DNA from: Pelagibacterium sediminicola
Lineage (GTDB): Bacteria; Pseudomonadota; Alphaproteobacteria; Rhizobiales; Devosiaceae
DNA length: 64,000 bases
NCBI RefSeq assembly: GCF_003390885.1
Contig: NZ_QMEL01000001.1
Coordinates: 310,001-374,000, forward strand
Reading direction: 5' to 3'
The notes under the pieces: model-generated
Seen by the model: the letters and a program-made list of their open reading frames with translations, nothing else
Told to the model about the DNA's origin: nothing
Databases searched by the model: none
Shown here: in pieces, positions 1-64,000 of the stretch
Numbering within the stretch: the first letter of the stretch is position 1
Layout of the letters: each line of letters begins with the position of its first letter
Position numbers and translations under genes: made by a program

Positions 1-1173
1 CGCGGCGACAAGCTGGCGCTGCAGCGGCTCAAGGAAGCCGCCGAAAAGGCCAAGATCGAGCTTTCCTCGGCCTCCCAGACCGAGGTCAACCTGCCGTTCA
101 TCACGGCGGACGCCTCGGGCCCCAAGCACCTGCAACTAAAGCTCACCCGCGCCAAGTTCGAGTCGATCGTCGAGGATCTGGTCAAGCGCACCATCGAGCC
201 GTGCCGCGCCGCGTTGAAGGATGCCGGGATTTCCGCCGGCGAGATCGACGAGGTCGTTCTGGTGGGCGGGATGACCCGCATGCCCAAGGTGCAGGAAGAA
301 GTGAAGAACTTCTTTGGCAAGGAGCCGCACAAGGGGGTGAATCCCGACGAGGTCGTGGCCATGGGCGCCGCCATTCAGGCGGGTGTCCTCCAGGGCGACG
401 TCAAGGATGTGCTGCTGCTCGACGTGACCCCGCTCTCGCTGGGCATCGAGACGCTGGGCGGTGTCTTTACGCGCCTGATCGATCGCAACACCACCATCCC
501 GACCAAGAAGAGCCAGGTGTTCTCCACCGCCGAGGACAACCAGTCGGCGGTGACGATCCGGGTGTTCCAGGGCGAGCGGGAAATGGCGGCGGACAACAAG
601 ATGCTGGGCCAGTTCGATCTGGTGGGCATTCCGCCCGCGCCGCGCGGCGTGCCCCAGGTCGAGGTCACCTTCGATATCGACGCCAACGGCATCGTCAACG
701 TTTCGGCCAAGGACAAGGGCACCGGCAAGGAGCACCAGATCCGCATCCAGGCCTCGGGCGGGCTTTCGGACGACGACATCGAGAAGATGGTCAAGGACGC
801 CGAAGCCAACGCTGAAACCGACAAGAAGCGCCGCGAGACGGTGGAGGCCAAGAACCAGGCCGAAAGCCTCGTCCATTCGACCGAAAAGTCGCTTGCCGAA
901 CACGGCGACAAGGTGAGCGCGGACGTGAAGGCCGAAATCGAGGCCGCGATCGCCGAAGCCAAGACCGCCCTTGAAGGCGATGACGCCGAGGCGATCAAGG
1001 ACAAGGCCGACGCGCTGGCCCAGGCGTCCATGAAGCTCGGGGAAGCCATGTATCAGGCCAGCCAGGCGGAGGCCGCCGAAGCCGCCGCGACCGCGGACGC
1101 CGCCGAGGACGACGTGGTCGATGCGGACTTTGAAGAGGTCAAGGACGACGACGACGACAAGAAGTCGGCATGA
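1..1173 (+). CDS. dnaK: Chaperone DnaK (Hsp70), 3' part only
   Basis: Frame 1 is open from the first base to the TGA at 1171-1173, giving the last 390 residues of DnaK; the 5' end lies outside the window. The part present covers the end of the ATPase domain ([12 protein letters not shown], the adenosine-binding motif), the linker ([14 protein letters not shown]), the beta-sandwich substrate domain and the helical lid. The C-terminus ends in an acidic tail with the EEVKDD-type motif typical of DnaK. It folds client proteins in the cytoplasm with DnaJ, which follows on the same strand after 344 bp, and GrpE. Identification is secure. Confidence 0.98.
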
Positions 1174-1198
1174 CGTTCCACGTGAATCACTGGGCAAA

Positions 1199-1222
1199 GG
1201 CCCCGGACATCGATCCGGGGCC
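1199..1222 (+). terminator. Probable dnaK terminator hairpin
   Basis: A perfect 9-bp stem (GGCCCCGGA / TCCGGGGCC) with a 6-nt loop starts 26 bases after the dnaK stop. The following T-run is poor (TTCTGCC), so it may attenuate rather than fully stop transcription into dnaJ. Confidence 0.6.
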
Positions 1223-1242
1223 TTCTGCCATTCCCTTGAAGG

Positions 1243-1386
1243 TAGAGCTATCGCATATGCATTCGCGCTTGTGGCTTCACCCCGCCTCAGCCCTCCCCAC
1301 CCCTCCCCATCAAGGGGAGGGTGCTTCCTTTTCCTGGATACTTCCCTACGCACAAGGCAAGCACCTCCCCCCTTGTGGGGGACTTG
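1243..1386 (+). repeat. Intergenic repeat family A, copy 1
   Basis: This stretch between dnaK and dnaJ matches 5748-5866 in inverted orientation. Shared blocks are CTATCGCATATG, the hairpin CCCTCCCCATCAAGGGGAGGG, CGCACAAGGC and the CCTCCCCC/GGGGG hairpin. The remainder to 1517 holds further short palindromes, including a CGGTTCCGG..CCGGAACG pair near 1391 and AAGGGTCCAGTGGACCCTT near 1412. No gene is seen. It looks like a non-coding mosaic palindromic element of the kind common in Hyphomicrobiales. Confidence 0.75.
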
Positions 1387-1517
1387 CAAGCGGTTCCGGC
1401 ATCGCCGGAACGCAAGGGTCCAGTGGACCCTTGCGAGCGCAGCAAGGGGAGGGGGGATTCGGCGTTAGCCGAAGCATATCCAATGACAGCGCCTTTGATG
1501 GGAACGGGGGCCTCTAG

Positions 1518-2645
1518 ATGTCCAAGGCAGATTTTTATTCCGTGCTCGGGGTCGAGAAGAGCTGCGACGAGGCCGCGCTCAAATCGGCCTACCGCAAGCT
1601 CGCCATGCAGTTCCACCCCGACCGCAATCCCGGCGATTCGGCGGCGGAAGCCAGGTTCAAGGAAGTGTCGGAAGCCTACGACACCCTCAAGGACCCGCAA
1701 AAGCGCGCCGCCTATGACCGGTTCGGGCACGCAGCCTTCAATGGCGCGGCCGGGGGGCAGGGGTTCGGGCAGGATTTCTCGTCCTCGATGTCCGATATCT
1801 TCGAGGACATCTTCGGGGATTTCATGGGCGGGGGCGGCGGCCGTCAGCGCTCGCGCGACGGGCGCCAGCGCGGCTCGGACCTCCGCTACAATCTCGAAAT
1901 CAGCCTCGAGGACGCCTTTACCGGCACCAGCGTCGATATCGACGTGCCGACGCTGGTTCATTGCGAGACCTGCGATGGATCGGGCGCCAAGCCCGGCACC
2001 GGCTTTTCCACCTGCAAGATGTGCAACGGGCACGGCAAGGTGCGCGCCTCGCAGGGCTTTTTCACCATCCAGCAGACCTGTCCCCAGTGCCATGGGCGCG
2101 GGGAAACCATGGACCAGCCCTGCACGGACTGCCACGGGCAGGGGCGGAGGCAGAAAAGCCGTACGCTCAGCGTCGACATTCCCAAGGGCATCGAGGACGG
2201 TACGCGCATAAGGCTGGGGGGTGAGGGCGAGGCGGGGCTGCGCGGCGGGCCGGCGGGCGATCTTTACATCTTCGTTTCGGTCAGGCCCCACCAGCTGTTC
2301 CAGCGCGACGGCGCGGACCTTTACGCGCGCGTTCCCATCTCGATGGTGACGGCGGCGCTGGGCGGCGATTTCGAGGTGCCGACCGTCGAAGGCACCCGGG
2401 CCCGCGTCAAGGTCGATCCCGGCACCCAGCCGGGCAACCGCGTGCGGCTCAGAGGCAAGGGCATGCCGGTGCTGCGCTCGTCGCAGGTGGGCGATCTTTA
2501 CGTCCAGCTCGATGTCGAGACCCCGCAAAAGCTCTCGGCGCGCCAGCGCGAACTGCTCGAGGAATTCCAGGCGATCTCCAACGCCAATACCTCGCCGACA
2601 TCGGAAGGTTTCTTTGACAAGCTCAAGAAGATGTTCGAGGCTTGA
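1518..2645 (+). CDS. dnaJ: Chaperone protein DnaJ (Hsp40)
   Basis: Co-chaperone that binds unfolded clients and stimulates DnaK ATP hydrolysis. The 375-residue product has the full type I layout. The J domain covers residues 1-70 with the HPD motif at 33-35, followed by a Gly/Phe-rich stretch. Four zinc-finger repeats run from about 149 to 210 ([32 protein letters not shown]). Two beta-barrel substrate domains follow. Length is normal for the family. It lies downstream of dnaK with a repeat-filled gap, so it may have its own promoter or be read at a reduced level from dnaK. A strong terminator follows. Confidence 0.98.
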
Positions 2646-2651
2646 AGATGC

Positions 2652-2700
2652 TAGAGCCCCTGTTTTGATGGACTCAAAACTGGGGCTCTAGGTCTTTTTT
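2652..2700 (+). terminator. Rho-independent terminator after dnaJ
   Basis: A long stem begins 6 bases after the dnaJ stop: TAGAGCCCC pairs with GGGGCTCTA and GTTTTGA with TCAAAAC, with one internal mismatch. A TTTTTT run ends at 2700. It closes the dnaKJ unit. Confidence 0.85.
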
Positions 2701-2703
2701 ATA

Positions 2704-2752
2704 TCGCGTTTCCGAACCGCATAAGTGGATACCACTTATGCTGGAAACACTC
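2704..2752. repeat. Repeat family C hairpin, copy 1
   Basis: A 49-bp palindromic element starting CGCGTTTCCGAACCG and ending CTGGAAAC. Its core is a hairpin of ATAAGTGG and CCACTTAT. Two further copies sit at 14453-14503 (inverted) and 40723-40773. This copy lies between the dnaJ terminator and the ribosome binding site of the next gene. Confidence 0.8.
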
Positions 2753-2773
2753 TAAAAAGGGGGACAGCCTGCC

Positions 2774-3325
2774 ATGACCACCGCGCTCACGCTTTCAGGG
2801 TCGATCCGCAAGGGATCGCATAACGAGCATTTGCAGGCCTTGGTGGGCGAGCGGCTGAAAGCGGCGGGGGTCGAGGTCGAGGCGATCTCGCTCAAGGATT
2901 TCGAGATGCCGGTCTTCAACGAGGATCTCGAACCCGACAACGTACCCAAAAGCGCGGTGGCGCTGGCGAAACTCTTTACCAGCCACGACATCGTCTTCAT
3001 CGCAACGCCCGAATACAATGGCGGTCTGCCCCCGCTTCTGGTCAACACCATCACCTGGCTCTCGCGGGTCGAGCCCTGGCCATTCGCCCATGCAGTGTTC
3101 GGTGTCGGCGGGGTTTCGTCGGGCAAGTACGGGACCATCTGGGCGCAGTCCCACTTGCGCGATTCGCTCACCAAGATCGGTACGCTCGTCGTCCCGACCC
3201 TTTTGGGCATCGGCCCGTCCAGCACGGCCTTCACCGAGGACGGCAAGATCGCCGAAAAGCCGATCGAGAAAAAGATGGACCGGATGGTCGCGGAGCTGAC
3301 GCATTTTTCGCGCGGTGGAATCTGA
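2774..3325 (+). CDS. NAD(P)H-dependent FMN reductase family protein
   Basis: A 183-residue flavodoxin-like oxidoreductase of the NADPH-dependent FMN reductase / ChrR type, expected to reduce quinones, azo compounds or chromate in the cytosol using bound FMN. The phosphate-binding loop GSIRKGSHN is at residues 9-17, and the PEYNGG motif that contacts the isoalloxazine ring is near residue 80. Length is typical. The ATG at 2774 follows a strong GGGGGAC ribosome binding site. It stands alone, with dnaJ's terminator before it and pyrF 82 bases after. The physiological substrate cannot be told from sequence. Confidence 0.85.
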
Positions 3326-3407
3326 TCCAACCCACCCTTGCGCGCCATGCGGTTCCATGGCAATTCGGGGCAACACTACACCCAGGACAATCGGGGGAGC
3401 ACCGCCA

Positions 3408-4109
3408 ATGGCCGGAGAGTTGATCGTCGGGCTCGACGTTTCCACGCGCCATGACGCCGAAAAAATTGTCGAGCAGCTCGACGGGACCGCCGATTTCTTC
3501 AAGATCGGCTACCAGCTCGTTTATGGCGGAGACGGGCTTGCGCTGGGCAAGGCGCTGATCGCCGCCGGCAAGCGGGTGTTTTTCGATCTAAAACTCCTCG
3601 ATATCGACAACACGGTGGAAAAGGGCGTCGCCGCGATTGCCCGGACGGGCGCGACGATGCTCACGCTCCACGCCTATCCAAAGGCGATGGCGGCAGCGGT
3701 CCGGGCAGCGGCGGGCTCGCCACTGTGCCTGCTCGGGGTCACGGTCCTCACCTCGATGGACGAAGCCGATGTGAGGGACGCCGGCTATGGCCTGAGCATC
3801 GAAGACCTCGTTGCCCGCCGCGCCGCCCAGGCGCGCGATGCGGGGATGGGCGGGCTCGTTGCCTCGGCATTCGAGGCGAGGAAGATCCGCGAGATCGTCG
3901 GGCCCGGCATGGCCGTCGTCACCCCCGGCATCCGCCCGGGCGGCAGCGCCTCGGGCGACCAGAAGCGCGTGATGACGCCCCGCGACGCGGTGCGGGCGGG
4001 CGCCAGCCATCTGGTCGTTGCGCGCCCCATCATCGCCGCCCCCGACCCGCGCCGGACCGCGCAAGACATTCTGGCCGAAATGGCCACGGCAGGAGAGGGC
4101 GCGCCATGA
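3408..4109 (+). CDS. pyrF: Orotidine 5'-phosphate decarboxylase
   Basis: Catalyses the last step of UMP synthesis, decarboxylating OMP. The 233-residue product is a normal class 1 enzyme: GLDVSTR near the N-terminus, the catalytic [12 protein letters not shown] (Asp-x-Lys-x-x-Asp) motif near residue 60, and the phosphate-binding [11 protein letters not shown] at the end. An upstream in-frame ATG at 3315 exists, but homology begins at 3408, which has a good GGGGGAG site, so I use the shorter form. The stop overlaps the dapB start as ATGA, so the two genes are translationally coupled. Confidence 0.95.
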
Positions 4110-4915
4110 GCCTTAAAATCGCGGTAGCGGGCGCGGGCGGGCGCATGGGCGCCGCCAACATCAGGGCCGTCGCCGCCCACCCCGGAACGGAGCTTGCCGC
4201 AGCGTTCGAGCGCAGCGGCGCCCCGCTGATCGGACGGGACGCCGGGGTCCATGCCGGGCTCGAGCCGCTAGGGGTCGCCATCACCGACGACATCGACGCC
4301 GCGATTGAGATGGCCGATGCGGTGCTCGATTTCACCGTGCCGGCGGCAAGCGTCGCGCTGGCGGAAAAAATCGCCGGGCGCGGGCTCATCCACATCATCG
4401 GCACCACGGGATGTTCGGAAGCCGAGGACGCCGCGATCGCAAGGGCCGCCGAAGCGGGGGCAAGGATCGTCAAATCGGGCAATATGAGCCTGGGGGTCAA
4501 CCTCCTTGCCGCGCTCGTCAGGCGCGCCGCGGCCAGCCTTGCGCCCGATTTCGACATCGAGGTGCTCGAAATGCACCACCGCAACAAGGTGGATGCTCCT
4601 TCGGGGACGGCGCTCTTGCTCGGCGAGGCGGCGGCAGAGGGGCGCGGCATTACGCTTAAGGACAAGGCCGTCATGTCGCGCGAGGGCTATACCGGCGCGC
4701 GCGAAGAGGGGACGATCGGTTTTGCAACCCTGCGCGGCGGGTCGGTGGTCGGGGATCATGCGGTGATCCTTGCGGGCCCGGCCGAACGCCTTGTGCTCTC
4801 CCATGTGGCCGAGGACCGCGCGCTGTTCGCCAATGGCGCGGTCCGCGCCGCGCTCTGGGCGCAAGACAAGCCCGGGGGACTATATTCAATGGCCGACGTC
4901 CTCGGCCTCGACTGA
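4106..4915 (+). CDS. dapB: 4-hydroxy-tetrahydrodipicolinate reductase
   Basis: NAD(P)H-dependent reductase of the diaminopimelate/lysine pathway, supplying cell-wall DAP. The 269-residue product has the dinucleotide-binding GAGGRMG at residues 9-15 and the DapB signature [13 protein letters not shown] at about 157-169, with the catalytic His pair and Lys. Its ATG overlaps the pyrF stop by 4 bases. An in-frame upstream extension from 3725 lies inside pyrF and is not credible. gpmA starts 22 bases downstream, so pyrF-dapB-gpmA is probably one transcript. Confidence 0.97.
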
Positions 4916-4937
4916 CGATAAATCTGAAAGGCAGACC

Positions 4938-5552
4938 ATGACCGGCACCCTCATCCTCGTGCGCCACGGCCAGAGCGAGTGGAATCTTCTCAATCTGTTC
5001 ACGGGCTGGAAGGATCCCGGTCTGACCGAGCAGGGGATCGAGGAAGCCAAAAAGGCCGGGCAGGCGCTCAAGGCAAAGAACATCGTGCCGGACGCCTATT
5101 TCACGTCCGATCTCACCCGCGCGCAGCGCACGCTCGACCTCATGCTCAAGGAAATGGGGATTACCGAGCTCACCATCCACCGCAGCCAAAAGCTCAACGA
5201 GCGCGACTATGGCGATCTGGCCGGGCTCAACAAGGACGACGCGCGGGAAAAATGGGGCGAGGAACAGGTCCATATCTGGCGCCGCTCCTATGACGTGCCC
5301 CCGCCGGGGGGCGAAAGTCTCAAGGATACCGCCGCGCGCGTCCTGCCCTATTACGAGGCCGAGATCGAACCGCTGGTGAAAGCCGGCAAGACCGTGCTCG
5401 TCACCGCCCACGGCAACTCCCTGCGCGCGCTGGTGATGGTGCTCGAAGAGCTGGACGAGGAAGCGATCCTCAAGCGCGAAATCGCCACCGGCGCGCCGAT
5501 CCTTTACGGGATCGATGCGGCGGGCAAGCGGGTTTCGACCGAGGAGCTTTGA
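4938..5552 (+). CDS. gpmA: 2,3-bisphosphoglycerate-dependent phosphoglycerate mutase
   Basis: Glycolytic enzyme interconverting 3- and 2-phosphoglycerate through a phosphohistidine. The motif [10 protein letters not shown] places the catalytic His at residue 10, and the second active-site His is in TAHGNS near residue 158. At 204 residues this is the short form usual in alphaproteobacteria. The ATG at 4938 follows GAAAGGCAG. Upstream in-frame codons back to 4770 overlap dapB and lack homology. It is the last gene of the pyrF-dapB-gpmA unit. Confidence 0.95.
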
Positions 5553-5747
5553 TCTGCCTCACGGGCCGCACCGCGAAATCCATGACGGGCTAGATCCGCC
5601 CTATGGATTTCGCTGGCCCTCCGGCGGGGCGCGCAAAACGTTGCGCGGGGTCCTCGCTTGGCTCGTCCGGCTTATCGCTTACCCCCCGGAAACCAGCCCC
5701 GCCTCTTTCGCCCCCTCCCCTTGAGGGGCAGAGCTCTCCCCTCCCAG

Positions 5748-5866
5748 CCTCCCCCACAAGGGGGGAGGTGCTGGCCTTGTGCGTAGGAAGACGGCCAAGC
5801 AAAGGAAACACCCTCCCCTTGATGGGGAGGGGTGATGCCACACGCGCAAATCCATATGCGATAGCC
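5748..5866 (-). repeat. Intergenic repeat family A, copy 2
   Basis: Inverted copy of 1243-1386. It carries the CCCTCCCCTTGATGGGGAGGG hairpin, the CCTCCCCCACAAGGGGGGAGG hairpin and CATATGCGATAG. The gap 5553-5920 contains no gene. Between 5553 and 5747 I see only a CCCCTCCCCTTGAGGGG half-hairpin and unremarkable GC-rich sequence. Confidence 0.75.
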
Positions 5867-5920
5867 CTGCCCATGGAAGCGATGGAACCGAAGCATCGGT
5901 GCCCGACTTGGGCGCAGGCG

Positions 5921-6796
5921 CTATCCGCCAGAAATCAGCCCTGCCTCCCAGCCCAATATGGCGCGCTTGCGCACCAGCCCCCAGTGATAGCCGGTGAGCG
6001 AGCCGGTGGAGCCCACGATGCGGTGGCAGGGGACGACGAAGGAAATGGGGTTGCGCCCCACCGCCCGGCCCACGGCGCGCGCGGCGGATGGCTTGCCGAT
6101 CGAGCGGGCGATCTCGCCATAGGTCGCGGCGTGCCCGGCGGGCACCTTCAAAAGCGTTTCCCAGACCTTGATCTCGAATTGCGAGCCGATCATCACCAAC
6201 CGCACGGGCTGGTCCGGGTTCCAGTGAACGGGATCGAAAATGCGCCGGGCGACGGGCAGCACCGCGCTGTCGTCGCGCCGGTATCGGGCATTGGGCCAGC
6301 GGCCGGCCAGATCCTCAAAGGCAGCCTCTTCGCGCCCTTCATCGGCAAAGGCGATGCCGGCAACGCCATATTGCGTCGTCATCAACACCACCTGCCCAAA
6401 AGGCGAGGGAGCCAGCCCCCAGGCCATTTCGAGGCCCGCGCCCCGCGCCCGGTAGATGCCGGGGGGCACCGCGTCGTAGGTGACGAACAGATCATGGAGC
6501 CGGGCGGGGCCGGACAGCCCCACCTCGTAGGTCGTATCGAGCACGCTCATGTTCTCGCGCAGCAATTTGCGCGCATGGTCGAGCGCCACGGCCTGCGCAA
6601 AGCTTTTCGGGGTCAGCCCGCACCATTTGCGGAACATCTCGGTCAGCGCGCGCTCGCTCATCGAGAGCGCGTTGGCGAGCCCGGCAATGTCGGGGGTCTC
6701 GGGGCCCGGCGTCGAGAGGTATTCAATCGCACGCGCGATCTGCCCGTAGGTGCTTGCGGCGGGATCGGGGATGTTTATGGCAAGGTTCATGTTCAT
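5921..6796 (-). CDS. AraC-type HTH / O6-methylguanine-DNA methyltransferase fusion
   Basis: The 291-residue product joins an N-terminal AraC-type DNA-binding region (about 20-105) to a C-terminal O6-alkylguanine-DNA alkyltransferase domain. The acceptor-site signature is VVPCHRIVGSTG with the reactive Cys near 257. The upstream KVPAGHAATYGEIA and RAVGRAVGRNPI motifs are also present. This is an Ada-like architecture without the N-terminal zinc/methylphosphotriester domain, so it can repair O6-methylguanine but lacks the usual Ada sensor cysteine cluster. It stands alone on the minus strand. Direct damage repair is secure; a regulatory role is inferred from the HTH only. Confidence 0.88.
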   Translation of the reverse strand: MNMNLAINIPDPAASTYGQIARAIEYLSTPGPETPDIAGLANALSMSERALTEMFRKWCGLTPKSFAQAVALDHARKLLRENMSVLDTTYEVGLSGPARLHDLFVTYDAVPPGIYRARGAGLEMAWGLAPSPFGQVVLMTTQYGVAGIAFADEGREEAAFEDLAGRWPNARYRRDDSAVLPVARRIFDPVHWNPDQPVRLVMIGSQFEIKVWETLLKVPAGHAATYGEIARSIGKPSAARAVGRAVGRNPISFVVPCHRIVGSTGSLTGYHWGLVRKRAILGWEAGLISGG

Positions 6797-6844
6797 AACC
6801 CCAATCTAGGGTCGGGACGAAGAGATGACGACCCGTTTTTGACG

Positions 6845-7327
6845 TCAGGTCTTGGCGCGATGAAGCGCGTTGGCAAAGGCCCTTGCGAACTGGTCCTTGT
6901 CGGAGGGGGTAAGGAAGCGCCCGATCTCGGTCTCCCCGCCCCGCGTCACAAGCCTCAAGGCCGTTACCCGGTTGTCACTGTCGCGCACCACCGCAAGCCG
7001 GACGTAAAAGGGATTGAACGAAACGCTGGTTTCCCTGCCCTTGGCGCTCACGCGCCGGATGTCGAGCGCGTCGGGCCAAAGGGTTATCTCCTCATAGGCG
7101 TCGCCTGATTTGAGCGAAGCCGACAGCGCCCACCACAGCACCAGCACGTCGAGCCCCAAAAGCCCCACGATCGGCCAGGCGCCCATGGCGTAAAAGGTCA
7201 GCCCCGGGATCGAGGCCATCACAGCGGCAAGGGCGATGACCCAGCGCAGGCCCCTGCCGTCCATCGACCGGTGGGGGGTGAGGAGCGCTGAAAAGAGAGG
7301 GTTTTGTCCGTCGTGGGTGGCGTCCAT
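6845..7327 (-). CDS. DUF2244 family membrane protein
   Basis: A 160-residue protein with two hydrophobic segments near residues 29-45 and 48-66, followed by a soluble C-terminal half. The pattern PHRS near the N-terminus, two membrane spans and a beta-rich tail (TLWPDALDIRR, RLVTRGGETEIGRFL) fits DUF2244. Its function is unknown. It is divergent from nth, with only 39 bases between the two starts, an arrangement often seen for this family in alphaproteobacteria. Confidence 0.8.
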   Translation of the reverse strand: MDATHDGQNPLFSALLTPHRSMDGRGLRWVIALAAVMASIPGLTFYAMGAWPIVGLLGLDVLVLWWALSASLKSGDAYEEITLWPDALDIRRVSAKGRETSVSFNPFYVRLAVVRDSDNRVTALRLVTRGGETEIGRFLTPSDKDQFARAFANALHRAKT

Positions 7328-7366
7328 CGTCTATAATTGGCCCCGGGGCTTGCCTGATGCAACCCA

Positions 7367-8074
7367 TTGACTAAAAGACGATGGAGGCCAGAACACAACC
7401 GCAAAGCCCGTTTTTCCTTGAGCACAAAAAGCCGCACGCCCTCCAAAGCCGAGATCGCCGAAATCTTCGCGGCCTTTTCGCGCGACAATCCAGAGCCCGA
7501 GGGCGAGCTTGACTATGTCAACGTCTTCACCCTCCTCGTGGCCGTCGTGCTTTCGGCGCAGGCGACCGATGTGGGCGTCAACAAGGCAACCAGGGCCCTG
7601 TTCGAGATCGCCGATACGCCCGAAAAGATGGTGGCGCTGGGCGAGGATGCGATCCGCGAGCATATCCGCACCATCGGGCTTTACCGCAACAAGGCGAAAA
7701 ACGTCTACCTGCTCTCAAGGATGCTGATCGCGGAGCATGGCGGCGACGTCCCTTCCACCCGCGAGGCGCTCGAAAAGCTGCCCGGGGTGGGGCGCAAGAC
7801 GGCCAATGTGGTGCTCAATATCGGGTTCGGCCAGCCCACCATCGCGGTGGACACCCATCTTTTCCGGGTCGGCAACCGCACGGGGCTCGCGACCGGCAAG
7901 ACCCCGCTCGAAGTCGAAAAAAAGCTCGAAAAGCGCGTGCCGGAACACTATCTGCTGCACGCCCATCACTGGCTGATCCTGCACGGGCGCTATGTGTGCA
8001 AGGCCCGCAAGCCCGAATGCTGGCGCTGCATCATCGCCCAGTGGTGCCGCTACCCCGCCAAGACCACGGTCTGA
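7367..8074 (+). CDS. nth: Endonuclease III
   Basis: Base-excision repair glycosylase/AP lyase for oxidised pyrimidines. The helix-hairpin-helix LPGVGRKTANVVL near residues 137-149 contains the catalytic Lys, and VDTHLFRV near 160 supplies the catalytic Asp. The C-terminal [4Fe-4S] cluster ligands are spaced Cys-x6-Cys-x2-Cys-x5-Cys from about residue 211. The open frame begins at a TTG (7367); a second TTG lies at 7418 and no ATG precedes the conserved part, so the exact start is uncertain. Confidence 0.95.
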   Translation: MTKRRWRPEHNRKARFSLSTKSRTPSKAEIAEIFAAFSRDNPEPEGELDYVNVFTLLVAVVLSAQATDVGVNKATRALFEIADTPEKMVALGEDAIREHIRTIGLYRNKAKNVYLLSRMLIAEHGGDVPSTREALEKLPGVGRKTANVVLNIGFGQPTIAVDTHLFRVGNRTGLATGKTPLEVEKKLEKRVPEHYLLHAHHWLILHGRYVCKARKPECWRCIIAQWCRYPAKTTV

Positions 8075-8143
8075 TGGCGGTTGCACCGCGCCCCGGCTTG
8101 GCCTAAGCGATGGGCAAGGCTCATAAAACCATTCGGAGTGCCG

Positions 8144-9145
8144 ATGACTACCCGGTTCGACGTCCTGACCATCGGCAACGCCATCGTCGATGTGATCGCC
8201 CCCGTTCCCGACGATTTCATCACCAGCGAAGCGATGACCAAATCGATCATGCACCTGATCGATGCCGAACGTTCCGCCGATCTTTACGCCCGGATGCCGG
8301 GCGACAAGAAGATGATTCCGGGCGGGTCAGCGGCCAACACCGCTGCGGGGGTCGCAGCGCTCGGCGGGCGGGCGGCGTTCGTGGGCAAGGTCGCCGATGA
8401 CGAGCTGGGCGCGATATTTCGCACCGACTTTGAAAGGCACGGCATTCATTTCGGCACCGACGATCTGGTCGACGGCCCGGCCACCGCGCGCTCGATGATC
8501 CTCGTCACCCCCGATGGCGAGCGCACCATGAACACCTATCTGGGCGCCTGCCAGCACCTTAACGAGACCGACATCGTCGAGGAGACGGTGGGCGCGGCGG
8601 CGATCACCTATATGGAGGGGTATCTGTGGGACCCTCCCGAGGCCAAGAAGGCGTTCGTCCTTGCCGCCCATTTCGCCCACAAGAACGAGCGCGCCGCAGC
8701 GATCACGCTTTCCGATCCCTTCTGCGTCAACCGCTTCCGGGCCGAGTTCCTCGATCTCATCCGCTCGAAAACCATGGATTACGTCTTTGCCAATATCGAG
8801 GAGGCCAAGGCGCTCTATGAGACCGACGACATCAACGTCGCGGTGCGCGAACTGGCCAAGGACGCGGAGGTCGCCGCCGTCACCATGGGGTCGCGCGGGG
8901 CGATGGCGATCGCCAATGGCGAGATCGTCTCGGTCCCGGCCTTCCCGGTGGACGAGGTGGTCGATGTGACCGGGGCGGGCGATCTTTTCGCGGCCGGTTT
9001 CCTTTTGGCCAATGCGCGCGGGCAGTCGATGGAAGAGGCGTTGAAACTGGGCTGCCTCGCCGCCTCCGAAGTCATCTCCCATATCGGCGCGCGGCCCGTT
9101 GCGGATTTGAAGGCCATGGCGCGCGGCGAGGGGATCGCGGTCTAA
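8144..9145 (+). CDS. PfkB-family carbohydrate kinase, probable adenosine kinase
   Basis: A 333-residue ribokinase-fold kinase. It has the N-terminal GNAIVDVIAPV strand, the GGSAANTAAGVAALGG nucleoside-binding motif and the C-terminal DVTGAGDLFAAGFL motif (anion hole and catalytic Asp, about 274-287). The closest pattern I recognise is the alphaproteobacterial adenosine kinase group, which would salvage adenosine to AMP, but PfkB kinases are hard to assign to a substrate from sequence. The ATG at 8144 has a CGGAG site 5 bases upstream; the longer frame from 8081 is unsupported. Confidence 0.85.
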   Translation: MTTRFDVLTIGNAIVDVIAPVPDDFITSEAMTKSIMHLIDAERSADLYARMPGDKKMIPGGSAANTAAGVAALGGRAAFVGKVADDELGAIFRTDFERHGIHFGTDDLVDGPATARSMILVTPDGERTMNTYLGACQHLNETDIVEETVGAAAITYMEGYLWDPPEAKKAFVLAAHFAHKNERAAAITLSDPFCVNRFRAEFLDLIRSKTMDYVFANIEEAKALYETDDINVAVRELAKDAEVAAVTMGSRGAMAIANGEIVSVPAFPVDEVVDVTGAGDLFAAGFLLANARGQSMEEALKLGCLAASEVISHIGARPVADLKAMARGEGIAV

Positions 9146-9270
9146 GTATCCATTTCCTCCGCCATTGCCCGGCGTGTCCCGGGCAATCGAGCGCTCGGGG
9201 CGACTGGGTCACCCGGATAAACCGGGTGACGACGGAGAACTTACAATTGGAGTGGCCCGGAGCTCCAGAG

Positions 9271-9440
9271 CATTTCGGATTTTGTCGGAATCTGCCTCAA
9301 GCTCCTTTGCTGCCCCGGCGAAAGCCGGGGCCCATGCTGCAAAGTCCACTGTGCTGGATGGTTTGCTATGGATCCCGGGTCGAGCCCGGGATAGCGACGG
9401 AGACAAGCCGATCGTTTCGATCGAAACCCGAAACGATCTA
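9271..9440 (+). repeat. Intergenic repeat family B, copy 1
   Basis: About 170 bp of composite inverted repeats: CCCCGGCGAAAGCCGGGG near 9314, ATCCCGGGTCGAGCCCGGGAT near 9372 and a GATCGTTTCG..CGAAACGATC hairpin near 9411. The same sequence occurs inverted at 40541-40710 with scattered differences. It fills most of the gap between the kinase and coaA, and its last hairpin touches the coaA stop, so it could also terminate coaA transcription. The rest of the gap (9146-9270) shows no gene. Confidence 0.85.
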
Positions 9441-10385
9441 GATTTTACGCAGCGCCACTTCGTGGATGGCGTGGTCGGCGCCTTTTTTGAGCACCAGATC
9501 GGCCCGGCTGCGGGTGGGCAGGATGTTTTCGCGCAAATTGGGCAGGTTGATATTGGTCCAGATGGTTTGCGCGGTGCCGATGGCGGCGGGTTCGGAGAGT
9601 TCGGCAAAGCGCCGGAAAAAGCTCTTGGGGTCGCGGAAGGCGGTTTGGCGCAGTTTCATGAAGCGCTCGACATACCAGTCTTCGAGCACCGCCTCGTCGG
9701 CATCGATATAGATGGAAAAATCGATGAAGTCGGAGGCAAAGACGATGGGCGTTCCCGCGCGGGGCAGATCGCCCGGCTGGAGGATGTTGAGCCCTTCGAC
9801 GATCAGGATGTCGGGGCTTTCGACGACCACCTGCTCCCCCGGCACCACGTCATAGACCAGATGGGAATAGACGGGCGCGGATACCCGGGGCTTGCCCGAC
9901 TTGATCGCGGCGAGGAAATCGACGAACGCGGCCCGATCATAACTTTCGGGAAACCCCTTACGCTCCATCAGCCCGCGCGCATCGAGCACCTTGTTGGGGT
10001 AAAGGAAGCCGTCGGTGGTGACCAGATCGACCCGGGGCGAGGAGGGCCAGCGCCGCAAAAGCGCGCGCAGGATGCGGGCCGTGGTCGATTTGCCCACCGC
10101 GACCGAGCCCGCCACCCCGATGATGAAGGGCACCTTCTTGCCGTTGTGACCCAGAAAGCGCGAGGACACCGCGTGCAGGTTCTGGATCGCCTCGACGTAA
10201 AACGACAAGAGGCGCGTCAGGGGCAGATAGACGATCTCGGCCTCGGCGAGCGAAATGGGGTCGTTGAGGGTGCGCAGGCTTTTGATGTCTGCCGCCTCGA
10301 GCGTCATCGGCTCGTCGGCGCGCAGCCTTGCCCACTCTTGAATCGTAAAGGTGATATAGGGCGCGTAGCTCAGCCTTTGGGACAT
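9438..10385 (-). CDS. coaA: Type I pantothenate kinase
   Basis: Phosphorylates pantothenate, the first and regulated step of coenzyme A synthesis. The 315-residue product matches bacterial type I enzymes in length and carries the P-loop [12 protein letters not shown] at residues 90-101, and later the [13 protein letters not shown] segment typical of CoaA. It is the last gene of the minus-strand his block, starting 13 bases after the hisE stop, so it is probably cotranscribed with hisFE. The hisE-coaA link is common in Hyphomicrobiales. Confidence 0.96.
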
Positions 10386-10398
10386 CGGTGGTTTCCGC

Positions 10399-10722
10399 TC
10401 AACCCTTCTTGTGTCGCGCGGCCTTTTCGGCCAGCCCGCTCATCGCCGTGCGGCGGTCGAGTTCGGCAATCACCTCGGAAAGCTCCACCCCCCGGGCGCG
10501 CAGCAGCACCAGAAGGTGGTAGATGAGATCGGCGCTTTCCTTGATCAGTTCCGCCTCGTTGGCACCCAGCGCGGCGATCACGGTTTCGACCGCCTCCTCG
10601 CCGAGCTTTTGTGCGCATTTTTCAACGCCCGCCGCAACGAGCCGGGCGGTGTAGCTTTCCTCGGGTGAAGCCGAAGCGCGTTCGGCCAGACGCTTTTCGA
10701 GCGCCTCGATACTAAAACTCAT
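10399..10722 (-). CDS. hisE: Phosphoribosyl-ATP pyrophosphatase
   Basis: Second step of histidine synthesis, hydrolysing PR-ATP to PR-AMP. The 107-residue product has the all-alpha MazG-like fold signature: [14 protein letters not shown] with its metal-binding Glu residues, then [13 protein letters not shown]. It is a stand-alone HisE without a fused HisI domain. Its ATG overlaps the hisF stop by 4 bases. Confidence 0.96.
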
Positions 10723-11507
10723 CGTGCTTTTTCCCTTTCGGGCTGGTCCATGCGCACCGGAATGCCGGCCCGCGCCATATGGGCCTTGGCCTCCCCGATC
10801 GTATAGGTACCGAAATGGAAGATCGATGCGGCAAGGACGGCGGCGGCGTGACCCTTGAGGACGCCGTCGACCAGATGATCGAGGGTTCCCGCCCCGCCCG
10901 AGGCGATCACCGGCACCTCGACGGCGTCGGCAATGGCGCGGGTCAAATCGAGATCGAACCCTTCCCGCGTGCCGTCCCGGTCCATGGAGGTCACCAGCAG
11001 TTCGCCCGCCCCGTGCTCCACGGCCTTTGTGGCAAATTCGACCGCATTGATCCCGGTGGGCTTTCGTCCCCCATGGGTGAAGATCTCCCAGGTGCCGCTC
11101 TGGCCGCGCTTGGCGTCAACCGAAACGACGATGCACTGGTTACCGAACTTGTCGGCGGCCCGGGCGATGAAATCGGGGTCGGCGACGGCGGCGGAATTGA
11201 TCGAGACCTTGTCGGCGCCCGAAAGCAACAGCTTGCGGATATCCTCGATGCTCCTGATGCCGCCGCCCACGGTCACCGGCATGAAGCAGTGTTCGGCGGT
11301 GCGCGCCACCACGTCGAAAATCGTCTCGCGGCCCTCATGGGAGGCGGCGATGTCGAGGAAGCAGAGTTCGTCGGCCCCCGCCGCGTCATAGGCGATCGCC
11401 GCCTCGACGGGATCGCCGGCATCGACCAGATCGACAAAATTGACGCCCTTGACGACGCGGCCGTCCTTTACGTCAAGACAGGGGATGATACGGACCTTCA
11501 GCGCCAT
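10719..11507 (-). CDS. hisF: Imidazole glycerol phosphate synthase cyclase subunit
   Basis: TIM-barrel cyclase that uses HisH-derived ammonia to convert PRFAR to imidazole glycerol phosphate and AICAR. The 262-residue product has the [11 protein letters not shown] start with the catalytic Asp near residue 12, VSVDAKRG with the second catalytic Asp near 131, and the phosphate loops VIASGGAG and LAASIFHFG. It is intact and of normal length. Oddly, its start overlaps the tail of a short ORF (11498-11617) that repeats the first 15 codons of a hisF. Confidence 0.97.
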
Positions 11508-11617
11508 CGGACGGCCGCTCCATTTTCAGTTTTCGCTGTCCTCGCGGCTGCGCCGCTGCGGGCAGGCCGGCTATCCTTCACGTCAAGACAAGGGATTATT
11601 CGGGCTTTAAGGGTCAT
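11498..11617 (-). pseudogene. Truncated hisF N-terminus (remnant copy)
   Basis: A 39-codon ORF starts [15 protein letters not shown], which aligns with the true HisF start [15 protein letters not shown], then loses similarity and ends inside the hisF start region. The two copies differ mainly at synonymous third positions (for example CTT/CTG, CGA/CGT and CCT/CCC), so they are homologous but diverged rather than a fresh tandem copy. Its ATG overlaps the stop of the preceding membrane-protein gene as ATGA, the place where hisF would be expected. I infer a leftover of an original hisF after replacement by a related allele, or a partial duplication now serving as a coupling ORF. Confidence 0.6.
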
Positions 11618-11946
11618 GGCTGCGGTTTTTCCCTTTTTCCCCGCATGTAGCGGATTGTGAGGTGGATGAGAAGCGCTGCCGACCATAGACATAGGGCTAT
11701 GCCGCCCAGCGGCACGCTGGCGAGCATCAGCCAGCCCAGCAGCGCCATGAAGGCCAGATACCCCCCGACATCCGCGCCGTAAACGCTGCAGGGGTAGACG
11801 CCTGCCTCGTCGAGCCTGCATCCATTGGCGTCCGCGACAAGATACGCCACATAGACCGAAACCACCGGAAAGAGCGCAAGCAGGGCGATGACGGCAAGAA
11901 GGACCACATAGCGCCCCCAGGGGAAGCGCCGCCGGGGCGCGGTCAC
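11614..11946 (-). CDS. Small hypothetical membrane protein in the his operon
   Basis: A 110-residue protein with about three hydrophobic segments (residues 12-33, 58-78 and 79-97) and a basic C-terminus ([12 protein letters not shown]). Two cysteines (in NGCRLD and YPCSVY) lie between segments 1 and 2, probably on the outside. Its start overlaps the hisA stop as ATGA and its stop overlaps the hisF-remnant start, so it is translated within the operon. I do not recognise the family, and no histidine-pathway function is implied by the sequence. Confidence 0.7.
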
Positions 11947-12674
11947 ACCGCCGCCCGCAACAGCGCCAGTGCTTCACGTGAATCAATGCGCCCGTCATAG
12001 AGCGCGCGGCCCGAAATGGCGCCTTCGAGGATCTGCGCGTCGGGCCGGGTCATGCGCGCGATGTCGTCCATCGAGGCCAGCCCGCCCGAGGCGATGACCG
12101 GGATGGCGGTGGCACTGGCCAGTTCCAATGTCGCTTCCCAGTTGATGCCCTTCAAGACACCGTCGCGGTCGATGTCGGTATAGATGATCGCGGCGACCCC
12201 GGCCCCCTCGAAGCGCGCGGCCAGCTCGATTGCCGCCAGTTCGGAGGTTTCCGCCCAGCCCTCGACCGCCACCTTGCCGCCGCGTGCGTCGATCCCCACG
12301 GCCACCTGGCCGGGAAAAGCCTTGCAGGCGGCCTTGACGAGCTCGGGGTCGCGCACCGCGACGGTGCCGAGAATGACGCGGGCCAGCCCCTTTTCGAGCC
12401 AGCCTTCGATATGGGCGAGCGTCCTGATGCCGCCGCCGAGCTGCACGGGAAAATCGACCGCCGCAAGGATCGCCTCGACCGCCGCCCCGTTGACGCTCTC
12501 TCCGGCAAAGGCGCCGTTGAGATCGACCACGTGCAGATATTCAAACCCCTGCTCCTCGAAACTTTTCGCCTGGGCGGCGGGATCGTCGTTAAAGACCGTT
12601 GCCTGATCCATGTCGCCCAGTTTCAGGCGCACGCACTGGCCGTCTTTCAAATCGATGGCGGGAAATAAAATCAT
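11943..12674 (-). CDS. hisA: Phosphoribosylformimino-5-aminoimidazole carboxamide ribotide isomerase
   Basis: Isomerises ProFAR to PRFAR in histidine synthesis. A 243-residue TIM barrel starting [17 protein letters not shown], with the catalytic Asp in AIDLKDG, and [11 protein letters not shown] and VIASGGLAS later. I take the ATG at 12674 because it overlaps the hisH stop as ATGA; a GTG three codons upstream is the alternative. The 3' end contains a near-parS palindrome (11971-11984). Confidence 0.96.
11971..11984. promoter_or_regulatory. Degenerate parS-like palindrome in hisA
   Basis: GCTTCACGTGAATC differs at two positions from the parS consensus GTTTCACGTGAAAC and lies within the last codons of hisA, 11 kb left of the proposed origin. 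It may be a weak ParB site or chance. Confidence 0.3.
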
Positions 12675-13321
12675 GGCGTCCACTTGAGGAAGTTGGAAAT
12701 GAGCGCAAGGCCGAGCGCCTGGCTCTTTTCGGGATGGAACTGGGTGCCGAAGACGGTGTCGCGCCCCACCGCCGCGATGACGGGCAAGCCGTAATCGGTC
12801 AGCGCAATCCGGTCGTCGGGATTTTCGAGCACGAAATGGTAGGAATGGACGAAATAGGCGTGCAGCCCTTCGGGGCCCGTTTCTATGCCGTCGAACAGGG
12901 GATGGGGCTTTTCGAGCCTCAGGGTATTCCAGCCCATATGGGGGATCTTGAGCCCCGGATCGGCCGGCACCAGTCTTTCAATGGCACCGGGAATCCAGCC
13001 AAGCCCGTTGGTCTCGACCTTTTCGCGCCCGATGCTGGCCAGAAGCTGCATGCCGACGCAGATGCCGAAAAAGGGGCGGCCCCTCTTGAGAACAGCGTCC
13101 TCGAGCGCCTCGACCATCCCCGGCACGGCGGCGAGCCCGGCCATGCAATCGGCAAAGGCGCCCACCCCCGGCAGCACGATACGGTCGGCCCTGGCGACTT
13201 TTTCAGCGTCGGCGGTAACGAGGATTTCAACGCCCGTCTCCCCGGCGGCGCGCGAAAACGCCTTCTGCGCCGAGCGCAGATTGCCCGCGCCGTAATCGAC
13301 GATGGCGAGCGTCCCGCTCAC
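12671..13321 (-). CDS. hisH: Imidazole glycerol phosphate synthase glutaminase subunit
   Basis: Class I glutamine amidotransferase that supplies ammonia to HisF. The 216-residue product begins at a GTG (V)[13 protein letters not shown], which overlaps the upstream gene's stop as GTGA; no closer ATG fits. The nucleophile Cys is residue 88 in [12 protein letters not shown], and the His/Glu pair is in QFHPEKSQ near 196-198. It is cotranscribed with hisA, whose ATG overlaps its stop. Confidence 0.96.
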
Positions 13322-13686
13322 GCGCGGGGCCCATAGACCCGCTCGAGCCACATGCGCTCGGCGGTCTCGAGATCGGGGGCGGCAAGATCGCCATGGGTGA
13401 GCCAGCCGGCCCGCTTGAGCGCGCGCGAAGCAATCGCAGGGGCGGCAAAACCGGACCAGAGGGCAAAGACGAGATAAAGCAGGAGCGCGGCATCGGCCCC
13501 GATATGGGTCTGCGCGAACCACAGGCCCGCGGCAACGGCCAGCCAGAGGGCGAAAAACCAGAAAGCGCGCTTGGCCAGCGCCCAGACGGGCGTCAGGATA
13601 AACGCCGTCCACACGAACCGGTCGGGCACGGCGGCGATGGCCTCGGGCCCGTCATCGGGTCTGGAATGAATGGCAAATACCGTCAT
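13318..13686 (-). CDS. DUF2628 family membrane protein
   Basis: A 122-residue protein with a short polar N-terminus, a predicted hydrophobic hairpin covering about residues 25-58, another hydrophobic stretch near 65-82, and a polar C-terminus ([13 protein letters not shown]). Length and pattern fit DUF2628, small membrane proteins repeatedly found between hisB and hisH in Hyphomicrobiales. No enzymatic motif is visible and the role is unknown. It overlaps hisH by 4 bases and follows hisB by 41 bases, so it is part of the operon. Confidence 0.75.
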
Positions 13687-13727
13687 GGTCGCTCTTCATC
13701 GCGTCGCTCCAGGTCTTCATTAACGCT

Positions 13728-14315
13728 CTAAAGCGCGCCCTTGGTCGAGGGAATTTCGTCCGCTGCGCGCGGATCGATCTCGAGGGCCTGCCGCAAGGCA
13801 CGGGCCAGTGCCTTGAAAAGACTTTCGGCGACGTGGTGATTGTTGTCGCCATAGGCCGTCTCGGCGTGAAGGGTGATCCCGGCGTTCATCGCAAAGGCCT
13901 GGAAGAACTCACGCACCAGTTCGGTGTCGAACGCGCCGATCCTTGGGCTGGTGAATTCGACGCGCCAGACGAGGAACGGACGCCCCGAAACGTCGAGCGC
14001 CACCGAGGATTTCGTGCCGTCCATCACAAGATCGGACGCGCCATAGCGCACGATCCCCTTCTTGTCGCCCAGCGCCTCGCGCACCGCCTGCCCGAGCGCG
14101 ATCCCCACATCCTCGACCGTGTGGTGGTCGTCGATATGAAGGTCCCCCTTGGCCGCAACCGTCATGTCGATCAGCGAATGGCGCGAAAGCTGGTCGAGCA
14201 TGTGATCGAAAAAGCCGACCCCGGTTTCGATCTCGCGCCGCCCCGTGCCGTCGAGATCGACAAAAACGGCGATCTCGGTTTCATTGGTCTTGCGCTCAAG
14301 GCTCGCCTTGCGCAT
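13728..14315 (-). CDS. hisB: Imidazoleglycerol-phosphate dehydratase
   Basis: Dehydrates imidazole glycerol phosphate to imidazole acetol phosphate. The 195-residue monofunctional enzyme shows the duplicated metal-binding His motifs: [22 protein letters not shown] and [15 protein letters not shown]. The ATG at 14315 ([15 protein letters not shown]) matches the family start; the upstream extension to 14405 lacks homology. It is the first gene of the minus-strand his cluster and is divergent from hslV. Confidence 0.96.
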
Positions 14316-14452
14316 GGGCCGTGCCCTCCAGATTGAACGTCGCCATGGCTGTAACAGGTCGCCTCGCCGGCGAAAAGCCCCCCGGTGCCGTCCAGGGATT
14401 TGCATTTATGCCGTACGACCCTAAATAAAGGGCCAACGGGCGTGCGTCGCGG

Positions 14453-14503
14453 GAGCGTTTCCAGCACAAGTGGTATCCACTTTTGCGGTTCGGAAGCGCG
14501 ACA
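14453..14503 (-). repeat. Repeat family C hairpin, copy 2
   Basis: Inverted copy of the 49-bp element at 2704-2752: GAGCGTTTCCAGCACAAG, the AAGTGG/CCACTT hairpin, then CGGTTCGGAAGCGCG. It lies in the hisB-hslV divergent gap (14316-14548), which otherwise shows no gene and no convincing heat-shock promoter. Confidence 0.8.
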
Positions 14504-14548
14504 ACCAAAGATGAGATGCACCACACCAGGAGTTGAAAGGCAAATCCG

Positions 14549-15073
14549 ATGACGACAATCGTATCGGTTCGCAAGGGCGGCGCGGTGGCGCTGGCCGGAG
14601 ACGGGCAGGTCACGCTGGGCCAGACGGTCATGAAGCATTCGGCAAAAAAGGTGCGGCGGCTGGCCGGCGGCGCGGTGATCGCCGGGTTCGCGGGCGCAAC
14701 GGCCGACGCCTTTACGCTCTCCGAGCGGCTCGAAGCCAAGCTCGAACAATATCCCGGGCAGCTCATGCGGGCCTGCGTCGAACTGGCCAAGGACTGGCGC
14801 ACCGACAAATATCTGCGCCGGCTCGAAGCCATGATGATCGTTGCCGACAAGACCGACACGCTGATCCTGACCGGCACGGGGGATGTGCTTTCCCCCGAAG
14901 ACGGGATCGCGGCCATCGGTTCGGGCGGCAATTACGCGCTGGCCGCGGCGCGTGCACTCGCCAAAAGCGAGAACAGCGCCGAGGATATCGCGCGTACCGC
15001 CATGAAGATCGCCGCCGACATCTGCGTTTACACCAATGGCGATCTCACCGTCGAAACCCTCGAGACCGCCTAG
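14549..15073 (+). CDS. hslV: ATP-dependent protease proteolytic subunit HslV
   Basis: Proteasome-like peptidase that forms a double hexamer and degrades proteins unfolded by HslU. The 174-residue product begins M-TTIVSVRK, so removal of Met exposes the catalytic N-terminal Thr. [14 protein letters not shown] and [12 protein letters not shown] follow as in all HslV. The stop is directly followed by the ATG of the acetyltransferase gene that separates it from hslU. Confidence 0.97.
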
Positions 15074-15586
15074 ATGGGGTTGAGTGTCAAGCGGCTCGGC
15101 CCGGACGATGCGAAAGCCTATCGCGGCCTGCGGCTCGAGGCGCTGGCCGACACGCCGGTGGCGTTCGGAGAATCGGTTGAAGAGGCCCGGGATCGGCCCG
15201 TTGCCGATTGGCAGGCGCTCTTGGCCGGCGAACGGGCGTTTTTCGGGGTTTTTGACGCGGACCGCCTGGTCGCCTGCGCCAATTACCTGCCCCAGCCGGG
15301 TGAAAAGACCCGGCATCTGGGCTGGATCTTCGGCGTTTACGTCAGCCCCCCGGCGCGCGGCAAGGGCACTTCGGACCTGCTGATCGGCGCCGTTCTCGCC
15401 CATGCGCGGGCCGAGGGTGCGCTGCAGGTCCATCTGGGCGTCTGGACGGAAAACCGCCCCGCGCTGCGGCTTTATGAGCGTTTCGGGTTTTCCACCTATG
15501 GCACGCAGCCGCGCGCGCTTTTGGTGGATGGCAGATTTATCGACGAGCACCAGATGGTGTGCTTTTTGGACAAAGAAGATGAGTGA
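15074..15586 (+). CDS. GNAT family N-acetyltransferase between hslV and hslU
   Basis: A 170-residue acetyl-CoA-dependent acetyltransferase. The GNAT core is clear: [18 protein letters not shown] (motif A, near residues 77-95, with the pyrophosphate loop RGKGTS) and [13 protein letters not shown] (motif B, near 125-138). Its start abuts the hslV stop and its last 8 bases overlap hslU, so it is translated within the protease operon. The substrate is unknown. Placement inside hslVU recurs in Hyphomicrobiales, which suggests a link to HslUV or its substrates, but this is only inference from context. Confidence 0.87.
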
Positions 15587-16892
15587 AAACAGTTTTTCCC
15601 CCCGCGAGATCGTTTCCGAACTCGACCGCTATATCGTTGGACAGGCCGACGCCAAGCGCGCCGTCGCCATTGCGCTCCGAAACCGCTGGCGCCGCCAGCA
15701 ACTGCCCGAGGACATGCGGCGCGAGGTCAGCCCCAAGAACATCCTGATGATCGGGCCGACGGGCGTGGGCAAGACCGAAATCTCGCGCCGCCTCGCAAGG
15801 CTGGCCCAGGCGCCCTTCGTCAAGGTCGAGGCCACCAAGTTCACCGAAGTGGGCTATGTGGGGCGCGACGTCGAGCAGATGATCCGCGACCTCGTGGAGG
15901 CGGGACTGGTGATCGTCAAGGACAAGAAGCGAACTGAAGTCAAGGCCAAGGCCCACCTCAACGCCGAGGAACGCGTCATCGATGCGCTGGTCGGGCAATC
16001 GGCGACGCCCTCGACGCGCGACGCGTTCCGCAAGAAGCTGCGCGCCAACGAGCTCGACGACAAGGATATCGAGATCGAGGTGACAGGCCCCCCGCAAGGG
16101 CTCCCCATGTTCGACATTCCCGGCATGCCGGGCGGCGGGGCGGGGATGATCAACATTTCCGACATGCTGGGCAAGGCGTTCGGCAACAAGGGGCAGAAGC
16201 GCACCGTCAAGGTCAAGGACAGCTACGATATCCTCATCAACGAGGAGGCCGACAAGCTGCTCGACCAGGACAAGCTGACCGCCGAAGCGATCGAGCTGGT
16301 CGAAAACCACGGCATCGTCTTTATCGACGAGATCGACAAGGTCGCGGCCAAGGAAGGCGGGGTGACGGGCGGGCCCTCGCGCGAGGGCGTGCAGCGCGAC
16401 CTGCTGCCCCTGATCGAGGGGACGACCGTTGCGACCAAATACGGGCCGGTCAAGACCGACCATATCCTTTTCATCGCCTCGGGCGCCTTCCACGTCTCCA
16501 AGCCCTCGGACCTTCTGCCCGAACTTCAGGGCCGCCTGCCGATCCGGGTGGAATTGCAGGCGCTGAGCCGTGCCGATTTCATAGAGATCCTCTCGGACAC
16601 CGAATATTCGCTGATCCGGCAATATGTGGCGTTGATGGGCACCGAGGACGTGACCCTCGAGTTCACCCCCGATGCCATCGAGGCCATCGCCGATGTGGCG
16701 GTGGAGGTCAATGGCAGCATCGAGAACATCGGAGCGCGGCGGCTCCAGACGGTACTTGAAAAACTCGTCGAGGACATCTCGTTCACCGCTCCCGACAAGG
16801 GCGGAACCGCGCTCACCATCACCGGCGAAACGGTACGCGATACTGTGGGCCGCATGGCCGGGGACCGGGATCTCAGCCGGTATATTCTTTAG
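15579..16892 (+). CDS. hslU: ATP-dependent protease ATPase subunit HslU
   Basis: AAA+ unfoldase partner of HslV. The 437-residue product has Walker A GPTGVGKT at residues 59-66, the [10 protein letters not shown] pore loop, Walker [12 protein letters not shown], the arginine-finger region RLPIRVEL and the C-terminal tail RYIL that docks into HslV. The ATG at 15579 overlaps the acetyltransferase gene by 8 bases; the longer in-frame extension to 15402 is inside that gene. Confidence 0.98.
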
Positions 16893-16953
16893 AGTAGTTC
16901 AGGTTCTCGCGGAAACGCCTGGCTTCCGCCATTCTGGAGAAATCGCACTGGAT

Positions 16954-17042
16954 TGCCGGGAATAAATCCCGGAATGACAATGGTGTTTTCTGCAAGATTT
17001 CCCGCTTTTCCAATGTCACCCCGGGATTTATTCCCGGGGTCC
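16954..17042. repeat. Repeat family D (AATAAATCCCGG palindromes), copy 1
   Basis: Two facing palindromes: CCGGGAATAAATCCCGG near 16956 and CCGGGATTTATTCCCGG near 17023, each followed outward by a TGACA(A/T)TGG-type motif, about 60 bp apart. The same arrangement occurs at 20214-20313. It lies between the convergent hslU and XRE genes, where a bidirectional terminator would be expected. Confidence 0.75.
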
Positions 17043-17078
17043 AGAGCGATGCCACTATTTTCTTGGGAGAAGCATTGG

Positions 17079-17450
17079 CTATCCCTTGTCCCGCACCGCC
17101 CGCCGCACAACGTCGTCGCGCAGGGCCTTCAAATCGGCCACCTCGAGCCGGCCGATCTCGCGGGCCAGGACGTTGGTCAATTCGGTCGCCTCGGGCGCCA
17201 TGCCGGCGGTGTCGATGGAAATCTTGGGGTCCGAGATCTCGGCCAGCCGCTGGATTTCCTCGGCCTCGTCCCAGATGACGTTGAAATAGGCGATGATGCG
17301 CTGGACGAGGAACCAGGTGGGCTTGCCCCGGTGCCCGTGTTCGAGCGCCGAGAGATAGGCGCTCGAAACGTTGAGGGCCTTCGCCATGTCCTTGAGGGCA
17401 ATGCCGCGCTCGGCGCGCAGGCGGCGCAGTTTGGCGCCCAGCGGGGTCAT
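17079..17450 (-). CDS. XRE-family helix-turn-helix regulator
   Basis: A 123-residue DNA-binding protein. The HTH is at about residues 7-62 (LRRLRAERGIALKDMAKALNV, then SSAYLSALEHG), followed by a short C-terminal region that may dimerise. Its ATG overlaps the smr stop by 4 bases, so it is cotranscribed with the Smr-domain gene. In this family the Smr-XRE pair is frequent in Hyphomicrobiales; the target genes are not known. Confidence 0.85.
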   Translation of the reverse strand: MTPLGAKLRRLRAERGIALKDMAKALNVSSAYLSALEHGHRGKPTWFLVQRIIAYFNVIWDEAEEIQRLAEISDPKISIDTAGMAPEATELTNVLAREIGRLEVADLKALRDDVVRRAVRDKG

Positions 17451-18061
17451 GTGGTTCTCCTGCGTTTCAAGCGTACGTAAAGCGCCCCGCCCCCGCCATG
17501 GCCCTGATGGGCGGTCTCGATCCCGGCGACCAGCGGGGCGAGGTCACACGCGTTGAGCCAGCGCGGCACCATTTCGCGCAGCACGCCCTTCTGCTCCAAT
17601 TGCAGATAGCCGGTCTTTTTGATCCCCTTGCCGGTGATGACCAGCAGGGTGCGGTCGCCGCGCGCGGCGCAGGCCTTGACGAAACGTTCGAGCGCTGCCT
17701 CGGCGCGGACCTGCGTCATGCCGTGCAGGTCAAGCGTTGCATCGATCGGCTCGCGCCCGCGCTCGACCCGGCGCCTGAGATTGGGTTCGATGGGTTTTTG
17801 CCATGCGGGAACGGTCGATGCGGCGATCAGGGCCCCCCGCGAGGGCAGAGGCGGGGCGGCAAAGGACGGCAGATCGGGGACGGGCTTTTTCTTTTCGGCG
17901 GGGCCGGGGGTTTCGAGCGCCTTTAAAAGCGCGGCGCGCGGATCGGTGCTCTTGCGCCGCGCCAACGGGTCGACCGTCTCGCCCACCGCCGCCCAAAGGA
18001 CGATGTCACGCAGGGCCCCCGATTTCCTGCCCCTGGGCGCTCCGGGCGGTTTGCGCGCCAT
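17447..18061 (-). CDS. Smr-domain protein (Smr/MutS2 family)
   Basis: A 204-residue protein with a basic, proline-rich N-terminal half and a C-terminal Smr domain: TLDLHGMTQVRAE near residue 112, LLVITGKGIKK near 145 and a glycine-rich end (HQGHGGGGALYVRLKRRR). Smr domains cut or bind nucleic acid; the DLHG and TGKG motifs are intact. Role in the cell is unproven. ATG at 18061 chosen over an upstream TTG. In related genomes mltA often lies between this gene and the Tim44-like gene; here only 24 bases separate them. Confidence 0.88.
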   Translation of the reverse strand: MARKPPGAPRGRKSGALRDIVLWAAVGETVDPLARRKSTDPRAALLKALETPGPAEKKKPVPDLPSFAAPPLPSRGALIAASTVPAWQKPIEPNLRRRVERGREPIDATLDLHGMTQVRAEAALERFVKACAARGDRTLLVITGKGIKKTGYLQLEQKGVLREMVPRWLNACDLAPLVAGIETAHQGHGGGGALYVRLKRRRTT

Positions 18062-18085
18062 GGCCAAAGACGCCTTCTTGCAGAA

Positions 18086-18805
18086 CTATTCGAGATCGTT
18101 GGTCGCAACCAGCTTCCAGTTGGGGTCGCGCGAGCGGGTGTTGCGCATGAAGGTCCACTCATCGGCGATGGCAACGACCTGACCCGGCGTGCCCTCGACC
18201 ACGTCGCCCTCTTTGTCGCGGGTGATCGAAACCACTTCGGCATCGATCCTCAGGGTCACGATGGCGTTGCGCCGGTCGAGCTCGACCTCGGTAAATTCGA
18301 TGTTGGACAGGCCCACAAAGGTGAATTCGACCGTGTGCCCTTGCGCCTCGCGCTCGGCGATCGCTGTCTCGAAGCTGTCGTTGACGTCCTTGTCGAGCAG
18401 CATTTTGAGCGACTTGCGGTCGCCCGCGGCATAGGCGGTGACGATCATCTCATAGGCGGATTTGGCGCCCTCGATAAAGCTCTTGGGCGTGAAATTGGGA
18501 TCGGCCTCGGCGACAGCCCTGAGCCCCTGGGCGATGGCCGGCTTGCCCTGGGCATATTTTTCGATCTCGGCCTCGAGCTTGCGCTGGGCGCGCTCGGCAT
18601 CGGCGTCGGGCGCCTGGGGTTTGCGCGTGGGCAATGGAATGACGGTGTCGTCATTGCTGGGCCGGGTGCGCGAGATGTTTTCATAGCGCACCGAAGGCGG
18701 GCGCTCATTGCCGGTGCGCGTGCCCAGCACCGAGCGCAGCCGCAAAAGCACGACGATGGCGACGACGATGACGATAATGGTCGGGAAATCGAGGAATTCG
18801 CCCAT
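18086..18805 (-). CDS. Tim44/TimA-like adaptor protein
   Basis: A 239-residue membrane-anchored protein. The N-terminal segment at about residues 8-24 is strongly hydrophobic (FPTIIVIVVAIVVLLRL), followed by a low-complexity linker and a C-terminal Tim44-like domain from about 80 (FIEGAKSAYEMIVTAYAAGD, FVGLSNIEFTEVEL). Bacterial homologues are thought to bind membrane-protein complexes on the inner face. It is divergent from fxsA/secB, with 220 bases between. Confidence 0.85.
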   Translation of the reverse strand: MGEFLDFPTIIVIVVAIVVLLRLRSVLGTRTGNERPPSVRYENISRTRPSNDDTVIPLPTRKPQAPDADAERAQRKLEAEIEKYAQGKPAIAQGLRAVAEADPNFTPKSFIEGAKSAYEMIVTAYAAGDRKSLKMLLDKDVNDSFETAIAEREAQGHTVEFTFVGLSNIEFTEVELDRRNAIVTLRIDAEVVSITRDKEGDVVEGTPGQVVAIADEWTFMRNTRSRDPNWKLVATNDLE

Positions 18806-19025
18806 GAGTCTTTTTCTTAGCTCCCATGCGGGGGGCAGGCCCCCGCGCTTTTCCGTCCCCGATCACAAGGGCCGCCACACCGGAAAGAAACGTCCGATTG
18901 CGGCAAGGGACGGGTCGAAACTGAAATCCGGTTGACCTATATATAAGCAATCGGCGCGTGCAAACCAGTTTCAAGCGCCCCCGACCTGAACAAGCATACG
19001 CGATCACCCGCGGAAAGGGGAGCCA

Positions 19026-19454
19026 ATGGGCCGCCTCATCGTCATTTTCCTCATGCTCGTGCCTTTTATCGAAATCGCCGGTTTTATCTGGGTCGGCGGG
19101 CAGATCGGGATATTGGCGACCCTGGCCGCGATCGTTCTGACGGCCGTTGCCGGGATGCTCGTCATCCGCTGGCAGGGCATGGGACTGATTCTTGACTCCC
19201 GGGCAATGATGGCGCGCGGAGAGGTGCCCGCCAAGGCTTTTGCCGAGGCCATGATGCTGGCGCTGGCCGGGCTCTTTCTGGTGATACCGGGGTTCGTCAC
19301 CGATGCGGTGGGGCTCTTGCTGCTCGTCCCGCCGGTGCGCGGCGCCCTTTACGCGCTTTTGAGCCGCAACATGGTGGTGGTCTCGAGCTATCGGCCATCG
19401 CAGCCGGGTCCGGGGACCAAATCGATCGACCTCGATCCCGATTCCTGGCGCTAG
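19026..19454 (+). CDS. fxsA: FxsA family membrane protein
   Basis: A 142-residue protein with about three to four membrane segments in the first 110 residues (MLVPFIEIAGFIWVGGQIG, then IRWQGMGL, then GLFLVIPGFVTDAVG) and a polar tail. The conserved E in PFIEIAGF and the PGFVTD motif mark the FxsA family, named for effects on phage F exclusion in E. coli. Its function in alphaproteobacteria is unknown. It is followed by secB after 128 bases. Confidence 0.9.
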   Translation: MGRLIVIFLMLVPFIEIAGFIWVGGQIGILATLAAIVLTAVAGMLVIRWQGMGLILDSRAMMARGEVPAKAFAEAMMLALAGLFLVIPGFVTDAVGLLLLVPPVRGALYALLSRNMVVVSSYRPSQPGPGTKSIDLDPDSWR

Positions 19455-19582
19455 GGCTTTTGCCGTGCTCCCGGCCCGCTCGGCTTGTGATGAAACGCCA
19501 AAAGTGCTAGCCAGACGCCCAATCCGGCGTGCCGCCCCCGCAGGACGGGCCCGGCACATTCTTGAGCATAAGAAGGACCAAA

Positions 19583-20107
19583 ATGGCTGAGGACAAACCG
19601 AACCCGGAAAACGCCGCGGCAACCGATCCGGCGAACGCGCCCCAGTTCGGCATTGCCGGGCAGTATATCAAGGATCTGAGCTTTGAAAGCCCGAACGCGC
19701 CCGCCTCGCTTCTGCCCGGCGCCAAGGCACCGACCTCCAACGTCAACATCAACGTTCAGGTCAAAAAGCAGTCCGACGAATCCTACGCCGTCGAGATCGG
19801 CCTCAACGTCAAGACCGAGCGCGAGGGCGCCGTGGTCTATGCGGTCGAGCTGGTTTATGGCGGGGTGTTCCGCGTCAAGAACGTGCCCGAAAACCAGTTG
19901 ACCCCGCTGCTGATGGTCGAAGGCCCGCGGCTGCTCTTCCCCTTTGCGCGCCAGGTCCTCGCCTCGACCATCCAGTCAGGCGGGTTCGCGCCCCTGATGC
20001 TCGAGCCGGTCGATTTCCTTGCGCTCTTCCGGCGCAACCTTGCGGCGGCCGCCGAGCGCCAGAAGCAGGCGGGCGGCGATGGCGAGGCGCCCGCAACGGT
20101 CAATTAG
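19583..20107 (+). CDS. secB: Protein-export chaperone SecB
   Basis: Tetrameric chaperone that keeps precursors unfolded and delivers them to SecA. The 174-residue product has the conserved IKDLSFESPNAP motif near residue 32, NVNINVQVKK, and the PFARQVLASTIQSGGFAPLML segment near 118-138. ATG at 19583 is preceded by AGAAGGA; the upstream frame to 19529 is not conserved. A strong terminator follows. Confidence 0.97.
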   Translation: MAEDKPNPENAAATDPANAPQFGIAGQYIKDLSFESPNAPASLLPGAKAPTSNVNINVQVKKQSDESYAVEIGLNVKTEREGAVVYAVELVYGGVFRVKNVPENQLTPLLMVEGPRLLFPFARQVLASTIQSGGFAPLMLEPVDFLALFRRNLAAAAERQKQAGGDGEAPATVN

Positions 20108-20131
20108 GGCCGGACTTGAGCTGTAAACGAT

Positions 20132-20167
20132 AAAAACCCCGGCGGCTCACCCCCGCCGGGGTTTTTT
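20132..20167 (+). terminator. Rho-independent terminator after secB
   Basis: AAAAACCCCGGCGG pairs with CCGCCGGGGTTTTTT across a CTCACCC-type loop, ending in six Ts, 25 bases after the secB stop. Confidence 0.92.
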
Positions 20168-20213
20168 CTTCGGTTTTTAATGAAATCGGACCCGGTTTGC
20201 ATCGCTCTGGTCC

Positions 20214-20313
20214 CCGGGAATAAATCCCGGGATGACATTGGAGATGGGGGCTGGGATCGTGCCGGCCACACCGATGTCATTCCGGCATTTATTGCCGGCA
20301 ATCCAGCACGGTC
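20214..20313. repeat. Repeat family D, copy 2
   Basis: CCCGGGAATAAATCCCGGG plus ATGACATTGG, then about 60 bp later GATGTCATTCCGG with CCGGCATTTATTGCCGG. The layout matches 16954-17042. It lies between the convergent secB and dnaQ genes. Confidence 0.75.
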
Positions 20314-20341
20314 CCACCACGACGCCGGCCATGCCGTTCCG

Positions 20342-21037
20342 TCAGCCCTCTTCGTATTGCGCCCAGATGGCCTTTTCACCCATCGCCGCGACAAAGGCGA
20401 GGTGGGCGGCGTGTTCGGCCTCGGTGATGCGCGGGGAGAGGGGCGCTGGCCTCTGGCGCGCCGGGGCGCGGTGGCCGCTCACCTTCTGGCTCAGTTGCGC
20501 CTCCGCCGAAAGCGCCAGCGCCACCTGACGCCCCCCGATCAGTTCGAGGTAGACTTCGGCGAGGATTTCCGAATCGAGCAGCGCGCCGTGCAGCGTGCGG
20601 CGCGAATTGTCGATGCCGTAATGCTTGCAGAGCGCATCGAGACTGACGCGCGCGCCCGGATGGACTTTTCGGGCCAGCATCACCGTGTCGATCACCGGAT
20701 TGGTGAGTTTGGGACGGCCCGCCGCCGCGAGTTCGGCGTTGAGAAAGCCCATATCGAAAGGCGCGTTGTGGATGATGAGGGTGGAGTCTTCGAGAAAATC
20801 GACAAAGGCCGCCGCCACATCGGCGAAAACCGGCTTGTCGCGCAAAAAATCCTCGGAGAGCCCGTGCACCTTGAAGGCTTCCTCGGGCATGTCGCGCTCG
20901 GGGTTGATGTAGACGTGGTGGTTCCTGCCGGTCGGCACGTGATTGACCAGCTCGACGCAGCCGATTTCCACCAGCTTGTCACCCCCCTGGGGGGAGAGCC
21001 CCGTCGTTTCGGTATCGAGCACGATCTCGCGCAGCAT
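20342..21037 (-). CDS. dnaQ: DNA polymerase III epsilon subunit
   Basis: Proofreading 3'-5' exonuclease of the replicase. The 231-residue product has ExoI VLDTETTGL (Asp8, Glu10), ExoII NAPFDMGFLN near 92, and the ExoIII-epsilon motif HGALLDSEILAEVY near 149 with the catalytic His and Asp. The C-terminal 45 residues are the polymerase-binding linker. It is the last of the origin-proximal minus-strand genes maf-aroE-coaE-dnaQ. Confidence 0.97.
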   Translation of the reverse strand: MLREIVLDTETTGLSPQGGDKLVEIGCVELVNHVPTGRNHHVYINPERDMPEEAFKVHGLSEDFLRDKPVFADVAAAFVDFLEDSTLIIHNAPFDMGFLNAELAAAGRPKLTNPVIDTVMLARKVHPGARVSLDALCKHYGIDNSRRTLHGALLDSEILAEVYLELIGGRQVALALSAEAQLSQKVSGHRAPARQRPAPLSPRITEAEHAAHLAFVAAMGEKAIWAQYEEG

Positions 21038-21046
21038 TTTTCGCCC

Positions 21047-21637
21047 CTATCGCCTTTGGGTCCGCAACAGTTCGATCACGGCCCGCGTCCGTGCGATCGT
21101 ATCGTCCATCGTCCCCGACGTGTCGATGACGTGATCGGCACGGGCTTTCTTGTCGGCCTGATCGAGCTGGCGGGAAAGGAGAAAATCGAGCTTTTCCCCG
21201 CTCATCCCGGGCCGGGCCAGCGCCCGTTGGCGCTGGATGGCCGGATCGCAGGCCGTGACGATCACCCGGTCGAGCCCGTAGCGGGCCCCGGTTTCGTACA
21301 AAAGCGGGATCTCGATCACGGCGATGTCCGCCCCTTGCGCCTCGGCGGCATCGAGAAAATCGATCGCCTTTTCGCGCACCAGCGGGTGGATGATGGATTC
21401 CAGTTCGCCCAGGCTTTCGGGCCGGTCGGCAAGCGCCCGCCCCAGTTTCTTGCGGTCGACCTCGCCGCTCGTCACCGTGCCGGGAAACGCCGCCGCGATC
21501 AGGGGAACCGCTTCGCCGGCATAAAGTGCGTGGACGGCGGCATCGGCCGAATAGGTGGGGATGCCAAGTCTTGCGATTTCCGCCAAGACCGTCGATTTGC
21601 CGGTCGCCATCGACCCGGTGAGCCCTACCCGCAGCAT
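21047..21637 (-). CDS. coaE: Dephospho-CoA kinase
   Basis: Final step of coenzyme A synthesis. The 196-residue product has the P-loop GSMATGKST at residues 8-16, the YSADAAVHAL substrate motif and IPLLYETG near 113. It sits 9 bases upstream of dnaQ and 1 base after aroE, in a tightly packed operon. Confidence 0.96.
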   Translation of the reverse strand: MLRVGLTGSMATGKSTVLAEIARLGIPTYSADAAVHALYAGEAVPLIAAAFPGTVTSGEVDRKKLGRALADRPESLGELESIIHPLVREKAIDFLDAAEAQGADIAVIEIPLLYETGARYGLDRVIVTACDPAIQRQRALARPGMSGEKLDFLLSRQLDQADKKARADHVIDTSGTMDDTIARTRAVIELLRTQRR

Positions 21638-21638
21638 C

Positions 21639-22469
21639 TCATTGCCCCATCGCCCCGAGCACGATTGCGCGCAAGCCGGGCGTCACCTCGGGAGTTGTGC
21701 CGAACCAGGCGGCAAAGCCGGGGACGGCCTGATAAAGCAGCATGCCCAGACCATCGACTGTCCGCAAGCCCCGCGCCTTTGCATCGGCCAGAAGCGGGGT
21801 GACGAGCGGGGTATAGACGATGTCGTTGACCACCGCGTGGCCGGGCAGCGCCCCAAGGTCGAGCCCCTCGAAGCGCGTACCGCCCATTCCCACCGCGCTG
21901 GTGTTGACCACCAGCCCCGCCGCCGGGGCGAAGCGGGCAAACTCATCGAGCGGGGCCGGGGTGATATTGCCCCCGAACTCGGCCGCAAGGCTTTCGGCCC
22001 GCGCCAGATTGCGGTTGAGCAGCACGATATCGGGAATTTTTCGCGCCTCGAGCGCGGCCAGTATGGCGCGCGAGGCGCCCCCTGCGCCAAGGACGATCGC
22101 CCGTTCAAGGTTTTCGTCCCATCCGGGGCCGGTCGCATCGAGGTTTGAAAGAAACCCCAGATAATCGGAATTGGAGCCCAGAATCCGGCCATTGCTGACG
22201 GTGAGCGTATTGACCGCGCCGATCTTTTCGGCCAGCGGGTCGACCGCGTCGCAGAGCGAGACCAGCGCTTCCTTGTGCGGGATGGTGGCGTTGCCGCCAA
22301 CGAACGCACCCTTGCGCAAGGCATCGATGAAAGCCCAGAGACCCTCGGGGGCGACATCGATGGGCTCGTAACTGCCATCGATACCGTGCCGCGTAAGCCA
22401 GGTGCCATGGATGAGAGGCGACCGGGAATGGGCGATCGGGTGGCCGATGACGAAGGCTTTGATGGTCAT
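21639..22469 (-). CDS. aroE: Shikimate dehydrogenase
   Basis: NADPH-dependent reduction of 3-dehydroshikimate in aromatic amino acid synthesis. The 276-residue product has HSRSPLIHG near residue 14, the catalytic Lys66 in NATIPHKE, NSDYLGF near 100, and the nucleotide-binding GAGGASRAI near 126. Its ATG overlaps the maf stop by 4 bases. Confidence 0.96.
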   Translation of the reverse strand: MTIKAFVIGHPIAHSRSPLIHGTWLTRHGIDGSYEPIDVAPEGLWAFIDALRKGAFVGGNATIPHKEALVSLCDAVDPLAEKIGAVNTLTVSNGRILGSNSDYLGFLSNLDATGPGWDENLERAIVLGAGGASRAILAALEARKIPDIVLLNRNLARAESLAAEFGGNITPAPLDEFARFAPAAGLVVNTSAVGMGGTRFEGLDLGALPGHAVVNDIVYTPLVTPLLADAKARGLRTVDGLGMLLYQAVPGFAAWFGTTPEVTPGLRAIVLGAMGQ

Positions 22470-23089
22470 TTTCCGGTTCCGGGGTCAAAGGATTTCGGCC
22501 CAAGCAATTCTGGACCGTGACGGCGCAGGCCGTCGAGCAGGGCAAGAAGCGGCAGGCCGAGCACGGTAAAGTAGTCACCCTTTACCGCAGAAAAGAGCCG
22601 CACCGAAGGCCCTTCGAGCCGGTAGCCGCCGACCGAGCCTAGAATAGCCTCCCCCTCGAGATCGAGAACATGCTCAAGCTCGGCGGCGGAAAAATCGCAC
22701 ATGGTCATTTCCGCGCTGTCGCGCGCCGCCCAGACGATATCACCACCCCTTGCGAGCGCCGCGGCGGCGTGCAGGTGATGGGTGCGCCCGGCCAGCTCCT
22801 GCAACTGGCGGCGGGCCGTTTCACGTGAATCGGGCTTGTGGAGGTCGAGCCCCTCGCAATCGAGCGTCTGGTCGGCGCCGATCACCAGAGCCTGCGGGCG
22901 CGTCCGGCTCACGGCCAGCGCCTTTTCGCGCGCCAGAGCCAGGGCGATATCGGCCTTGCCGGCGCCGTCCACCGCAAGATGGCTTTCAATCGCCCGTTCA
23001 TCGACCGGGGCGGTCTGGACGGAAAAGGCGATACCCACAGCATCGAGCAGGGTTTTACGCGTCGGGCTTTTGGAGGCAAGGATCAGCAT
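22466..23089 (-). CDS. maf: Maf-like nucleoside triphosphate pyrophosphatase
   Basis: House-cleaning pyrophosphatase acting on modified or pyrimidine NTPs. The 207-residue product begins MLILASKSPTRKTLL (the conserved S/R loop) and has VIGADQTLDCEG and VGGYRLEG. ATG at 23089 is chosen on homology; the upstream 14 codons extend into the origin region. It is the first gene leftward of the proposed origin and carries a parS-like site in its coding sequence. Confidence 0.95.
   Translation of the reverse strand: MLILASKSPTRKTLLDAVGIAFSVQTAPVDERAIESHLAVDGAGKADIALALAREKALAVSRTRPQALVIGADQTLDCEGLDLHKPDSRETARRQLQELAGRTHHLHAAAALARGGDIVWAARDSAEMTMCDFSAAELEHVLDLEGEAILGSVGGYRLEGPSVRLFSAVKGDYFTVLGLPLLALLDGLRRHGPELLGPKSFDPGTGK
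22818..22831. promoter_or_regulatory. parS-like site in maf
   Basis: GTTTCACGTGAATC, one mismatch from GTTTCACGTGAAAC. Its reverse complement is identical to the three sites at 27835-27924, so it is likely a real ParB site left of the origin. Confidence 0.65.
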
Positions 23090-23121
23090 GGCTGGGCAAT
23101 CCGGATGGTTCGGAGTCCGCT

Positions 23122-23130
23122 TTTTCCACA
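23122..23130 (+). promoter_or_regulatory. DnaA box (TTTTCCACA)
   Basis: One mismatch from TTATCCACA, 33 bases from the maf start. Confidence 0.6.
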
Positions 23131-23171
23131 CCGTTGTCCAAAGGGAAAGCGGTTCGGGCCGGGCCGGGCGG

Positions 23172-23180
23172 CGTGGATAA
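23172..23180 (-). promoter_or_regulatory. DnaA box (TTATCCACG on minus strand)
   Basis: CGTGGATAA on the plus strand; one mismatch from consensus, at the last position. The best DnaA box in the gap. Confidence 0.65.
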
Positions 23181-23206
23181 GATTATGCCCGCTGGGCGGG
23201 AATTGG

Positions 23207-23222
23207 TTAACAGGTGGTTAAG
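23207..23222 (+). promoter_or_regulatory. CtrA box 1 (TTAA-N7-TTAAG)
   Basis: Both TTAA half-sites with 7-base spacing; the last base is G instead of C. It overlaps a weak DnaA-like 9-mer (GGTGGTTAA, 23213-23221), as CtrA and DnaA sites do in the Caulobacter origin. Confidence 0.6.
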
Positions 23223-23242
23223 CTGTGGACGGTTTGAAGGGA

Positions 23243-23251
23243 TGTGGAAAA
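23243..23251 (-). promoter_or_regulatory. DnaA box (TTTTCCACA on minus strand)
   Basis: TGTGGAAAA on the plus strand; one mismatch. A related TGTGGAC core lies just upstream at 23224-23230. Confidence 0.6.
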
Positions 23252-23291
23252 GAACGGGGATATTTGTCCCGGAAGCAGGGGGCGGTTATGG

Positions 23292-23307
23292 TTAACGTTC
23301 GGTTAAC
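23292..23307 (+). promoter_or_regulatory. CtrA box 2 (perfect TTAA-N7-TTAAC)
   Basis: TTAACGTTCGGTTAAC is an exact match to the Caulobacter CtrA consensus. Its last base is the first base of a DnaA-like CTATGCACA. Confidence 0.72.
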
Positions 23308-23325
23308 TATGCACAGGGCTAGAGG

Positions 23326-23341
23326 TTAACAAAGCCTTAAC
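23326..23341 (+). promoter_or_regulatory. CtrA box 3 (perfect TTAA-N7-TTAAC)
   Basis: TTAACAAAGCCTTAAC is an exact consensus match, starting 34 bases after box 2 begins (roughly three helical turns). Confidence 0.72.
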
Positions 23342-23562
23342 GGGCGGCGCTATCCGGGATTTTTCCTTTTTTGCGGCGCTGGTTTTCCACGCAGGTCGAG
23401 AAGGGCATCATGCCGCAGCGCCGGGCTGGCCCGTCCGGTTGTGGGGCCGGCACAATTGGTGCAAAACACAGCCAAGAAGAATAAGCAGACTCTTTTGAGA
23501 GTCTTATTTAAGGGCCCAGCCTTTCTTTGTTCCGGCGCCAAGCGCGCCCCACGAGGATTTCA

Positions 23563-24600
23563 ATGACCGCACCAGCACCGACGGGAAAGCCGTTGCTCGA
23601 TACGGCGCGCGGCTTGCGCCAGCCAAAACCACCCATCTGGATCATGCGCCAGGCGGGACGCTACCTGCCCGAATACAGGGAAGTCCGCGAAAAGGCCGGC
23701 GGGTTCCTCAATCTCTGCTATGCACCTGAACTGGCAAGCGAGGTCACTCTCCAGCCCTTGCGGCGGTTCGATCTCGATGCCGCGATCATCTTTTCGGATA
23801 TTCTCGTCATCCCCGACGCCCTTGGCCAGAACGTGCGCTTTGAAAAGGGTGAAGGCCCGGTTCTCGATCCCATCACCCCGCAGACGCTGGGACGGCTCGA
23901 CCCCGATGCGGTCCTTGGCCATCTCGCCCCGGTCTTTGAAACGCTTGAACGAACGAAAACCGCACTGGCGCCGGAAAAGACCCTTATCGGGTTCTGCGGC
24001 GCGCCATGGACCGTTGCCACCTATATGATCGGGGGACGGGGTTCGCCCGATCAGGCCGCCGCCCGGCTTTTCGCGCTCAACCACCCGGAGGCCTTTGCGC
24101 GGCTCATCGATCTTCTCGTCGAGGTTTCCGCCACCTATCTTATCGCCCAGCTTTCAGCCGGTGCCGATATGGTGCAGATCTTCGAGAGCTGGGCACTCAA
24201 TCTCGATGAAAACGCCTTTGAATCTTATGTGATTGCGCCCAACAAGGCGTTGGTGGAGAAGGTGCGCGCCGCGGTTCCCGATGCGGTGATCACCGGGTTT
24301 CCGCGCGGCGCGGCAGGGATGATCGGCCGGTTTGCACGGGAAACCGGGGTCAATGTCATCGGGCTCGATTATGCGACGCCGCTTGCCTTCGCCAACGAGA
24401 ACCTCGACTCCAAAATCCCCGTCCAGGGCAATCTCGACCCCTTGCGGCTGGTGGCCGGCGGGGCGCAGATGGAAAGCCGGGCGCGGGAAATCGTTGACGG
24501 CTTTGCCCATCGCCCCCATATTTTCAACCTCGGGCACGGCATCGTGCCCCAGACCCCGATCGAAAACGTCTCCCGCCTCATCGATATCGTCAAAGCATGA
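23563..24600 (+). CDS. hemE: Uroporphyrinogen decarboxylase
   Basis: Converts uroporphyrinogen III to coproporphyrinogen III in heme synthesis. The 345-residue product has the N-terminal signature PPIWIMRQAGRYLPEYR near residue 24, FSDILVIPDALG, GFCGAPWTVATYM and the C-terminal NLGHGI. ATG at 23563 lies 10 bases after GAGG; the short in-frame extension to 23527 lacks support. It is the first gene to the right of the proposed origin, and its stop overlaps hemJ as ATGA. Confidence 0.97.
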   Translation: MTAPAPTGKPLLDTARGLRQPKPPIWIMRQAGRYLPEYREVREKAGGFLNLCYAPELASEVTLQPLRRFDLDAAIIFSDILVIPDALGQNVRFEKGEGPVLDPITPQTLGRLDPDAVLGHLAPVFETLERTKTALAPEKTLIGFCGAPWTVATYMIGGRGSPDQAAARLFALNHPEAFARLIDLLVEVSATYLIAQLSAGADMVQIFESWALNLDENAFESYVIAPNKALVEKVRAAVPDAVITGFPRGAAGMIGRFARETGVNVIGLDYATPLAFANENLDSKIPVQGNLDPLRLVAGGAQMESRAREIVDGFAHRPHIFNLGHGIVPQTPIENVSRLIDIVKA

Positions 24601-25031
24601 ACTGGTACGCCATAACGCTCGCCGCTCACGTCATCTCGGTCATCGCCTGGATGGCCGGGTCGCTCTATCTGCCGCGGCTTTTCGTCTATCACGCCGACGC
24701 GGCCAAGGGATCGGAGACCTCTGAAACCTTCAAGGTGATGGAGCGACGGCTGTTGAGGGCCATCATGACCCCGGCGATGATCGCAAGCTGGCTTTTCGGG
24801 CTGACGCTCGCCTTTCATTTCAAGGTGGTCGATTTTTCAGCCGGCTGGATGTGGCTCAAGGCGGTCTTCGTCATTCTGCTTTCAGGCTATCACGGGCTGC
24901 TGGCCCGGCACCTCAAAGCGTTCGCCCAGGACCGGAACACCAAGTCGGCCCGCTATTTCCGGGCGATCAACGAAATTCCGACCGTTTTGATGATCGTCAT
25001 CGTGGTTGCGGTGATCGTCAAGCCGTTCTGA
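24597..25031 (+). CDS. hemJ: Protoporphyrinogen oxidase HemJ
   Basis: Membrane protoporphyrinogen IX oxidase of the HemJ type, used by most alphaproteobacteria in place of HemG/HemY. The 144-residue product has four membrane segments and begins NWYAITLAAHVISVIAWMAG with the conserved His. Coupling to hemE by a 4-base overlap supports the heme role. Confidence 0.93.
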   Translation: MNWYAITLAAHVISVIAWMAGSLYLPRLFVYHADAAKGSETSETFKVMERRLLRAIMTPAMIASWLFGLTLAFHFKVVDFSAGWMWLKAVFVILLSGYHGLLARHLKAFAQDRNTKSARYFRAINEIPTVLMIVIVVAVIVKPF

Positions 25032-25205
25032 GCGGGGCGCGCGGGGGAAATTCCCCGCGCCATCCAGAGCGGTTCTGCTTGCAATCGCGCCAGCGAATGG
25101 TTATTGAATCGCTCAACTCACACATTCGTTGTGACCTTTCAGGCGGCGATCGTACCCGCCCCCTTCCTTTCTCTTGTCCTTCCCCAATCCCCCAAAAGGC
25201 TGATC

Positions 25206-26471
25206 ATGGAATTCATGAAGCTCAGGGACCTCAAGGCCAAACCAGCGGCCGAACTGCAGTCCTATGCCGAAGAGCTCGAAATCGAGAACGCGAACACCCT
25301 GCGCAAGCAGGAGCTGATGTTTGCGATATTGAAGCAGATGGCCTCGCGCGACGTCGAGATCATCGGGGAGGGGGTCGTTGAGGTCCTGCCGGACGGGTTC
25401 GGTTTCCTGCGCTCGCCCGATGCGAACTATCTGCCCGGTCCTGACGATATCTATGTCAGCCCCTCCCAGATCCGCCGTTTCGGCCTGCGTACCGGGGATA
25501 CCGTCGAGGGTCAGATCCGTTCGCCCAAGGAAGGCGAACGCTATTTTGCGCTGCTCAAAGTCAACACCATCAATTTTGAGGAACCCGAAAAGGTCCGTCA
25601 CAAGATCAATTTCGACAACCTCACCCCGCTCTATCCCGACGAGCGGCTGCGCATGGAAATCGACGATCCCACGCTCAAGGACCGTTCGGCCCGCGTCATC
25701 GATCTGGTCGCCCCGCTCGGCAAGGGACAGCGTGCCCTCATTGTTGCGCCGCCCCGTACCGGTAAAACGGTACTGTTGCAAAATATTGCACAATCTATCG
25801 CCAGCAATCATCCCGAGTGCTATCTGATCGTGCTTTTGATCGACGAGCGGCCCGAGGAAGTCACCGACATGCAGCGCTCGGTCAAGGGCGAGGTCATCTC
25901 CTCGACCTTTGACGAACCGGCCTCACGCCACGTGCAGGTCGCCGAAATGGTCATCGAAAAGGCCAAGCGCCTGGTCGAACACAAGCGGGACGTGGTGATC
26001 CTGCTCGATTCCATCACCCGGCTGGGCCGCGCCTACAACACGGTCGTCCCGTCCTCGGGCAAGGTGCTGACCGGTGGTGTCGATGCCAATGCGCTCCAGC
26101 GCCCCAAGCGCTTTTTCGGCGCGGCGCGCAATATCGAGGACGGTGGATCGCTCACCATCATCTCGACGGCCCTCATCGATACGGGCAGCCGCATGGACGA
26201 GGTGATCTTCGAGGAGTTCAAGGGCACCGGCAACTCGGAAATTGTGCTCGACCGCAAGGTTTCCGACAAGCGCGTCTTCCCGGCCATCGACGTCACCAAG
26301 TCCGGCACCCGCAAGGAAGAGCTGCTGGTCGAACCCGATGTGCTGCGCAAGATGTACGTACTGCGCCGCATCCTCAATCCCATGGGGACGGTCGATGCCA
26401 TGGAATTCCTGCTCGACAAGCTCCGCCAGACCAAGACCAACGGCGAATTTTTCGATTCGATGAACACCTGA
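25206..26471 (+). CDS. rho: Transcription termination factor Rho
   Basis: Hexameric RNA helicase that ends transcription. The 421-residue product has the N-terminal Rho-N domain ([20 protein letters not shown]), the RNA-binding cold-shock-like domain with [22 protein letters not shown], Walker [13 protein letters not shown] near 184, Walker [15 protein letters not shown] and the Q/R-loop segments. ATG at 25206 gives the usual length; ATG at 25215 is possible. The 174-bp leader has a GCGCGGGG/CCCCGCGC hairpin near 25039-25060 without a T-run. Confidence 0.98.
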
Positions 26472-26516
26472 TCGCCGTCCAGGCGCGGTCGGCGGTCGTT
26501 TATCCGGTCCTCAGCG

Positions 26517-27836
26517 ATGCCCCAGGCCAATAGAACGATTGTTGCGCTTTCCTCGGGCAGCTTGCCCTCGGGCGTGGCGGTCATCCGGCTGTCGGGGCCT
26601 CGGAGCCTCGATGCGGTCAGGGCGCTGTGCGGAAAACTGCCCGCGCCGCGCCATATGGCGCTGTTACCGCTCAGGGATCCAGGTTCGGGGCTGCTGCTCG
26701 ACAAGGGGATCGTTGCGGTCTTTCCCGCGCCCCGTTCCTTTACCGGGGAAGATTGCGCCGAACTCCAGGTCCATGGCTCGCCCGCCGGGGTCAAGGCCAT
26801 CCTCGATGCGCTCAGCTCGATACCGGGAATCGGGCTGGCCGGGGCTGGAGATTTCACCCGGCGCGCCTTTGAAAACGGCAAGCTCGATCTCACCGCCATC
26901 GAGGGGCTCGGCGATCTTCTGGCCGCCGAGACCGAACACCAGCGCCGTCAGGCCCTGGCCCGGCTGGAGGGCGGGCTCGCCGGGCAGATTCTCGTCTGGC
27001 GTGACGGCCTTTTGGCCGCGCGGGTCGAGATTGAGGCCCACCTCGATTTTTCCGACGAAGACGACGTCCCCTTTACCCTTCCCGATCACTTCGCGCCAGG
27101 GCTTTTGGCCCTCAAGGCCCAACTCGCCGAGGCTTTGGCGGGGTTTACGCGCGGCCGCATCGTGCGTGAGGGGTTCCGGATCGTCCTTGCCGGCCCGCCC
27201 AACGCGGGAAAATCGAGCCTTTTGAACGCGCTTGCCGGCTCGGACCTTGCCATTGTCACTGCCGAAGCGGGCACCACCCGCGACACCCGCGACGTCCTGA
27301 TCGATCTGGGTGGCAGGCTGGTCGTGTTGACCGACACGGCGGGTTTGCGCGACACCGACAGTCTTGCGGAGGCCGAGGGTATAAAGCGCGCCCGGCAGGC
27401 CATGGAGAACGCCGATCTCGTCCTCTGGCTCACGGCCCCCGACACGGCCCCGCCCGGTGGCACGCCCGTCCTGTCGGAAACCCCGCTCTGGACCATCGGC
27501 ACGAAATCCGATCTGGACATCACGACGGCCACAGCCGATCTTTCCTTGTCGGTCAGGACCGGAGAGGGCATGCCGGACTTGCTAAAACGGCTCGAACGCC
27601 ATATTGACAGCCATCTGGGGACCGGCGAAGCGAGCCTTGTCAGCCATTTAAGGGATCGTGACGCGATTGCTGCTGCCGTGCTTGCCATCGAAAGCGCCAT
27701 TACCCATATCGAGCAACCCGAACTGTGTGCCGAGGATCTGCGGGCCGCATCCGATAGTCTGGCCGGTCTGGTCGGGCTGATCGACAGCGAAATGGTGCTC
27801 GACAGGCTGTTCGCCGGTTTCTGCATCGGGAAATGA
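26517..27836 (+). CDS. mnmE: tRNA modification GTPase MnmE
   Basis: With MnmG, installs the 5-(carboxymethyl)aminomethyl group on wobble U34 of several tRNAs. The 439-residue product has an N-terminal folate-binding domain, a G domain at about 220-370 (GPPNAGKSS, TTRDT, DTAG, TKSD), and ends in FCIGK with the catalytic Cys436. The stop codon is overlapped by a parS-like site. mnmG follows after 104 bases. Confidence 0.97.
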   Translation: MPQANRTIVALSSGSLPSGVAVIRLSGPRSLDAVRALCGKLPAPRHMALLPLRDPGSGLLLDKGIVAVFPAPRSFTGEDCAELQVHGSPAGVKAILDALSSIPGIGLAGAGDFTRRAFENGKLDLTAIEGLGDLLAAETEHQRRQALARLEGGLAGQILVWRDGLLAARVEIEAHLDFSDEDDVPFTLPDHFAPGLLALKAQLAEALAGFTRGRIVREGFRIVLAGPPNAGKSSLLNALAGSDLAIVTAEAGTTRDTRDVLIDLGGRLVVLTDTAGLRDTDSLAEAEGIKRARQAMENADLVLWLTAPDTAPPGGTPVLSETPLWTIGTKSDLDITTATADLSLSVRTGEGMPDLLKRLERHIDSHLGTGEASLVSHLRDRDAIAAAVLAIESAITHIEQPELCAEDLRAASDSLAGLVGLIDSEMVLDRLFAGFCIGK

Positions 27837-27848
27837 TTCACGTGAAAC
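27835..27848. promoter_or_regulatory. parS: parS site 1 (mnmE stop)
   Basis: GATTCACGTGAAAC, one mismatch from the near-universal parS core GTTTCACGTGAAAC. It begins on the second base of the mnmE TGA. Confidence 0.82.
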
Positions 27849-27873
27849 GCCCTGGCGCCGATGCTGCAAGAAG

Positions 27874-27887
27874 GATTCACGTGAAAC
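27874..27887. promoter_or_regulatory. parS: parS site 2 (mnmE-mnmG gap)
   Basis: GATTCACGTGAAAC, identical to site 1 and 39 bp from it. Confidence 0.85.
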
Positions 27888-27910
27888 AGGGCAGAAGATG
27901 AACACAACGC

Positions 27911-27924
27911 GATTCACGTGAAAC
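27911..27924. promoter_or_regulatory. parS: parS site 3 (mnmE-mnmG gap)
   Basis: GATTCACGTGAAAC, identical to sites 1 and 2, 37 bp after site 2 and 16 bp before the mnmG start. Confidence 0.85.
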
Positions 27925-27940
27925 AACAAGCTTGGGTGCC

Positions 27941-29809
27941 ATGAGCGATTACGCGGTGATCATTGTCGGGGGCGGGCACGCCGGGGCCGAGGCCGCGGCG
28001 GCTTCGGCGCGGCTGGGTGTGCCGACTGCGCTCGTTACCCATCGGTTTGCAACCATCGGCGAAATGAGCTGCAACCCGGCCATCGGCGGGCTGGGCAAGG
28101 GGCATCTGGTGCGTGAGATCGATGCGCTTGACGGGCTGATGGCGCGCGTCGCCGACCGGGGCGGCATCCAGTTCCGGGTGCTCAATCGCCGCAAGGGTCC
28201 TGCCGTACGCGGCCCCCGCGCCCAGCAGGACCGCAAGCTTTACCGCGAAGCGATGCAGGCCGAACTCGTGGCAACGCCCAATCTCGACATTATCGAGGGG
28301 GAGGTGGACGATCTGATCGTCACGGATGGCGCGGCGCGGGGCGTCGTGTTGCTCGATGGCCGGAGGATCGGTGCGCGGGCCGTGGTCCTCACGACCGGAA
28401 CGTTTCTGCGCGGGCTGATCCATCAGGGCGAAGAAAGCTTTCCCGCCGGCCGGGCCGGTGAAAAGCCGGTATTGGGGCTTTCCGTGCGCCTTGAGGCGCT
28501 CGGCCTGAGGCTCGGGCGCCTCAAGACCGGCACCCCGGCCCGGCTCGATGCGAACTCCATCGATTTTTCCGTCCTTCAAAAGCAGGAGGGGGACAATCCG
28601 CCCGAGCCGTTTTCGGCGTTGACCGAGGCGATCACGACGCCGCAGATCACCTGCTTTGAAACCCGGACCACGCCCGAAGCGCACCGCATCATCACCGAGA
28701 ACCTCTCCCGTTCGGCGCTTTATGGCGGGCGCATCCATTCGAAGGGCCCGCGCTATTGTCCCTCAATCGAGGACAAGGTGGTACGCTTTGCCGACAAGGA
28801 CAGCCATCTGGTCTTTCTCGAACCCGAAGGGCTGGACGATACGACGGTCTACCCCAACGGGGTCTCGAGTTCGCTGCCCGAAGAGGTACAGCTTGCGTTC
28901 CTCCAGACCATGCCGGGGCTCGAAAACGTGGTTATAAAGCGGCCCGGTTATGCCATCGAATACGATCACGTCGATCCTCGCGAACTTTCCCCCTCGTTAA
29001 TGTTGCGCGCGCTGCCGGGGCTCTATCTGGCCGGCCAGATCAACGGCACGACCGGTTATGAGGAAGCCGCCGCGCAGGGACTGCTGGCCGGGGCCAATGC
29101 GGCGCTCGCAACGCTCGGCCGCGCGCCGCTGATCCTCTCGCGCACCAACGCCTATCTGGGGGTGATGATCGACGACCTTATTTCGCGAGGCGTCACCGAA
29201 CCCTATCGCATGTTCACTTCCCGCGCCGAGTACCGGCTCCATTTGCGGGTGGACAATGCCGACCAGCGGCTGACGCAGCTTGGCGTCGATATCGGTCTTG
29301 TCGGCGAAGCCCGACGGGCCCATTTTGCCGCCCGCATGGAAAAGCTCGATCGGGGCCGCACCTTCCTGCAGTCGCTGGCCGTGACGCCCACCGAGGCGCG
29401 ACGGGCCGGGGTGAGCGTCAACGCCGATGGCGTGCGCCGCACCGCCTTCCAGTTGATGAGCTATCCAACCACCGACCGCGCCCAGATCGAGGCGATCTGG
29501 CCGGATGTTTCAGCAATGGAAACAAAGACTTACGAGCAACTGGCGATTGATGCGCAGTACGCCGTCTATCTCGAGCGGCAGCGGGCGGATGTCGCGGCGG
29601 TGCAGCGCGACGAGGCGCGGGAGATCCCCGAATGGCTCGATTACGCCACTCTGCCCGGACTTTCCAACGAGATGAAGCAAAAGCTGATCGATGCACGGCC
29701 GCAGACCATCGCCCAGGCCCAGCGGGTCGAGGGCGTCACCCCTGCGGCGGTGACGCTGATCTTGGCGGTGATCCGCCGGGGGACCATGGACAACAGGAAG
29801 GCGGGATGA
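27941..29809 (+). CDS. mnmG: tRNA uridine-5-carboxymethylaminomethyl modification enzyme MnmG
   Basis: FAD-dependent partner of MnmE. The 622-residue product has the dinucleotide-binding [10 protein letters not shown] at residues 10-19, [33 protein letters not shown] and the MnmG signature [15 protein letters not shown] with its conserved Cys. A TTG at 27932 is in frame, but the ATG at 27941 matches the family start. The stop overlaps rsmG as ATGA. Confidence 0.97.
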
Positions 29810-30474
29810 CCGGTTCTTCTGCCCGCCGCACGACGCTTGAACCCTACGAGCCGTTTTTCGGTCGTTTGCCTGAGGCCGTGCTTGCCGATCTGGAAGCGTT
29901 TGGTGAAAGCGTCGAGAAATGGCAGGGGATGCAGAATCTGGTTTCACGTGAAACAGTCTCTGTTCTCTGGGAACGCCATATTCTTGATTCGCTGCAACTT
30001 CTTCCACTGATGGATGCGCATTTGCGCGCCCATGCGCCGGCCAATCTGCTTGATATCGGCTCGGGAGGCGGATTTCCGGCCCTGCCGCTGGCAATTGCGC
30101 TCAAGGATCGGCCCGTTCACCTTCATTTGATCGAATCGCGGGCCCGTAAATGCGCGTTCTTGCGGGCCGTTATCCGGGATTTCGACCTTCCGGCCACTGT
30201 CCACACCGTGCGGATCGAAGAGGCCGAAAAGCCCAAAATCGGCCCGGTTCATGCGGTTACCGCCCGCGCGCTGGCCGGTCTGCCAGTGTTGTTTGGCTAT
30301 ATTGCGCCGTTCTGGCAGGAGGGAACCCGGGGGTTTCTCCATAAGGGACGGGAATATGGTGAAGAACTGCGGCAAGCGGATTCAGTCTGGCGCAGCGATG
30401 TGGTAAAGCATCCCGGTAAGGTCGATCCTCAGGGCGTCATTCTCGAAATTTCTGCCCTTGAACGGATCACGTGA
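29806..30474 (+). CDS. rsmG: 16S rRNA (guanine527-N7)-methyltransferase RsmG
   Basis: SAM-dependent methyltransferase for G527 of 16S rRNA. The 222-residue product has [12 protein letters not shown] near 44, RHILDSLQL, the SAM loop [15 protein letters not shown] at about 83-97 and TARALAGL. A perfect parS palindrome lies inside the gene and encodes part of VSRET. It sits in the classic mnmE-mnmG-rsmG-parA-parB order. Confidence 0.96.
29941..29954. promoter_or_regulatory. parS: parS site 4 (perfect, inside rsmG)
   Basis: GTTTCACGTGAAAC, the exact 14-bp consensus palindrome, within codons for VSRET of RsmG. Confidence 0.9.
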
Positions 30475-30510
30475 TCGGAAATGAGCCCTTTTTGGGGGTT
30501 CGGAGGCCAC

Positions 30511-31311
<801 letters not shown>

Positions 31312-31322
31312 TGGAGAATCCC

Positions 31323-32195
31323 ATGAACGATAAACCCTCCCGTCTCGGTCGCGGCCTTGCTGCGCTTATCGGCGATATGGGGCCGGTCGATGCGCCCCGG
31401 CTGGGGGAGGCCGGCGTGCGGCGCCTGCCCGTCGAATTCATCATCGCCAGCCGCGCCAATCCGCGCAAGGATTTCGATCCCGAGCTTCTGGAAGACCTCA
31501 CCAATTCGATCCGCGAAAAGGGCGTGATGCAGCCGCTTCTGGTGCGCCCAAGCGATACGGGTCCCGATGTTTTCGAGATCATTGCCGGCGAGCGCCGTTG
31601 GCGGGCCGCCCAACGGGCGGGGTTGCACGAGGTTCCCGTCATCGTCCGCGAGGTCGATGACAAGGAAGCGCTCGAGCTTGCCATTATCGAGAACGTGCAG
31701 CGCGCCGACCTCAATCCGCTCGAAGAGGCGCAAGGCTATGGCCAGCTCATCGAGCAGTTCGCCTATACCCAGAACGATCTGGCCCAGGTCATCGGCAAAT
31801 CGCGCTCTCACGTCGCCAATACGCTGCGGCTGTTGAAACTGCCGGGGGAGGTGCAGTCCATGCTCGAACGCGGCGAGCTGACCGCCGGGCACGCAAGAAC
31901 GCTCATCACCTCCGACGACCCGCTTGGTCTGGCGCAGCGCATTGTTTCTGCTGGACTTTCCGTGCGCGAGGCCGAGGCGTTACACCAGAAGGACAGCGAC
32001 GCCAGAAAGGCTGTGGCTTCGGCTCCGCGCGGCGCGGCGCCCAAGGACGCCGATACGCTGGCGCTCGAAAAGCAGCTTTCCGACGCGCTGGGGCTTTCGG
32101 TGAGCCTCGACCACAAGGACAAGGGCGGCAAGCTCGAGATCCGCTACAAGACGCTCGACCAGCTCGATCACGTTTGTTCGCGGCTGATCGGGTAG
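31323..32195 (+). CDS. parB: Chromosome partitioning protein ParB (Spo0J)
   Basis: CTP-dependent clamp that loads at parS and spreads. The 290-residue product starts with the basic SRLGRGLAALIGD, which stimulates ParA, then has the CTP-binding GERRWRAAQRAG motif near 89, an HTH around 140-180 (TQNDLAQVIGKSRSHVANTL) and a C-terminal dimer domain. ATG codons at 31308 and 31311 overlap the parA stop; I prefer 31323, which has GGAG 6 bases upstream, but cannot exclude them. Confidence 0.96.
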   Translation: MNDKPSRLGRGLAALIGDMGPVDAPRLGEAGVRRLPVEFIIASRANPRKDFDPELLEDLTNSIREKGVMQPLLVRPSDTGPDVFEIIAGERRWRAAQRAGLHEVPVIVREVDDKEALELAIIENVQRADLNPLEEAQGYGQLIEQFAYTQNDLAQVIGKSRSHVANTLRLLKLPGEVQSMLERGELTAGHARTLITSDDPLGLAQRIVSAGLSVREAEALHQKDSDARKAVASAPRGAAPKDADTLALEKQLSDALGLSVSLDHKDKGGKLEIRYKTLDQLDHVCSRLIG

Positions 32196-32335
32196 GGATT
32201 TTTCTTCATTTGATGGAATCGTCGAGGTTCCGCGTTTGCGGCGGGTCCAGTGCGGTCCAACCCCAACCGCCCGGCAGGCCGTTTCCATCAAAACCTGAAA
32301 CGACCACATGGGAGCGGAGAAGAGAGGAACCGAGT

Positions 32336-32349
32336 GTTTCACATGAAAC
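32336..32349. promoter_or_regulatory. Degenerate parS-like site after parB
   Basis: GTTTCACATGAAAC, a palindrome with a single change from the consensus (G to A in the centre, which breaks the CACGTG core). It lies between the convergent parB and holA genes. The rest of 32196-32393 has no gene or clear terminator. Confidence 0.5.
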
Positions 32350-32393
32350 GCTACCTCGCCTCTTCCGCTATCTCCCTGTAACTTAATGAAAAA

Positions 32394-33416
32394 TCATCGG
32401 CGGGCGGCGGCCATGCAGATGGCGAGCATCGCCTGGCGGGCGATGGCCGGGGCGAGGGCCGTGGTCTTGCGGCTTTGCGCGACGGCTTCGGCAAGGCGCG
32501 CGCAGGCGGCCGCAAGGCCGGTATCGGTCCACAGGCGCAATTGCTGCTCCATTGCGGGCTTGCGCGAGAAATGGATGCGGGGCGTGGCGCGAGAGAGGAC
32601 CTGATTGGCGCTGGCGCCGGCATCGATGTCGGCGCGCATGGTACGCAGGCGGGAAAAATGGTTGAGCGCGACAGCCAGCAGGCGCTGGGTGTCGGTGCCG
32701 GCGGCGCTGGCACGGGTCATCGCCTCGTCGAACCGTCCGGCGTGCCCGGTGCCGATGGCGTCGACCACCGCATCGATGGCCAGCGCCGCGTTGTCGCCGC
32801 AAAGCGCGGTCACGTCCTCGCGCGTGAGGTTGCCGCCCTCGCCCGCGAAAAGCACGAGCTTATCAAGTTCTCGCCGTGTTATCTGCCGATCATTGCCCAG
32901 CATGTCGCGCAGCATGGGGACAACGTCCGGTTCTGTCCGGATGTTGTGTTCGGTAAAAGTCTGGCGGATGAGGAGGTCGACCGCCTGTCCGTTGTCGGCG
33001 TAACAGGGCAGCGCGCGGGCGTCCTTGCGCGCTTCGGCGAGTTTTCGCAGTGCATCGCCGGGCTTGAGATCGCCGCTCTCGACGACAATGAGCACCGGAA
33101 AGCCCTCATCGAGCAATTCAGCAAGGGTCGGGGCCAGCTTGTTGCTGGCGTTGCGGATGCGGATCAGCTTGTCGCCGCCGAAAAGGGACGGCGTACGCGC
33201 CTCGATGCCCAGCCGCTGGGCGTCGGCGTCGATCTCGCTCATCTGGAGGTTGATCAGCGCCTCGGGGTCGGGCGTTTCGCCCATATGGCGTTTGACGATC
33301 AGCCCCCCATTTTCGCTCACCAGTCCGCCATCGGGGCCGTAGACCAGAACGAACCCGTGCGTGAGGTCGGGCGCGGCCAGGAATTTTGCGATATCGCGCC
33401 CCTTGAGCGCGGTCAT
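32394..33416 (-). CDS. holA: DNA polymerase III delta subunit
   Basis: Clamp-loader subunit that opens the beta clamp. The 340-residue product has the expected AAA+-like layout: YGPDGGLVSENG near 27, a Walker B-position region around 100, GNDRQITRRELDKL near 165 and a C-terminal collar domain. It is the last gene of the leuS-lptE-holA run and overlaps lptE by 4 bases. Confidence 0.93.
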   Translation of the reverse strand: MTALKGRDIAKFLAAPDLTHGFVLVYGPDGGLVSENGGLIVKRHMGETPDPEALINLQMSEIDADAQRLGIEARTPSLFGGDKLIRIRNASNKLAPTLAELLDEGFPVLIVVESGDLKPGDALRKLAEARKDARALPCYADNGQAVDLLIRQTFTEHNIRTEPDVVPMLRDMLGNDRQITRRELDKLVLFAGEGGNLTREDVTALCGDNAALAIDAVVDAIGTGHAGRFDEAMTRASAAGTDTQRLLAVALNHFSRLRTMRADIDAGASANQVLSRATPRIHFSRKPAMEQQLRLWTDTGLAAACARLAEAVAQSRKTTALAPAIARQAMLAICMAAARR

Positions 33417-33910
33417 TGCAGCGCGGGGTCGGTCAGAAGCGCGGCAATCACCGATTGGGTGGCGGCGCGCACCGCGTCCTCGTCGGCCTTCTGGCGGGCG
33501 ATATCGTCGGCCAGCACCTGGCCGGTACTGCGATAGTGGGCGGTCGCGGTCCGGCGGCCGGAAGCGAGGATTTCGCCAGATTTTTCAACCTGATAGGTGA
33601 TGGTTGCGACCACCTGCCGGTCGGTTACCGGCTCGGGGCGGTCCGAAAGGCCGATATCGGAAGCCGAAGATGAAACCCGGGCCGTAACGATCGGGGCATC
33701 GGGCGCGCCCGACCTGCCCAGCCGCGCGGCGAGCGTCTGGTAAAAGACCTGTTCGAGCCGCGTATCGGGGCTGGCATAGGCAAGCGGCAGGGGATCGCTC
33801 GTCATCGCGCCGCGGTCCCCGTGCACCGGCGCGATGGTACAGCCGGCCAGCACGAGCGTTGCGGCGGCAAGGGCGAGAAGCGCGCCCCTGCGCGCACTAG
33901 ACCACGACAT
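33413..33910 (-). CDS. lptE: LPS-assembly lipoprotein LptE
   Basis: Outer-membrane lipoprotein plug of the LptD translocon. The 165-residue product has a signal peptide ending in the lipobox LAGC, with the lipidated Cys at residue 24, followed by a beta-rich LptE domain. The leuS-lptE-holA order is characteristic across Gram-negative bacteria and supports the call despite low sequence conservation. Its start overlaps leuS by 14 bases. Confidence 0.88.
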
Positions 33911-36533
33911 TGACGATCCTGTTGGGCACGACGATCACCTTTCTGGGCGCCTTGCCCTCAAGGATGCGCGCAACCGCTTCGAGAGACAAGGCTTTCGTTT
34001 CGATGGTGTCCTGGGACGCGTCCTTGGCGATCTCGATCTCCCCGCGCCGCTTGCCATTGACCTGAACGGCAAGAACCACCGTGTCGTCAACGAGATAGGC
34101 AGGGTTCACATCGGGCCAGGGCGTGTCGGCGACCAGCGTTTCATGCCCCAGCGCCTGCCAGCAGCTTTCGGCCAGATGCGGCATCATGGGGGCGATGAGC
34201 TGGACGAGGCGTTCGCTGGCCTGCCGCAGCGCGTCGAGCTCGGTTGCCGCCGGTGAGTCGCCGATCTCACTCACAAAGCGCGAAATGGCGTTGGCCAGTT
34301 CGTAAATATGGGCCACGGCGCGGTTGAAGCGCAGCGCGGCGATATCCTCGCCGACCTGGGCGGTGGCGCGGTGGGCGGCCTTGAGCATGCCAGTCGATGC
34401 CGTGCCGTTGCCTTCCGATCCGGATGGGGTTGCGGCAAGCTTTAGATTGGCGTCGTTGACGAGCTTATAGATGCGCTGCACGAACCGCCAGGCCCCCTCG
34501 ATCCCCGCCTCGGTCCACTGCACGTCGCGCTCGGGCGGCGAATCGGACAGCACGAACCAGCGCGCCGTGTCTGCGCCGTAGGTGGCGATCATGTCGTCGG
34601 GATCGACCACGTTCTTTTTGGATTTCGACATCTTTTCGACCGAGCCGATCGAAAGGGGCGCGCCGGTGTCGGCGTGTTTGGCAATCCGGTTTCCATCGGC
34701 GCTCTCGATCACCACTTCGGCGGGCGGCACCCATTGGCCTTGTGCGTCCTTATAGGTCTCGTGGGTCACCATGCCTTGCGTGAACAGGCCCTTGAAGGGT
34801 TCGGTCGCCTGCATATGCCCGGTCTTTTGCATGGCGCGGGAGAAAAAGCGCGAATAGAGCAGGTGCAGGATGGCGTGCTCGATCCCCCCGATATACTGGT
34901 CGACCGGCAGCCATTTGTCGGCCATGGCGGGGATGGTCGGCTCGTCGGCGCGCGGGGCGGTGAAGCGCGCGAAATACCACGAGGAATCCACGAACGTGTC
35001 CATGGTGTCGGTTTCGCGCCGCGCCGGTGCGCCGCATTTGGGGCAGGGGACGTGCTTGAACGTTTCGTGGCGGTCGAGCGGGTTGCCAGGGGTGTCGAAC
35101 TCGACGTCTTCGGGCAGCCGCACGGGCAGATCCTTTTTGGGCACGGGCACGGTGCCGCACACCTCGCAATGGATCACCGGGATCGGGCAGCCCCAATAAC
35201 GCTGACGCGAAATGCCCCAGTCGCGCAGGCGGTAATTGATCTGGCGGGTGGCCTGTTTGCGGTTGCCGACCTCGCGCGTTTCAAGCGTTGCCGCGATCTT
35301 TTCCTTGGCCGCCTCGATATCGAGCCCGTCGAGAAAGTCCGAGTTGAACGCGGTACCGGGCCCCGTATAAGCCTCTGTCGAAACAGAGAAATTTTTAGGG
35401 TCTTCCCCCTCGGGCAGCACCACCGGGATCACCGGCAGGCCATAGGCATTGGCAAAATCGAGGTCGCGCTGGTCGTGGGCCGGGCAGCCGAAAATGGCGC
35501 CGGTGCCGTACTCCATCAAAACGAAATTGGCGACATAGACGGGAAGCGTCCGGCCCTCGATCATCGGATGGGCGACTTCGAGCGGGGTCCTGTAGCCCTT
35601 TTTCTCGGCGGTCTCGATGGTCTCAAGGGCCGTGCCCATGCGGTGGCACTCGGCGATGAAACCGGCGAGCGCCGGATCGGTCGCCGCAAGCCCCGTTGCC
35701 AGCGGATGGTCGGGCGAAAGCGCGATAAAGGAGGCGCCGAACAGCGTATCGGGACGGGTGGTGAACACCTCGATCGCTCCCCCGCTCGTCACCTCGAACA
35801 GGATGCGCAGCCCCTCGGAGCGCCCGATCCAGTTGCGCTGCATCAGCCGCACCTTTTCGGGCCAGTCCTCGAGCGTATCGAGCCCGGCCAGAAGGTCCTC
35901 GGCGAAATCGGAGATCTTGAAGAACCACTGGGTCAGCTCGCGCTGCTCGACCGGCGCCCCCGAGCGCCAGCCGCGCCCGTCGATCACCTGCTCATTGGCG
36001 AGCACGGTCCGGTCGACCGGGTCCCAGTTGACCTTGGAGGTTTTTCGCGTGACGAGGCCGGCCTCGAGGAAATCGAGGAACAGCATTTGCTGGCGGTGGT
36101 AATAGTCCTCGTCGCAGGTGGCGAACTCGCGCGACCAGTCGAGCGAAAAGCCCATGGATTGCAACTGCGTGCGCATGGCGGCGATATTGGCGTAGGTCCA
36201 TTCGCGCGGGTGGACCTTGTTGGCCATCGCCGCGTTTTCCGCCGGCATGCCGAAGGCGTCCCAGCCCATGGGGTGGAGCACGTTTTTGCCCTTGGCGCGC
36301 TGGAAGCGCGCCACCACGTCGCCCATCGTATAATTGCGCACATGGCCCATATGGATGCGCCCCGAGGGGTAGGGGAACATCTCGAGCACGTAATAGGGTT
36401 CGCGCGGGTCGTCATTGTGCGAAACGAAGCTTTCGCGCTCGCTCCACACGTTTTGCCAGAACGGTTCGCTCTCGCGCGGGTTGTAGCGCTCGGACGGGCG
36501 GGATCCCGCCTCCTGATCTTGGGCGTTTGCCAT
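33897..36533 (-). CDS. leuS: Leucyl-tRNA synthetase
   Basis: Class I aminoacyl-tRNA synthetase. The 878-residue product has the HIGH-type motif HMGH at 61-64 within [19 protein letters not shown], an editing domain in the middle, a zinc-type CPKCGAP insert, and KMSKSKKN near 633. Length is normal. It starts the leuS-lptE-holA operon on the minus strand, divergent from yggS. Confidence 0.98.
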
Positions 36534-36622
36534 GGATTATAGCCGGGCCTTGACTTGAGGATTTATCGGGGCTTTGGGTAGGCGACCATCACCAGAAAAG
36601 CCCAGCGAGGTCAACCGTCCAG

Positions 36623-37297
36623 ATGTCCCAGACCGCCCCGGAAACCGCCCTTGAGCGCCTCGAAGCGATAAGGGAGCGCATGGCGCGCGCCGCTGGCCGG
36701 ATCGCGGGCGGGGGCAAGGCCGAACTCGTCGCGGTCTCCAAGACCTTTTCGCCCGAGGCGATCGAGGAGGTGATCGTAGCGGGCCAGCGCCGGTTCGGGG
36801 AGAACCGGGTGCAGGAGGCGCAGGGCAAATGGCCCGCGCTGAGGCAAAAATACCCCGATCTCGTCCTCCATCTCATCGGCCCGCTCCAGACCAACAAGGC
36901 GCGCGAGGCGGTGGCGCTGTTCGATGTCATCGAAAGCCTCGACCGGGAACGGCTCGCCCGGGTGCTGGCCGCCGAAATGGAAAAGCAGGACCGGCGCCTG
37001 CCGTGTTTTGTCCAGGTCAATATCGGGGCCGAGCCGCAAAAGGCCGGGGTCGCGATCGACCAAACCCCCGATTTCGTCGCGCTGTGCCAGAACACCTATG
37101 GGCTCGATGTCGTGGGACTGATGTGCATTCCCCCGATCGACCAGCCCCCGGGACCCTATTTCGCACAACTGGCGGGGCTTGCGGAACGCTCCGGGCTCCA
37201 AAAGCTTTCCATGGGCATGAGCGCCGATTTCGAGACCGCCATCCTCATGGGTGCGACCCAGGTGCGGGTGGGCTCGGCGCTGTTTGGCGCGCGATAA
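36623..37297 (+). CDS. yggS: PLP homeostasis protein YggS (PROSC family)
   Basis: Pyridoxal-phosphate-binding protein that buffers PLP levels. The 224-residue product has ELVAVSKTF with the PLP Lys at residue 40, FGENRVQEAQ near 59, HLIGPLQTNK near 83, and SMGMSADFETAI plus RVGSALFG near the end for phosphate binding. No catalytic activity is expected. Confidence 0.94.
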   Translation: MSQTAPETALERLEAIRERMARAAGRIAGGGKAELVAVSKTFSPEAIEEVIVAGQRRFGENRVQEAQGKWPALRQKYPDLVLHLIGPLQTNKAREAVALFDVIESLDRERLARVLAAEMEKQDRRLPCFVQVNIGAEPQKAGVAIDQTPDFVALCQNTYGLDVVGLMCIPPIDQPPGPYFAQLAGLAERSGLQKLSMGMSADFETAILMGATQVRVGSALFGAR

Positions 37298-37405
37298 CAA
37301 GGATTTGATCGCATCCCCCCGCCGGGCCGCCACAATTGTACTTAGAAGGAAGATACGGCGGCATAAATCCCTGTCGGCACAAACTAGATTTCGTATGAGG
37401 GCCCC

Positions 37406-38089
37406 ATGAACAAACGCCGCCTGCTGATTGTCGATGATGATACCGAACTGCGCGGCGTGCTGCGCGACCAGCTCATGGCCGAAGGCGCGTTTGAGGTGAT
37501 CGAGGCGGGCAGCATCGCCGAGGCGCAGGAACGGGTCGCCGCCGGCCCGCTCGATCTGATGGTGCTCGATGTGGGCCTGCCCGACATGGATGGGCGCGAG
37601 GGCCTGAAGATCATGCGCAACGAAGGGTTTCGCGCCCCCGTCATCATGCTCACCGGGCACGACAGCGAGGCCGACGAGGTGATCGGGCTCCAAAGCGGGG
37701 CCAATGACTATGTCACCAAGCCGTTCCGCCTGCCCATCCTTCTGGCCCGAATCCGCGCCGCGTTGCGCCAGCACGACCAGAGCGAGGACGTGGTCTTTTC
37801 CATCGGCCCCTATGTCTTCCAGCCCGCCGCAAAAACCCTCGAGAGCCAGGATGGTGCCAAGATCCGGCTGACCGACAAGGAAACCTCGATCCTCAAATTC
37901 CTCTACCGGCAGGGGCCCAGGACCATTTCGCGCGATATCCTTTTGTCCGAGGTGTGGGGCTACAACAACCGCGTCACCACCCACACGCTCGAAACCCACA
38001 TCTACCGCCTGCGCCAGAAGATCGAACGCGATCCCTCCAACGCGCGGCTTCTGGTCACCGAGGAGGGCGGTTATCGGCTGGTGCCGTAA
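37406..38089 (+). CDS. cenR: OmpR-family response regulator CenR (OtpR)
   Basis: The 227-residue response regulator has a receiver domain with acidic pocket VDDD, phospho-acceptor Asp55 in LDVGLPDMDG and Lys105 in VTKPF, and a winged-helix output domain (LTDKETSILKFLYRQG, VTTHTLETHIYRLRQKIE). The sequence closely resembles CenR, the essential envelope-control regulator of Caulobacter, and Brucella OtpR. Its histidine kinase is not in this window. A cyclic-nucleotide-binding gene follows, an association I recall for Brucella otpR. Confidence 0.88.
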   Translation: MNKRRLLIVDDDTELRGVLRDQLMAEGAFEVIEAGSIAEAQERVAAGPLDLMVLDVGLPDMDGREGLKIMRNEGFRAPVIMLTGHDSEADEVIGLQSGANDYVTKPFRLPILLARIRAALRQHDQSEDVVFSIGPYVFQPAAKTLESQDGAKIRLTDKETSILKFLYRQGPRTISRDILLSEVWGYNNRVTTHTLETHIYRLRQKIERDPSNARLLVTEEGGYRLVP

Positions 38090-38116
38090 AGCCCGAAGCA
38101 AAGGGGTGTCATCGCG

Positions 38117-38249
38117 CACCCCTCACCCCCAGCCCCTCTCCCTCAAGGGGAGAGGGGGGCTCAAAAGTCGAGACATTCTCAGGGTTTACCCTTCTCCCCT
38201 TGCGGGAGAAGGTGGGCTTTCGCAAAGCGAAAGGTCGGATGAGGGGTGC
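38117..38249. repeat. Repeat family E, Rhizobium-type intergenic mosaic element
   Basis: CACCCCTCACCC at one end and GGATGAGGGGTG at the other bracket two hairpins: CCTCTCCCTCAAGGGGAGAGG and CTTCTCCCCTTGCGGGAGAAGG. This is the common RIME-like element of alphaproteobacteria. It fills the gap between cenR and the next gene; 38250-38367 holds no gene I can support. Confidence 0.85.
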
Positions 38250-38367
38250 TGCGATGCTTGCGAAAGAGTGCTGATGCGCTTTTATCGCCGGAAACCTCCA
38301 AGCCTTTGCCCCCAACACAAATTATGCCAAATATAGCCCTCGCTCAATCGCCTGCGGGGGCAGCATA

Positions 38368-38811
38368 ATGGCATTTGACGAGTCCGGTGCGTTCAGGGCG
38401 CTCGAGCTCTTTGCCGATTTCAACGACGAGCAGATGCGGCTCTTGTCCTTTGCGTCCGAGGCGGTTTCGCTTCGGATGGGGGAAGAGCTGTTTTCCGCCG
38501 GCGCGCCCGCCAATGGCGCTTATGTGCTGGTCGAGGGCCAGCTCGAGGTTTCAGGCGAAGGCGCGGCGGAGGGGTTCGTCATCGAACCGCCGGCGGTGGT
38601 GGGCGAAATGGGGCTGATGCTGGCCCGGCCGCGCGCGCAAACCGTGGTGGCGCGGCGCGCGTCGGAATTGCTGCTGGTGCCGCGCGAGCCGTTCCTCAAG
38701 ATTCTGCGCTCGGACGCCGCGCTTGCTGAATCGGTCGCCAACACGTTGCGCGGGCAACTGGCCGATTATCTCGACCGCGTCACAAAGCTGGCCCCGCGCT
38801 TTTCGGGCTGA
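38368..38811 (+). CDS. Cyclic nucleotide-binding domain protein
   Basis: A 147-residue single-domain protein: an N-terminal helix pair (FADFNDEQMRLLSF), then the CNB beta-roll with LFSAGAPANGAYVLVEGQLEV and VGEMGLMLARPRAQTVVARRASELLLV. The last is the phosphate-binding cassette region, with Arg in the expected area. No DNA-binding HTH follows, so it is not a CRP-type activator. Homologues are annotated as cAMP-dependent kinase regulatory subunits and lie beside otpR in Brucella. It may sense a nucleotide or protein partner and act with CenR, but this is inference. Confidence 0.85.
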   Translation: MAFDESGAFRALELFADFNDEQMRLLSFASEAVSLRMGEELFSAGAPANGAYVLVEGQLEVSGEGAAEGFVIEPPAVVGEMGLMLARPRAQTVVARRASELLLVPREPFLKILRSDAALAESVANTLRGQLADYLDRVTKLAPRFSG

Positions 38812-38950
38812 TTTGTCACCGCGCAGGCCATCCGTGCGACAATTTCCGGCTGGCAAGCGGCGGGCATGAAGCCGAAAAAGACTGCGCGCGAAAAAAATAA
38901 CTGAACGAATTGAACGCCATTCGTATAATTCGTCCAGTAATGAACCGAAA

Positions 38951-39751
38951 TCAGGCAAATTCGACGATGACCGGCACGTGGTCGGAGGGTTTTTCCGACC
39001 AGCCGCGTGCGGATCTCAGGATATGGGCGGCGCGGGCGTGGGCGGCGATGTCGCGGGTCGCCCAGATGTGATCGAGCCGGCGGCCGCGGTCCGAGGCGTT
39101 CCAGTCGCGGGCGCGGTAGCTCCACCAGGAATAGACCTTTTCCTCTATGGGGATGTGCTGGCGCACCAGATCCACCCAGTTGCGCCGCGCCAGCAGCCGG
39201 TCGAGCGCCTCGGTCTCGACGGGCGTGTGGGAGACGACCTTCAGGAGCTGGGCGTGGCTCCAGACGTCGTTGGCGTGCGGGGCGACGTTGAAATCGCCGC
39301 AGATGAGCTGGCCGGAATCAAAGATTAGATCGTCGAACCAGTCCTGCATTTCGGCAAGGAACGAGAGCTTGTGGCGGAATTTGGGGTTGATTTCGGGGTC
39401 GGGCTCATCCCCGCCGGCCGGGATATAGAAATTGTGCACCGTCATCGGGCCGTGCCCCAGATCGAGCCGGGCCGAGACGTGGCGGCTTTCGGGAATGTCG
39501 CAAAAGCCGCGCACGCCGATCTCGTCGAGGGGGTGCCTCGAGACGATCGCCACCCCGTGATAGCCTTTCTGGCCGTGCACCGCCTGATGGGGATAGCCCG
39601 CCTCCGCCAGCGCCTTTGCGGGGAACTGGTCGTTGGTGCACTTGATCTCCTGCAGGCACAGGACATCGGGTGCGTGGTTTTCGAGGAAATCGAGGACGAG
39701 GGGCAGACGGAGCCGGACGGAATTGATGTTCCAGGTGGCAAGAGAGGGCAT
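38951..39751 (-). CDS. xthA: Exodeoxyribonuclease III
   Basis: AP endonuclease and 3'-5' exonuclease of base-excision repair. The 266-residue product has the EEP-fold motifs ATWNINSVRLR, LQEIKC (catalytic Glu35), GYHGVAIVSR, GDFNVAPHANDVW, RRLDHIW and the C-terminal SDHVPV with catalytic His258. The start at 39751 matches the family; the upstream frame to 39955 crosses into lolA and is rejected. Confidence 0.95.
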   Translation of the reverse strand: MPSLATWNINSVRLRLPLVLDFLENHAPDVLCLQEIKCTNDQFPAKALAEAGYPHQAVHGQKGYHGVAIVSRHPLDEIGVRGFCDIPESRHVSARLDLGHGPMTVHNFYIPAGGDEPDPEINPKFRHKLSFLAEMQDWFDDLIFDSGQLICGDFNVAPHANDVWSHAQLLKVVSHTPVETEALDRLLARRNWVDLVRQHIPIEEKVYSWWSYRARDWNASDRGRRLDHIWATRDIAAHARAAHILRSARGWSEKPSDHVPVIVEFA

Positions 39752-39825
39752 GGGGAACTCAAAAGGACTGGAAGAACAACGGCTCCCCTTATCCCCGAGC
39801 GGTCCCCGCGCGTAAACCCCCCTGG

Positions 39826-40455
39826 CTATTGCGGGGCGTCGACCGAGCGGTAGGTGGGGTCGATATAGAAATAATTGTCGGGGATTTCGACGTTCTTTTC
39901 GGTCTCCTGGATCGAAAAGGTGGTTTCGATCCCCGAGGGCTCGATCAGGCTCCACTGCACGAGGTCGAGCGTTTCCCGGTCAAAGATCAGCGAGACCTGA
40001 ACGGTGCCGATCGGGCTGTCGTCGGTGATCATCACCGCCACGTGGGTTTCGCTCGTCACCACGTCCGAAAGGTTGGAATTGATGAGCGAAACTTCGTCGC
40101 CCAGAAACTGGCGCAGGGGCACGTGGTCCTGGGCGTAGGCGTATTGGGTGCGCTCCTGCCGGTCGATGACGTAAAAGCCGCGGCCTTGCGAGATGATCTC
40201 CTCGCGGGAGGGCGGAGCGTAGCGGAAGCGCACGAAATTGGGGCGCTTCAAAAAGAACGTGCCCTCGACCTGCCCGCCCTGGCTGTCGATCTGGACGAAC
40301 CGCCCGGCCATCGAGCGGATGGCGGTGTTGTGGTCGGAAATTTCCTGGAGGAGAAATTCTTCTTCCACGGTCAGCGCGCGGGTCTGCGCCGCCGCGGGCA
40401 GGGCGGGCGCGAGCGCTGCAACGAGCGCGACAAGAAAAGCTGCGAGCCGAATCAT
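39826..40455 (-). CDS. lolA: Outer-membrane lipoprotein carrier protein LolA family
   Basis: Periplasmic carrier that shuttles lipoproteins from LolCDE to the outer membrane. The 209-residue product has a classic signal peptide ending PALPAAAQ and a LolA fold (GRFVQIDSQGGQVEGTFFLKRPNFVRFRY). The ftsK-lolA-xthA order is conserved in alphaproteobacteria and supports the call. ATG at 40455 gives a clean signal peptide; the 16-codon extension is unlikely. Confidence 0.88.
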   Translation of the reverse strand: MIRLAAFLVALVAALAPALPAAAQTRALTVEEEFLLQEISDHNTAIRSMAGRFVQIDSQGGQVEGTFFLKRPNFVRFRYAPPSREEIISQGRGFYVIDRQERTQYAYAQDHVPLRQFLGDEVSLINSNLSDVVTSETHVAVMITDDSPIGTVQVSLIFDRETLDLVQWSLIEPSGIETTFSIQETEKNVEIPDNYFYIDPTYRSVDAPQ

Positions 40456-40540
40456 CAAGGCGTCTCCAAAACGGTCCAAAGGCACTCTGCCCCTTAACGG
40501 CACCCGATAAAACCCGATTGCGGCAAGAGTTTAGCCTTTA

Positions 40541-40710
40541 GATCGTTTCAGGTTTTGACGGAAACGATCGGCTTGTCTCTGCCGCTATCCCGGGCTCGAC
40601 CCGGGATCCACAGCGAACCATCCAACACGGCGGAGTTTGCAGCATGGGCCCGGGCTTTGGCCGGGGCAGCAAAGGGAGCTTGAGGCTGATTCCGTCAAAA
40701 CAGAAGCTCC
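40541..40710 (-). repeat. Intergenic repeat family B, copy 2
   Basis: Inverted copy of 9271-9440, sharing the GATCGTTTC hairpin, GACAAGCCGATCG, ATCCCGGGTCGAGCCCGGGAT, CCATGCTGCAAA and TGCCTCAAGCTCC-type blocks in the same order, at roughly 80-90 percent identity by eye. With the adjacent family C copy it fills the lolA-ftsK gap. Confidence 0.85.
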
Positions 40711-40722
40711 AAGTTTTTGATT

Positions 40723-40773
40723 TATCGCGTTTCCGAACCGAATAAGTGGTGCCCACTTATTCTGGAAACGCTC
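40723..40773 (+). repeat. Repeat family C hairpin, copy 3
   Basis: TATCGCGTTTCCGAACCG, then ATAAGTGG/CCACTTAT, then CTGGAAACGCTC. Its end overlaps the ftsK stop codon, so it may form the 3' end hairpin of the ftsK transcript. Confidence 0.8.
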
Positions 40774-43339
40774 AATAGCCGTCCGCATTATCCCCCACCA
40801 GCACCTCGCGCTTGCCGGCGTGGTTGGCGGGCGAGATGATGCCCTCCTGCTCCATGCGCTCGATGAGGGTTGCCGCCTTGTTGTAGCCGACCGAGAGGCG
40901 GCGCTGGATATAGGAGGTCGAGGCCTTCTTGTCGTTGAGGACGATATTGACGGCGCGGTCGTAAAGTTCGTCCCCCGAGCCGGAAAAATCGCCGTCCTCG
41001 TCAAAGCCGCCCACCTGGCCGTCTTCGTCCTCGTCGGTGATCGAATCGAGATATTCGGGCGTGCCCTGCGACTTGAGATGGCCCACGATGTCCTCGACCT
41101 CGTTGTCGGCCACAAACGCGCCGTGCAGGCGCTTGATGCGCCCGCCGCCCGCCATATAGAGCATGTCGCCATTGCCAAGGAGCTGTTCGGCGCCCTGTTC
41201 GCCCAGAATGGTGCGGCTGTCGATCTTGGAGGTCACCTGGAAGGAGACGCGGGTGGGGAAATTGGCCTTGACCGTCCCGGTGATGACGTCGACCGAGGGG
41301 CGCTGGGTGGCCATGATGAGATGGATGCCGGCGGCGCGGGCCATCTGGGCGAGCCGCTGGATGGCGCCTTCGATGTCCTTGCCCGCCACCATCATGAGAT
41401 CGGCCATCTCGTCGACGATGACGACGATATAGGGGAGCGGTTCGAGATCGAACTCCTCGCTTTCAAAGATCGCCTCGCCCGTCTCGCGGTCGAACCCGGT
41501 CTGCACCGTGCGCGTGATGGCCTCACCCTTGGCGGCGGCCTCGGCGACGCGGGCGTTGAACCCGTCGATATTGCGCACCCCGACCTTGCTCATCTTCTTG
41601 TAGCGGTCTTCCATCTCGCGCACGGCCCATTTGAGCGCGACGACGGCCTTGGAGGGATCGGTGACGACCGGGGTCAGAAGGTGGGGGATGCCGTCATAGA
41701 CCGAAAGCTCGAGCATCTTGGGATCGATCATGATCAGGCGGCACTGCTCGGGGGGCATCTTGTAGAGCAGCGAAAGGATCATGGTGTTGATCCCCACCGA
41801 CTTGCCCGAGCCGGTGGTGCCGGCGATGAGCAGGTGCGGCATGCGCGCCAGATCGACGATGATCGGCTCCCCGCCGATGGTCTTGCCAAGGCAGATGGGC
41901 AGCTTGGCCTTGGCCTTTTCATAGTCCGCCGAGGCCAGAAGCTCGCGCAGAAAGACCGTTTCGCGCGTCTTGTTGGGCAATTCGATGCCGATGGCGTTGC
42001 GGCCCGGCACGACGGCGACGCGCGCGGAAATGGCGCTCATCGAGCGCGCGATGTCGTCGGCAAGCGAAATGACGCGGCTCGATTTGATGCCCGGGGCGGG
42101 TTCGAGCTCGTAAAGGGTGACGACCGGGCCGGGCCGGACGTTGATGATGTCGCCCTTGACGCCGAAATCCTCGAGCACGCCTTCGAGCTGCTTGGCGTTG
42201 TCCTCGAGCGCATGGGGATGATGTTCGGCAGGGAGCTGGCTGGCGCAGGGCGCGGCCAGCAGATCGAGGGGCGGCAGGGCAAAGCCGTCGGCGGGCAGGA
42301 GCGACCCTTGCGCCTCGCGGGCGCCGCGCCGCGAGGGCGCGGGGCGGGGGGCGGGGGCCGCGACGCGCGGGCTCGCGGGCCGGTGCTCCTCGACGATGAG
42401 GCGCGCGATGTCGTCGTCATCGGGCTCCTCGTAGTCGGCGTAATCCTCGTCGTCCTCGAACCGGTCTTTGGGGATATGGGCAAAGCCGGGCTCGCGGCGG
42501 GTTTTTTCCGGGGGGGCGATGGCGCGGTCGAGCTGGGGCTCGAAATCGGCGTTCTTCCAGCTTTCGCGCGGATCGGGCGCGGCGCGGCGCGCCGTCAGGA
42601 CGCGCTTCAAAAAGCCCTTGAGCGCATAGCCGGTGTGGGCGAGATAGCCCAGAACGAGGGCGCCGAACCCGGCGCGGTCCTCATCGTCCCCGGCGGCGCG
42701 CTCGGGTTCGGGGATAGCGCGGGCCGCGGGCCGGGCGGCGCGTTTGGCGGGAGCGGGCGGTTCGGCCTCGAGTGGGGGCCGGGTGCGGGCCGAAAGCCAG
42801 ATCAGCCCCAGGGATGGCAGGGCCAGAAAACCGCCCAGCAGCACCGCGCCGAACCCTTGCGGGGGGTGGCCGAGCAGGAGCGTGAAAAGCCCGGTGAACC
42901 CGGTTCCGGCAAACCCGCCCAGCCCAAGGGGCAGGGGCCAGCTCTGCGGGGTGGGGAAACAGGCGAAAAAGCCGGTGGCGATCGCGGTTCCGGCCAGCCA
43001 GCCCATCGTGCGCAGGCCCATATAGGCGGGCGGCTGGCGGCGAATCAGCGAGAGCGCCCAGACCAGCGGGGGCACGAGCATCGCGAGGGCGGCAAGCCCC
43101 AGGAACTGGAAGGCGAGATCGGCAAAGACCGCGCCGGGAAAGCCGAGCCAGTTTCCGGGGGTCTTGTCGGTGGCGTAGGACAGGCTCGGATCGTCGACCG
43201 ACCAGCTTGCCAGGGCCACGAGCGCCAGAAGGCACAGGACGGCGATGACGGTGCCGGCGAGACGCAGCGGAATGGCAATCGAGAGCACCGGGGCCGCGCC
43301 GTGCCGCTCGTCAAGGTGCGAAGACGGATTGAGGGTCAT
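40772..43339 (-). CDS. ftsK: DNA translocase FtsK
   Basis: Septal DNA pump that clears the terminus and activates XerCD at dif. The 855-residue product has four predicted membrane segments in the first 180 residues, a Pro/Ala/acidic linker, the alpha-beta motor with Walker [11 protein letters not shown] and Walker [13 protein letters not shown], and a C-terminal winged-helix gamma domain ([22 protein letters not shown]) that reads KOPS. A near-CtrA box lies 55 bases upstream. Confidence 0.97.
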
Positions 43340-43394
43340 GAAGAAAGCCGAGCCTTGAACGCAATACTTTGGGCCCGAGCCTAGCGGCCTATGG

Positions 43395-43410
43395 TTAACC
43401 CCCGCTTAGC
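43395..43410. promoter_or_regulatory. Near-consensus CtrA box upstream of ftsK
   Basis: TTAACCCCCGCTTAGC fits TTAA-N7-TTAAC with one mismatch and contains ATGGTTAA just at its edge (43391-43398), the complement of the TTAACCAT half motif. It lies 56-71 bases upstream of the ftsK start. Confidence 0.45.
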
Positions 43411-43435
43411 GCCGAAAGGGAAAATCGCGATAATG

Positions 43436-43470
43436 GAAAAAGGGGGTACGGTCGCCATCGCACCCCCTTC
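43436..43470 (-). terminator. Terminator of amtB (minus strand)
   Basis: Reading the minus strand, AAGGGGGT pairs with ACCCCCTT across a 14-nt loop and is followed by TTTCC. It lies 63 bases beyond the amtB stop and before the ftsK promoter. Confidence 0.75.
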
Positions 43471-43532
43471 TTCCCTCGTCGTCACCCGGGCTGAACGACA
43501 AACCGGCAATTCAGCCCTTGGGCCCTCCCGGC

Positions 43533-44882
43533 TTAGAATTCGGGATAGGCCTCGACGCCGATCTCGGCCTTGTCGAGCCCGAGCGCCTCGTCGTCCGCCG
43601 AGGGCCTGAGGCCCATCGTGAGCTTGAGCGCGAACCAGATGGCGGCGCTGACGCTGAAGGTAAAGAGCCCCACGATGGCGATCCCGCCGATCTGGGCGCC
43701 GATCGTAGCGTCCGGATTGGTCAATACCACGACGATCGTGCCCCAGATGCCGGCAAAAAGGTGGACGGGGATCGCGCCCACCACGTCATCGATCCTGAGC
43801 CTGTCGAGAAGCGGCACGGTAAAGACGACGATGACGCCCCCCACCGCGCCGATGAGCGATGCGGTGCCAAGGCCGGGGTAAAGGGGTTCGGCGGTGATCG
43901 AAACCAGCCCCGCCAGCGCCCCGTTGAGGACGAAGGTCAGATCGGTCTTGCCATAAACGAGCATGGTAAGGATCAGCGCCGTGATCGCCCCTCCGGCGGC
44001 GGCGGCGTTGGTGTTGGCCATCACCCGTCCCACATCGGCGATGTCGCCCACCGAGCCGATGGCGAGCTGGGAGGCGCCGTTGAACCCGAACCAGCCCATC
44101 CACAGGATGAACATGCCCAGGGTCGCCAGCGGCATGTTCGAACCGGGTATGGCGTTGACGGTGCCATCGGGGTTGTACTTTCCATTGCGCGCGCCAAGCA
44201 CCAGTGCCCCGGCCAGCGCCGCCCAGCCGCCCACGGAATGGACGGTGGTCGAGCCGGCAAAGTCGGAAAAACCCCATGCCGAGGACAAAAATCCCCCACC
44301 CCAGTGCCAGGCGGCCTGGATGGGGTAGATGAGTCCGGTAAGGATAAAGACAAAGACAAGGAAGGGAGACAGTCTTATGCGCTCGGCCACGGTCCCCGAA
44401 ACGATCGAGGCGGCGGTCGCGCAGAACATCACCTGGAAGAAAAAGTCCGAGGAAACCGTTGCATAGGAAAGATCGGCCTCACTGGCGGCCAGCCCCACGG
44501 GCTCGAGTACGGCAATGCCAAAGCCGCCGAGCAGCCCCGGCACCAGCCACTGATCGCCCGGATACATCATCTTGTAGCCGATGAGGTAATAGACGATCGA
44601 GACCAGCCCATACATGGCGACGTTCTTCAAGAGTTGCATCGAGACGTTCTTGGAGCGCACCAGCCCCGATTCGAGCATGGCGAAACCGGCCGCCATCCAC
44701 ATGACCAGAATGCCGCCCAGCACCATGATAAAACTGTCGAGGATGTATTTGACGGCAATGGGCACCTCGGGGATGGCGGTCTCTCCCGCTATTGCCCCGT
44801 CCTGACCCAGCGCGGGGAGCGCGGCGGACAGGCTCGCCAGCGCCGCGAAGACGAGGGGTTTGAAAATTGGGAACGCAGTCAT
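43533..44882 (-). CDS. amtB: Ammonium transporter Amt
   Basis: Trimeric ammonia channel. The 449-residue product has a cleavable signal peptide (ends ALPALGQ), about eleven membrane segments, and the family signature DFAGSTTVHSVGGWAALAG. It starts 27 bases after the glnK stop, so glnK-amtB is one operon; GlnK would plug the channel when nitrogen is plentiful. Confidence 0.95.
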   Translation of the reverse strand: MTAFPIFKPLVFAALASLSAALPALGQDGAIAGETAIPEVPIAVKYILDSFIMVLGGILVMWMAAGFAMLESGLVRSKNVSMQLLKNVAMYGLVSIVYYLIGYKMMYPGDQWLVPGLLGGFGIAVLEPVGLAASEADLSYATVSSDFFFQVMFCATAASIVSGTVAERIRLSPFLVFVFILTGLIYPIQAAWHWGGGFLSSAWGFSDFAGSTTVHSVGGWAALAGALVLGARNGKYNPDGTVNAIPGSNMPLATLGMFILWMGWFGFNGASQLAIGSVGDIADVGRVMANTNAAAAGGAITALILTMLVYGKTDLTFVLNGALAGLVSITAEPLYPGLGTASLIGAVGGVIVVFTVPLLDRLRIDDVVGAIPVHLFAGIWGTIVVVLTNPDATIGAQIGGIAIVGLFTFSVSAAIWFALKLTMGLRPSADDEALGLDKAEIGVEAYPEF

Positions 44883-44909
44883 TGGTTTTCTCCTGTTTAT
44901 GCGCCGCGC

Positions 44910-45248
44910 CTAGAGGGCCTCGGTCCCGGTCTCGCCGGTGCGGATGCGGATGGCGTGTTCGAGATCGAGGAGAAAAATCTTGCCGTCCCCGATGCGGCCC
45001 GTGCGGGCCGCCTCCACGACGGCGCCGGCGACCGCATCGGCCCGGGCGGCGTCGAGGGCGATCTCGATTTTGAGCTTGGGCAGGAAATGGACGGCGTATT
45101 CGGTTCCCCGATAGATTTCGGCGTGGCCCTTCTGGCGCCCGTATCCCTTGACTTCCGTGACGGTCATGCCGTGCACGTCGAGCGAGTTGAGCGCCTGGCG
45201 GACCTCTTCGAGCCGGGATGGCTTGATGATTGCGACAAGCAGTTTCAT
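44910..45248 (-). CDS. glnK: PII nitrogen regulatory protein GlnK
   Basis: Trimeric nitrogen sensor. The 112-residue product starts MKLLVAIIKPSRLEEVR, has the T-loop YGRQKGHAEIYRGTEY with the uridylylated Tyr51, and ends with the GDGKIFLLDLEHAIRIRTGE ATP/2-oxoglutarate-binding stretch. Location directly before amtB marks it as GlnK rather than GlnB. A sigma-54-like promoter lies upstream. ATG at 45248 follows GGAAAGGAGC. Confidence 0.95.
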   Translation of the reverse strand: MKLLVAIIKPSRLEEVRQALNSLDVHGMTVTEVKGYGRQKGHAEIYRGTEYAVHFLPKLKIEIALDAARADAVAGAVVEAARTGRIGDGKIFLLDLEHAIRIRTGETGTEAL

Positions 45249-45290
45249 GGGTGCTCCTTTCCGATTGCACACCTGATGCCGGTTTACCGA

Positions 45291-45306
45291 CTCAAGCGCC
45301 GTGCCA
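45291..45306 (-). promoter_or_regulatory. Sigma-54-like promoter of glnK-amtB
   Basis: On the minus strand TGGCACGGCGCTTGAG matches the -24 element TGGCAC exactly with correct spacing to a TTG at -12; the conserved GC at -12 reads GA. Distance to the glnK start (about 43 bases) and known NtrC control of glnK-amtB support it, but the mismatch is in a key base. Confidence 0.45.
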
Positions 45307-45547
45307 AACGGAAACCCGCCCTTTAAATGCCTGAAACCGAAAGGATAATTCTGCCGATACCGCGCTTGGCCGGTGGCAAGCATGGTCATTGATGCCTAAA
45401 AAGAGGGCAACGAATGCAGGTTTGGCGCGGAAATGCTCAATAAATTCGCATGCGGCTGCGTTCGGAGGTGATGCGGCAAAGCGGGGGCTTGTTCCAGCGC
45501 CATCGGGGTGGGAAGGTTGACGACCAGACGCGTGACGGAGACGGAAA

Positions 45548-46756
45548 ATGGCGGCGCATACCCATGATGTGATCGTTGTCGGGGGGGGACCGGTGGGGCT
45601 TTCGCTCGGGGTCGCGCTCACCCGGTTCGCGCCGGGGATCAGGGTTGCGCTGGTCGACCGGCGCCCGATGAGCGTGCCCAGGGACGCCCGCGCTTCGGCG
45701 ATTGCCAGCGGCGTTCAGCGCATGTTTGCGACAATGGGGGTCTGGGACGGCATGGCGGATAAGGCCAATCCGGTCATGGCTATGAAGATTACCGATTCGG
45801 GGGGCGGCGATATCGCCCGGCCGGTGTTTCTGACCTTCGGGGAGGAGAGTGAAGCGGGGGCCCCGATCGCCCATATGGTGCCCAATGCTGCAAGCGCCCC
45901 CGTGCTGATCGCCGCCGCCGGGGACATCGATATCGTCGAGCCCGGGGTTGTCACGGGGTTTTCAGGTGCGGGACGTCTGGCCGAGATAACGCTTGAGGAC
46001 GGGCGCGCCTATGCCGCCCCGCTCGTCGTTGCCGCCGATGGCGGGCAATCGGGGCTGCGCAAGCTTACCGGTATCGGCGTGTTTGCCCATGATTACCGGC
46101 AGGCGGGGATCGTCACCAATATCGCCCATTCCGAACCCCATGAAGACACGGCCTTCGAGCATTTCCGCCCCGCCGGACCTTTCGCCTCGCTGCCGCTCAA
46201 GGGCAATTTTTCCTCGCTGGTCTGGGCCGAAGAGGCCGAAAAGGCGGCGGCCTACGTAAAGATGGCGCCCGCCGATCTCGCCCCGGTCATCGAGGCGGTG
46301 ATGGGGGCAAGCCTTGGACGGGTGGAGATTGTCGATATCGTCCAGTCCTTCCCCTTGCGGCTTTCGATCGCGCGCCGGTTCATCGCTCCAAGGCTGGCGC
46401 TGGTGGGGGACGCCGCCCATGTGGTGCATCCGCTGGCCGGGCAGGGGCTCAATCTGGGATTGAAGGACGTGGCGGTCCTGGCCGAAGCCGTTCTCGATGC
46501 GATGCGGCTCGGGCTCGACCACGGCGCGCCCGACGTTCTGGCGCGCTACGAGCGTGCGCGCGCGTTCGATACCGGGCTGATGGCGGCGGCGACCGACGGG
46601 CTCAACCGGCTTTTTTCCAACGATCAGGCGCCGATCCGCGCCCTGCGCGATTTCGGGCTGTCGCTGGTCGAGCGGGCCGGGCCGTTGAAATCGGCGATCA
46701 TCGATCACGCTGCGGGGCGTGGCGGCGCCCGGCTCTTGAGGGGTATTCCGCTCTGA
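45548..46756 (+). CDS. UbiH/UbiF/COQ6-family FAD-dependent hydroxylase
   Basis: Flavoprotein monooxygenase, probably hydroxylating a ring position in ubiquinone synthesis. The 402-residue product has the FAD-binding VVGGGPVGLSLG at about 10-21, the second FAD motif GDAAHVVHPLAGQGLNLGLKD near 287-307, and the VVAADGGQSGLRK motif near 160. Which ring carbon is hydroxylated cannot be assigned from sequence. ATG at 45548 has GACGGAGACGG upstream. It is convergent with the Trm112 operon. Confidence 0.9.
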   Translation: MAAHTHDVIVVGGGPVGLSLGVALTRFAPGIRVALVDRRPMSVPRDARASAIASGVQRMFATMGVWDGMADKANPVMAMKITDSGGGDIARPVFLTFGEESEAGAPIAHMVPNAASAPVLIAAAGDIDIVEPGVVTGFSGAGRLAEITLEDGRAYAAPLVVAADGGQSGLRKLTGIGVFAHDYRQAGIVTNIAHSEPHEDTAFEHFRPAGPFASLPLKGNFSSLVWAEEAEKAAAYVKMAPADLAPVIEAVMGASLGRVEIVDIVQSFPLRLSIARRFIAPRLALVGDAAHVVHPLAGQGLNLGLKDVAVLAEAVLDAMRLGLDHGAPDVLARYERARAFDTGLMAAATDGLNRLFSNDQAPIRALRDFGLSLVERAGPLKSAIIDHAAGRGGARLLRGIPL

Positions 46757-46765
46757 GGGGTGCGT

Positions 46766-47005
46766 TCAGCCCAAGGGTGTTTCGGGACGATGGCGCAGGC
46801 GTTCGGCTTCGTCCTCATCGATCTTGCGCGCGGCATCGATGACGAGCAGCGGTACGCCCTTTCTGATGGGGAAGGCGTAGCGCGCGACGAGCGAGATGAG
46901 CTCGGTTCCGTCGGACGAGAGCGACAGGCGCGTCTTGGAAACCGGACAAACCAGCATTTCGAGGGTTTTTGGGTCGAGCCGGTAGCGCGGGTTGCTCGTG
47001 GTCAT
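46766..47005 (-). CDS. Trm112-family protein
   Basis: A 79-residue protein with the Trm112 core: LEMLVCPVSKTRLSL, then LISLVARYAFPIRKGVPLLV. Eukaryotic Trm112 activates methyltransferases; the bacterial homologues are small and of uncertain role. Only one Cys of the zinc motif (CPVSK) is visible here, so zinc binding is doubtful. Its ATG overlaps the stop of the Lon-like gene by 4 bases. Confidence 0.88.
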   Translation of the reverse strand: MTTSNPRYRLDPKTLEMLVCPVSKTRLSLSSDGTELISLVARYAFPIRKGVPLLVIDAARKIDEDEAERLRHRPETPLG

Positions 47006-47661
47006 TGCAGGACGGCGCCGGTCCGGGCGCGGGCCATTTCCATTTCGGCCAGCGCGATGAGGGTCTCGGCGCGCTCATTGAGGGTCGCCGCTTCCAGCAA
47101 CGCCTGCTTTTCGCGCGCGCCATAAGGGCTGAGCATGGCGGCCAGATTGACGAGATCGCCGGTGCCGGTCTCCTCGACCTCCTCCCAATCGACCTCGATC
47201 TGGGCGAAATCGGCGTAGTCGCGCAAGACGTTCACCAGCCGCGCGCGATCGACCGTTTCCGCCCCCAGATCGGGGGTGAAATCGGCGGCGTATTTTTGCG
47301 TTGAAATCCGGGCCTGCCGGTAAGGGGTGGCAACGGCCAGTTCCTCGACCGGCTCGAAGCGGCATACCCCCTCGAGGATGATCAGGTAGCGGTTTTCCTC
47401 CTGCTCCTCGAAATGGACCAGCCGCCCGATGCAGCCCACGGGCGCGAGCGGCACTGCGCCGCGCGGGGCTTCCTCGTCGGTATCGCGCGGCTGGATCAGC
47501 CCGATGAGGCGATTGCCGGCCAGCGCGTCGTCCACCAGCTCGACAAAACGCGGCTCGAAGATATTGAGCGGGCGATGGGTCTGGGGCAGCAAAAGCGCCC
47601 GCGAGAGCGGGAAGAGGGCCAGCATGTCCGGCAGATCGGTGATGGAGGCCGGGCGGCGCAT
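47002..47661 (-). CDS. LON substrate-binding domain protein
   Basis: A 219-residue stand-alone N-terminal Lon domain (LFPLSRALLLPQTHRPLNIFEPRFVELVDDAL, GCIGRLVHFEEQEENRYLIILEGVCRF) without ATPase or protease parts. Such proteins are widespread in alphaproteobacteria next to the thioredoxin/CnoX-like gene and Trm112; function is unknown but presumably in protein quality control. It is the middle gene of a three-gene minus-strand operon. Confidence 0.9.
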   Translation of the reverse strand: MRRPASITDLPDMLALFPLSRALLLPQTHRPLNIFEPRFVELVDDALAGNRLIGLIQPRDTDEEAPRGAVPLAPVGCIGRLVHFEEQEENRYLIILEGVCRFEPVEELAVATPYRQARISTQKYAADFTPDLGAETVDRARLVNVLRDYADFAQIEVDWEEVEETGTGDLVNLAAMLSPYGAREKQALLEAATLNERAETLIALAEMEMARARTGAVLQ

Positions 47662-47675
47662 GGCCAGCTCCTTTC

Positions 47676-48608
47676 CTATCGAAACAGGAGCGACGACAAA
47701 AGCCGTCGCCCCTTGAGGGTCGCGGGGTCCTTGGGGCCCCAGGCCTCGAACAGCTCGAGCAGTTTTCTGCGCGCCCCGTCCTCGGACCATTCGCGGTCCC
47801 GGCCCATGATTTCGATCAGGGCCTGGGCGGCTTCGAGCTTTTCGCCCCGGGCGTTGAGGATCATGGCGAGGTCGAACCGGGCCTGATGATCGTCGGGTGC
47901 GGTCTGGAGCCGGGCCGAAAGCGCGGCCGGATCGCCAAGGCTGGCCGCCTCGCGGGCCAGCGCGATCGATTTTCTCAGCCCATCGATCGCGGGGCTGGCG
48001 GCGTCCTCGGGGAGCATGCCGAGCGTTTGTTCGGCGTCGTCGATGTCGCCGGTCTCGAACTGGACGCCGGCGACGCCGGCGATCGCTTCGATATTGTCGG
48101 GTGCCTGACGCAAGATGGCGGAGTAAATCTGGTAGGCGCGCTCGAAATCTTGTTCGGCCAGCGCGTTGTCGGCGGCTTGGATGGCCTGGGCGATCTGTGA
48201 CTCGTTGTCGCTCGGCCCCCCGATGCCGGCCTGGGCGGCGGCCTCGATCAGCTTGGCGGCGAAACGGGCAACCTCCGATTCGGGCTGGGCGCCCATGAAG
48301 GCATCGACGGGCCGCCCGCCCAGAAAGGCGAACACCGCCGGGATCGACTGCACACCCATCTGCCCGGCCAGCGCCTGGTTCTCATCGACGTTGATCTTGA
48401 CCAGCGCGATCTTGCCGCCATTGGCGGCGACGATTTTTTCAAGGGTGGGGGTGAGTTGACGGCACGGTCCGCACCAGGGGGCCCAGAAATCGACCAGCAC
48501 CGGACGCTGCATCGAGGCTTCGAGCACGTCGGCCTGAAAGCGTGCGGTATCGGAATCCCGGATGAGATCATTGGCGGGCGTGGCGGTCTGTGCGGCTCGC
48601 AGGTCCAT
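47676..48608 (-). CDS. Thioredoxin-TPR protein (CnoX/YbbN family)
   Basis: A 310-residue protein with an N-terminal thioredoxin domain (VDFWAPWCGPCRQLTP, active-site Cys46 and Cys49) and a C-terminal TPR-like helical half (LAEQDFERAYQIYSAILRQAPDN, FDLAMILNARGEKLEAAQAL). This is the architecture of E. coli CnoX, a chaperedoxin that guards substrates for GroEL and DnaK. Here the active site is a full CGPC, so redox activity is expected. ATG at 48608 chosen. Confidence 0.9.
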   Translation of the reverse strand: MDLRAAQTATPANDLIRDSDTARFQADVLEASMQRPVLVDFWAPWCGPCRQLTPTLEKIVAANGGKIALVKINVDENQALAGQMGVQSIPAVFAFLGGRPVDAFMGAQPESEVARFAAKLIEAAAQAGIGGPSDNESQIAQAIQAADNALAEQDFERAYQIYSAILRQAPDNIEAIAGVAGVQFETGDIDDAEQTLGMLPEDAASPAIDGLRKSIALAREAASLGDPAALSARLQTAPDDHQARFDLAMILNARGEKLEAAQALIEIMGRDREWSEDGARRKLLELFEAWGPKDPATLKGRRLLSSLLFR

Positions 48609-48738
48609 TTGCTCGGTCTGTCCTGTTCTCAAGGAAAGGCTGTTTGCTTGCGTTGTCGTGCCGGTGAGCCTTACACCAAGGGGTGCAAGGGTGCAAAGGC
48701 GGTCACCGGCCCAAGGTTAAGCATAGCGAATTTATCGG

Positions 48739-48767
48739 TTGCATTTATCGATGTGGTTGGGCATATA
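48739..48767 (+). promoter_or_regulatory. Possible promoter of tRNA-Gly
   Basis: TTGCAT and CATATA separated by 17 bases, about 43 bases before the tRNA. It is only moderately like the consensus. Confidence 0.35.
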
Positions 48768-48809
48768 GGCGCCGTTCGCCATGCTGCCAAGGGGTGGACG
48801 AACTGGAGC

Positions 48810-48884
48810 GCGGGCGTAGCTCAGGGGTAGAGCATAACCTTGCCAAGGTTAGGGTCGTGAGTTCGAATCTCATCGCCCGCTCCA
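48810..48884 (+). tRNA. tRNA-Gly (anticodon GCC)
   Basis: A full cloverleaf: acceptor GCGGGCG pairs with CGCCCGC, D arm GCTC..GAGC, anticodon stem TAACC/GGTTA with loop TTGCCAA (anticodon GCC at 48842-48844), T arm GTGAG-TTCGAAT-CTCAT, discriminator T and encoded CCA. Reads GGC/GGU glycine codons. Confidence 0.97.
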
Positions 48885-48914
48885 AAAATCCCAATTAAAT
48901 TAATGGGATAAAAG

Positions 48915-48939
48915 AAGCGCCGCAGGGCGCTTTCTCTTT
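48915..48939 (+). terminator. Terminator after tRNA-Gly
   Basis: AAGCGCC pairs with GGGCGCTT around GCA, followed by TCTCTTT. An additional ATCCCA/TGGGAT inverted repeat lies just before it at 48887-48908. Confidence 0.75.
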
Positions 48940-48989
48940 GCGCGGTTTCCCGGAACCACGGTGGAACCGGTCAAGCGAACCCTATGGCA

Positions 48990-49139
48990 TCATCCGCACG
49001 CCAAAGCCTGCGACACCGCTGCCGGATAGGCCCGCACATAGCAGGCGTAACTGTGTGGCAGGTCGAGCGCGAAGACACGGGCTTTCCGCTCCATACCGCC
49101 GTTCTCAAAAATGCCGTAGGACAAACCGACCGGCACCAT
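48990..49139 (-). CDS. Hypothetical 49-residue protein
   Basis: A short ORF that starts at ATG 49139, 17 bases after the stop of the methyltransferase gene, with a strong GGGGGAAGGA ribosome site at good spacing. The product (MVPVGLSYGIFENGG at the start, ending AAVSQALACG) has no motif I recognise and one predicted amphipathic C-terminal helix with two Cys. Two overlapping frames also run through here, so coding is plausible but unproven. Confidence 0.35.
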   Translation of the reverse strand: MVPVGLSYGIFENGGMERKARVFALDLPHSYACYVRAYPAAVSQALACG

Positions 49140-49155
49140 TTGTCCTTCCCCCCGA

Positions 49156-49698
49156 TCATTCCCGGCCCAGCCTGGGCCAGAAGAAGCCCGTGCGGCGCTT
49201 GTAGGCGGCGTAGGCAGGAGCCAGCGGGGTCTGGCTGAATTTTTCCTCTTCCGCCCGCGCCGCAACGACGTAGAGCGCAATAAGGACGATCAGCGCCAAA
49301 AGCGCATAGGCCGACCAGGTGGCCAGCGCCCAGCCCGTCCAGAAGACGATATAGGACGTATAAAAGGGGTGGCGGATGTGGCGGTAGGGTCCGGTCTCGA
49401 CCAGCCCGTGCGGCTTTTCGGGCGTAAAGGCGAAATCGAGCCGTGCCTCGCGCGAGGCGGCGATCGCCCAGAAAAACAGCGCCCCCGCCGCAAGCTGCAA
49501 GGCAAGGCCGACAGCCTGCGCCCATAGCGGCTGCTCGCCCCAAAGCGTCAGGAAAAGATAGAGGACGGCGGTGATCGCAACCCCCGCCGAGACCACCCGC
49601 GCCCCGCCCGACATGTCCCCGGCAACAAAATGGCGCTTGAGCGACCAGACATAGGCCGCAAGGGTCGCAAGGGCCGTCACGACGATGACGCTATCCAT
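49156..49698 (-). CDS. Isoprenylcysteine carboxyl methyltransferase (ICMT)-like membrane protein
   Basis: A 180-residue integral membrane protein with about four to five membrane segments and the ICMT signature GPYRHIRHPFYTSYIVFWTGWAL near residue 103. The motif binds SAM; the natural substrate in bacteria is unknown. The catalytic RHPxY core is present. It lies beside the hydrolase/P450/FeeM genes, but on the opposite strand from the hydrolase. Confidence 0.85.
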   Translation of the reverse strand: MDSVIVVTALATLAAYVWSLKRHFVAGDMSGGARVVSAGVAITAVLYLFLTLWGEQPLWAQAVGLALQLAAGALFFWAIAASREARLDFAFTPEKPHGLVETGPYRHIRHPFYTSYIVFWTGWALATWSAYALLALIVLIALYVVAARAEEEKFSQTPLAPAYAAYKRRTGFFWPRLGRE

Positions 49699-49799
49699 CC
49701 CGATGGTTCCTCGTAACCAGGTTTACGGACATTTTAACCATTTCCCGAAACCCCCTATATACGCCGGACCGATACGCTCGCGCCGCTCCAATAAAAAGG

Positions 49800-50675
49800 A
49801 TGGCGCGCTTGCCGGTTTCCCGTTTTTCCATTTTGACAAGGGATGGCGCCATCGCCGTGACCGATACGGGTGGCCCGGGCCGCCCGCTGGTGATGCTGCA
49901 CGGGGCGGGCGCCTCGGGCGCGGTGTTTTCGAGCCAGTTCGAAGGCCCGCTCGCCGACCATTTCCGCATCATCGCCATCGACCTGCCCGGCCATGGACGC
50001 TCGGACCGTTCCACCCGGCCCGATATGGCCTATACCCTCCCCAATACGGCCCAGATGCTGGCCGGACTGTTCCCCCATCTGGGGATCGAACGCGCCGTTG
50101 TTTACGGCTGGTCGCTGGGCGGGCATATCGTTCTTGAGATGATGGCGCGCTTCCCCGCGCTTTTCGCGGGCGCCGCCATTTCGGGAGCCCCGCCCTTCGC
50201 CCCGGGCACGCTTGGGACGCTGCGCGCCTTCCACCTCAACCCCACGAGCCTTCTCGCCGGCAAGCAAAAGCTCTCCTATAACGAGGCAGCGCGGCTGGCC
50301 CGCATGTTTTATGGCGAGGATGCCGGACAGCACCATATCGCCATGATCCTTGCCACCGACCCTGAGGCCCGCCCGCGCCTGATGCGCTCGATCGTGCGGG
50401 GCGAGGGCGCCGACCCCAGAAAGACCGTTCGGACTAGCCCCGTTCCGCTCGCCATCTTCCATGGCGCGCACGACCCGGCGATCCGGCTCGGCTATCTTGA
50501 GGGCCTTCACTACGCCAATCTCTGGGAAGGCCGTATCCATATCGTTCCCCATTCCGGTCACGCCCCCTTCCTTGGCGCGCCCCACAGCTTCGACGCATTG
50601 CTGCACCGGTTTGCATCGAGCGCCGCCATCGCCCGGTCTGCCATGCCTGAACCTTTTCTCACCCGCCACGCCTAG
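49800..50675 (+). CDS. Alpha/beta hydrolase
   Basis: A 291-residue alpha/beta-fold hydrolase with oxyanion-hole LHGAGASG, DLPGHGRSD, nucleophile Ser in GWSLGGH near residue 102, acid Asp in GAHDPAIRLG near 227, and base His in SGHAPFLG near 258. The full catalytic triad is present. The substrate is unknown; esters, lactones or acyl chains are all possible. It ends convergently over the P450 stop with a 4-base overlap. Confidence 0.87.
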   Translation: MARLPVSRFSILTRDGAIAVTDTGGPGRPLVMLHGAGASGAVFSSQFEGPLADHFRIIAIDLPGHGRSDRSTRPDMAYTLPNTAQMLAGLFPHLGIERAVVYGWSLGGHIVLEMMARFPALFAGAAISGAPPFAPGTLGTLRAFHLNPTSLLAGKQKLSYNEAARLARMFYGEDAGQHHIAMILATDPEARPRLMRSIVRGEGADPRKTVRTSPVPLAIFHGAHDPAIRLGYLEGLHYANLWEGRIHIVPHSGHAPFLGAPHSFDALLHRFASSAAIARSAMPEPFLTRHA

Positions 50676-52033
50676 CGCCGGGCATGCAGCCGCAGCCACA
50701 ATCCGCCCTTTGGCCGCATGGCGATCGAGGGAATGGGGATCGCCTCGCGCTCGGTCATCCGCTCGACATCGAAGCGCCGCAACACCACCGACAAGAGCTG
50801 CATCAACTCCATCATCGCAAAGCGATTGCCGATACAGATTCTGGGACCGCCGCCGAACGGGAAATAGGCAAAGCGCGGCAGGGTGCGCCGCAGATCGCCC
50901 GCCCACCGCTCGGGCCGGAAGGCCAGCGGGTCATCGAAATATCGGGAATCGCGCTGGGTGATCCAGGGCGAGATGAGCAGCGTCGTGCCCTTGGGCACGT
51001 CATAATCGCCAACCCGCGTATCGACGATCGCCTCGCGGCCCAGCAGCCAGGCAACCGGCCTTAGACGCAGGATCTCGATCACCGCGCGTTCCATCTGCCC
51101 AAGGTTGGCCATGTCCTCATGAACGGGCGAGCGGTCCCCCAGAACCGTTCGCGCTTCCCGGGCGAGCCGGTCCTGGATGTCGCGGTTGCGGCCCAGCAGG
51201 TCAAGCCCCCAGGTCATGGTGATCGCCGTGCTCTCATAGCCGGCAAGCAGGAAATTGCAGATCGCGTCGCGAAGTTCGATATCGGTCATGAGCTTGCCGT
51301 CCTCGTCCCGCGCGCTCATCAGTTGCGCGATCAGCCCCCGGGGCTCGGCACGGCCATCGCGCTGCTCGGCGATGATCCTGTTGATCAGTTCGTCCAGCGC
51401 CTTGATGCCCCTTAAATACCGGACGTGCCCCGGCAGGGGGACCCGGTCGGGGATCAGCACGGGCCGCGAATAGCGGGCGGTGATCTCGTCCATCACCCAG
51501 CCAACGCTCCGGGTGACCCAGGGCAGATCGTCGGTGACATCGGCATTGAGCAGCGTGCGTGTGGCCAGCACGACCCCCATCGAGAGCATCTCGCGATGGA
51601 TGTCGATTTCCTGCCCGTCCTGCCAGCCCGCTATCCATCGCTCGGCTTCCCCAACGAGGGTGGGCGCGTATTCCTGCAGGGCGCGGGTGGAAAAGGCGGG
51701 CGCCGCAAAACGTCGCGCGCGCTGCCATTCCTCCTGCTCGGTCATGAACAGGCCCTTGCCCAGCAGGGCCCGAAGCTGGCGCCAGAACACCCGATGCTTG
51801 ATGAACTTCTCGTGCTCCTTGACCAGAACCTGCTCGATGAGATCGGGGTCGTTGAGCAGCACGGCCGGATAGACCCCGAGCTTGAGCGCCGTCACCCCGC
51901 CATATCGCGCCGCGCAGGATTCGAGATAGCCCACCGGGTCCCGGGAAATGTCGAGCATGTTGCCCAGAACGGGCAAGCCGCGCGGGCCCGGCGCTATGGC
52001 CGGTCGGGCGATGTCGGCGTGTGCAGGTCCCAT
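50672..52033 (-). CDS. Cytochrome P450
   Basis: A 453-residue soluble bacterial P450. Visible motifs: GPRGLPVLGNM at the N-terminus, I-helix AGYESTAITMTWGL near 265-280, ExxR in EILRLRP near 318, and the heme-thiolate loop FGGGPRICIGNR with Cys400. No ferredoxin or reductase partner lies nearby, so electrons must come from elsewhere. It starts 24 bases after the FeeM-like gene on the same strand, which suggests the two act in one pathway, possibly oxidising an acylated product. Confidence 0.93.
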   Translation of the reverse strand: MGPAHADIARPAIAPGPRGLPVLGNMLDISRDPVGYLESCAARYGGVTALKLGVYPAVLLNDPDLIEQVLVKEHEKFIKHRVFWRQLRALLGKGLFMTEQEEWQRARRFAAPAFSTRALQEYAPTLVGEAERWIAGWQDGQEIDIHREMLSMGVVLATRTLLNADVTDDLPWVTRSVGWVMDEITARYSRPVLIPDRVPLPGHVRYLRGIKALDELINRIIAEQRDGRAEPRGLIAQLMSARDEDGKLMTDIELRDAICNFLLAGYESTAITMTWGLDLLGRNRDIQDRLAREARTVLGDRSPVHEDMANLGQMERAVIEILRLRPVAWLLGREAIVDTRVGDYDVPKGTTLLISPWITQRDSRYFDDPLAFRPERWAGDLRRTLPRFAYFPFGGGPRICIGNRFAMMELMQLLSVVLRRFDVERMTEREAIPIPSIAMRPKGGLWLRLHARR

Positions 52034-52057
52034 GGCACTGTCCTGTCTGTCCTCATG

Positions 52058-52825
52058 CTACCCGGCGGGTGCAAAACGCCTTTCCTCGATGGCCGCGGCG
52101 CGCGCGGTCGGCCGGATCAAAGCGTCCGCGACATTCCCCTCCGGCCCGAACATTGCTTCACGTTCCTCAGGGGTGGACATGAAAAAGGGGAAGCGGTCGG
52201 CCACCCGGTTGCGGATCTCGGCGACCTCTGCCGCGTAAAGGCATACGGGAAATTTCAGCCCCGGATAATAGCGCTCGCCGGCAAACTGGACCGAGCCGAA
52301 AACGCGCTTGTAGAACGCGGCGTGCTCGGGCCGGACCGAGGACAGGCAGTAATCGGCGGCAAAATATTCCGAGGCCATCGCCGCGATCCTCAATGTAAGG
52401 AACGGCAGCGCGGGCAGGCTCAGGGTCGTTTCGTGATCGGTGACGAACCGTGAGGGGTCGATATAGCTCAGCCCCGCATCGAGAAAGCCGTCAAGTTCGT
52501 CAGGATAGATGAGACGGCTCGGTGAAATCCGCTGTTGGGGCGTGACGTGATGAAGCCGGATGGAAGCGACCAGCCTGCCATCGACATAGACCCCGAACCC
52601 CATGGCGTTGGGGGCATTGTCGAACCCGTCGCCGGCGATTTCCTGCGGGTTGGAATCGATGAACCCCTCGCGCAGATAGGATTGATAGCGGAGCCGGAAC
52701 ACCGGATCGGTGATCTCCTCGAGCCGCACGCGGCGGTATTCCACCTGGTCGAGCAGATCCATGAGCGTAGCCGCGAACCGTGAGGTGGATGCCTCGCGGC
52801 TGCGGGCGGGCGAGGTATCACGCAT
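52058..52825 (-). CDS. FeeM/LuxI-like N-acyl synthase (GNAT fold)
   Basis: A 255-residue protein resembling FeeM-type N-acyl amino acid synthases and, more distantly, LuxI. It has a variable N-terminus, then FRLRYQSYLREGFI, EIAGDGFDNAPNAMGFGVYVDGRLVASIRLHHV (the acidic-then-Arg pattern shared by acyl-homoserine lactone synthases), PDELDGFLDAGLSYI, and DYCLSSVRPEHAAFYKRVFG near 180-200, a GNAT-like acyl-donor site. The acceptor is unknown. The ATG at 52825 has AAGGGGGG upstream, and a perfect CtrA box lies at 52858-52873. Confidence 0.72.
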   Translation of the reverse strand: MRDTSPARSREASTSRFAATLMDLLDQVEYRRVRLEEITDPVFRLRYQSYLREGFIDSNPQEIAGDGFDNAPNAMGFGVYVDGRLVASIRLHHVTPQQRISPSRLIYPDELDGFLDAGLSYIDPSRFVTDHETTLSLPALPFLTLRIAAMASEYFAADYCLSSVRPEHAAFYKRVFGSVQFAGERYYPGLKFPVCLYAAEVAEIRNRVADRFPFFMSTPEEREAMFGPEGNVADALIRPTARAAAIEERRFAPAG

Positions 52826-52857
52826 TACTGGCCCCCCTTGTCAGCGCGGAGGGAACA

Positions 52858-52873
52858 TTAACCAATTTTTAAC
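52858..52873 (+). promoter_or_regulatory. CtrA box (perfect TTAA-N7-TTAAC) upstream of the FeeM-like gene
   Basis: TTAACCAATTTTTAAC, 33 bases upstream of the start of the acyl-synthase gene, in the 126-bp gap after the GGDEF-EAL gene. The match to the consensus is exact. Confidence 0.65.
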
Positions 52874-52951
52874 CAATCGAGAAGGGCGCACGCGCACGGG
52901 CCGGCGCCCCGGGCGCCATTTTCGGCAAGCATGGTTAACGGAAAAGGCCGG

Positions 52952-55255
52952 TCAGGCGCTGCTGCCGGGCAGGCGCGCAACGGTGGCGCGGGACGCCATG
53001 GAGGCGATCAGCGCCCCGGCGTCCTCCGCCGACATGGGCTTTCCGAAGTAATAGCCCTGGATCTCGTCGACCTGGGTATGGTTTTCGATCATCCTGAGCT
53101 GCTCGGCGGTCTCGACACCCTCGGCGGTGATGACCAGATCGAGATCCTTGCCCAGCCGCGCCACATTGGCCATCAACTGCAGCGAGCGCGGGCTGGTGGC
53201 GATATCGGCGATGAACGAGCGGTCGATCTTGAGCTTGGTGAACGGCATCTCGTGCAGATAGGAGAGCGAGGAATAGCCCGTGCCGAAATCGTCGAGCGCG
53301 ATGCCGATGCCGTGCGCGGCCAGCGCCGCAAGGCAGCGCGCCGCGTCCTCGCGTTCCTCGATGAGGGCGGTTTCGGTCACCTCGATCCCGAGCCTTTCGG
53401 GGGCGAGCCCGCTTCTGGCCAGCGCCCCGGCGATCTGGGTGTTGAGCAGGTCCGAACGCAGGTCGCGCGCCGAGACGTTGACCGAAACGGTGACGCTCTC
53501 CGGCCAGGCGGTGCATTGGAGGGTCGCGGTTTCCAGCACCCAGCGGGTGATGTCGGAGACCAGTCCCATTTCCTCGGCCAGCCCGATAAAGACCGCAGGG
53601 GAAATGGGGCCCAGTTCGGGATGGGTCCAGCGTGCCAGCGCCTCGCACCCGGCAACCTCGCGCGTCCTCAGATCGACGATGGGCTGATAGGCGAGCGTGA
53701 GCCTGCCCGCCGCCAACGCATCGGCCAGATCGGCCTTGAGCCGCTGGCGGTAGCGGAATTCGCCATCCATTTCGGGCACGAAGGCGAGCCATTGCCCCTT
53801 GCCGCGCGCCTTGGCGCGATAAAGTGCCAGGTCGGCGCGCATGATGAGGTCGTCAAGGCTCGTGCCTTCGTCGGGCTCGCACACGAAACCGATGGAGGCC
53901 CTCAAATCAATGCGTTCGCCGTCGATCTCGAACGGGCGGCCAAGCGATTTGAGGATCGCCGATGCTTCAGCGGCGGCCGAGCCCTCATCGGTCTCGGTCG
54001 AACGGTAGATGATGAACTCGTCGCCTCCGAACCGGGCGAGCTGGCTATCCTTGTGCATGACCGAGCGGATGCGGCTGGCGGTTTCGACCAGCACCTTGTC
54101 GCCCGCCAGATGCCCCAGCGTATCGTTGACGTGCTTGAAATCGTCGAGATCGACAATGGCGAGCAGGACCGGCTCGCGCGAACCGGCCCGGCGGCGCGCG
54201 CCAAGGTCGGCCTCGGACTGTTCGGTGAAATAGACCCGGTTGGGCAGATTGGTCAGCGCATCGTAGCGCGCCATGAAATTGATGCGCTCCTGGGCCTGGA
54301 TGCGGGCGGTGACGTTTTCGAGCAACAGCACGGTGCGGTCGGCCCGTGAGGAGACCGTCACCTCGCAATGATAATCGCCCGAGAGCTTGAGGACGACCTT
54401 GCCGCCGGTTCTCTGTCCCACCATGGCCAGCAGGCGCTCGGCGGTCGCCCGGGGCAGGGCGCGACGCGCGATGGCCTCGTCGAGCAGGTCGATGATGGTG
54501 CGCCCGACCCAGGCTCCGTCGGAAATCTCGGCCAGCGTCTGGCGCGCCTGATTGTTGACCAGCGCGATCACCCCGTTCTCGTCGAGCATGCACAGCCCGT
54601 GGTTCATGGTATCGAGCGCGGTATCGAGCTGGTCGGCCAGCCGCGAGGCGTTGATCCGCCCGTGCACCGCATTGAGCAGCATGGTGCGCACATCGGCGGC
54701 CAGATACCGGTAGGAAACCATCATCGGGATCAGCATGAAGGCCAGGATGACGTAGTAGACATTGCCATCGATGACGAGCCCGAGCGCGAGCGGCGCCCCC
54801 AGCGCGATCGATTGCAGCGTGATGAGGCGGTCGATGCCGAAATTGCGCGCCACGATGCCGATCATAGCGGCAACGGTCACCGAAATCGACATCAGCTCGG
54901 CAAAGGGATCGCGCACGAAGACCAGCGCGATAAAGCACCACGCGCCATAGCCAAGGGCGACCAGCGTGCCGAATACGGTCGCCCGGCGCTCCCATTCCTC
55001 GGCGCCCTGCCTGTCGTCGGGCGCCACCGGATTGCGCGCGAACCTGCTCACCACCATGTAGCGCCAGAGCGCAATGAGCGCGAATACGACCGCATGCGCG
55101 AACAGCAGCATCGAGCCGGTCTTGACCCCGGCGGCGAGCATGCCGAAAAGCGAGGACATCGTGCCCCATACCAGCGCGCGCCGGTCCTTGTAGAGCGATG
55201 TCACGATCGACACATAGTCGAGGGTCGGCAACATTTTGCTGGTCGTATAAGGCAT
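52952..55255 (-). CDS. Membrane-bound diguanylate cyclase/phosphodiesterase (GGDEF-EAL)
   Basis: A protein of about 767 residues. It has several membrane segments near residues 30-185, a PAS-like stretch around 210-310 (LDTMNHGLCMLDENGVIALVNN), a GGDEF domain with an intact ARFGGDEFIIYR motif near 408, and an EAL domain with EALARW near 537 and DDFGTGYSSLSYL. Both catalytic motifs look complete, so it may both make and break cyclic di-GMP. The GTG at 55279 and ATGs at 55255 and 55234 are candidate starts. Confidence 0.93.
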   Translation of the reverse strand: MPYTTSKMLPTLDYVSIVTSLYKDRRALVWGTMSSLFGMLAAGVKTGSMLLFAHAVVFALIALWRYMVVSRFARNPVAPDDRQGAEEWERRATVFGTLVALGYGAWCFIALVFVRDPFAELMSISVTVAAMIGIVARNFGIDRLITLQSIALGAPLALGLVIDGNVYYVILAFMLIPMMVSYRYLAADVRTMLLNAVHGRINASRLADQLDTALDTMNHGLCMLDENGVIALVNNQARQTLAEISDGAWVGRTIIDLLDEAIARRALPRATAERLLAMVGQRTGGKVVLKLSGDYHCEVTVSSRADRTVLLLENVTARIQAQERINFMARYDALTNLPNRVYFTEQSEADLGARRRAGSREPVLLAIVDLDDFKHVNDTLGHLAGDKVLVETASRIRSVMHKDSQLARFGGDEFIIYRSTETDEGSAAAEASAILKSLGRPFEIDGERIDLRASIGFVCEPDEGTSLDDLIMRADLALYRAKARGKGQWLAFVPEMDGEFRYRQRLKADLADALAAGRLTLAYQPIVDLRTREVAGCEALARWTHPELGPISPAVFIGLAEEMGLVSDITRWVLETATLQCTAWPESVTVSVNVSARDLRSDLLNTQIAGALARSGLAPERLGIEVTETALIEEREDAARCLAALAAHGIGIALDDFGTGYSSLSYLHEMPFTKLKIDRSFIADIATSPRSLQLMANVARLGKDLDLVITAEGVETAEQLRMIENHTQVDEIQGYYFGKPMSAEDAGALIASMASRATVARLPGSSA

Positions 55256-55555
55256 TTTCACCGATTGTCCCGCAAGCACCAGACCGGAGGCAGGACCCCA
55301 GGGTCCGTGTTCAAATCAATTCACGTTCACGCCGTCGCCGGATGTGTCCGGCCCGGCAGGAGGGCGCAGCCCGGGTCGATACACGGGCCCTGAACCTACA
55401 CACACTGAACGCTCGATTTGTGCAATTTGGTTAAGTTTGCGGGGGTTTCGGGCGACGTGGTAAAGGAGCGGTTTATCAGGACGCCGCAATTTTGCTCCCG
55501 CGGGCGGGGAACACGGCCATCGCCCATGGCATTGACGCGGCAAGGGAGAGGACCG

Positions 55556-55855
55556 ATGAACGACCGATCACACAATACGCCGCTTGACGCGAACGCCATC
55601 AGGACCGCGCTTCAGGGGCTTTCCGGCTGGACGGCAAGGGACGGCAGGGCGATTGCCCGGACCTTCGAGTTCAAAACGTTTTCCGAGGCGTTCGGCTTCA
55701 TGGTGCGGGTGGCGCTGGCCGCTGAAAAGGCCAACCACCACCCCGACTGGTCCAACAGCTACAACCGCGTCGAGATCGCGCTTTCGAGCCACGATGCGGG
55801 CGGGGTGACGCAAAGGGACATCGATCTGGCCAAGGCCATCGATGCCCTGATCTAA
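55556..55855 (+). CDS. phhB: 4a-hydroxytetrahydrobiopterin dehydratase (PCD/DCoH)
   Basis: Regenerates the pterin cofactor of aromatic hydroxylases, or acts in molybdopterin or folate-related pterin handling. The 99-residue product has the PCD motif [47 protein letters not shown], with the active-site His pair. ATG at 55556 follows GGGAGAGG. Its end overlaps a convergent membrane-protein gene by 4 bases. Confidence 0.94.
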
Positions 55856-56385
55856 CGTCCAGAGAGTTTTCTGATACCGATAAGGGCGAAAACCAGCGCG
55901 GTGGCGATGCCCGCGCTCCGGTGCAGGGCAAAGGCGTCGATGGCGAGCGCGCGGGCCAGATGGAGCGCGGCGAGACCGCCGAGCACGGCGGCGAGCGCCG
56001 TCGCGCCCTGCTGGCGGTAATGGAGCCCCAGCGCCACCAGCCCCCCTGCCGTAAAGGCCAGCGCCAGAAGGTAGAACGGGGTCCACACCATCGCCCCATA
56101 GGTGATCTCGCCGCTGGCGATGGCGCCGAGCACCCCCGAGGTCAGCGTGATGATCAGCACCATGGAAAAGGACATGGCGCCGAACGCGACAAGGACGATC
56201 CCCACCCGGCCCTGCCGCCCCATGCCCGGCTCGGTCTGCAGCCCGAAAATCCCCGCCGCCAGCACGAAAAGCGCGATCGCGCCCAGCGTGCCGTCGGCAA
56301 CCCCGATGCCCCCGGCAACGAGCGCCACGGCTTCGGCGGTCATCCAGCCGGCCGACCCGGCAATGAACATCAGCAAGAGCACCAT
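55852..56385 (-). CDS. Hypothetical membrane protein
   Basis: A 177-residue protein with about five to six hydrophobic segments and short polar loops, starting [22 protein letters not shown]. No motif I recognise. ATG at 56385 is chosen because it opens directly into a membrane segment; the upstream frame is unrelated sequence. It is convergent with phhB. Confidence 0.6.
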
Positions 56386-56631
56386 GGGTTTTTCCCGGCT
56401 CCCCGGTTGGGTGGGTGAAAGCGGCTTCCCGATACGCCCTTCAGGGCCCTTTTGCAAAGCCGCGATGGCCATCGCGGGTCAATTTCTGTGGCCCGTTCTC
56501 AACAGGATGGCCAAATCCGTCGCGCACTCCGTCTCCCGCAACGTCTGCCGCTTGCCCCTCAAAGGCCTGCCCGGTTAGATCGGCCCCCCGAGACGGATCG
56601 CCCGCGTTTTGAAAGTCGAGTTGCAAAGCCC

Positions 56632-57102
56632 ATGTTTGAAGCGATTGCCCGCCTGTTCGGCGCCGAAAGCGCCCCCGCCAACGCCCCACTCGCCCCGCGC
56701 GTCGCGGTGGCAGCGCTTCTGGTTCATCTGGCAACGGTCGACGGGCGCGCCAAGCCAGAGGAGGTGCGGGTCATCTCCCATGCGCTCAAGGACCATTACG
56801 GGCTCGACGACGGGGCGGTGGCGCGGCTGATCGAAGAAGCAAGGCGCAAGGACCGCGAGGCGGTCGATTTCTACCAGTTCACCTCGCGGCTTTCCCGGCT
56901 CGAGCGGGACGAGAAAATCGACATCATCCGCATGATGTGGCAGGTGGTCTTTGCCGACGACACCAATCACGAGCTCGAGGACAACATGGTCTGGCGCGTG
57001 GCCGAACTGATCGGCGTGTCCGCCCGCGAGCGCACCGTGTTGCGCAACCAGATGCGCCGCGGCATCCATGCGGAAAGCGACACCGGCGAAACGGAGAAAT
57101 GA
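56632..57102 (+). CDS. TerB-like (tellurite-resistance family) protein
   Basis: A 156-residue all-helical TerB-domain protein: APRVAVAALLVHLATVDGRAKPEEV near residue 20, then DDGAVARLIEEARRKDREAVDFYQF and MMWQVVFADDTNHELEDNMVWRVAELIGVS. The acidic-rich VDGxxxxEE motif fits the family, named for tellurite resistance but common in bacteria without that role. No ter operon partners are present. Confidence 0.85.
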   Translation: MFEAIARLFGAESAPANAPLAPRVAVAALLVHLATVDGRAKPEEVRVISHALKDHYGLDDGAVARLIEEARRKDREAVDFYQFTSRLSRLERDEKIDIIRMMWQVVFADDTNHELEDNMVWRVAELIGVSARERTVLRNQMRRGIHAESDTGETEK

Positions 57103-57139
57103 CCAGCGCAAGGCTGAGCAAGGCGGCCTGGGTTTTTTC

Positions 57140-57170
57140 GCAATTTGCAAAAGCGCGACTCGCAAATTGC
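57140..57170. repeat. TTGC-rich inverted repeat
   Basis: GCAATTTGC and GCAAATTGC face each other 13 bases apart, with a further GCATTTTGC at 57181-57189. This looks like an operator for a dimeric regulator, 38 bases after the TerB-like gene. The gap 57103-57571 otherwise holds a terminator hairpin, a family F repeat and no ORF I can support. Confidence 0.45.
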
Positions 57171-57322
57171 AAGGCTTTGCGCATTTTGCACGCCCACCGA
57201 TTCAACATCTTGGGGCTCACGCCCGGCAAAGGGGCATATGTACGGATGGATCGATGTGGCACGCTTTGTGCAATGCAGGGGGCGTCCGGGTCTTTGTGTG
57301 TTGCGTACCGGATCACTTGTTC

Positions 57323-57363
57323 AAGGGCCCGCTCTTTCCCTAACCGGAGGCGGGCCCTTTTTT
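57323..57363 (+). terminator. Strong orphan terminator (possible small-RNA 3' end)
   Basis: AAGGGCCCG pairs with CGGGCCCTT followed by TTTT, 220 bases beyond the TerB-like gene and with no ORF ending at it. It either ends a long 3' UTR or a small RNA from the 57190-57363 region. Confidence 0.75.
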
Positions 57364-57410
57364 CTTGTGCACCACGCGCAGTCTTGCCCTTGGGATGGGG
57401 AAACCGTAAT

Positions 57411-57465
57411 TAGAGCATCGGACCGAAAAGCGTATACGCGGTTTTCGGAAAATCCGATGCGCAAA
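57411..57465. repeat. Repeat family F (GAGCATCGGACCGAAAAG palindrome)
   Basis: A 55-bp near-perfect palindrome: AGAGCATCGGACCGAAAAGCG at one end, CGGTTTTCGGAAAATCCGATGC at the other in complement-like form. I recognise this class as a very common intergenic palindrome of Hyphomicrobiales. It precedes yggT. Confidence 0.8.
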
Positions 57466-57571
57466 CAAAAGTCTGGACCGGCACATTGTGTTCGATAGAG
57501 CGCAGGCCGCTCAGGATGAAAACCGGCGCGGCCACCGGCCCCGCTTCTGGCGAGAAAAAAGGATCTGCCGA

Positions 57572-57877
57572 ATGGTGTTGGGGCTTTTGCAGTTTATCGA
57601 CCTGGTGCTCAACGTGGTCATTTTCATCATCATCGGCCAGGTGATCATGAGCTGGCTGCTGGCGTTCAACATCCTCAACATGTCCAACCAGTTCGTGGCC
57701 ACCATCGCCAACGCGCTCTACCAGATCACCGAGCCGCTGCTGCGCCCGATCCGCTCGGTGGTGCCCAATTTCGGCGGGCTCGACATCTCGCCGATCATCC
57801 TGTTCCTCGCCATCTATTTCATTCGTCTGGTCGTGCTCTATCCGCTGATGCGCCAGGTCGTGATGGGTGGCCTCTGA
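57572..57877 (+). CDS. yggT: YggT family membrane protein
   Basis: A 101-residue protein with two YggT repeats: LLQFIDLVLNVVIFIIIGQVIMSW, then ITEPLLRPIRSVVPNFGGLDISPIILFLAIYFI. The PLLRPIR and GLDISP motifs are diagnostic. Members are linked to osmotic or membrane stability, without a settled mechanism. It overlaps yggU by 11 bases. Confidence 0.92.
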   Translation: MVLGLLQFIDLVLNVVIFIIIGQVIMSWLLAFNILNMSNQFVATIANALYQITEPLLRPIRSVVPNFGGLDISPIILFLAIYFIRLVVLYPLMRQVVMGGL

Positions 57878-58211
57878 TCCCCAAAATCCCGGCTGGTTCC
57901 GCCCGGCCCGCGACGGCGCGCTGATCGTCCTGCGCGTCACCCCCAATGCGGGGCGTAACCGGATCGAGGGCCTGGCCGCGCTGGCCGACGGCACCCAGGC
58001 GCTCAAGATCCGCATCGCCGCCCCGCCCCGGGACGGCCGCGCCAATGACGCGGTGATCGCCCTGCTGGCCAAAGCAGCCGGACACCCCCGCTCGGCCTTT
58101 TCGGTCAAGGCGGGCGCCACCGCGCGCACCAAGACGATTCTTCTCACCGCGTCTCTCCGGGAAGCCGATCTGGCGCGTCGCCGCATCGAAAGCAGTTTCG
58201 GGGATAAATAG
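57867..58211 (+). CDS. yggU: DUF167 family protein YggU
   Basis: A 114-residue protein with the DUF167 signature TPNAGRNRIEG and IAAPPRDGRANDAVIALLAKA, then VKAGATARTKTI. Function unknown. The GTG start at 57867 lies inside yggT; the pair is a recurrent operon. Confidence 0.9.
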   Translation: MASDPQNPGWFRPARDGALIVLRVTPNAGRNRIEGLAALADGTQALKIRIAAPPRDGRANDAVIALLAKAAGHPRSAFSVKAGATARTKTILLTASLREADLARRRIESSFGDK

Positions 58212-58367
58212 GTCAATAATTACGACCTTTATTACGTGCGCGAAATCAACGTATTAGCCGGGCACGCGGCAGCAATGCTGTCCAAATGCCCTTCTCAAGA
58301 AACCCCATTGCTTTCAATACTTTGTTCCGCCTATCCTCACCCCCGTCACCGTCCGGCGATCAGGGTC

Positions 58368-58394
58368 GGCGCTTTTAAAGGAGATAAAAGCGCC
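58368..58394 (+). promoter_or_regulatory. Hairpin presenting a ribosome-binding sequence
   Basis: A perfect 10-bp stem (GGCGCTTTTA / TAAAAGCGCC) with loop AAGGAGA, so an AGGAG sequence sits in the loop, followed one base later by an ATG (58396). It could be a translation-control element or a chance hairpin. Confidence 0.5.
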
Positions 58395-58395
58395 A

Positions 58396-58473
58396 ATGCC
58401 CGCCGGGGCGACAAGGGAACGGGCTGATCGGGCGGACAAGGGGACTGCGTCCCGCCGTCCGGGCCACAGTTGA
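58396..58473 (+). CDS. Possible 25-residue leader peptide before hppA
   Basis: An ORF ([16 protein letters not shown].. ending GHS) that begins just after the hairpin with its AGGAG loop and stops 11 bases before the hppA ATG at 58485. Size and placement fit a leader peptide, but the composition is Arg/Ala-rich and unremarkable, and no family is known. Confidence 0.3.
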
Positions 58474-58484
58474 GGGGAATGAAC

Positions 58485-60620
58485 ATGACTTTGGCCTTAT
58501 GGCTGATCGTAGTCTGCGGCGTGCTGTCGATCGTTTACGGCATCGTGACGACACGCGCGCTTCTTGCCGCCGATGCCGGCACGACGCGGATGCAGGAAAT
58601 CTCGGGCGCGGTGCGCGAAGGCGCCATCGCCTATCTCAGACGCCAATACACCACTATTGCCATCGTGGGTCTCGTGATCCTCGTCGTTGCCTGGTGGTTG
58701 CTGGGCATTTACGCAGCCATCGGCTTTCTGATCGGCGCGGTGCTTTCGGGCGCCGCCGGGTTCATCGGCATGCACGTTTCGGTCCGCGCCAACGTCCGCG
58801 TCGCGCAAGCCGCGACGACCTCGCTGGCGGGGGGGCTCGATCTCGCCTTCAAATCGGGCGCCGTCACCGGACTTCTTGTCGCCGGGCTGGGGCTTTTGGG
58901 CGTCGTTCTTTATTTCGGCTTTCTCATGTCCATCGGCTTTGCGGCCACCGACCGCGTGGTCATCGACGCGCTCGTGGCGCTCGGCTTCGGGGCTTCGCTG
59001 ATTTCGATCTTCGCCCGGCTGGGCGGCGGCATCTTCACCAAGGGCGCCGACGTTGGCGGCGACATGGTGGGCAAGGTCGAGGCGGGCATCCCCGAGGACG
59101 ACCCGCGCAACCCGGCAACCATCGCCGACAATGTGGGCGACAATGTCGGCGACTGCGCCGGTATGGCCGCCGACCTTTTCGAGACCTATGTGGTGACCAT
59201 CGTTGCCACCATGGTGCTGGCCGCGATCATCCTGCCGACCCCCGAACTCAAATGGGCCGGCATGGTGCTCCCGCTCGCCATCGGCGGCGCGTGCGTGCTG
59301 ACCTCGATCGTTGGCACCTATTTCGTCAAGCTCGGCGCCTCGGGCAACATCATGGGCGCGCTCTATAAGGGCGTCATCGCCACGGGCGTGTTCTCGCTGG
59401 TCGTGCTCCTGCCGGTCATCTGGTGGGTGTTCGGCGGGCTCGACACCCAGATCGCCGTCGGCGGCGCGACCTTCACCCCGCTCTCGCTCTATTTCTGCGG
59501 CGTTGCGGGTCTGGTCATCACCGGGCTGATCATCTGGATCACCGAATATTACACCGGCACCGACTACCGCCCGGTCAAATCGATCGCCGAGGCCTCGATC
59601 ACCGGCCACGGCACCAACGTCATCCAGGGGCTCGCCGTTTCGCTCGAATCGACCGCGCTGCCCGCGCTGGTCATCATCGCGGGCATCATCCTCACCTACA
59701 ACCTTGCCGGCCTGTTCGGCATCGGGGTGGCGGTGGTGACCATGCTGGCGCTGGCCGGCATGATCGTCGCGCTCGATGCCTTCGGACCGGTCACCGACAA
59801 TGCCGGCGGCATCGCCGAAATGGCCGGGCTCCCCGACGAGGTGCGCAAGAACACCGACGCGCTCGATGCGGTGGGCAACACCACCAAGGCGGTGACCAAG
59901 GGCTACGCCATCGGCTCGGCGGGTCTGGGCGCGCTGGTGCTGTTTGCCGCCTATACCCAGGATCTGTCCTACTTCATCTCCACCGCCGCCGAGGGCAGTT
60001 TCTTCTTCGGCGTGGGCCAGGTGAGCTTCTCGCTCGCCGATCCCTATGTCGTCGTGGGGCTGCTGTTCGGCGGGCTGTTGCCGTTCCTATTCGGGGGCAT
60101 GTCGATGACCGCGGTGGGCCGCGCCGCCCAGTCCGTGGTGGTCGAGGTGCGGCGTCAGTTCAAGGAAAAGCCCGGCATCATGGAAGGGACCGAAAAGCCC
60201 GACTATGGCCGCGCGGTCGACATGCTGACCAAGGCCGCGATCAAGGAAATGATCGTGCCTTCGCTGCTCCCGGTGCTCTCGCCCATCGTCGCCTTCGTCG
60301 TCATCCTTCTGATCGCGGGCAAGGCCGCGGCGTTCGCCGCGCTGGGCGCCATGCTGCTCGGCGTCATCGTCACCGGGCTTTACGTCGCCATCTCGATGAC
60401 GGCGGGGGGCGGTGCCTGGGACAACGCCAAGAAGAGCTTTGAGGACGGGTTCACCGATTCCACCGGTCAGGTGCACCTGAAGGGGTCCGAAGCCCACAAG
60501 GCCTCGGTCACCGGCGATACGGTCGGCGATCCCTACAAGGACACCGCCGGTCCCGCGGTCAACCCGATGATCAAGATCACCAACATCATCGCGCTTTTGC
60601 TGCTGGCGGTCCTGCACTAA
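58485..60620 (+). CDS. hppA: Membrane-bound proton-translocating pyrophosphatase (K+-independent)
   Basis: Pumps protons using PPi hydrolysis. A 711-residue protein with about 16 membrane segments, the substrate motif [30 protein letters not shown] near 215, [11 protein letters not shown] and the C-terminal [17 protein letters not shown]. The sequence [17 protein letters not shown] near 464-480 carries Lys where K+-dependent enzymes have Ala, so K+-independence is predicted. ATG at 58485 is preferred because AGGGG lies 7 bases upstream; ATG at 58479 is possible. Confidence 0.96.
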
Positions 60621-60647
60621 GGCGTGCGCGCCAATCGATGAACATGA

Positions 60648-60680
60648 GGGCCGGACCGCTGCGTCCGGCCCTTTCTTTTT
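60648..60680 (+). terminator. Rho-independent terminator after hppA
   Basis: GGGCCGGAC pairs with GTCCGGCCC over a 6-nt loop, followed by TTTCTTTTT, 27 bases after the stop. Confidence 0.92.
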
Positions 60681-60803
60681 GCATAAAGGTCAGCCCCCCT
60701 GACGGATACCAATGTCTATGTCATTGAAATCTAAAGTGATACTGGACTTTGCCGCCAGCCGGGCTAAGCTCGTCCTGAAACTTCCGGCAAGAAGGCCAGT
60801 TCC

Positions 60804-63800
60804 ATGCTCGAAACGACGGGGGCGCCGGCGCGCCAGTGGAAAGACCGCATCGCGGCCCTTTCAGGGGCCGAACCCGGTTTTGCCAGTTTCCTGAACCGCG
60901 CGATCGGCTCGGCCGACGAGCAGGACCTGCTGCTCTATCCGCCCCAAACGCTCGAAACCGTGCTGCGGGAAACCTTTTCCCATATCGGCGAGCGCACCCC
61001 CGGCCGGCCCGATATAAGGCTCTGGACGTCGGATGAGCCGGGCCTTGATGGCCTCACCATCATCGACATCTATTCGGCCGATACCCCTTTCATCGTCGAT
61101 TCCGCGCTGGCTGCCATCCGCGCGGCGGGCGGCACGATCCGCTTCATGGCCCATCCGGTCGCCGCGGTCGATACCGGCACCACGCCCTGGACGGTGATCG
61201 AGCGGCCCGGCCCGGACGCCCGCCACGAAAGCGTTCTCCACGTCCATATCGACACCCCCGCCGACCCCGCCACGAGCGAATTGATCGCAGAGGAACTGAC
61301 CCGCACGATGATCGCGGTGCGCCAGGCGGTGGTGGACTGGCGCGACATGCTCGAGCGCCTGCGCACCGTGGTGGTAAGCTATCGCGAGAACCCGCCGCCC
61401 TTGCGCGAGGCCGATCTTGCCGAGGCCATGCATTTTCTCGCCTGGCTCGCCGACCACAATTTCACCTTTCTGGGCCTGCGCGAATATAGGCTCGAAGGGG
61501 AGGGCGAGGCGCGCAAGCTCGTCCCGGTCGAGGGCAGCGGGCTGGGCATCCTCGCCGACCCCGATTATTTCTATCTGCGCCAGGGCGCCGATTACGTCCA
61601 CACGACCAGCCAGCACCTTGCCTTTCTCGACAGCGACGAACCCCTGATGGTCACCAAGGCCAACCGGCGCGCCTCGGTCCACCGCCGCGTCCACATGGAC
61701 TATATCGGCATCAAGCTGTTCGGGCCGGGCGGCAAGGTGCGGGGCGAGTTGCGTATTCTGGGGCTCTTTACCTCCCTTTCGTTCGCCACCCCCCACGCGG
61801 ACGTGCCCATCATCCGGCGCAAGCTTGTCGATGCCATGAAGAGTTCGGGGCTCGACCCGCGCTCGCACGCGGGCAAGGCGCTGATGAACGCGCTCGACAA
61901 TTACCCGCGCGAGGAGATGTTCCAGATTTCGGCCGGCGAACTGCTCGAATTTGCCACCGTCATCTCGACGCTTCCCGACCGTCCGCGCGTGCGCGTCCTG
62001 CCGCGCATCGACCGGTTCGACAATTTCGTCTCCATCCTCGTCTATCTGCCCCGCGACCGGTTCGATACCCAGGTGCGCGAAAAAATCGGCCTGCATCTGG
62101 CCCGGCGCTATGAGGGGCGCGTGTCCGCCTTCGCACCCGATTTCCCCGAGGGCGAGCTGGCGCGCATCCACTTCATCATCGGGCGCAATGGCGGGCCGAC
62201 CCCGCGCCCCGGCCGCGAGGCGCTCGAGGATGAGATCAACGAGATCAGCCGCAGTTTTGCCGACCGGCTCGTCTCCGCCGCCCCCGATCCAGCGGCGATC
62301 GCCGGTTACGCCAACGCCTTTCCGCGCGATTATCAGGCCGCGCTTTCCCATCTCGACGCGCTGGCCGACATCGCCATTTTCCGCGAACTCGACACGGGAA
62401 AACCCGTCGCGGTTGATCTTGGGCCGGGGCGCGACGATCCCCTGACGCTGACCCTAAAAGTCTATAGCCGCCAAAAACCCATCCCGCTTTCCGACCGCGT
62501 GCCGGTGCTCGAAAATTTCGGCTTTTCGGTCATCGACGAGCGCACCTGGGAGATTTCACCCGCCGACGGGGTCGAGCGGTTCGTCCACGACATGACCCTT
62601 TCCCCGCGTGGGCTCGAAGCGTCGGCCGTGCGGGAAGCTGCGCCCCGCATCGAGGCGGCGATCGTTGCCGCCGCCACCGGCGCGGTGGAAAACGACGGCT
62701 ATAACCGGCTTACCCTTCACGCCGGGCTCAGCCATGAGGACACGGCCCTGCTGCGGGCCCTGGGCCACTATCTCAAGCAGGCCGGGATCACCTGGTCCCA
62801 GTCCTATATCGCAACGACGCTCGCCAGCCACCCGGCCCTTGCCGCAACCCTTGTCGAGCTGTTCCATACCCTTAACGACCCCACCCGGGCCGGGGATGGC
62901 GCCGAAAGGGCCACGGCCCTGCACGCCCGGTTCGCCGAATCGCTCGAAACCATCGAATCGCTCGACGAGGACCGGATATTGCGGCGCCTGCTCAACCTCG
63001 TCCAAGCCGCGCTGCGCACCAATCTCTACCAGCGCGAGAACGGCGCCCCGCGCGACGCGCTCGCCATCAAGTTCGATGCCCAGGCCATCGAGGGCCTGCC
63101 CGAACCCCGGCCCTATCGCGAGATCTTCGTTTATTCCCCGCGTGTCGAGGGCGCCCATATGCGCGGCGGTCCCATCGCGCGCGGCGGCCTGCGCTGGTCC
63201 GACCGCCCCGAGGATTTCCGCACCGAGATCCTGGGGCTGGTAAAAGCCCAGATGGTCAAGAACGCGGTGATCGTGCCGGTGGGGGCCAAGGGCGGGTTCG
63301 TGCCCAAGAAAATGCCGCCCAACCCCGACCGAGAGGCGTTCATGGCCGAGGGGACGGCCTGCTACAAGATCTTCATCTCCGCGCTTCTGGACGTCACCGA
63401 CAATCTGGTCGGCGACACCGTGCTGCCGCCTGAAATGGTCTTCCGGCGCGACGGGGACGACCCCTATCTGGTGGTCGCCGCCGACAAGGGCACGGCGAGC
63501 TTTTCCGATACCGCCAACGCCATTTCGACGGCCCGCGACTTCTGGCTTGGCGATGCCTTCGCATCGGGCGGCTCGGCGGGCTACGACCACAAGAAAATGG
63601 GCATCACGGCGCGCGGCGCCTGGGAGACGGTCAAGCGCCATTTCCGGGAGATGGACATCGACATCCAGAAAACCGGCTTTACCGTTGCCGGGGTCGGGGA
63701 CATGTCGGGCGACGTCTTCGGCAACGGCATGCTGCGCTCGCCCCATATCCGGCTCGTGGCGGCATTCGATCATCGCGACATCTTCATCGATCCCGACCCC

Positions 63801-64000
63801 GACGAAAAGGCCGCTTTTGCCGAGCGCCAGCGCCTCTTTGCCCTGCCCCGTTCGAGCTGGCAGGATTATGACACGGCGGTGATCTCGGAAGGCGGCGGGG
63901 TTTTCTCGCGAAAGCTCAAATCGATCCCGCTTTCCCCCCAGATGCAGGAGTTGCTGGGACTGTCGGGCCCGAGCGCCGCGCCCGCCGAAGTCCTTTCCGC
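60804..64000 (+). CDS. NAD-specific glutamate dehydrogenase (large GDH), 3' end outside window
   Basis: An uninterrupted frame from ATG 60804 to the window end, 1,065 codons, of the very large GDH class (about 1,550-1,620 residues) that oxidises glutamate to 2-oxoglutarate and ammonium for catabolism. The first two thirds are regulatory; the catalytic part begins late, with GGLRWSDRPEDFRTE, the catalytic Lys in VPVGAKGGFVPKK near 828, and ADKGTASFSDTANAIS near 894. The start has AAGAAGG upstream. The truncated 3' part should lie just beyond the window. Confidence 0.95.
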   Translation, partial: MLETTGAPARQWKDRIAALSGAEPGFASFLNRAIGSADEQDLLLYPPQTLETVLRETFSHIGERTPGRPDIRLWTSDEPGLDGLTIIDIYSADTPFIVDSALAAIRAAGGTIRFMAHPVAAVDTGTTPWTVIERPGPDARHESVLHVHIDTPADPATSELIAEELTRTMIAVRQAVVDWRDMLERLRTVVVSYRENPPPLREADLAEAMHFLAWLADHNFTFLGLREYRLEGEGEARKLVPVEGSGLGILADPDYFYLRQGADYVHTTSQHLAFLDSDEPLMVTKANRRASVHRRVHMDYIGIKLFGPGGKVRGELRILGLFTSLSFATPHADVPIIRRKLVDAMKSSGLDPRSHAGKALMNALDNYPREEMFQISAGELLEFATVISTLPDRPRVRVLPRIDRFDNFVSILVYLPRDRFDTQVREKIGLHLARRYEGRVSAFAPDFPEGELARIHFIIGRNGGPTPRPGREALEDEINEISRSFADRLVSAAPDPAAIAGYANAFPRDYQAALSHLDALADIAIFRELDTGKPVAVDLGPGRDDPLTLTLKVYSRQKPIPLSDRVPVLENFGFSVIDERTWEISPADGVERFVHDMTLSPRGLEASAVREAAPRIEAAIVAAATGAVENDGYNRLTLHAGLSHEDTALLRALGHYLKQAGITWSQSYIATTLASHPALAATLVELFHTLNDPTRAGDGAERATALHARFAESLETIESLDEDRILRRLLNLVQAALRTNLYQRENGAPRDALAIKFDAQAIEGLPEPRPYREIFVYSPRVEGAHMRGGPIARGGLRWSDRPEDFRTEILGLVKAQMVKNAVIVPVGAKGGFVPKKMPPNPDREAFMAEGTACYKIFISALLDVTDNLVGDTVLPPEMVFRRDGDDPYLVVAADKGTASFSDTANAISTARDFWLGDAFASGGSAGYDHKKMGITARGAWETVKRHFREMDIDIQKTGFTVAGVGDMSGDVFGNGMLRSPHIRLVAAFDHRDIFIDPDPDEKAAFAERQRLFALPRSSWQDYDTAVISEGGGVFSRKLKSIPLSPQMQELLGLSGPSAAPAEVLS

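Follow-up and report, generated by a model that had tools for sequence, protein, structure and literature searches.

CtrA-type boxes in a predicted replication origin between maf and hemE of Pelagibacterium sediminicola and its relatives in the Devosiaceae

The maf/hemE intergenic region

The window, by which we mean the whole 64-kb stretch of DNA analyzed, covers positions 310001-374000 of contig C25 (660,887 bases) in the 3.24-Mb draft genome (3,240,150 bases) of Pelagibacterium sediminicola, a member of the Devosiaceae in the order Hyphomicrobiales. An earlier note on this DNA described a 473-bp gap between divergent maf and hemE, and the protein family matches agree with these assignments: PF02545 is found on the minus strand and PF01208 on the plus strand. 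The genes following hemE are, in order, a UPF0093 gene, rho, mnmE, gidA, gidB, a parA-type gene, and parB. The AT content of the gap is 43.6% compared with a window mean of 36.0%, and 0.7% of same-size stretches of the window are equally AT-rich. The features of the region are given below in window coordinates; conservation within the genus refers to an alignment of 13 sequences, 12 of them distinct.

22466..23089, minus strand: maf (PF02545)
23090..23562, no strand: predicted chromosomal origin (oriC), the maf/hemE gap; DnaA-box cluster, parS and parAB nearby, architecture kept in relatives
23122..23130, plus strand: DnaA box TTTTCCACA, one mismatch from TTATCCACA; TTTTYCACA in 12 of 13 genus sequences
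23172..23180, minus strand: DnaA box TTATCCACG, one mismatch from TTATCCACA; unconserved in the genus, with none of its 9 columns invariant
23207..23221, no strand: CtrA box 1 (predicted), TTAA-N7-TTAA, TTAACAGGTGGTTAA; exact half-sites
23243..23251, minus strand: DnaA box TTTTCCACA, one mismatch from TTATCCACA; DnaA-like TGKGGANAA in 8 of 13 genus sequences
23292..23306, no strand: CtrA box 2 (predicted), TTAA-N7-TTAA, TTAACGTTCGGTTAA; exact half-sites
23307..23315, plus strand: DnaA-like box CTATGCACA, one mismatch from TTATNCACA; abuts CtrA box 2; CAC in 12 of 13 genus sequences
23326..23340, no strand: CtrA box 3 (predicted), TTAA-N7-TTAA, TTAACAAAGCCTTAA; exact half-sites
23460..23471, plus strand: TGCAAAACACAG element, invariant in the genus; candidate roles are hemE promoter or unwinding edge
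23488..23503, no strand: GANTC pair (CcrM-type), GACTC and GAGTC, in an inverted repeat AGACTCT/AGAGTCT read from the sequence
23563..24600, plus strand: hemE, uroporphyrinogen decarboxylase (PF01208)
27834..27925, no strand: three parS-like sites (27834, 27873, 27910), two mismatches each
29940..29955, no strand: parS-like site, one mismatch
30481..31311, plus strand: parA, ParA-type partition ATPase (PF13614, PF01656)
31236..32195, plus strand: parB, with the start of the longest ORF (PF02195, PF17762, PF23552)

At least three one-mismatch DnaA boxes had been claimed for the gap, and this count holds: three are identified using TTATCCACA and a fourth, at 23307, using TTATNCACA. The 64-kb window contains five one-mismatch TTATCCACA sites, a number within chance (mean 3.65; 32 of 100 shuffles reach five). 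It is the clustering that is unusual, with three of the five falling in the gap. In a scan of the contig, which covered 660,887 of the 3,240,150 genome bases, no other stretch of 473 bp is as rich as the gap, either by TTATCCACA (three sites, compared with two in the next) or by TTATNCACA (four, compared with two). There are no perfect TTATNCACA boxes on this contig, and the surroundings of dnaA (250–257 kb) contain one TTATNCACA-like site and none by TTATCCACA.

The gap also contains three TTAA-N7-TTAA elements within 134 bp. The earlier note had recognized all three and described two as exact, but the half-sites are exact in every one. There are four exact matches in the window compared with 0.04 expected, and none of 100 shuffles reaches four. 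Across the 3.24-Mb genome the excess is modest, with 25 places where the reversed control pattern has 15; the only triple among the 25 is that of the maf/hemE gap. The boxes lie 223–356 bp upstream of hemE, interspersed with the DnaA boxes. An exact match is also found between the divergent genes fliX and flgI (L285, G000:C39:75000-77700), an intergenic region of the kind that is a classical CtrA target.

Two further elements lie closer to hemE. The TGCAAAACACAG element is unchanged in all 13 genus sequences and, with up to one mismatch allowed, is shared by 27 of the 40 distinct loci from Devosiaceae, compared with 1 of 82 loci from other Hyphomicrobiales. GANTC pairs occur within 200 bp upstream of hemE in 9 of 12 distinct genus loci (30–75 bp upstream; 0.69 expected), in 8 of 28 other Devosiaceae (1.54 expected), and in 39 of 82 other Hyphomicrobiales (3.83 expected), where the expectations come from mononucleotide shuffles and the middle base of GANTC varies freely. 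This pattern points to regulation by CcrM on the hemE side of the origin, which may be spread more widely than the CtrA boxes.

Placement of the origin

We identified eight parS-like sites in the genome (at most two mismatches), compared with one for the reversed control pattern. All eight are located at C25:294,800-342,350, around the gap (C25:333,090-333,562) and no more than 39 kb from it. The parAB genes, at 30.5–32.2 kb of the window, are likewise within 39 kb; in the excerpted text of a published survey, parAB is suggested as a reference point when origins are curated (PMC8116508). In eight complete relatives, dnaA and hemE are separated by 85–194 kb, compared with 80 kb in P. sediminicola. 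Among the sites listed, which for G001 are a subset, parS-like sites bracket hemE and leave dnaA outside in six of the eight, and in G013 all four parS-like sites are on one side of hemE, 4–12 kb away. A dif-like site lies 11–153 kb from the antipode of hemE in all eight relatives, dividing the chromosome into arms of 46.7–53.3%. It is nearer the antipode of hemE in five of the eight and nearer that of dnaA in three, which does not decide between the two genes.

The parS sites, parAB, and dif together place the origin in this region, and the DnaA-box cluster and the conservation of the gap single it out. The maf/hemE gap is thus very probably the site where copying of the chromosome starts, and the proposal of the earlier note that it is the replication origin is supported by the box cluster, the nearby parAB and parS, and, in the complete relatives, a dif site roughly opposite hemE.

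No clean GC-skew minimum is found on the P. sediminicola contig at either hemE or dnaA, and KOPS polarity on this contig is too weak near the origin to place the switch. Skew was sampled in twenty 20-kb segments per genome from four complete genomes of the same genus and one other member of the Devosiaceae (G001, G007, G008, G009, and G029; loci L141-L160 and L172-L251). For the four genomes of the genus, the arm downstream of hemE has a mean GC skew of +0.045 to +0.058, and the other arm, where negative values are expected, has +0.000, +0.038, +0.006, and +0.033. In either arm, however, the KOPS-like octamer GGGCAGGG points predominantly toward dif (103/5 and 19/109, the four genomes pooled). 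The other Devosiaceae genome behaves similarly, with arm skews of +0.023 and +0.021 and GGGNAGGG counts of 57/13 and 31/54. Because the upstream arm has near-zero or inverted skew while GGGCAGGG remains polar, we rejected GC skew, a check suggested in the earlier note, as a test of the origin. The KOPS and dif observations indicate that replication is bidirectional and that GC skew is decoupled from replichore polarity. GC skew is also described as insufficient for origin placement in several Alphaproteobacteria, in the part of the literature cited here (PMC1914354).

When read in the orientation of hemE, the skew is positive around the chromosome in 17 of 20 samples from G007 (one is approximately zero) and in 18 of 20 from G009. 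Unidirectional replication, considered on the basis of this nearly one-signed skew, was dropped given that GGGCAGGG keeps its polarity toward dif on either arm. The G009 genome also contains, in addition to dnaA, 18 matches to PF00308, many of which have the same score. These look like copies of IstB-like insertion-sequence helper ATPases, and they are a possible source of rearrangement.

Cell-cycle regulators

A search of the full genome for ctrA, a check suggested in the earlier note, found the gene at C46:72879-73559, which removes absence of the regulator as an objection to CtrA control. With the NCBIfam CtrA equivalog, whose cut-off is 350 bits, the protein reaches a score of 427 bits, and it is 83% identical to Caulobacter CtrA. 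Its receiver domain is a close match to the solved CtrA chain 4qpj. The genome additionally encodes a ChpT-type HPTransfase, GcrA-family proteins, and a CcrM-like N6 adenine methylase that is presumably of the CcrM type.

Conservation of the CtrA-type boxes

Regions upstream of hemE were oriented by tblastn, and 500 bp upstream of hemE were used where maf was not found. Of 57 matched genome rows, 30 became loci, 20 were added, and G015, G019, G025, G039, G044, and G053 were left out. The Devosiaceae are represented by 46 loci, 30 assigned by kinship and 16 by record title together with a hemE identity of at least 67%; 40 are distinct. One locus at a contig end (L255), six duplicate Devosiaceae loci, and one duplicate from another group were dropped before counting.

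An exact box is present in 37 of the 40 distinct Devosiaceae upstream regions (17 have one, 16 have two, and four have three), and the remaining three (L027, L034, L038) contain one-mismatch versions. There are 61 exact boxes in 18,077 bp of upstream sequence compared with 0.34 expected by shuffling, although these are not independent events because the species are related. The 188,581 bp of flanking DNA from the same loci contain no exact boxes. A control motif, AATT-N7-AATT, occurs twice in the upstream regions and not at all in the flanks. The boxes of the relatives are mostly 130–360 bp upstream of hemE, and the layout of sites is kept across the family.

Within the genus, CtrA box 3 is exact in all 13 sequences while its spacer varies, with 2.00 bits per half-site column compared with 1.18 in the spacer. 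CtrA box 2 is exact in 11 of 13 (1.90 bits compared with 0.81). Fixed half-sites and freer spacers at these two boxes are what would be expected of selection on CtrA contacts. At CtrA box 1 both halves are exact in only four of 13 sequences; the left half reads GTTAACA in 12 of 13, the right half is degenerate, and the contrast between half-site and spacer columns is small (1.52 compared with 1.34 bits). We also asked how many CtrA boxes have a DnaA-core motif no more than 14 bp away. Across the Devosiaceae 12 of 61 do, which does not differ from chance (p 0.52; random mean, 11.8), and in the genus 10 of 26 do, a weakly positive result among related sequences (p 0.016; random mean, 4.9).

The boxes are less frequent in other Hyphomicrobiales, whose groups were assigned from record titles: 15 of 82 distinct loci have an exact box within 600 bp before hemE, 14 of them a single one. 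An exact-match scan found none in 25 Rhizobiaceae-like loci, and the motif was identified in 1 of 12 Brucella/Phyllobacterium/Mesorhizobium-like loci, 1 of 10 from Aurantimonadaceae, both loci from Bartonella, all three from Cohaesibacter, and 2 of 12 from other named groups. In a sample of the order with one locus per family, 6 of 18 loci have an exact box (0.15 expected). As single sites exceed chance in several families, the trait may predate the Devosiaceae. A class-wide sample, with a hemE match in 50 of 57 genomes and 29 examined besides our own, yielded one locus with an exact box in 29; the exact-match scan is uncalibrated on the Caulobacter crescentus origin (Cori), and such counts may underestimate looser sites outside the Devosiaceae. 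One record titled Bacillus subtilis strain SK6B4 (L114, JAHREI010000001.1) contains a Hyphomicrobiales-like hemE locus, 53% identical to that of P. sediminicola, and is probably mislabelled or mixed.

A possible role in the control of initiation

Based on these observations, we think it likely that the gap is a DnaA-dependent oriC whose three CtrA boxes let CtrA~P exclude DnaA and so hold off initiation. Phosphorylated CtrA would bind the three boxes across the middle of the origin, the bound protein would exclude DnaA from the weak DnaA boxes, and initiation would have to wait until CtrA has lost its phosphate or been degraded. Such exclusion of DnaA from weak boxes has been proposed for Cori, according to the excerpted text of PMC4468827. 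In P. sediminicola we infer CtrA binding, repression, and cell-cycle timing at the gap, where CtrA would control initiation as in Caulobacter. The DnaA-like box at 23307 directly follows CtrA box 2. However, given that the DnaA-adjacency result is null across the family and weakly positive in the genus, steric exclusion is only plausible.

The gap might instead be an origin whose CtrA boxes act on the transcription of hemE or maf, or on that of a small RNA, without any part in gating initiation. The origin of Caulobacter overlaps hemE promoters, the conserved TGCAAAACACAG element and GANTC pair upstream of hemE look promoter-like, and a transcriptional function agrees with the null DnaA-adjacency test across the Devosiaceae. 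However, the boxes stand amid the DnaA boxes and well upstream of hemE, both here and, for the most part, in the relatives. Additionally, hemE is a housekeeping gene, and in 67 of 82 other Hyphomicrobiales loci the 600 bp preceding it contain no exact box. We therefore consider a purely transcriptional role unlikely.

Two other explanations concern the origin itself and the identity of the elements. An origin at or near dnaA, 80 kb away, would leave the hemE gap merely regulatory, and the three of eight complete genomes in which dif is nearer the antipode of dnaA would fit this arrangement. It is nevertheless very unlikely, considering that the surroundings of dnaA have one and zero DnaA-type sites (TTATNCACA and TTATCCACA, respectively) compared with four and three in the gap, that parS-like sites, among the matches listed, bracket hemE without dnaA in six of eight relatives, and that the layout of the hemE gap is kept across the Devosiaceae. 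The modest genome-wide excess of TTAA-N7-TTAA over the control pattern could mean that the elements arose by chance or mark some other factor. This is made extremely improbable by the presence of three elements within 134 bp, by the total of 61 in the 40 upstream regions from related bacteria where 0.34 are expected, and by the conserved half-sites and freer spacers of boxes 2 and 3.

Comparison with known origins

An origin gated by CtrA, as we favor for the gap, would have a close counterpart in Cori. The gap resembles Cori in its position beside hemE, its length of over 400 bp, its weak DnaA boxes, the presence of several CtrA-type sites with TTAA-N7-TTAA at their centre, and a parS within 8 kb, as far as Cori is described in the excerpts of PMC1914354 and PMC4468827. 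Cori has five footprinted CtrA sites, whereas the gap has three boxes. The gap contains no match within one mismatch to the G-box of Cori, TGATCCACA. An IHF site overlapping a CtrA site is a further feature of Cori-type origins, whereas no IHF consensus (WATCAN5WTR or WATCAAN4TTR) is found in the gap; a looser IHF site is possible.

The other flank also differs, being COG1806 in Cori and maf in P. sediminicola, where dnaA is 80 kb away and COG1806 (PF03618) has no match in the genome. COG1806 is an origin neighbour in Caulobacter and Rickettsia, and the neighbour differs in Wolbachia (PMC1914354). Because of the latter, we do not take this neighbour as defining a hemE-type oriC. In many other Hyphomicrobiales the maf/hemE gap is approximately 1.25 kb, a length that would fit a COG1806 gene still in between.

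The predicted origins of Rickettsia prowazekii and Wolbachia are likewise flanked by hemE and contain DnaA and CtrA-type sites, as reported in the same excerpt (PMC1914354). However, these bacteria belong to another order, the neighbouring genes are different, and the genomes are AT-rich, so that TTAA arises more easily. Hyphomonas neptunium, too, is from an order other than Hyphomicrobiales. There, a CtrA ChIP-seq signal is found at a site next to the origin, according to a partial text of PMC7200025. From the sources cited, gating of the origin by CtrA is thus already known for Caulobacter; there are indications of it in Hyphomonas, and it has been predicted for Rickettsia and Wolbachia.

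Within Hyphomicrobiales the models differ from the gap. The origin of Sinorhizobium meliloti is described, in an excerpt of PMC4433202, as having no CtrA motif or binding, and CtrA does not bind the origin of Brucella abortus, in a statement cited in PMC2877005. Given these two origins without CtrA, the Devosiaceae would be an example spanning a whole family, in an order that was not expected to have one. Our search of the literature on CtrA in Pelagibacterium or Devosia, the latter judged by title, found nothing on the origin. We give roughly equal weight to either outcome for the proposal that CtrA gating either originated in the Devosiaceae in particular or was retained and developed further there, the models of the order having CtrA but no sites for it at the origin. 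If true, CtrA would have been recruited to the origin once more, and perhaps independently, in addition to its recruitment in the freshwater and marine Caulobacters and Rickettsia. The array conserved across the Devosiaceae allows origins that have sites for this regulator to be compared with origins that lack them in the same order, and makes it directly testable how CtrA comes to be recruited to replication origins, and why.
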